Shown: positions 1-21,938 of the stretch, piece by piece | Position numbering within the stretch: the stretch's first letter is position 1 | How the letters are laid out: each line of letters starts with the position of its first letter | Source of the DNA: a virus | Strand: one strand, 5' to 3' | IMG/VR virus record: IMGVR_UViG_3300012003_000026 | Coordinates: 1-21,938 of that record | Length of the DNA: 21,938 nt | Position numbers and translations under genes: made by a program | The notes under the pieces: generated by a model | Told to the model about the DNA's origin: nothing | The model's input: only the letters and a program-made list of their open reading frames with translations | Databases searched by the model: none

Positions 1-1
1 C

Positions 2-19
2 GAAGTGGACCTGACCTAG
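2..19 (+). CDS. 3' end of an upstream head/connector gene (partial)
   Basis: Only the last five codons and a TAG stop (17-19) lie in the window, two bases before the next ATG. The position just ahead of an HK97-gp10-like gene suggests a head-tail connector or head-closure protein. The fragment is too short to show this itself. Confidence 0.35.
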   Translation, partial: EVDLT

Positions 20-21
20 CC

Positions 22-396
22 ATGTCCATGCGCTGGGAGAACCACCTCGACCTCACCGGCATCGCCATCATGGTCCGCACCCACATCGAGGACGGCCTCG
101 AGCAGGGCGCCCAGATCATCCTCACCCGCTCAGACGAGTTGGTGCCGAAAGAGTCCGGGGATCTCGCCTCAACTGGGCGAGTCAAGAAGGACCGTGGAGG
201 CGTGAATACCGTTGGCATCACTTACGATGGGCCTTACGCAGCCTACCAGCATGAGCACCTCATGTTCCGGCACCCGACCGGCGGCGCCGCCAAATTCTTG
301 GAACTGGCGCTTCTTGAGAAGGGCGAGTCTGCGATCAACAAGGCAGGCGAAGTCATCTGGGACCGTGTCACTGCCCGTTCCTGGGGCTCCGTCTGA
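22..396 (+). CDS. HK97-gp10-like head-tail connector / minor capsid protein
   Basis: This 124-residue protein has the pattern of small siphovirus connector proteins of the HK97 gp10 / minor capsid group: an N-terminal helix, the stretch VPKESGDLASTGRV near residues 41-54, then a segment YDGPYAAYQHE near 68-78 and a C-terminal helix. Such proteins sit at the head-tail interface. It starts two bases after the preceding stop. No strong Shine-Dalgarno is visible, so initiation may depend on coupling, and an ATG six bases further in (28) is an alternative. In most related phages the tail terminator follows directly, but here an HNH gene intervenes. Family placement is by motif and gene order. Confidence 0.7.
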   Translation: MSMRWENHLDLTGIAIMVRTHIEDGLEQGAQIILTRSDELVPKESGDLASTGRVKKDRGGVNTVGITYDGPYAAYQHEHLMFRHPTGGAAKFLELALLEKGESAINKAGEVIWDRVTARSWGSV

Positions 397-414
397 GATA
401 ATGGACGTAAAAGA

Positions 415-443
415 CCCCAGCGACCGCGCTAACGGCCCTGGGG
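415..443. other. Inverted repeat in front of the HNH gene
   Basis: CCCCAG (415-420) is perfectly complementary to CTGGGG (438-443), with a 17-nt loop. It lies between the connector gene and the HNH gene. It could be a weak hairpin that limits read-through, or part of the mobile nuclease cassette. There is no T tract after it, so a terminator call is not secure. Confidence 0.45.
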
Positions 444-468
444 CGTGACCGACTGGATTGGAGTCGAT

Positions 469-1155
469 ATGGACAAGCCTACTTGCATCGTGGACGGCTG
501 CAAGAAACCTCGGGCATACATCCAGGGGTGCTGTCCGATGCACTACCAGCGATGGCGCACCCACGGGACGTTTGACAAGTCGCCGCCCAAGGTCCGAGAC
601 CTCTGTGACTGCGGGGAGCCGGTACGTGCTCGCGGGATGTGTCGCAAGTGCGGGCGCGCTGACCACTACAGACGCAATAAAGAACGTGCGCGCGTCATTT
701 CTCGGCAGTATTACGCAGACAATCGAGACGCGCTGCTTGAGGCGTCGCGGCGCTGGCGGGCGGATCATCCGGGATACTCAGCAGCGCAGTATCAAGCCGC
801 AGACAAAGATGCTCGCCGCGAGCGCACGCGTGAACTCGCCAAGGACCCAGTGCGTCAGGCGCGGCACCGCGAGATGGAAAAGGCTTGGCGTCTAAAGAAC
901 TACGACGCATGGACGATTCGCAACCGCGCCAACGCACGGCGACGCCGCAAGATTGACGGCGTTCGTGTCGACTACGTTGCGATCCTTGCCAAGTGGGGCA
1001 TGGTCTGCCACATCTGCACGCTCGCGATTGCGTCGCTTGATGACTTGCACATGGATCACGTGATCCCGCTCTCCAAGGGCGGACCTCACTCCGAGGACAA
1101 CATTCGCCCGAGCCATGCTCTCTGCAATCTGCGGAAGGGCGCCAAGATCGCCTAA
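469..1155 (+). CDS. Free-standing HNH endonuclease with N-terminal zinc motifs
   Basis: This 228-residue protein is a homing-type nuclease. The N-terminus carries two cysteine-rich motifs (CIVDGC with a nearby CCPMHYQRW, then CDCGEP with CRKCG), followed by a basic helical linker (about residues 70-165). The C-terminal HNH domain has C180-x2-C183, the metal/catalytic H194-M-D-H197, and a final N...C..RK motif. The ATG at 469 is chosen because GGAG (460-463) sits at good distance. An in-frame GTG at 445 would only add eight weakly conserved residues. The gene interrupts the usual connector - tail terminator order, and its codons look less G/C-ending than those of its neighbours, both consistent with a mobile gene. 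The target site cannot be seen. Confidence 0.85.
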   Translation: MDKPTCIVDGCKKPRAYIQGCCPMHYQRWRTHGTFDKSPPKVRDLCDCGEPVRARGMCRKCGRADHYRRNKERARVISRQYYADNRDALLEASRRWRADHPGYSAAQYQAADKDARRERTRELAKDPVRQARHREMEKAWRLKNYDAWTIRNRANARRRRKIDGVRVDYVAILAKWGMVCHICTLAIASLDDLHMDHVIPLSKGGPHSEDNIRPSHALCNLRKGAKIA

Positions 1156-1170
1156 CCCTTGGAGGTCGCC

Positions 1171-1575
1171 TTGTCCTTTACCACCGACCTCCTGACCGGG
1201 CTCTCTACCTACCTTGCTGCGAACGGCATCGCGACACCCGTGTTCTTCAAGGCCCTGCCGACGACCCCTGATCGTTGCATCGCGATCACTGCGTATGCCG
1301 CCACGGATGAGGCGAAGGTGGCCCTCTCTCACGTCCGGGTGCAGTTCTGGTTCCGTGGCGTGGTCAACAACAGCCTCGACGTGGACGAACTCGGCGACGC
1401 AGTGTTCAACCTCTTTCAGGGCGCCGAGAACCTGACGTTCGGCACCGCCCACATGGTGCAGGCGCTGCGCGTGTCGTCCATTCAACTGGGCGTCGACGCC
1501 AACAAGCGCAACGAGCGCAGCGACAACTACGAACTCGACCTGGACGTGCCTGTCACGTCCGGTCGCCCCTGGTAA
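1171..1575 (+). CDS. Tail terminator / minor capsid-like protein
   Basis: This 134-residue protein has the layout of actinophage tail terminators: helix 1 (FTTDLLTGLSTYLAANGI), a strand containing PDRCIAITAYA, then VRVQFWFRG, a helix with DELGDAVFNLFQG, and a C-terminal DNYELDLDVP strand. These form a ring that stops tail-tube growth and joins the tail to the head connector. The TTG start at 1171 is selected by a strong GGAGG (1161-1165) five bases upstream. The TTG at 1159 lies before that site and is unlikely. The position just before the major tail protein supports the call. Confidence 0.7.
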   Translation: MSFTTDLLTGLSTYLAANGIATPVFFKALPTTPDRCIAITAYAATDEAKVALSHVRVQFWFRGVVNNSLDVDELGDAVFNLFQGAENLTFGTAHMVQALRVSSIQLGVDANKRNERSDNYELDLDVPVTSGRPW

Positions 1576-1586
1576 CAACCCGATTC

Positions 1587-1639
1587 GCCCCTCGTGGGGC
1601 AAACCAACCCGGCCACGCGCGCACCTGTTCGTGGCTTTT
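1587..1639 (+). terminator. Tandem hairpins before the major tail protein gene
   Basis: Two hairpins lie between the tail terminator and the major tail protein gene. The first is GCCCC-TCGT-GGGGC (1587-1600). The second pairs GCCACG (1612-1617) with CGTGGC (1630-1635) and is followed directly by TTTT (1636-1639), which looks like a weak intrinsic terminator. Such an element could set the high major tail protein level apart from upstream genes. Transcript mapping would be needed to prove it. Confidence 0.45.
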
Positions 1640-1665
1640 CGTATGCCCCATCAGAAGGAGACACC

Positions 1666-2379
1666 ATGTCCACAGCTTTGGCCCGCAAGTTCAGGGTCGA
1701 CATCACGTCCGACCTCACGTTGGCCTCGGGCTGGCTTCAGCTCAACGGCGTCAACGACTTCAAGTTCGACGTCAAGCCGACGCTGATCGACTCGTCGGCC
1801 TACGACACGAACGGGTCTGCCTCGTTCGAGAAGACCTTCGAGGCGTGGACGGCCAACGCTTCAGTGTTCCGCCGGCTCACTGCTGGCGTGTACGACGCGG
1901 CGCAGGAACTCGTCCGTGGCCGCACGGTCGGCCAGTTCGGCGACACCGCGCGGGTCGGCCTGCGCTGGTACGACAAGAACGGCGGCCCGGAGTCGTATCA
2001 AGGCGTCGCCATTGTGGAGTGGAATCGCTCCAAGACCGGCGTGACCGACATCGATGAGGTGACGATCGCGTTCACCGGCACCGATGTTCCGTTGGCTCAG
2101 CCCGCCAACCCGGGCGTCGCTGCAACGGTTCCGACCATCCTGTCTGCGCTTCCCTCGGGCGTCGCTGCGGCTGGCGTGGTGACAATCATCGGCGCGGGCT
2201 TCACGGGCACGATCGCCACGACTGGCGTGAAGTTCGGTGTGACCGCGGCCACCACGTGGTCCGTCGTGTCGGACTCGGTCATTGTCGCCGTCATGCCGAC
2301 CGGTTCTGCTGGTGCGGCCAACGTCACGGTCACCAACGTCGTTGGCGTGTCGACCGCGTTCGCCTACACCCGGGCCTGA
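1666..2379 (+). CDS. Major tail protein with C-terminal IPT/TIG Ig-like domain
   Basis: This 237-residue protein is the probable tail-tube subunit. The N-terminal part (about 1-148) has tail-tube features: FRVDITSDLTLASGWLQLNG, VNDFKFDVKPTLIDSSAYD and a conserved EVTIAFTGTDVPLA end. Residues about 150-237 form an appended IPT/TIG-like Ig domain with ISALPSG-type entry, a GAGFTGT turn, VKFG, and NVTVTNVVGVSTAFAYT at the end. Added Ig domains on tube proteins usually decorate the tail surface and bind carbohydrates weakly. The ATG at 1666 has an excellent AGAAGGAG (1653-1660). A longer in-frame start at 1594 lies inside the hairpin region and is rejected. The gene is flanked by hairpins on both sides. 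Confidence 0.85.
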   Translation: MSTALARKFRVDITSDLTLASGWLQLNGVNDFKFDVKPTLIDSSAYDTNGSASFEKTFEAWTANASVFRRLTAGVYDAAQELVRGRTVGQFGDTARVGLRWYDKNGGPESYQGVAIVEWNRSKTGVTDIDEVTIAFTGTDVPLAQPANPGVAATVPTILSALPSGVAAAGVVTIIGAGFTGTIATTGVKFGVTAATTWSVVSDSVIVAVMPTGSAGAANVTVTNVVGVSTAFAYTRA

Positions 2380-2386
2380 CCTGATC

Positions 2387-2424
2387 GTGACGCGGGCGGC
2401 TTCGGCTGTGGTCGCCCGCGTCAC
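2387..2424 (+). terminator. Perfect 12-bp stem hairpin after the major tail protein gene
   Basis: GTGACGCGGGCG (2387-2398) pairs perfectly with CGCCCGCGTCAC (2413-2424) around a 14-nt loop, eight bases after the major tail protein stop. No T tract follows. It may act as a factor-dependent or partial terminator, or as a barrier protecting the 3' end of the abundant tail-tube message. Confidence 0.55.
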
Positions 2425-2464
2425 TCAACAGCCACCCACAGCCGAACAGCCCAAGGAGACAGAC

Positions 2465-2935
2465 ATGTCGTTCAAGCCATACGAGCCCACCCCACCATTG
2501 GTCTTCCCTGTTGCGGGGAAGGAGTACACCGTCGTGCCGATTGACGAGCGGGACTTCACCGAAGGTCTGCGCTGGCAGCAGATCTTCGGTGGCGCCGAAC
2601 CGGAGCCGCCGAACGCGGATCAGCCGAAACTCGTTCTGGGCACCATCTTTGACGAGATGGTCAAGGACGGTGTCCCGATCAACGCCATCGCGCGGGCTGC
2701 GTTTGCGACCCTGACGGACTACCGGCTGGGTCGTTCTGCTGCCGAGAAGGCGTGGGAATCGGGGATTGACCCGGAAGCACTGGCCGCAGCGGTGGCGGCC
2801 TCCCAGACGACCCCAGCACCGACCCCCTCGACGCCTACGGCCGCGGTCGCAAGGACCCGTACACAGGCCTCTACGAGTGGTACGAGGACGTCCCGGACGA
2901 CGTCAAGGGGCAAGGCGAAGGCTTCTCGGTCCTGA
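2465..2935 (+). CDS. Tail assembly chaperone, upstream (G-type) product
   Basis: This 156-residue protein lies exactly where the tail assembly chaperone is found, between the major tail and tape measure genes. The start region YEPTPPLVFPVAGKEYTV and the helical middle (residues about 35-110) fit the family. The C-terminal 35 residues are a low-complexity Thr/Ala/Arg/Ser tail, which suggests that the biologically important reading leaves this frame before the end. The ATG at 2465 has AAGGAG (2454-2459) upstream. An extended in-frame start at 2282 would overlap the major tail protein gene and is rejected. The chaperone binds the tape measure protein during tail assembly. Confidence 0.8.
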   Translation: MSFKPYEPTPPLVFPVAGKEYTVVPIDERDFTEGLRWQQIFGGAEPEPPNADQPKLVLGTIFDEMVKDGVPINAIARAAFATLTDYRLGRSAAEKAWESGIDPEALAAAVAASQTTPAPTPSTPTAAVARTRTQASTSGTRTSRTTSRGKAKASRS

Positions 2936-3120
2936 CTCTTGTGGAGCCGTGGCCGTTGGTCGCTGCTGACTTCGCTAGTGAGTATGGGATTCGTTTGACC
3001 GCAACGGGTTTGGGGTGGCGCGAGTTCTTCTCGCTGCTGACTGGCCTGTTGGCTGCTGACACCCGTCTGTTCCGCCATTTCAAGCGTGAGTCCGAACCCG
3101 ACGAAGGGGGCCAGCCGTGA
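2465..3120 (+). CDS. Tail assembly chaperone, -1 frameshift (GT-type) product
   Basis: A second open frame, -1 relative to the chaperone frame, runs without a start codon from 2770 to the TGA at 3118-3120. It encodes coherent protein (DPLDAYGRGRKDPYTGLYEW, VLTLVEPWPLVAADFASEYG, LGWREFFSLLTGLLAADTRL) typical of the downstream half of siphovirus tail chaperones. The shift must occur between 2770 and 2935. The best candidate is the C run at 2821-2827, where the A-site CCC re-pairs perfectly; the P-site ACC to GAC is imperfect. Slippage there gives about 218 residues, joined as 2465-2827 and 2827-3120. The TGA overlaps the GTG start of the tape measure gene. The second frame is well supported; the slip site is inferred. 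Confidence 0.75.
2821..2828 (+). other. Candidate -1 ribosomal slip site (GACCCCCT)
   Basis: The frame-0 codons are ACC CCC (2822-2827) preceded by G. A one-base back-step leaves the A-site codon CCC unchanged and joins directly onto LDAYGRGRK in the -1 frame. No canonical XXXYYYZ heptamer was found between 2770 and 2935. An alternative C run is at 2811-2814. Confidence 0.4.
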
Positions 3121-6100
3121 GCGGAGAAGCCGTCGCGGGTTCCATAATCGGGTATCTGAGGCTCGACGCTGACCAGTTCATGGCGGCCATCGAGAAGGCC
3201 AACCTTGCCGCCGACAAACTTGACACCAAGACTGTCGACGTCAAGGTGAAGGCCGACACGGGCGTGGCCGAGGCAAAGCTCGCTGGCGTCGCTGCGGCCG
3301 AGGAGAAGGTCGACAAGAGCAATGCCAAGGTGGCCAAGTCGGGCCAAGACGCTGGCCGTGGCATGGGTGCCCTGGCGACGGCGATCATCACTCTCGGTCC
3401 TGCGCTGGTGCCGATCGCTGCTGGCACTGTGGGGCTGGCTGCGGGCTTCGGCGCGATGGGTGCTGCTGGCATCTTCGCTGTGGTTGGCATCGTCCAGGAG
3501 ATGAAGAAGGGCACCGCCCTTGGTGCGTCCTTTACGACGATGCTGGGGACGCTCAAGGGTGACCTGACGACCCTTGGCCATACGGCTGCGGCTGGCGTGC
3601 TGGGTCCGTTGCAGGCGTCCGTTGCGGACCTACAGACGCGGATGCCCGCCCTGAATGGGATCATCGGCGAGTTCTCGGTCATTACCGGCAAGACGGCTGG
3701 CGTGCTGACGACGGGGCTGATCGCGGGGTTCATCGCGTTCGAGCCGCTCGCGCGTGACGCGGGCGTGTACATCCTCGGGCTGTCGCAGCGGTTCGCCGCG
3801 ATGATGTCCGGTCCCGGCGTGGTCTCCTTCGGCGACTACGTCCGCTCGGTCTTCCCTCAGGTGATGTCCGACTTTGAGTCCATCGTCGGTGCGGCACTGC
3901 GTCTGATCGCGGCACTGGCTCCGCTGGGTATGGGCACGCTGAGCATTCTGCGGACCTTCTCGGATCTCATCAACGCGCTACCTGTCGACGTGCTGGCCAC
4001 CCTCGCCACGACTGCAGCCTCGGTCTACATCGGGTTCTCTGCGTTCAAAATGTTGTCCGTGGACATGCAGGGCTTCGGCAAGGCGCTGCAGAAGGTTGGC
4101 CTGTCGGCTGAGACCGCTGCTGCAGGTGTGCGCACCCTGAACATCGCGGCCGGCGTCATCGGCGCGATCATCACCGTGGCGACACTCCTGTACACGGCTC
4201 ACGCGGAGTCGGTCCGCAAGGATCAGGACGCGGTCAACTCCCTGACCGACGCGCTGATCCGCGGCCACGGGGTCATCGAGGCTGACACGGTGGCTGAGCG
4301 GGCGAACGCGCTCGCCAAGGACGGCACACTGCAGGCCGCGAAACTGCTCGGAATGAACCTTGGGGATGTCACGGCCGCATCGCTGGGCAACGCTGCCGCG
4401 ACAGCAAAGGTCAACGCGGCTCTCGACGCGTACAACGGCAAGACGCAGCACGGCGTCAACAGTGCCAAGAGCGTGGCTCTGGCCAACAATGAGCTCGGTG
4501 ACGCCGTGGACAAGGTTCGCGGCGCAACTGAGAACGGCGTCAAGACCCTCGACCTCGCTAAGCAGGCTTATGACGCGTATAACGCAGCAGTGGCGAAAGC
4601 CGCGGCGGGCGGGGACGCGCAGGCGATCGCACAACAGAAGGTTGCGAGCACAGCTGGGACGACGGCCGCAGCCTTGGCGACCGCAACGACCGCGCAACAG
4701 GCGACCAGAGACGCCGCTGCAGCGGCCGCGGCCAAGATGTACGTCGAGAACGACGCCGTGGGGATCCTCAAGACGAGCCTGGATCTGCTCAACGGCAAGG
4801 CCATCAACGCGGCACAGGCACAGAACTCGTTCGACTCGTCGCTGGTCAACATGGGCGATCACGTCAACGCGACCGGCAAGAAGATCATCTTCACGACCAC
4901 GTCTATCGGGGAAATGTCATCAGCGTCGGCCTCGCTGCGTGGCCAGCTCAACAGCCAGGTCACGAACCTGCAGGGTGTGATCGAGGCCAATGGTGGGCTG
5001 GCCAACTCCACCGGCAAGGCTCGCGCTCAGATGGTCACGATGCGTCAGCAGATCATCGACAACGCGGTTGCGCATGGCGTGGACAGGGCTGCCGTGACTG
5101 CCTACATCGACAAGCTGCTCAAGATCCCGAAGAAGATCCCGCCGACCAAGTTGGATGCGAACACGGCTGCCGCGGTGGCGAAGATCGCGGCCTACCAGAG
5201 GATGCTCAACGCGCTGCCGGCCTACAAGACGATCACGATCGGTGTGAAGACAGCTGGCAGTCTTGCATCCACATATGCATCCCAGGTGCCGAAGGGCCAC
5301 GCCGATGGTGGCCCGGTTTCTGGCTCAGGGGACGGCGACACCCAGCCTGCAATGCTGACCCCAGGCGAGTTCATCGTCCGCAGGGACGGCTCCAACATCG
5401 TGGACGCGATGAGGTACTTCGGCGCGCAAGGTTTCGCTTCGGGAGGTGCTGTCAGCAAGACCCCTCGCCCGACGTGGACCGTCAACGGCAAGGAATACGG
5501 CAGCGCCATATCTGCCCACAATGCTGGCATTGCCGCGTCTGTCCGGCAGGCTGCCGCGATTGCTGCCGCTGCGAAGGCTCTGGCGACCACACAGCGGGAA
5601 TACCAGTACACCTACCTGCCGTCGTTCATCAAGGCGCTCGGTGGCACTACCTCAGCCCTGACCACGGCTGGGACGTCGCTGATCGCGCACGTCGCCAGTT
5701 CGGCTGCGGCGCATCAGATGTCGTCCTCGATGGTGGCCAAGCTCAGCAGCGAGAACAAGTCTCTCGACAAGCTGGCGTCCTCGCGTGACTCGATCGCCAC
5801 ACAGATCAAGTCCGCCAACGACGCGCTGACTGCGGCGCAGAAGCTGTTTGCTGACCAGCAGTCGTCGGTCACGTCGTCTCTTGGCGCGGTGGACCTGACC
5901 AAGGCGACCAGCCCTGCCGAGTTGATCGCCCAGCTCACGGGCCAGATCAAGTCAGCTAAGGACTTCGGCTCCCAGATCGGCACCCTCAAGGGTGAGGGCC
6001 TGAACGCGGACATGCTCAAGCAGCTCGCGGACGCTGGCCCTGCCGGTGAGGGTTCGCCGTTGGCTCAGATGATGGGCGCAACCCCGTCCCAAATCGACCA

Positions 6101-6632
6101 GATCAACGCGCTCATGGCTCAGTTGCAGACCACCGCTGCCAGCACCGGCACGAGTATCGCCACGTCGCTGTATGGCTCTGGTGTGTCCGCTGCGCAGGGT
6201 CTGGTGGCTGGGTTGGAGTCGCAGCAGAAGGCCATCGAGGCTCAGATGATGAAGATTGCCCTCGTGATGCAGTCTGCGATCAAGAAGGCGCTCGGCATCA
6301 AGTCCCCCTCGACGGTCATGCGCGGCCTCGGTCAGTTCACCGGCCAAGGCTTCGCGTTGGGCATCGCGGACACCCATGCGGGCACGAGGCGTGCCGCGCT
6401 GGGCATGGCCGCTGCTGCGGTGCCGCGGATCCACATGCCTGCCGGGTCGATGGACTCCGCTTCCAAGGCTGCTCGAGCGTCGGCCGTCGCGGGGTCTGGT
6501 GCTTCGGGTGACGGGATGTTGTCGGTGACTGTTCCTGTGATGGTCAACGACCGGGTCTTGTTTGAGGTTGTGCGTACCGTCTCGATCCAAGAGGCGAAAA
6601 ATTCCATTACTCACACGTCTGGGTTGAAATGA
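3117..6632 (+). CDS. Tape measure protein
   Basis: This 1171-residue protein sets tail length and is probably injected with the DNA. The N-terminal ~80 residues are charged and coiled-coil-like. A long hydrophobic Gly/Ala-rich segment (about 82-125, including IITLGPALVPIAAGTVGLAA) is a likely membrane-active region, followed by long Ala-rich helices. Residues about 727-775 contain the conserved GHADGGPVSGSG...MLTPGEFIVRR...FASGGAV signature of actinophage tape measures. Near residue 1061, ALGIKSPSTVMRGLGQ with TGQGFALGI is another family hallmark. The GTG start overlaps the chaperone stop by four bases, with GAAGGGGG upstream. It ends in an ATGA overlap with the tail-tip gene. Confidence 0.93.
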   Translation: MSGEAVAGSIIGYLRLDADQFMAAIEKANLAADKLDTKTVDVKVKADTGVAEAKLAGVAAAEEKVDKSNAKVAKSGQDAGRGMGALATAIITLGPALVPIAAGTVGLAAGFGAMGAAGIFAVVGIVQEMKKGTALGASFTTMLGTLKGDLTTLGHTAAAGVLGPLQASVADLQTRMPALNGIIGEFSVITGKTAGVLTTGLIAGFIAFEPLARDAGVYILGLSQRFAAMMSGPGVVSFGDYVRSVFPQVMSDFESIVGAALRLIAALAPLGMGTLSILRTFSDLINALPVDVLATLATTAASVYIGFSAFKMLSVDMQGFGKALQKVGLSAETAAAGVRTLNIAAGVIGAIITVATLLYTAHAESVRKDQDAVNSLTDALIRGHGVIEADTVAERANALAKDGTLQAAKLLGMNLGDVTAASLGNAAATAKVNAALDAYNGKTQHGVNSAKSVALANNELGDAVDKVRGATENGVKTLDLAKQAYDAYNAAVAKAAAGGDAQAIAQQKVASTAGTTAAALATATTAQQATRDAAAAAAAKMYVENDAVGILKTSLDLLNGKAINAAQAQNSFDSSLVNMGDHVNATGKKIIFTTTSIGEMSSASASLRGQLNSQVTNLQGVIEANGGLANSTGKARAQMVTMRQQIIDNAVAHGVDRAAVTAYIDKLLKIPKKIPPTKLDANTAAAVAKIAAYQRMLNALPAYKTITIGVKTAGSLASTYASQVPKGHADGGPVSGSGDGDTQPAMLTPGEFIVRRDGSNIVDAMRYFGAQGFASGGAVSKTPRPTWTVNGKEYGSAISAHNAGIAASVRQAAAIAAAAKALATTQREYQYTYLPSFIKALGGTTSALTTAGTSLIAHVASSAAAHQMSSSMVAKLSSENKSLDKLASSRDSIATQIKSANDALTAAQKLFADQQSSVTSSLGAVDLTKATSPAELIAQLTGQIKSAKDFGSQIGTLKGEGLNADMLKQLADAGPAGEGSPLAQMMGATPSQIDQINALMAQLQTTAASTGTSIATSLYGSGVSAAQGLVAGLESQQKAIEAQMMKIALVMQSAIKKALGIKSPSTVMRGLGQFTGQGFALGIADTHAGTRRAALGMAAAAVPRIHMPAGSMDSASKAARASAVAGSGASGDGMLSVTVPVMVNDRVLFEVVRTVSIQEAKNSITHTSGLK

Positions 6633-9349
6633 CGGCTCGCCACCGCCTTGAGTTCGCGCCGGCAGGGTCGTTCTACGACGACCCTGCACTGCTGACGTGG
6701 GTGGACCTGACCTCTCGGTGGAAGCGTGACCCTGGCTTTACTGCGAAGCTGGGCCGCGACTCCGACCTTGCTGCGACACCGCAGACCGGGAGCATGTCGT
6801 TTCGTCTTGACTCCAAGGACGGGGCTTTGCGCCCCGGCAACACGACCTCCCCGTACTTCCCGAACATCGTCTCTGGTGTGCCCGTCCGCTACTCCACCAA
6901 GGACGCCGCGGGCGTGTGGTGGCCGGTGTTCTATGGGCTGACCGACTCGTGGACTCCGTCGTACTTGGGTGGTCGGAAGGTCGACTGGACGCTGGTGGAC
7001 GTCCAGTGCTTCACTGCGTGGGCGTCCCTGACTCAGGCGGGTTCGCGTCGCACGTATGCGGATCGTGTGGTGGGTGACCTTGCCCCGGCTAAGGGTGAGG
7101 TGTGGGCTGCGGGGATTCGCGACTACGGCTACCCGACATGCCTGTACGTGGCATCGTCGGTGATCTATGGCGGCGGGTCATACCTGGCCACGATGGCGTG
7201 GCCTGACGCGTATGAGCCTGCGGGGTCTGACTTCCAGCGGTGGGGTTTCGCGTGGTTGGAGCTGCTGAACACGGGTGGCAAGGCGTGGTCTGTGCCTGGT
7301 GCGGCGTGCCCGGTGGTGGAGACGGGCGGGGCGGACTTGTCGGGCGCGAACGGGGCCGGCACGCTGGTCAATGGCGGGTTCGGTTCCGACCGCCCTGGCG
7401 GGCAGTATCAGTCGGTGGCGGGGGACGTCACGGTCAGCGTGGCGGCGACGTTCGGCGGCAGTGCCAGCGTCAACTTCTCCCGCGTTCAGGCGTTCGCGGG
7501 TCGCCCACCAACCCAGTTGGCCCCGGCGAGCGTCTCTGAGCCGGTGAACACGAGCGGCTGGTCTGCGACGGGCGGCACGATCAGCCTTGTCGCGGCGTCC
7601 ACGTTGGCGCACCTGCCTCGCAAAACGGCTTACGACCCGGCCACGAAGGTCACTTCGGCTGCGGTCATTGACGGCCCGGCCAACGCAATCAGTTGGGTGA
7701 CAACTGGTTCCGCCACACTGAGGTCTGCGCTGATCCCGGTCACCGCAGGCAAGTCCTACGGGCCGGTCATGCTCTCGACGGGGTCGTTCGTCACCGACCG
7801 CGTCATTGAGTGGCTCAACGCTGGCGGTGGCGTCATCTCCTCATCGGCGTCGCTCGCCGGGACGGCGCCGATCTTCGGTTGCGGCGCGGCGGGTCTGCTG
7901 GCTCCGGCTTTGGCTGTGAACGCCCGCTTCAAGATCGACGTGTTCGGTGCGGACACCGTCACCGTGGGCTGCGTGGGGCTGTACGAGGCTGAGACGTTGG
8001 GCGCGGACACGATCGGCCCGGCCCGCTGGTGGCCAGCCGGCGCGGACGCACACGTCTACGCGTGGGTGCAGTGGCCCGACCTGCTCACCGGCGGCATGAC
8101 GACCGGCACCGCGGGTCAGATCCGCTGGCTGCACGTCGCCATCGACGTCACCGGCTGGGACGACAGCCAACTGCACATGCTGGCCTGGAACGGATGGCCA
8201 GGCGTGGGCGGCAAGCCTGTGGTGTGGGCTGACAATGTCCGCGTGACGTCGGGCTGGACGGTGTCCTACCCTGGCGCCGAGGTCGGCAACGACACGACCC
8301 ACACGGGCACGTACAACGGATCCGCGATGGGCGGTGGTTTCGGCAACAACGCCGGTGCCAGGCTCGACACGACCAACCCGTCCGCGTTGTCCGTCCCTGC
8401 CGCCCTGCTGGGTGCGGGCCGGTATGAGATCACCCCTGATGACGTGTCCATGGCCCGCACATGGTCGTTCTTTGGTGGCCGCAATACCCTCGGCACGACC
8501 TACGCCGCCGACACCGGCGCGCAGATGACTCAGACGCTGGATCAGCTCGGCTGGCCGGACGCGTTGCGTGACATCGGTGTGGGCGCCTCCAACCTGGCCA
8601 CGACGTGGCCAGACCTGTCCGGGCTGTCCGACTACTCCGCGCTGATCGGGGACCTGACCAAAACCGAGTACGGGTGGGTGGACATCGGCCCGGACGGGAA
8701 ACTGCGCTGGCTGCCGCGGGCGTGGTACGGGGTCGGCACAGCCACCGCTGTAGCCCACTACACCTGGCGGCAGGCTGGCGTGGTCGGCGGCGACCTGTTC
8801 ACGGACATCTTCACCGACATCTTCGGGGTCGTGGACACCACCGGCCAGACACAGTATTCGCCGCAGTTGGATGTCAGGTGGGACGACAAAGATACGTACA
8901 ACTCGATCGTCGTGGGCAACGGCGCCGACGTGATGACCCGCTCCCGCCAAGACCTGACCGCCCAGCGCCGCGGGTTGCGGGAACTAGTCGTGACCCTCCC
9001 TGGTGGCGCGGAGCAGGCCACCATTGACGAGGTCGTGGACATCCTCGCCGTGGTCCACGCCCCCGGCCCCCGCATCGAGTCGATGGTCCTCAAAGCCTTC
9101 GGCCCGGACGACCCGATGCTCGCGCACATCCTGTCCCGGCGCACTGGTGACGTGTCGCTGGTGTCCCTGCCGCAACTGCCCGCGGCGGACCTGACCATAC
9201 CCGTGCTGACGACGTCTATCGACCACACCAGCGATGGGGTGACGTGGACGGCGAAGTTGGGCTTCGGTCCCTGCCCGGTCCCGGCGTCCTTGGGCCGCGC
9301 CCCGTCCATGACCCTCGCCCCGTCCATGACTTTGGCACCAGGAGGATGA
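6629..9349 (+). CDS. Large tail-tip protein (Dit-like N-terminus, hub-like C-terminus)
   Basis: This 906-residue minor tail protein follows the tape measure gene with an ATGA overlap. Residues about 1-150 look like an actinophage distal-tail N-terminus: LTWVDLTSRWKRDPGF, TGSMSFRLDSKDGALRP and SPYFP. Residues about 180-580 are Gly/Thr-rich beta structure with carbohydrate-binding-module-like stretches. Residues about 590-890 resemble the tail-hub part of actinophage minor tail proteins (TEYGWVDIGPDGKLRWLPR, YNSIVVGNGAD, QRRGLRELVVTLPGG). One gene may therefore do the work of separate distal-tail and hub proteins. The end carries a short duplication, PSMTLAPSMTLAP. No peptidase motif was recognised. 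Domain limits are by eye. Confidence 0.8.
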   Translation: MTARHRLEFAPAGSFYDDPALLTWVDLTSRWKRDPGFTAKLGRDSDLAATPQTGSMSFRLDSKDGALRPGNTTSPYFPNIVSGVPVRYSTKDAAGVWWPVFYGLTDSWTPSYLGGRKVDWTLVDVQCFTAWASLTQAGSRRTYADRVVGDLAPAKGEVWAAGIRDYGYPTCLYVASSVIYGGGSYLATMAWPDAYEPAGSDFQRWGFAWLELLNTGGKAWSVPGAACPVVETGGADLSGANGAGTLVNGGFGSDRPGGQYQSVAGDVTVSVAATFGGSASVNFSRVQAFAGRPPTQLAPASVSEPVNTSGWSATGGTISLVAASTLAHLPRKTAYDPATKVTSAAVIDGPANAISWVTTGSATLRSALIPVTAGKSYGPVMLSTGSFVTDRVIEWLNAGGGVISSSASLAGTAPIFGCGAAGLLAPALAVNARFKIDVFGADTVTVGCVGLYEAETLGADTIGPARWWPAGADAHVYAWVQWPDLLTGGMTTGTAGQIRWLHVAIDVTGWDDSQLHMLAWNGWPGVGGKPVVWADNVRVTSGWTVSYPGAEVGNDTTHTGTYNGSAMGGGFGNNAGARLDTTNPSALSVPAALLGAGRYEITPDDVSMARTWSFFGGRNTLGTTYAADTGAQMTQTLDQLGWPDALRDIGVGASNLATTWPDLSGLSDYSALIGDLTKTEYGWVDIGPDGKLRWLPRAWYGVGTATAVAHYTWRQAGVVGGDLFTDIFTDIFGVVDTTGQTQYSPQLDVRWDDKDTYNSIVVGNGADVMTRSRQDLTAQRRGLRELVVTLPGGAEQATIDEVVDILAVVHAPGPRIESMVLKAFGPDDPMLAHILSRRTGDVSLVSLPQLPAADLTIPVLTTSIDHTSDGVTWTAKLGFGPCPVPASLGRAPSMTLAPSMTLAPGG

Positions 9350-9350
9350 G

Positions 9351-9758
9351 ATGACCCTGTCCCTGACGTTCGTGGACGACAGCATCACCGTGCCGGTCTC
9401 CGCAGGGAGCCTGAATGCGATGGTGGCCGCCATCAATGGTGGCGCATGGGTCGCGCCGACCATGGGAAACTCGTGGGTTAACTTCGGCGGGTTATTCCAA
9501 ACGGTCGGTTATCGGATAATGGGCGACGGCACGGTGATGCTCCGAGGTCTGATGAAATCGGGCACTTCGAGCGCCACGGTGTTCACGCTTCCGGCTGGAT
9601 CTTGGCCCACCGCCGTCGAGAAGTTTGTGGTGGCGTCGGGCACCTCTATTGCCGAGGTTCTGGTCTACCCAGACGGCACGGTCAAGGTTGTGGGCTACGA
9701 CACGGGCGCGTCGAACGCCGATGTCTCTCTCTCCGGTATCCACTTCTCGACCCTCTGA
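9351..9758 (+). CDS. Small tail-tip / receptor-binding-like protein
   Basis: This 135-residue protein starts one base after the previous stop, with a strong AGGAGG (9340-9345). The first 40 residues are variable. The rest (GNSWVNFGG, YRIMGDGTVMLRGLMKSG, TLPAGSWP, VYPDGTVKV, LSGIHFSTL) matches the jelly-roll-like pattern common at the ends of actinophage and Gram-positive phage tail fibres. These proteins make host contact or decorate the tail tip. The closing LSGI.F motif is a useful family mark. The next gene overlaps its stop by one base (TGATG). Confidence 0.65.
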   Translation: MTLSLTFVDDSITVPVSAGSLNAMVAAINGGAWVAPTMGNSWVNFGGLFQTVGYRIMGDGTVMLRGLMKSGTSSATVFTLPAGSWPTAVEKFVVASGTSIAEVLVYPDGTVKVVGYDTGASNADVSLSGIHFSTL

Positions 9759-10060
9759 TGAAAATGGCACTGGTCGACCCGACAGGCGTCGTGGTGGGTC
9801 TGCTTGACTGGGACGTTGCCCGGACGTTCACCCCGGCCGAGGGGTTCACGCTGCACACCGCTGCTCAGGCGCGCGTGGGCGACACGTGGGCTGCGGGGAC
9901 GTACACCCCTCGCGTCGACGCGGACAACAGGGCCGCGCTGGTTGCCAAAGGCACCGCGTACCTCGCGCTCCCGGCACCCACGACGACGGACACACGGAAG
10001 GCCGTCAGGGCGCAGGTCATGCTCGCCGTCGCCGCACTGACGGACATCTCAGGCACTTAG
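9758..10060 (+). CDS. Small tail-fibre-associated protein
   Basis: This is a 100-residue protein of uncertain function. The pattern MALVDPTGVVVGLLDWD, then F.LH.AAQARVGDTWAAGTYTPR, then an Ala-rich helix, resembles small proteins encoded right after tail-fibre genes that are thought to assist fibre folding. The start at 9758 overlaps the preceding stop, so translation is probably coupled. ATG 9764 is an alternative two codons in. A hairpin follows the TAG stop. Role inferred from position and weak pattern only. Confidence 0.55.
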   Translation: MKMALVDPTGVVVGLLDWDVARTFTPAEGFTLHTAAQARVGDTWAAGTYTPRVDADNRAALVAKGTAYLALPAPTTTDTRKAVRAQVMLAVAALTDISGT

Positions 10061-10071
10061 TCCGCCCCACC

Positions 10072-10099
10072 CCCGCCGCCGCGACTAGGCGACGGCGGG
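10072..10099 (+). terminator. GC-rich hairpin ending the tail block
   Basis: CCCGCCGCCGC (10072-10082) pairs with GCGACGGCGGG (10089-10099) with one mismatch and a 6-nt loop. It lies between the tail genes and the lysis region. No U tract follows, so it may be factor-dependent or a partial terminator. Confidence 0.5.
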
Positions 10100-10162
10100 A
10101 CCGAATCAACCCAACACAGAGGGGCTGACGTGACACAACCTAACCCGCAGAGGAGTCCGTCC

Positions 10163-10585
10163 ATGTCTGAATCAGGCCGTGACTGGTCTCCCTTCCAAGT
10201 CCGCGAGTACCTCCAACGACAGATCGACGACCTCCGATCCATGCTCGACGAGCGGTACGCCACGCAGACCAAGGCCGTCGACGCGGCGTTCCTCGCCCAG
10301 CAGACAGCCATGCAGGCGGCTCTCACCGCCGCCGCGCTGGCCGTGCAGACGGCACAGACGGCACAGGAGAAGGCCATCGTGAAGGCCGAGACCGCAGCTG
10401 ACGCGCGCTTCGAAGCGCTCGTGGAGAAGATGGACATCGAGGGCGCCCGAGCGACGAAACAGATCTCCGAGATCTCGTCCCGCCTTGATCTGAGCCAAGG
10501 CCGGTACCTCGCAGTGGCGGGGTTCGCTGCGCTGTTCGGTGGCGCGGCTGTCACGGGGATCGCGAGAGCGATCGGCGGCTCATGA
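10163..10585 (+). CDS. Coiled-coil protein with C-terminal membrane anchor
   Basis: This 140-residue protein is a long predicted coiled coil (about residues 12-110, Ala/Gln/Lys/Glu-rich) ending in one hydrophobic segment, YLAVAGFAALFGGAAVTGIA, close to the C-terminus. It has no enzymatic motif. The location just ahead of the lysis genes suggests a holin-associated or membrane scaffold protein, but a virion role is also possible. The ATG at 10163 has AGAGGAG (10149-10155) at good spacing. An in-frame GTG at 10130, also with a G-rich leader, would add eleven residues. The next gene overlaps its stop (ATGA). Confidence 0.6.
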   Translation: MSESGRDWSPFQVREYLQRQIDDLRSMLDERYATQTKAVDAAFLAQQTAMQAALTAAALAVQTAQTAQEKAIVKAETAADARFEALVEKMDIEGARATKQISEISSRLDLSQGRYLAVAGFAALFGGAAVTGIARAIGGS

Positions 10586-10944
10586 CATCTGCCCCGTGGT
10601 CGTGGCCAGCATCCACGATCACCCGCGTGGTCGACGGCGACTCCATCGTGGCCCGACTGACCCGCGACATCGGCTTCCACGGCACCGTCACATTCGACCA
10701 GCACCTACGCCTGAACCGGATCAACACACCTCCGGCGAACACTGACGCGGGTAAGGCTGCGACCGCCTACGTCAAGAACCGGATCGGCATCCCCGCAGAC
10801 ATCACCACAACCAAGGCATACAAGTACGGCGACGAGTGGATGGCTGAGGTCGTCTTCCCTGACGGCACCAACCTGTCCGATGCTCTCGTGGCCGCTGGAC
10901 TCGCCGCCTATTGGGACGGCACTGGACCCCGGCCGGGAGGCTGA
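10582..10944 (+). CDS. Staphylococcal-nuclease-like (SNase fold) protein, active site degenerate
   Basis: This 120-residue protein follows the SNase/thermonuclease pattern: VVDGDSIVA (16-24), LRLNRINTPP (42-51), a helix with GKAATAYVK, YKYGDEWMAEV (80-90) and LSDALVAAGLAAYW near the end. In staphylococcal nuclease the key residues are Arg35, Asp40, Thr41, Glu43 and Arg87. Here R43 and T49 remain, but Asp40 is N48, the catalytic Glu is P51, and the second Arg is D84. It is therefore likely a binding protein or a very altered nuclease. It overlaps the genes around it tightly, which argues for selection. It has no signal peptide. Confidence 0.7.
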   Translation: MTSAPWSWPASTITRVVDGDSIVARLTRDIGFHGTVTFDQHLRLNRINTPPANTDAGKAATAYVKNRIGIPADITTTKAYKYGDEWMAEVVFPDGTNLSDALVAAGLAAYWDGTGPRPGG

Positions 10945-10945
10945 C

Positions 10946-11134
10946 ATGACCACAGAGAACGACCGCATCGTCATCCGCATCGATAGCGCCGGGGAATTTC
11001 GCTGGCACAGGGTCGCAGGGAACAACGAGGTCATCAGTCAGGGCGAGGGCTACGTCACCAAGGCGGGTGCGATTGCGGGCGCATGGCGGGCCAACCCCGA
11101 CCTCCCGGTTGACCGCATCGAGGCACTGCCATGA
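10946..11134 (+). CDS. DUF1508/YegP-like small protein
   Basis: This 62-residue protein matches the short YegP/DUF1508 repeat pattern: a strand RIVIRIDSAGEFRWHRVAG, a turn NNEVISQGEGYVTK, then a helix AGAIAGAWRAN. Proteins of this family are small and of unknown biochemical function. The ATG has GGGAGG (10935-10940) five bases upstream, and the stop overlaps the endolysin start by four bases. Its place between an SNase-like gene and the endolysin suggests coexpression with lysis, but no lytic role is evident. Confidence 0.65.
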   Translation: MTTENDRIVIRIDSAGEFRWHRVAGNNEVISQGEGYVTKAGAIAGAWRANPDLPVDRIEALP

Positions 11135-11925
11135 CCACCATCCCATTCCTGAACTCCCCCAACCACGCCTCCCGCAACGGCGTGAAGATCACCGACATCG
11201 TTCTGCACTGGATGGCCGGCAACCTCGCCGGGTGCGATGCGACGTTCAAGAACGCAGCCCGCCAGACCAGCGCCCACTACGGCATCGAGGGCACGACCGT
11301 CCACCAGTACGTGCAGGACTCGGATGTGGCGTGGCACTCTGGTGACTGGAATGAGAACCAGCGCAGCATCGGCATCGAGCACTCCGCCGCTCCGGGTCGT
11401 GATGCCTCTCCTGCGACCATCGCCACGAGCGTTGCGCTGATCGTGTCCCTGTGCCGCAAGTACGGGATCAGCCCCGACCACATCTACCCGCACAAGAAGT
11501 TCTTCAACACGGCCTGCCCTGGCACGCTGCCGATCGCCGACATCATCGCGCGAGTCCGCGCCCAGCTCGGCAAGCCCGCACCCACGCCCCAACCTGTCCC
11601 TGCACCCGTGAAGTCCACCCGCAACATAGCCCTGACCATCGCCATCCAGAAGGCGTGCCACGTGGCTGCGGATGGCAAGTGGGGCAACGGCACACAGACT
11701 GCAGCGACCGCTGTCATCCGGCGCGACACGTCCAACATCCGCGCCCTCCAAGGCTGGGTCGGCACCACAGTTGACGGGATCTGGGGGAAAGCTTCTGAGG
11801 CCGCGAGAGTCGCCACCATCAAGCGGCTGCAGATGGCCATGGGCGTCACTCAGGACGGCTCCTGGGGTCCGATCTCAGCCCGAGCATGGGCCACCGCTGT
11901 CGCAGCCAACCTGAACAAGTTCTGA
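11131..11925 (+). CDS. Endolysin: N-acetylmuramoyl-L-alanine amidase with peptidoglycan-binding repeats
   Basis: This 264-residue enzyme should cut the bond between muramic acid and L-alanine in host peptidoglycan. The amidase_2/PGRP domain (about 1-145) shows DIVLHWMAG with zinc ligand H26, SAHYGIEG, IGIEHSA, and the H121...C129-PG pair. The eight-residue spacing between H121 and C129 equals that of T7 lysozyme ligands H122 and C130. After a Pro linker (about 150-165), three short DGxWG units (Asp at 181, 215 and 242) resemble PG_binding_1-type wall-binding repeats. There is no signal peptide, so export should depend on the following holin. ATG overlaps the previous stop. Confidence 0.93.
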   Translation: MTTIPFLNSPNHASRNGVKITDIVLHWMAGNLAGCDATFKNAARQTSAHYGIEGTTVHQYVQDSDVAWHSGDWNENQRSIGIEHSAAPGRDASPATIATSVALIVSLCRKYGISPDHIYPHKKFFNTACPGTLPIADIIARVRAQLGKPAPTPQPVPAPVKSTRNIALTIAIQKACHVAADGKWGNGTQTAATAVIRRDTSNIRALQGWVGTTVDGIWGKASEAARVATIKRLQMAMGVTQDGSWGPISARAWATAVAANLNKF

Positions 11926-11937
11926 AGGAGACCCGTC

Positions 11938-12138
11938 ATGAAACTCAATGCTTACGCCAAGGCCATCATCGCCGCGCTCGTCGCAGGTCTCGGGTCGCTA
12001 CAGGTCGCCTCCACTGACGGGAAGATCACCGCCGCTGAGTGGATCCAGATCGCGTCCGTGACTGTGGCTGCTCTCGGGTTCGTCTGGGGCGTCCCCAACG
12101 CCTCGACGCCCGAGCCCGTTCCGCCCGTCGTCGGCTAG
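11938..12138 (+). CDS. Holin (two membrane segments)
   Basis: This 66-residue protein begins MKLNAYAKAIIAALVAGLGSL. It has two hydrophobic segments (about 7-24 and 36-52) joined by the polar loop STDGKITAAEWIQ, and a short Pro-rich tail. This is the common actinophage holin pattern: length, loop DGKITAAEW, and WGVPN after the second segment. It would permeabilise the cytoplasmic membrane and release the endolysin. AAGGAG (11925-11930) precedes the ATG. It directly follows the endolysin gene. Confidence 0.85.
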   Translation: MKLNAYAKAIIAALVAGLGSLQVASTDGKITAAEWIQIASVTVAALGFVWGVPNASTPEPVPPVVG

Positions 12139-12145
12139 TCGTGCC

Positions 12146-12325
12146 ATGCGCTCGCCCGGTTACGCGGAGGCACGCGCCCGCCTGATCGCCGCACGCTACG
12201 TCCGCTCCGACCGGCCACGGATCAAGGTCAGGTTGCCGCGCGACCCCATCGCCCGTAACGGCCTCCTGGCCACCCTGCTCGGACTGCTCCTCATCCTGCT
12301 CGCCCGTCTGCTCAACCCCGTCTAA
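12146..12325 (+). CDS. Small basic one-TM protein, possible second holin/antiholin
   Basis: This 59-residue ORF starts seven bases after the holin stop. The N-terminal 38 residues are highly basic (many Arg), followed by one strong hydrophobic segment LLATLLGLLLILLARLL (40-56) and a stop. A basic arm with a single membrane span directly after a holin fits a second holin or antiholin partner. No Shine-Dalgarno is clear, so coupling to holin translation is likely. Codon third positions are G/C-rich. Function is inferred from position and topology. Confidence 0.65.
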   Translation: MRSPGYAEARARLIAARYVRSDRPRIKVRLPRDPIARNGLLATLLGLLLILLARLLNPV

Positions 12326-12346
12326 CCACTACAGAAGGAGCACGTC

Positions 12347-12715
12347 ATGGGTCTGACCATCGCCGAGTCTCAGGCGACTCTGGACGCACGTTTCCCAACC
12401 AGCGGAGGCACCGACTACATCGCCTACTCCGTCAACGGGACTTCCGAGTGGGCGAACCTTGCCCGCACCGCTGTCGGCGCAACAGGGTGGTCAGCGGCCA
12501 CGGCCGCGGACCCGTCGGTCAAGCAGAACGGTGGCACGCTCACCTCGGGCACGGTGGCCACGGCTGGGGGCACTGTGTCCCATTTCGCGATCTACACGGC
12601 TGTGACTGCGGGCACGCAGCGCACCGACTGGCAGACCCTGACCACGGGCCGCACCCTGGCTGTGGGCGACTCGTTGTCGTGGGCGGCTAACGCCTGCCAG
12701 GTCACCCTGACCTGA
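12347..12715 (+). CDS. Tail appendage / minor tail protein
   Basis: This 122-residue, mostly beta protein has a pattern seen in actinophage fibre proteins: SEWANLARTAVGATGWSAAT, then GTVATAGGTVSHFAIYTAVTAG, then LTTGRTLAVGDSLSW and a hydrophobic strand at the end. AGAAGGAG (12332-12339) precedes the ATG. It begins a block of appendage genes that lies after the lysis genes. It probably forms a small capping or adaptor domain on the fibre; the exact role is unknown. Confidence 0.6.
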   Translation: MGLTIAESQATLDARFPTSGGTDYIAYSVNGTSEWANLARTAVGATGWSAATAADPSVKQNGGTLTSGTVATAGGTVSHFAIYTAVTAGTQRTDWQTLTTGRTLAVGDSLSWAANACQVTLT

Positions 12716-12757
12716 CCCGCTTGACCTGAGTGAGGGTTCTGACGAGGGGAGGCCTCG

Positions 12758-14338
12758 GTGGCGATCGCCCATGATGTAACGACCACCGAGGTCGACTGGA
12801 CCGCGACCCCGCATACCGTGTCGCACCCAGCCGGGGCGACGGCTCAGGCCGTCGTCGTGCAGGTCGTCACCGAGATCAATGCGACCAATGCTGAGGTCAC
12901 CGGTATCACCTATGGTGGCGCAGCCTTGTCTATGGTCAAGAGCGCCGGGGACACGACCGAGCCGGGATCGGTGACGGCCTGGTTCCTGGACGGCATTACT
13001 GGAGGCACGCAGAGCGTCGTCATCACCTGCTCTGGGACCACCAAAAAGCGGGCAAGGATCTCGACGGTCACGGTGGCCTCGGGTGCCACCGTTGCGGTAG
13101 CAAACTCTTCGAGCGCAAGTAACGCCAGCATCGCAAACCCCCCGTGTACGATCTCCCCTCTGACCGCTGGTACCCAACTCGAAGCGTTTGGGTGCATCTT
13201 CTCCGGGCTGACCTCGATGACCGCCACCCCGGCGACGGGCTGGACGCTCATCGACTACGCCGACACTGGGGCGCAGGGCTACGGGTTTGAGAGGCGCTCG
13301 GTCGCATCAAGCGGAACCACGCTGAACGCGGGGTGGACTGCGGCCACCGCCGATGACTTCGCGGCTGTGGCAGTGGCGCTCAAAGAGGTCGCCGGGGGTC
13401 CGGTCACTCTGGCCGCATCAGGGACCTGCGACGTCGTAGCCGCAACGTCAGGTGACGCGACACGGGTCCCACTTGTCCTGGCGGCCTCTGGTACTGCCGA
13501 CGCGGTGAGCACTGTCACCGGCAACGCGGCCCGGCTCGGTCAAATCCTGACCGCAATCGGGACCATCGTGGTTATTGCGGCCACCTCCGGCGACGCCACG
13601 CGGGTACCACTTACCCCGGCAGCGTCCGGGACAACCACGATCACGACCGCCGTTTCCGGGGACGCGACACGAGTTCCCCTCACCTTTGCTGCGTCCGGAA
13701 CCATCCCGGTCATAGCCGCCACAAGCGGTAACGCGACCCGGACGCTCCTGACGCTGGCAGCGTCGGGCACTGTCCCCGCGGTTGTGGCGGTCACCGGCAA
13801 CCCAACCCGCGTGCCACTGACACTCTCCGCATCAGGGACCGTACCGGCTGTCACTGGCACCTCTGGCAACCCCACGCGGGCCGGACAGACCCTGACCGTC
13901 ACCGGACAGGTTACCGTCACCTCAACGGCCTCGGGCAACGTGACCCGCGTGGTCCTCGTCATGGCCGCAGCGGGCACCGTCGTCGTCATGACGGCCACCT
14001 CCGGGGCTGCAGCACGCGTGACCCTGACACTGACCGCCACCGGGACCATCCCCATTGTCTCGGCCACATCCGGGGATGTCACACGAGTCCCGATTGTCCT
14101 GGCAGTGTCCGGCACCGTGGACGCCGCCTCGGTCGTGATCGGGGCCGCGATCCGGATCGGCCCATTCCCCCTCGTCACCGACCCAAGACTCACCCTCACC
14201 CTGCCGTCGTCGGCACTGACACTGACCCTGCCCGCGTCTGCTCTCGACATCGACGCGCCCACCTCAGCACTGAGCATTGACGCGCCCACATCACAGCTCG
14301 CCCTCGCACTGCCCGTTTCGAGTTTGGAGCTCACATGA
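12758..14338 (+). CDS. Repeat-rich tail adhesin / fibre shaft protein
   Basis: This 526-residue protein has three parts. Residues 1-213 form a beta-rich domain (ITYGGAALSMVKSAGD, SVTAWFLDGITGGTQSVVI, a late ATGWTLIDYAD and a final FAAVAVALKE strand) like adhesive domains on phage fibres. Residues 214-466 are eleven tandem units of exactly 23 residues (13397-14155), each ending TSG(D/N)ATR or close to it. The last ~51 residues are nine-residue units built around SALxLxxPx (14183-14335). Such repeats suggest an extended shaft. GTG is chosen because GAGGGGAGG (12744-12752) sits five bases ahead. The stop overlaps the next ATG. It is almost free of Lys after the first domain. Receptor unknown. 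Confidence 0.75.
   Translation: MAIAHDVTTTEVDWTATPHTVSHPAGATAQAVVVQVVTEINATNAEVTGITYGGAALSMVKSAGDTTEPGSVTAWFLDGITGGTQSVVITCSGTTKKRARISTVTVASGATVAVANSSSASNASIANPPCTISPLTAGTQLEAFGCIFSGLTSMTATPATGWTLIDYADTGAQGYGFERRSVASSGTTLNAGWTAATADDFAAVAVALKEVAGGPVTLAASGTCDVVAATSGDATRVPLVLAASGTADAVSTVTGNAARLGQILTAIGTIVVIAATSGDATRVPLTPAASGTTTITTAVSGDATRVPLTFAASGTIPVIAATSGNATRTLLTLAASGTVPAVVAVTGNPTRVPLTLSASGTVPAVTGTSGNPTRAGQTLTVTGQVTVTSTASGNVTRVVLVMAAAGTVVVMTATSGAAARVTLTLTATGTIPIVSATSGDVTRVPIVLAVSGTVDAASVVIGAAIRIGPFPLVTDPRLTLTLPSSALTLTLPASALDIDAPTSALSIDAPTSQLALALPVSSLELT
13397..14155 (+). repeat. Eleven tandem 69-bp units (23 codons each)
   Basis: Eleven consecutive in-frame units of exactly 69 bp encode the 23-residue repeats of the adhesin. 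The best conserved positions are an ASGT near residues 7-10 and SG(D/N)xTR at 18-23. At DNA level the copies are clearly diverged, so the array is old and held by protein selection, not a recent expansion. Confidence 0.9.
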
Positions 14339-14718
14339 CGACAGGATGGCACGTCGGCGACCTCGAACCCCCACTACCCGGGACGGTTACGGGCAAGGTC
14401 CGCGCGGACTACCCGACGCTGACCGACGCCGAGTTCAACGCTCTCGAACCTGTGCCCGTGGACCTGACCGCGGCGACCGCTGTCGTGGCCCACATCCAAC
14501 GCCCTGACGGCACCATCATCAGCCGCGCCGTGACGTTGGGCGACCAGACCACCGATCCAGGCACATGGACGCTGGCATGGGTCGCCGCTGTCCCGCCTGC
14601 TGTCGCTGACCTGTCCGTGGCTGGCGGGTACGCCGTGGAGATCGAGGCGACCTGGCCGACTGACAGGCCGCAGACGTTCGCTGGCGCCTCGTTCCAAGTG
14701 GCTCGGCAGATCGCGTGA
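14335..14718 (+). CDS. BppU/LtfC-like Ig-type tail adaptor protein
   Basis: This 127-residue protein shows the small Ig-like fold common in baseplate upper-protein N-terminal domains and related actinophage fibre adaptors: HVGDLEPPLPGTV, PVDLTAATAVVAHIQRPDGT, DPGTWTLAWV, AGGYAVEIEATWP and FAGASFQVA. Such domains join a receptor-binding protein to the tail. ATGA overlap with the adhesin gene and the following tailspike gene fit this: it may connect the two. Specific family membership (BppU_N or LtfC-like) cannot be decided by eye. Confidence 0.65.
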   Translation: MTTGWHVGDLEPPLPGTVTGKVRADYPTLTDAEFNALEPVPVDLTAATAVVAHIQRPDGTIISRAVTLGDQTTDPGTWTLAWVAAVPPAVADLSVAGGYAVEIEATWPTDRPQTFAGASFQVARQIA

Positions 14719-14746
14719 CCCCGTTGACCAACCTGAGGAGGCACTG

Positions 14747-16087
14747 ATGCCACACGGACCCGAAGGAACCCCCGGCAACTTCGGCTGGATGGACGGGATC
14801 GAGGCCAACAAGCTCGACAAGAGCGAAGCTAGTTCCACCTATGCACCGGCTCACGTTGTGGCTCCCCCATCCGGTGATGCCACCGGAGCAACCGACCTCG
14901 CCGCGATCAACGCAGCCATTACCGCAGCCAACGCAGCAGGCGGCGGGCTGGTAGTCCTGCAACCGGGCACGTACCTGATCGGGTCCAATCTACTGATGCG
15001 CTCCAATGTGACGTTGCGCGGCGCTGGAATGAAACTGACCACAGTCAAACTTGTCGCGGGCGGCAACGCAGTCATCACCAACCTGTCATGGCCGGTAGGG
15101 AACCCCGCCACCTGGGCGGTCACCGAGTCGAACCTGGCTGTCGAAGACCTGACGGTGGACGAGAACAACCTGCCCACTCGTTACGGCATCAACTTCAAGG
15201 CGTGCGATGGGGTGGTTCGGATCCAGCGGGTTCGGGCGCAGAACTGCACCTATTCCGGCATTGTTGCCGGGCAGTGTTATGACGTGACCATTGCTGACTG
15301 CCAGACCACCGCAACAGCAGGCAACGGCATCTTCGTCTACGACTGTCAGCGGTTCAACGTCTATGGGAACAACATCCTCGACAGCGGGGACTTCGGCATC
15401 GAGATCGGCGCAGGCTACGACTACGGCCTGAGCGGTGGCACCCCCTACGGTGGCGACGGTGCCGTGTTCGGGAACACGGTCAAGTCCGCAACGAACTTCG
15501 GGATCGGCCTGCGCGGGTACCTCGACGGCAGCGCCAACCCCAACAACCACTACGTCCTGAACACCGTTGTCACAGGCAACACAGTGCGGGACTGCGGGAA
15601 CAACATCTCGTACTACGAACTGACCGACAACATCATCATCGTTGGCAACAACACCTCCATGAGCGGAAGCCAAACCTTCGAGTCGGCGCGTCTCCACGTG
15701 GACCTTGGCGGGACCGACTTCACCTCAGGCGCAGTCGGAGCGATCGCCGACATCACCGGCCTGACCGTGACTACCCCGAACAATCGGCCGAAGTGTCGGG
15801 CGGACATCAAACTGAGGCTGCGAGCAAACAGCAGCTTGGCCGGGACCGACGTCATCTACGTAGACATCTCCCCAGCCCCTGCGGATGGACAGGCGTCCGC
15901 ATTCGCAGTCGAGGTCGGCGTTGCCGGAGCCGATGACGCCTTCGTGGTCCTCAACGACGTGATCCTGGCAGCGAACACCGCATACACGATCAAGGCCCAG
16001 TTCTACCAAAGCGCGGCGGGGACCTTCACCGTGCAGGGTTCAGCCGGGAACACCGAACTCATCGCGTTCCTAACCCCGCTCACCTGA
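14747..16087 (+). CDS. Tailspike with pectate-lyase-like beta-helix
   Basis: This 446-residue protein starts with a short attachment peptide (GPEGTPGNFGWMDGIEANKLDK). The onset of a right-handed beta-helix of the pectate_lyase_3 type follows at residues about 43-90 (GDATGATDLAAINAAI, GGGLVVLQPGTYLIGSNL, NVTLRGAG). Parallel beta-helix rungs continue to about 310, with many GI.., V.GN.V and Asn ladder positions. Residues about 330-446 are a separate beta domain, perhaps for trimerisation or receptor binding. Such spikes often cleave or bind host surface polysaccharide; no catalytic residues could be assigned. GAGGAGG (14735-14741) precedes the ATG. It is the last late gene before the terminator. 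Confidence 0.85.
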   Translation: MPHGPEGTPGNFGWMDGIEANKLDKSEASSTYAPAHVVAPPSGDATGATDLAAINAAITAANAAGGGLVVLQPGTYLIGSNLLMRSNVTLRGAGMKLTTVKLVAGGNAVITNLSWPVGNPATWAVTESNLAVEDLTVDENNLPTRYGINFKACDGVVRIQRVRAQNCTYSGIVAGQCYDVTIADCQTTATAGNGIFVYDCQRFNVYGNNILDSGDFGIEIGAGYDYGLSGGTPYGGDGAVFGNTVKSATNFGIGLRGYLDGSANPNNHYVLNTVVTGNTVRDCGNNISYYELTDNIIIVGNNTSMSGSQTFESARLHVDLGGTDFTSGAVGAIADITGLTVTTPNNRPKCRADIKLRLRANSSLAGTDVIYVDISPAPADGQASAFAVEVGVAGADDAFVVLNDVILAANTAYTIKAQFYQSAAGTFTVQGSAGNTELIAFLTPLT

Positions 16088-16126
16088 CCCCGCCCATATG
16101 TCCCGGCTATGACCGGCCTGATTCCC

Positions 16127-16188
16127 GTCTAGCCCACTAGACACGTCCCCCCAGTCGCCTCGGTGGCTGGGCGCGGAGCCCCGGCTCC
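16127..16188. other. Three consecutive inverted repeats after the tailspike gene
   Basis: GTCTAG-CCCA-CTAGAC (16127-16142), CCCAG...CTGGG (16150-16171) and GGAGCC-CC-GGCTCC (16175-16188) follow each other in about 60 bases, just before the strong terminator. They could form a structured 3' end of the late message or protein-binding palindromes. No reading frame explains them. Confidence 0.55.
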
Positions 16189-16202
16189 TGCTGCACAACG
16201 AA

Positions 16203-16237
16203 GCCCCTCGTCTCTTCGGAGGCGAGGGGCGTTTCTT
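16203..16237 (+). terminator. Strong intrinsic terminator of the late operon
   Basis: A continuous 12-bp stem (16203-16214 with 16219-16230, one G-U pair) is closed by a TTCG tetraloop and followed by GTTTCTT. This is the best intrinsic terminator in the window and marks the end of the late genes. On the minus strand it is followed by TTCGTT, so it may also stop leftward transcription. Confidence 0.88.
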
Positions 16238-16280
16238 GCGTTGAGGGTCAGAGGTTGGCCACGGGCGAGCGCGAGGGAGG

Positions 16281-16397
16281 TCATGACGCCTGCTCCTGGC
16301 AGTCGGCGACCCACGACTCGATGATCGCGTCGACCTCGGCCAGCTCCGTGTCGCGGAGCCCTTCGGGCTGTACCCTCAGGGTACGATTGGGGTACAC
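16281..16397 (-). CDS. Possible small leftward ORF beside attP
   Basis: On the minus strand, codons from about 16365 to the stop at 16281 have almost only G or C in third position and encode a clean acidic helix (EGLRDTELAEVDAIIESWVA), which looks like real coding sequence. A GTG at 16397 would give 38 residues. No ribosome-binding site is visible, and the first third overlaps the presumed integrase arm sites. The open frame extends further upstream across the tRNA-like core, where coding is not credible. It may be a small gene or the remnant of one. Confidence 0.3.
   Translation of the reverse strand: MYPNRTLRVQPEGLRDTELAEVDAIIESWVADCQEQAS
16370..16395. promoter_or_regulatory. Left arm-type integrase sites (attP P arm)
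   Basis: Three GTAC-containing motifs lie together: inverted GTACCCT (16370-16376), AGGGTAC (16378-16384) and GGGGTAC (16389-16395). The first two form a 15-nt palindrome. The same words recur on the other side of the tRNA-like core, as expected for arm sites bound by the integrase N-terminal domain. Confidence 0.6.
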
Positions 16398-16476
16398 AGA
16401 CAAGGATGAAAGGCCATCACAGAGATTGAGTCCGAGCCGCTGACCTGCAATGATGTGTTTCTGAGCGTGAACCGTT

Positions 16477-16503
16477 GGGGGTTCAAGTCCCCCTCCGGAC
16501 ACC
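16477..16503 (+). other. attP core: 3' end of a tRNA gene
   Basis: GGGGG-TTCAAGT-CCCCC (16477-16493) is a perfect tRNA T arm with the standard loop. It is followed by a 7-nt acceptor strand TCCGGAC (16494-16500), a discriminator A and CC. No matching 5' acceptor strand or anticodon arm was found upstream, so this is a tRNA fragment, not a gene. Tyrosine-integrase phages typically carry such a fragment as the common core that restores the host tRNA on integration. The isotype cannot be assigned. The core may reach further upstream. Confidence 0.75.
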
Positions 16504-16538
16504 GCGCTGACCTGCATGTTTGTCGGTATCATGAAACC

Positions 16539-16565
16539 GAGGGTACCAACAGGGTACCGATTGGG
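16539..16565. promoter_or_regulatory. Right arm-type integrase sites (attP P' arm)
   Basis: GAGGGTACC (16539-16547) and CAGGGTACCGATTGGG (16550-16565) repeat the left-arm words. The second matches the left copy at 16377-16391 over its whole length except for one extra C. Symmetrical placement around the core supports an attP of roughly 200 bp. Confidence 0.6.
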
Positions 16566-16580
16566 CAAGGGTGAACCCTT

Positions 16581-16832
16581 ATGAGTTTTACTGAAACAGG
16601 CTGGACTGAACCACTCGACGCCACCGCGAGGCTTGAAGCCGTCGCAAGATGCGCGAGGCGGTTTCTCTCGGACGAGAATTTGGGCGACACCACCGAGCGG
16701 ATCCTGACCGTTCTGGCTGTCGCCACTGAAGGACGCGAAGGCCGTGACTATGGCTGTGCCTACCCTGAGAATCCCGAATACCCCGACCCCATAGTGGACG
16801 AGGCGTGGCTTGAGTCGGAGGCGGAACTATGA
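16581..16832 (+). CDS. Small acidic protein between attP and int
   Basis: This is an 83-residue protein of unknown function. It has a helical N-terminal half (ATARLEAVARCARRFLSDE, RILTVLAVATEG) and an acidic, Pro-rich end. No domain recognised. The ATG is preceded by the inverted repeat AAGGGT-GA-ACCCTT (16567-16580), not by a normal Shine-Dalgarno. The region GTGAACCCTnnTGAGTT around this start recurs at the integrase start, suggesting shared control. It overlaps the next small ORF by four bases. The position beside int could suit an integration accessory factor, but no evidence goes beyond location. Confidence 0.55.
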   Translation: MSFTETGWTEPLDATARLEAVARCARRFLSDENLGDTTERILTVLAVATEGREGRDYGCAYPENPEYPDPIVDEAWLESEAEL

Positions 16833-16993
16833 CGGTCCCAACCTTTGGCAAGCGCGACGAGTGGGACGAGAACTACAGTCCGGCTAGCGCGGGGATGGCA
16901 GGCCCAGAACCGGTCATGCCACGAGCACACACGTCAACCTGCGTTCTGCCTCCCGACCACAGCGGTTTCTGTTTTGACGACGTGGCTGAGTGA
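16829..16993 (+). CDS. Small ORF coupled to the upstream gene
   Basis: This 54-residue ORF starts in an ATGA overlap with the preceding gene and stops seven bases before the integrase start. It is rich in Asp/Glu/Pro at first (FGKRDEWDENYSP) and ends with two cysteines in CVLPPDHSGFCFDD. No family recognised. The tight packing between two genes favours a real, translationally coupled gene. A fortuitous frame that only relays ribosomes to int is the alternative. Confidence 0.5.
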   Translation: MTVPTFGKRDEWDENYSPASAGMAGPEPVMPRAHTSTCVLPPDHSGFCFDDVAE

Positions 16994-16999
16994 ACCCTA

Positions 17000-18166
17000 G
17001 TGAGTTCTTACGAACAGCGCCGAAACAAGGGCGGAGACATCTCACACCGCATCCGGTTCCGCTACGCCGGGACCAACCGCGCGGTGCCATTCGAGTCCAC
17101 TGATGCCGCATTGAAGTGGAAGGCGCTGCTGGACGCGGTCGGTCCGGCTAAGGCCCTGGCCGCACTTGAGGATCCCAAGCCGACCAGCCTGCGCACCGTC
17201 TCGGATCAGGTCGCCAACCACATCGCCCACCTGACCGGCGTCACCGATGGCACCCGCGCGCGGTACTCCGACTACCTGCGCCGACGCATCGACGGCCACC
17301 CCATCGGCTCCACTCCCCTACACCTGCTCGACAGGGACACGATCGCGGCCTGGGTGAACTGGCTCGCCAAGGAAGGACTGAGCGCCAAGACGATCAAGAA
17401 CCACCACAGCCTGCTCTCGGCCTCCCTGACATCAGCGGTGCGCGCCGAGTTCATCCCCACCAACCACGCCGAGGGTATCCGGATCGCCACGCCGAACGAA
17501 CAGGGCGAGGAGATGGTCACCCTCACCCTGTTTGAGCTCTGGACGTTCATCAACGCCGCACCGGACCATTGGCGCCCGATGGTCATGTTCCTGTTCGGAA
17601 CCGGCGTCCGTTTCGGTGAGGCGTCCGCGCTTCAGGTCGGCGACATCGACCTCGACGCAGGGCAGGCCCGAATCAGGCGGGCGTGGAAGCACACCAACGG
17701 TCACGGTCACCAGCTGGGTAAACCCAAGTCGAGACGGTCGGTGCGAACCATCGTGTTCGGCCGCGACGTCGGCGCCACCATCGCGCCGCTGATGGCAGGC
17801 AGGCCGGCCGGGGCGTTCCTGTTCACCAACACTCAGGGCGGGCCGGTGCGCCGGACCAACTTCGCCGAACAGGCATGGTTGCCCGCGCTGCACGACTTCG
17901 CCGGCGACACCAAGACAGTGACCCCGACCGCGGGCAGGCACCACGTCGAGTGGACGGACGGCCCGGGCAAGCGACCGACTCCGCATGATGCGCGGCACAC
18001 CTATGCCTCGTTGCAAATCCTGAATGGCGTCTCTGATGCGTTCCTCCAGCGGCAGCTCGGGCATGAGTCGATCACCACGACACTAAATCTGTACACCCAC
18101 CTACGCACCGAGGACTTGCGTGTCCTGGCCGACGTCATCGACGTCCCGCTGGAGTTGGAGTCGTAG
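17000..18166 (+). CDS. int: Tyrosine-type integrase
   Basis: This 388-residue recombinase should catalyse integration at the adjacent attP. The first ~60 residues (RRNKGGDISHRIRFRYAGTN) are a likely arm-site-binding beta domain. Residues about 65-165 form the SAM-like core-binding domain (TARYSDYLRRRI-type helix, WVNWLAKEGLSAKTIKNHHS). The catalytic domain has R204 (TGVRFGEAS), a Lys-rich hairpin (KPKSRRSVR), H329-x-x-R332, H355 (LGHES) and the nucleophile Y365 (NLYTH). All expected residues are present, so it looks active. An in-frame stop at 16991 limits the start; GTG 17000 is the first choice although it lacks a Shine-Dalgarno and lies in a start-associated repeat. Confidence 0.95.
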   Translation: MSSYEQRRNKGGDISHRIRFRYAGTNRAVPFESTDAALKWKALLDAVGPAKALAALEDPKPTSLRTVSDQVANHIAHLTGVTDGTRARYSDYLRRRIDGHPIGSTPLHLLDRDTIAAWVNWLAKEGLSAKTIKNHHSLLSASLTSAVRAEFIPTNHAEGIRIATPNEQGEEMVTLTLFELWTFINAAPDHWRPMVMFLFGTGVRFGEASALQVGDIDLDAGQARIRRAWKHTNGHGHQLGKPKSRRSVRTIVFGRDVGATIAPLMAGRPAGAFLFTNTQGGPVRRTNFAEQAWLPALHDFAGDTKTVTPTAGRHHVEWTDGPGKRPTPHDARHTYASLQILNGVSDAFLQRQLGHESITTTLNLYTHLRTEDLRVLADVIDVPLELES

Positions 18167-18307
18167 CGACACCACGGCCAGCGTCTTAGGCAGGATCGGG
18201 CACCGCTTCCCCACCTTGCACGGGCACCGCTTCCCCGTCCCCATCTCGATCAACTCCTGCACCCGTTTTGCATCCTCTGCATCCCACAGCACTTCGCAAC
18301 CACACAC
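18101..18307 (-). CDS. Small Cys-rich protein in the repressor operon
   Basis: This is a leftward 68-residue ORF of unknown function. The N-terminal part (CGCEVLWDAEDAKRVQELIE) and a duplicated eight-residue motif (GKRCPCKVGKRCP) give five cysteines that could bind metal. A 16-bp direct repeat (18197-18212 and 18221-18236) is explained in frame by this duplication, which supports coding. GTG has AGGAAGG eight bases upstream on the minus strand. It lies downstream of the repressor gene on the same strand. Its last 22 codons are antisense to the end of int, which is unusual and lowers confidence. Confidence 0.5.
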   Translation of the reverse strand: MCGCEVLWDAEDAKRVQELIEMGTGKRCPCKVGKRCPILPKTLAVVSLRLQLQRDVDDVGQDTQVLGA

Positions 18308-18322
18308 ACGCCCGACCTTCCT

Positions 18323-18356
18323 GCGCCTGCCCCCCTACTTCAGGGCCGGCAGGCGC
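18323..18356 (-). other. Hairpin between repressor and the Cys-rich ORF
   Basis: GCGCCTGCC (18323-18331) pairs perfectly with GGCAGGCGC (18348-18356) around a 16-nt loop. On the leftward transcript it lies directly before the ribosome-binding site of the ORF starting at 18307, so it could attenuate or tune its translation. No T tract follows. Confidence 0.45.
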
Positions 18357-18430
18357 CGACCCGTGTCACAGGACGGTACGCCTACCTGCGATCCGTAGCG
18401 AAACGTTGACCAAGCCCATACCCAACAGTC

Positions 18431-18790
18431 TCACTCCTCAGACATGTCGTTCCGCTCAGCGATGGATGCAAGGGCCGCGAACATGGCGGCAGCTTTGGCG
18501 GGACGATCAGCCTTGGGTGTGTCGCGCAGAATTATGCCGATGGCATTGCGGACCAACTCGATGTCATCCGTGTAGCCCTCCTGGTCCTGCGCCTTGGCCA
18601 GCGGCTCGATGTCGAGCGCGTCACGGACCTTCCCCATGGTGAGCGCTGCGACGTTCTGCGCTCGGGTGATTCTGGTGACTGTCGTCTGAGAGATCCCCGC
18701 CTCTGTCGCGAGTGTGGTGGCACTCCACGCCTTAGCATCCATCGCAGCCAGGACGATGTCGCGGAACTGCTCCCGCTGTTTGCGGTCCAT
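18431..18790 (-). CDS. HTH immunity repressor (CI-like)
   Basis: This is a 119-residue DNA-binding protein on the minus strand, divergent from the early operon. A helix-turn-helix lies at residues about 23-45 (WSATTLATEAGISQTTVTRI), followed by MGKVRDALDIEP, the usual end of an XRE-type fold. The C-terminal half (about 70-119) is helical and may form dimers. There is no LexA-like peptidase part, so induction by RecA-driven self-cleavage is not expected. GGAGAAGG lies just before the ATG on the minus strand. Orientation and the adjacent operator array make it the likely lysogeny repressor. Confidence 0.8.
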   Translation of the reverse strand: MDRKQREQFRDIVLAAMDAKAWSATTLATEAGISQTTVTRITRAQNVAALTMGKVRDALDIEPLAKAQDQEGYTDDIELVRNAIGIILRDTPKADRPAKAAAMFAALASIAERNDMSEE

Positions 18791-18810
18791 CTGACCTTCT
18801 CCTCTGTGCT

Positions 18811-18875
18811 CATACCTTGAGCGGAATCACAACCATATAGCAGGTATGACGACAGTACATAGGTATCCGTACCTA
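18811..18875. promoter_or_regulatory. Operator array between repressor and Cro-like gene
   Basis: AGGTA half-sites recur in both orientations: CATACCT (18811-18817), AGGTATG (18842-18848), and the inverted pair TAGGTA-TCCG-TACCTA (18860-18875). CATACCT and AGGTATG are exact inverse complements. The array lies between the divergent genes and upstream of the repressor start, as expected for repressor/Cro operators. Confidence 0.6.
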
Positions 18876-18916
18876 ATTTTTTCTAGTCCTTTCTGCGACA
18901 CGCCCGCGATTCCCTC

Positions 18917-18945
18917 TTGACACTGTCGCGGCGACGTCCTAGGTT
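18917..18945 (+). promoter_or_regulatory. Early rightward promoter (sigma-70 type)
   Basis: A perfect -35 TTGACA (18917-18922) is followed by 17 bases and the -10 TAGGTT (18940-18945). The spacer holds the palindrome GTCGC-G-GCGAC (18925-18935), and GCGACA (18895-18900) faces TGTCGC (18924-18929), so a protein bound here could cover the promoter. The expected start of transcription falls at about 18951-18953, on or next to the ATG at 18952. Confidence 0.8.
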
Positions 18946-18951
18946 CGTCAC

Positions 18952-19167
18952 ATGCCCACCACAGAATCACCCCACAACATCACAGGGGAGGTGCTGCGAG
19001 GGATGCGCGCCGGAGTTGGTATGACACTGCGATCGATGGCTGACCGCGTCGGCTGCTCTCACCAGCACCTTGCCCGCATCGAGTCCGGTGAACGCGCACT
19101 CACTCCAGCATTGGCCGCCAAGGTCGCACAAGCCATCGCGGACCACCTCAACCGGCGCGCGGCATGA
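18952..19167 (+). CDS. Cro-like XRE-family HTH protein
   Basis: This 71-residue protein is almost entirely one XRE helix-turn-helix domain: VLRGMRAGVGMTLRSMADRV, then GCSHQHLARIESGER (the recognition helix region, about 34-48), then LTPALAAKVAQAIADHL. It is the first gene of the early operon and opposes the repressor, so it is the likely Cro counterpart. There is no Shine-Dalgarno, and the promoter places the transcript start at the ATG, so translation is probably leaderless. The stop overlaps the next gene (ATGA). Confidence 0.82.
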   Translation: MPTTESPHNITGEVLRGMRAGVGMTLRSMADRVGCSHQHLARIESGERALTPALAAKVAQAIADHLNRRAA

Positions 19168-19382
19168 CCTTCCTCACCGACCGCGAGGTTGCCGACGAGT
19201 TCGGCATCTCTTGGGAACAGGTCCAGCAGCGGTGCAGGGCCGGTCAGTGGGCACACCACCGCGTCGGCCGCAAGTACCGCTTCACCCCCTGAGACGTCGC
19301 CGCGATCATCGAGACGTTCGTCGTCAAGCCCGTCACGACCCCCGCTCAGACGTGGGGTCGCAGGACGAGGCGCGCGTCCTAA
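19164..19382 (+). pseudogene. Excisionase/MerR-like HTH gene with in-frame TGA
   Basis: The frame starts in an ATGA overlap and encodes a typical small winged-HTH excisionase fold: MTFLTDREVADEFGISWEQV, then QRCRAGQWAHHRVGRKYRFTP. A TGA at 19290-19292 stops it after 42 residues. The same frame then continues as DVAAIIETFVV, exactly what normally follows FTP in this family, to a TAA at 19380-19382. The alternatives are a nonsense mutation (a C to T change from CGA would suffice), stop read-through, or a working 42-residue protein. In a phage with an integrase this gene would be the natural excision factor. A single-base sequence error is also possible. Confidence 0.65.
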
Positions 19383-19452
19383 CCCACTTCCCGGTCGCCG
19401 TCCTTGAAGCGGTGGCCGGGACCCCCCGTACAGCAAAGAAGAAAGGCACGTC

Positions 19453-19656
19453 ATGGATCCGAACTCAGGTCGTCTCTACGGCTCCGTCGCCGACGCCAAG
19501 TTGGCAGGCGTCCTCTACCCCGTTGAACTCACCGGACGCCCCGAGGACATCGAACGCATCAGCGCCGCTGTGGCCTCCGAGTGGACCCGCGAGCAGAAGG
19601 CCGCACGCAACGCCAAGAACAAGGCCGCACGCGCCGCACGCCGCAACAACCGCTAG
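19453..19656 (+). CDS. Small conserved-looking early protein
   Basis: This is a 67-residue protein of unknown function. The N-terminal half (MDPNSGRLYGSVADAKLAG, VELTGRPEDIERISAAV) is a compact unit that I associate with small early proteins of actinophages. The C-terminal 25 residues are a very basic Lys/Arg/Ala helix (EQKAARNAKNKAARAARRNN) suited to nucleic-acid binding. GAAAGG (19441-19446) precedes the ATG. It stands between the excisionase-like gene and the clamp-like gene. Confidence 0.7.
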   Translation: MDPNSGRLYGSVADAKLAGVLYPVELTGRPEDIERISAAVASEWTREQKAARNAKNKAARAARRNNR

Positions 19657-19670
19657 CCCCCACACGCAGC

Positions 19671-19704
19671 GAGACCCGGCACCCCAACAGAGCGACCGGG
19701 CCTC
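19671..19704 (+). other. Imperfect hairpin before the clamp-like gene
   Basis: GAGACCCGG (19671-19679) pairs with CCGGGCCTC (19696-19704) with one mismatch. It lies in the 74-bp gap between the basic small protein and the clamp-like gene. It may separate the two messages; no T tract follows. Confidence 0.35.
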
Positions 19705-19730
19705 ACCAACAACAAGAAAAGAGTACCGCG

Positions 19731-20429
19731 ATGACCAGCAAGAAACTCGTAACCCAGACGGTCACCACGACCGTCACCATGAAGGCGAGCCAGTTCCACG
19801 ATCTCGTCGCACCCGTCATGCCATTGGCTGACAAGTCCGGCAACCTGCCCGCACTCGGTGCTGTGCTGATCCAAGCAAACGGTCCATATCTCCTCGCCAC
19901 AGCGACCGACCGTTACCGGGTCGGCATCCAGCGAGTGAGGTTGGACGAGGCAGCCCCCGGTTTTACTGCCCTCATATCCCTGCGGTCGCTCAAGTCAATC
20001 CTGAGCATCTTCAAGGTTTCTCGCTCAGCCGACCCTGACCTGTCCATCACCTCAGCCGAGCACATGCTGACCGTCGATGCAATCGGTGCAATGGACTTGG
20101 ACCCCTACGGCATCGTGTCCGGGCGGATGTCGTGGCCGCTAGTGGCGGGCGACTACCCGAAGGGCATCCACGACATCATCACGGCCTCTAGCACCGCTCA
20201 GCCTGAGGGTCCGCTACTGCTTAATGCAAACCTGTTGGCCGACTTCAAGTTCGCTCAGGTCCAGGGTCACCCGATGGTGATGCGCGGCAGGGTGGAAGGC
20301 GCGACGTTCATCCAGATCGGCCCGGACTTCATCGGCGCGATCATGTCAGTTCGCGCTTCCCTCGCGTCAGAGTTGGACGCCGACTGGACCACCTTCCTCG
20401 CGCCGAGCAAGACGGAGGTCGCGGCATGA
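19731..20429 (+). CDS. Reduced beta-sliding-clamp (DnaN)-like protein
   Basis: This 232-residue protein resembles part of the DNA polymerase III beta clamp. Residues 17-150 read like clamp domain II: LPALGAVLIQ, the signature ATDRYRV (58-64), a strand ISLRSLKSILSIFK (82-95), and W...GDYPK (135-144), matching the FPDY region of DnaN. After a short link, residues 162-208 resemble only the last half of domain III (LLLNANLLADF ... FIGAIMSVR, compare the MPMR end of DnaN). Domain I and the first half of domain III appear missing; normal clamps have about 370-400 residues. The ATG at 19731 has AAAAGAG upstream, and longer in-frame starts overlap the previous gene. It may act in phage replication or bind host clamp partners. 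Domain assignment is by eye. Confidence 0.65.
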   Translation: MTSKKLVTQTVTTTVTMKASQFHDLVAPVMPLADKSGNLPALGAVLIQANGPYLLATATDRYRVGIQRVRLDEAAPGFTALISLRSLKSILSIFKVSRSADPDLSITSAEHMLTVDAIGAMDLDPYGIVSGRMSWPLVAGDYPKGIHDIITASSTAQPEGPLLLNANLLADFKFAQVQGHPMVMRGRVEGATFIQIGPDFIGAIMSVRASLASELDADWTTFLAPSKTEVAA

Positions 20430-20761
20430 CCCGCAACGACTACGAAGTTGCCAAGCAGATCGAGTCAGCCAACCCCCCGTTCATGGCCCTCATCATGGCC
20501 GCGATGCGCAAGGCAGACAGCGCCAACGCGTCACTGCTCCAACGCGCGTGGCCCGAGACCGTGGCAGAGCTGAACTACCGCTACTGGTCCGCGGGCGGGT
20601 TCCTGCCCGGCGAAGAGGGCTACAGCCCTGACGGGGACGACAACCTCCCGGTGACGGACGACCTGTGCGCCACCTGCGGCCGGTTCCGCTCAGACCACAT
20701 CATCCCCAGCAACTTCGTGCAGCGCGTCCCCGGCAACACCTTCCCGGCGATGAACAAGTGA
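20426..20761 (+). CDS. Hypothetical early protein with CxxC
   Basis: This is a 111-residue protein of unknown function, with ATGA overlap to the clamp-like gene. The first 55 residues are helical (VAKQIESANPPFMALIMAAM, then an ADSANASLLQRAWPE helix). The C-terminal part has CATCGRFRSDH, which could hold a metal with nearby His. Its close coupling to the clamp-like gene suggests that both are made together. It ends in a GTGA overlap with the next ORF. Confidence 0.65.
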   Translation: MTRNDYEVAKQIESANPPFMALIMAAMRKADSANASLLQRAWPETVAELNYRYWSAGGFLPGEEGYSPDGDDNLPVTDDLCATCGRFRSDHIIPSNFVQRVPGNTFPAMNK

Positions 20762-20880
20762 GCGCCGCCGGATGGCTCTACGAGTACGTCGGCCGTCATC
20801 GCAGCACCGCGTTCCCCGACTCGGCTGGCAGCGGCTGGATCTTCAGCGCCTACGTCGGCAAGCATCGGGTGAAGTCGTGA
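20758..20880 (+). CDS. Forty-residue protein with internal duplication
   Basis: A GTG start overlaps the previous stop, and the stop overlaps the next GTG start, so the ORF fills the space exactly. The 40 residues contain two copies of one motif: GWLYEYVGRHR and GWIFSAYVGKHR. The repeated aromatic/basic pattern suggests a tiny beta-hairpin fold. Function unknown. Confidence 0.65.
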   Translation: MSAAGWLYEYVGRHRSTAFPDSAGSGWIFSAYVGKHRVKS

Positions 20881-21251
20881 GAACCCTCGCCCGAGCCGCC
20901 GCCTACACCCTCCTCGCGGCCGTCGTCGCCCTCTCCCTAACCGTCACCATCACCACAGGCATCTTCTGGGCCGTCATCTCCTGCGCCGCCGTCGCATCCC
21001 TGGTCATCCTCACCGTCGAGATCCGCAAAGCGCTGGCGCTGACCTCACCAGAGGCCCTCGACGCGCTCTTTGACGACGACCACACGCAGCAGCAAGTGGA
21101 CCGCTACCACTGCGCAGGACACGGCTGCCAGCTGCGCACCTTCTACAGCGACGAGGGCGGCACGACGTGGGTGTGCGCGAACTGTGAGCGGTCCTACTGG
21201 GTGCCGGTCGCCGACGTGCCCTACGACCGAGAGAAGGACGGTGCCGCATGA
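20877..21251 (+). CDS. Membrane protein with C-terminal zinc-ribbon-like motif
   Basis: This is a 124-residue protein. Two hydrophobic segments (about 9-27 and 29-47) form an N-terminal membrane hairpin. The C-terminal half carries CAGHGC about 20 residues before CANC, a possible zinc ribbon facing the cytoplasm. The GTG start overlaps the preceding stop. In the early operon this could be a membrane-located host-takeover or superinfection-exclusion factor, but nothing in the sequence proves this. Confidence 0.65.
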   Translation: MRTLARAAAYTLLAAVVALSLTVTITTGIFWAVISCAAVASLVILTVEIRKALALTSPEALDALFDDDHTQQQVDRYHCAGHGCQLRTFYSDEGGTTWVCANCERSYWVPVADVPYDREKDGAA

Positions 21252-21736
21252 GCACCGACATCGCCACGACCACCTGCAAGGAATGCGCTGCACCCGTCGG
21301 AGGCCGAAAGGTGTTCTGCGACCCGTGCGTCGTCCTGCGCGCGGCCCGGGCCCAGTGCAGATGGCGCGCCCGCCGCACGCCCGAGGGGATCGCGGCACGG
21401 GCCCAGTACCAGCGTGAACAGTACGCCGCGCGCACGCCCGAGCAGCGGGATGCGCGGGCCCAGCGCGATCGCGAGCGGTGGCTCCAGAGGAAGTACGGGA
21501 TCGGCGTTGACGAGTTTGACGCGCTCCTGGCCGCACAGGACAGCCGATGTGCGATCTGCGGGACCGACGCGCCGAACGGTCATGGCTGGCATGTCGATCA
21601 CGATCACGAGTCCGGTGCGGCTCGCGGGATTCTCTGCCCCACGTGCAATGTCGGCCTCGGCCACTTCAAGGACGACCCTGCGGCCCTGCGCGCCGCAGCC
21701 GCCTACATCGAATCACACGCGAGGAGAACGTCATGA
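21248..21736 (+). CDS. Endonuclease VII-like nuclease
   Basis: This 162-residue protein has an N-terminal pair of CxxC motifs (CKECAAP, CDPC), a basic helical linker with two RTPE(G/Q) repeats, and a C-terminal endonuclease VII-type domain. The catalytic part has C101-x2-C104, the HVDHDH metal/catalytic stretch (115-120), then RGILC-P-T-C133 and N134. Phage T4 endonuclease VII resolves branched DNA; free-standing relatives also act as homing nucleases. Its place next to a recombination exonuclease fits junction processing, while mobility is the other possibility. ATGA overlap with the preceding gene. Confidence 0.88.
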   Translation: MSTDIATTTCKECAAPVGGRKVFCDPCVVLRAARAQCRWRARRTPEGIAARAQYQREQYAARTPEQRDARAQRDRERWLQRKYGIGVDEFDALLAAQDSRCAICGTDAPNGHGWHVDHDHESGAARGILCPTCNVGLGHFKDDPAALRAAAAYIESHARRTS

Positions 21737-21938
21737 CCCTCCACATCCTGTCTGACTTAGAGCAGGGCACGGAAGCGTGGTTCGACGCGCGGCGAGGCCT
21801 CATGACTGCTTCCGTGGTCGGTCAGCTGATCACCGCGAAGTCGGTCAAGCCTGCAGCCAACGACTACTCCCGTGCGCTGACCACCACCCTCGTCGCCGAG
21901 CGCATCACCGGCTGGACCGATCCCGTCTACGTGTCCGA
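21733..21938 (+). CDS. YqaJ-like recombination exonuclease (5' part)
   Basis: The first 68 residues of a gene that runs off the window. LEQGTEAWFDARRGLMTAS followed by VVGQLIT is the hallmark N-terminus of the YqaJ/lambda-exonuclease-type viral recombinase family (PD-(D/E)xK fold), which makes 3' single strands for phage recombination. The catalytic residues lie beyond the window. ATG overlaps the endonuclease VII-like stop, and GAGGAG (21721-21726) is upstream. Confidence 0.88.
   Translation, partial: MTLHILSDLEQGTEAWFDARRGLMTASVVGQLITAKSVKPAANDYSRALTTTLVAERITGWTDPVYVS

Follow-up and report, generated by a model that had tools for sequence, protein, structure and literature searches.

Actinophage mini-clamps of one and a half DnaN domains as possible partner-binding modules without a ring

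The DNA analyzed here (the window, a viral record of 21,938 bases taken at its full length) comes from a temperate siphovirus, and its genes encode a connector, tail proteins, a tape measure, an endolysin, a tail spike and an integrase. The tyrosine integrase gene (17000..18166, plus strand), which fits a temperate phage, is followed by two divergent genes for HTH proteins, i.e., a probable repressor (18431..18790, minus strand) and a protein in the cro position (18952..19167, plus strand), then by a 67-aa open reading frame and by the gene studied here (19731..20429, plus strand), which we call the mini-clamp gene. The repressor-cro-clamp order is common to the window and the phages Horus and Matteo, and, going only by gene order, the mini-clamp would be expressed early in the lytic phase. 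Elsewhere in the window, positions 12758-14338 encode a protein of 526 aa that has no PHROG match and contains ~30-aa internal repeats (ASGT..V.ATSG.ATRVPL..), and genes of the HNH/endonuclease VII type lie at 445-1155 and 21248-21736; one such gene sits inside the morphogenesis region, between the neck/minor head and the head-tail connector genes.

The mini-clamp gene opens with ATG and encodes 232 aa with no internal stop. Its first part is a complete clamp domain II (residues 12-137; 19764..20141) of two beta-alpha-beta-beta-beta motifs, which pairs in hhalign with residues 125-243 of Escherichia coli DnaN and holds the groove loop ATDRYRV (residues 58-64; 19902..19922), the equivalent of E. 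coli A171-L177. It is followed by the interdomain linker with GDYPK (residues 140-144; 20148..20162), in which P143 is the equivalent of Pro242, by a junction (residues 145-159; 20163..20207) where ~56 aa of DnaN domain III (III-A, E. coli 256-311) are missing and the AlphaFold2 model places a short helix (146-154), and by the half-domain III-B (residues 160-209; 20208..20357), which ends in IMSVR (residues 204-208; 20340-20354; E. coli V361-R365). All these features lie on the plus strand, and the three motifs stand exactly where the original prediction had placed them in the translation.

The likeness of this protein to clamps is more than chance would give, as the profile and structure comparisons below show. 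The Pfam DnaN central domain matches at E 8.6e-4, under Pfam's curated cut-off, PF00712 and PF02768 have no match in the window, the TIGR00663 equivalog score is 15.8 bits against a cut-off of 137.65, and actinobacterial DnaN structures match weakly by sequence. Among phage profiles, phrog_947 (phage DNA polymerase processivity factor) matches over domain II (E 2e-7), and phrog_12598 over nearly the whole chain (residues 12-211 to profile positions 3-211, E 8e-17). A comparison with DnaN profiles, which had been proposed as a check, was made by aligning 26 sequences of the mini-clamp family with 12 DnaNs including that of E. coli; the best alignment (Prob 99.3, E 3e-20) sets window residues 12-209 against residues 125-366 of E. 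coli DnaN and has a single gap of ~56 residues (E. coli ~256-311), namely the first beta-alpha-beta-beta-beta motif of domain III. The same gap appears in the alignment against phage DnaNs, and DnaN domain I pairs with the mini-clamp profile only as a paralogous repeat that takes the place of domain II. Joint alignment of 44 mini-clamps gives an occupancy of E. coli columns of 0.98 for domain II, 0.13 for III-A, 0.85 for III-B and 0.01 for domain I. Host DnaNs, in turn, match the mini-clamp profile over domain II and, short or weak extra pieces aside, do not go beyond position 170 of 225. Thus, the earlier reading of the protein as domain II followed by no more than the C-terminal half of domain III was right, on both the profile-profile alignment and the column occupancy; compared with the three-domain DnaN subunit, domain I and half of domain III are absent. 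The companion claim that about half of the ring is lacking holds as arithmetic, three of the six beta-alpha-beta-beta-beta motifs of a DnaN subunit being left.

The predicted structures agree with this assignment. AlphaFold2 models of the monomer, a further check that had been suggested, were obtained for the window protein (26 alignment rows; pLDDT 81, pTM 0.77) and for a relative from Mycolicibacterium sphagni (pLDDT 86.5, pTM 0.79), and both contain the ten elements of a full clamp domain followed by the helix and three strands of one more motif. In the window model the first motif of domain II is formed by E13-18, H19-26, E44-50, E53-59 and E63-70, and the second by E79-83, H84-95, E103-109, E112-118 and E132-136. 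The PDB matches listed by Foldseek are DnaN, with best E values of 1e-9 (window) and 4e-11 (M. sphagni relative). Hence, judged from these models, the clamp fold is present in the window protein, with one whole domain and one half. Since the rmsd of the superpositions, taken over the full chain, is 4-10 A, the placement of III-B against domain II, and with it the geometry of the groove, is uncertain.

The missing parts are those by which the DnaN ring is closed. The interface residues listed for the DnaN ring (I78, R103, F106, I272, L273, E298 and E304; PMC11139829) all fall, by alignment, in segments absent from the mini-clamp, and the window protein lacks the head-to-tail contact of domain I with III-A, so that, as far as sequence alignment can tell, both sides of the interface are lost. 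In our view it is improbable that the protein is a genuine processivity clamp whose subunits assemble in a new way. Each protomer would then supply 3 of 12 ring motifs, and the III-B halves of two protomers would join about a two-fold axis and so restore a complete domain, which would produce arcs as dimers or a ring as tetramers. This reading draws on the three motifs per protomer in both AlphaFold2 models, on a III-B that would have an open edge for want of its natural partner half, on a gene that is maintained and widespread, and on phage annotators calling it a sliding clamp; moreover, loss of the known interface leaves room for another ring. Against it, every known ring-interface residue is gone, pairing about a two-fold axis would put opposite faces of adjacent protomers on the same side, and the carriers searched gave no match to a phage polymerase III/A or clamp loader.

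The peptide-binding groove of DnaN comprises subsite I (R152, L155, T172, G174, H175, R176, L177, P242, R246, V247, V360 and M362) and subsite II (H175, N320, Y323, V344, M362, P363, M364 and R365; PMC11139829). In the window protein L155, T172, R176, P242, N320, M362 and R365 are retained as L42, T59, R63, P143, N165, M205 and R208, while L177 is replaced by V64, G174 and H175 by R61 and Y62, and P363 by S206; the segment after P143 also differs, the linker of the groove reading YPKGIHD in the window copy versus FPKWRQL in the family. Over 53 relatives, conservation averages 2.47 bits in the groove columns against 1.59 bits in the other core columns (Mann-Whitney p 1e-5), and the equivalents of M362, T172, P363 and G174 rank among the top 7 of 187 columns, while the equivalent of Arg176 is Thr in most members. 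We take the raised conservation, a property of the alignment, as retention, which does not prove binding; the conserved ATDR and F-G-MP may also be structural. The retention of the pocket proposed earlier is therefore borne out only in part: the segments are kept and show raised conservation, but the window linker is divergent and three mini-clamps (L068, L070 and L075) have lost the groove motifs (no ATDR, altered MPxR). Because of these two departures, the role of the groove is possibly not universal.

The protein had been noticed as a single reduced clamp, and it is indeed a clamp relative; it belongs, however, to a family that already has a product name. About 45 distinct relatives share the one-and-a-half-domain architecture, in actinophages (Tortellini, Jace, Horus, Ewald, Bowser, REQ2 and Matteo), viral contigs and actinobacterial prophages, with copies in genomes of Mycolicibacterium, Mycobacterium, Rhodococcus, Gordonia, Kineosporia and Brevibacterium. 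The mini-clamp profile is fully covered in 22 of 301 sampled Mycobacteriaceae genomes, and five of 395 genomes from the wider class carry a mini-clamp (a sixth match is a true DnaN), both samples counting their centre genome, which was picked for carrying the gene. One actinobacterial genome (G082) has three mini-clamp genes (L062, L075 and L076), two of them nearly identical. Searched with the window protein alone, viral contigs gave no relatives; those in viral contigs came from closer pairs and a 5-row alignment, an 8-row alignment being too diverse for the pattern search. In the tree, for which no root was inferred, the 44 mini-clamps form one side of a branch with 100/98 support against all DnaNs tested, which fits a single origin. 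The window copy falls on the mini-clamp side, as a long branch of unsure exact place, with 16-27% identity to its relatives and at best 26% in the tree alignment. Its short length and low identity might suggest a decaying or annotation-truncated dnaN, with the missing halves elsewhere or recently lost; we regard this as very improbable indeed, given the identical deletion in 44 members on one branch and the purifying selection in the Tortellini-like clade (omega 0.12). A split partner or second clamp gene was likewise ruled out, as the carrier phages searched have no domain I or domain III match beyond the mini-clamp.

We also examined what else the carriers encode. In seven complete carrier phages and three viral contigs we found no match to the domain III family PF02768, no domain I match besides the mini-clamp itself, and no match to the Pol III alpha, Pol A or delta-prime families, which were the polymerase and clamp-loader families covered by the search; the seven complete phages encode no second clamp. 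With none of these families matched in the carriers, host clamp-binding proteins are the likely partners. Clamp-binding motifs are not in excess in neighbouring phage proteins (1 seen vs 1.3 expected), and models of anti-phage defence have no match to the window protein. Anti-repressor genes lie near the mini-clamp in Mycolicibacterium and Kineosporia loci, as in prophages.

Genes for RecE-type or other exonucleases occur near the mini-clamp in Tortellini, Matteo, REQ2, Jace and a Kineosporia prophage (L044), and several lineages carry added modules. An FtsK-gamma domain (PF09397) is fused to the C terminus in the Ewald and Kineosporia types (E 1e-18 in L005, 2e-21 in L044), and by sequence similarity this winged helix is also found in L006, L020-L022, L056 and L077. 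Tortellini-like and REQ2 proteins end in Lys/Arg-rich tails (charge +5 and +10), in Horus and Matteo a basic tail lies at the N terminus, and the window and Jace copies have neither an FtsK-gamma domain nor a basic tail. These neighbours and modules would suit a partner of phage RecE/RecT recombination, a landing pad tethered to DNA through which host polymerase or ligase would reach recombination intermediates. We consider such a role unlikely, since the Nyceirae/Ewald types have no annotated RecET nearby and the RecE, RecT and RusA proteins beside mini-clamps lack a clamp-binding motif; the window stops too early to show RecET near its own copy.

Taken together, our results suggest, though they do not prove, that the mini-clamp works on proteins of host replication and does not surround DNA in the manner of an ordinary clamp. 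We give roughly even chances to the view, the likeliest of those considered, that it is an offshoot of bacterial DnaN serving as a non-ring partner-binding module for host clamp-binding proteins. Domain II, the linker and III-B, the three segments that build the groove, are retained according to the alignments and models, and the protein, probably made early in lytic growth, might work as a free module whose groove captures the clamp-binding motifs of host replication and repair proteins such as DnaE1, ImuB/DnaE2, NucS and the clamp-loader delta. The captured proteins would be kept from the host clamp by competition or redirected to phage DNA, and an FtsK-gamma domain or Lys-rich tail could supply the DNA attachment formerly given by the ring. 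For the window copy, which has no such domain or tail, capture or competition is the simpler reading. The earlier interpretation is thereby supported in part, through the clamp fold, the lost ring parts, the retained and conserved groove segments and the want of Pol III alpha and Pol A matches in the carriers searched; the protein may be a recruiter, a decoy or an oligomer of a new kind. Competition is plausible because delta binds monomeric clamp ~50 times tighter than dimer (PMC11139829) and because the phage clamps Adephagia gp35 and Waterfoul gp48, the latter a full-length clamp given its 376 aa, are toxic to M. smegmatis mc2 155 when expressed (PMC11373665, PMC9339283). The fuller proposal, to which we lean somewhat less, is a phage clamp lineage without a ring, in which DnaN has been cut to a groove module that works in trans, on the clamp loader or on the clamp-binding proteins of the host, some branches being held on DNA by FtsK-gamma or a basic tail, or, alternatively, a new ring of composite domains from three-motif protomers. 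The ring is what defines a clamp; in a conserved and widespread phage lineage reduced to the groove half, the two functions of holding partners and enclosing DNA would be separated, and the family would offer a natural tool, or a starting point for inhibitors, directed at the host's clamp-binding proteins in mycobacteria and their relatives.

Some of these proteins already bear names. The family is annotated as "DNA polymerase III sliding clamp", and phage annotators have noted both "sliding clamp" and "FtsK-like" for a single gene; searches of the open-access literature turned up nothing on the half-domain deletion, the single branch or the meaning of the FtsK-gamma fusion. Clamp-like proteins of phrog_12598 and phrog_3007 are also labelled "RusA-like Holliday junction resolvase" in many records (such as NC_041888.1 gp57, NC_005091.2 gp21 and NC_018283.1 gp20). 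We rejected this label, as the Pfam scan shows no RusA family and the predicted structure is a clamp, and the database label is thereby corrected; in Tortellini an annotated RusA lies two genes downstream of the mini-clamp, which may explain it.

Compared with known systems, the window protein shares with DnaN (TIGR00663; PF00712/PF02767/PF02768) the fold of domain II and III-B, the segment order and groove residues, but lacks domain I, III-A and the ring interface (232 vs 366 aa). The monomeric E. coli clamp variant I272A/L273A, to which the tight binding of delta applies, likewise has a groove without a ring, but it is an engineered point mutant that keeps all three domains. PCNA, T4 gp45 and the two-domain clamp of phage Seurat (246 aa) are of similar length and of the same fold superfamily; two-domain clamps, however, have four motifs per protomer, in two complete domains (forming trimeric rings in PCNA and gp45), whereas the AlphaFold2 models of mini-clamps show three motifs, one complete domain plus one. 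The Seurat clamp had resembled the mini-clamps but was set aside, as its domain III looks complete by eye. The window protein's own family is the actinophage "DNA polymerase III sliding clamp" of phrog_12598 (Tortellini gp57, Jace gp60, Horus gp57, Matteo gp40 and REQ2 Orf51), matched over its full length and with the same architecture, from which the window copy differs by its long branch and by having neither basic tail nor FtsK-gamma. The short clamps of phrog_3007 (190-237 aa) from Burkholderia phages (BcepNazgul gp21, AH2 gp20) match the mini-clamp in Foldseek, and their profile overlaps its linker and III-B (L036, E 9e-6); these phages encode their own DNA polymerase, and the clamp architecture was judged by eye. 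Two such phrog_3007 proteins (L082:9682-10395, 237 aa; L083:8499-9128, 209 aa) look, by eye, like one-and-a-half-domain clamps. Possibly, the phrog_3007 clamps of Burkholderia phages represent a second, proteobacterial branch.
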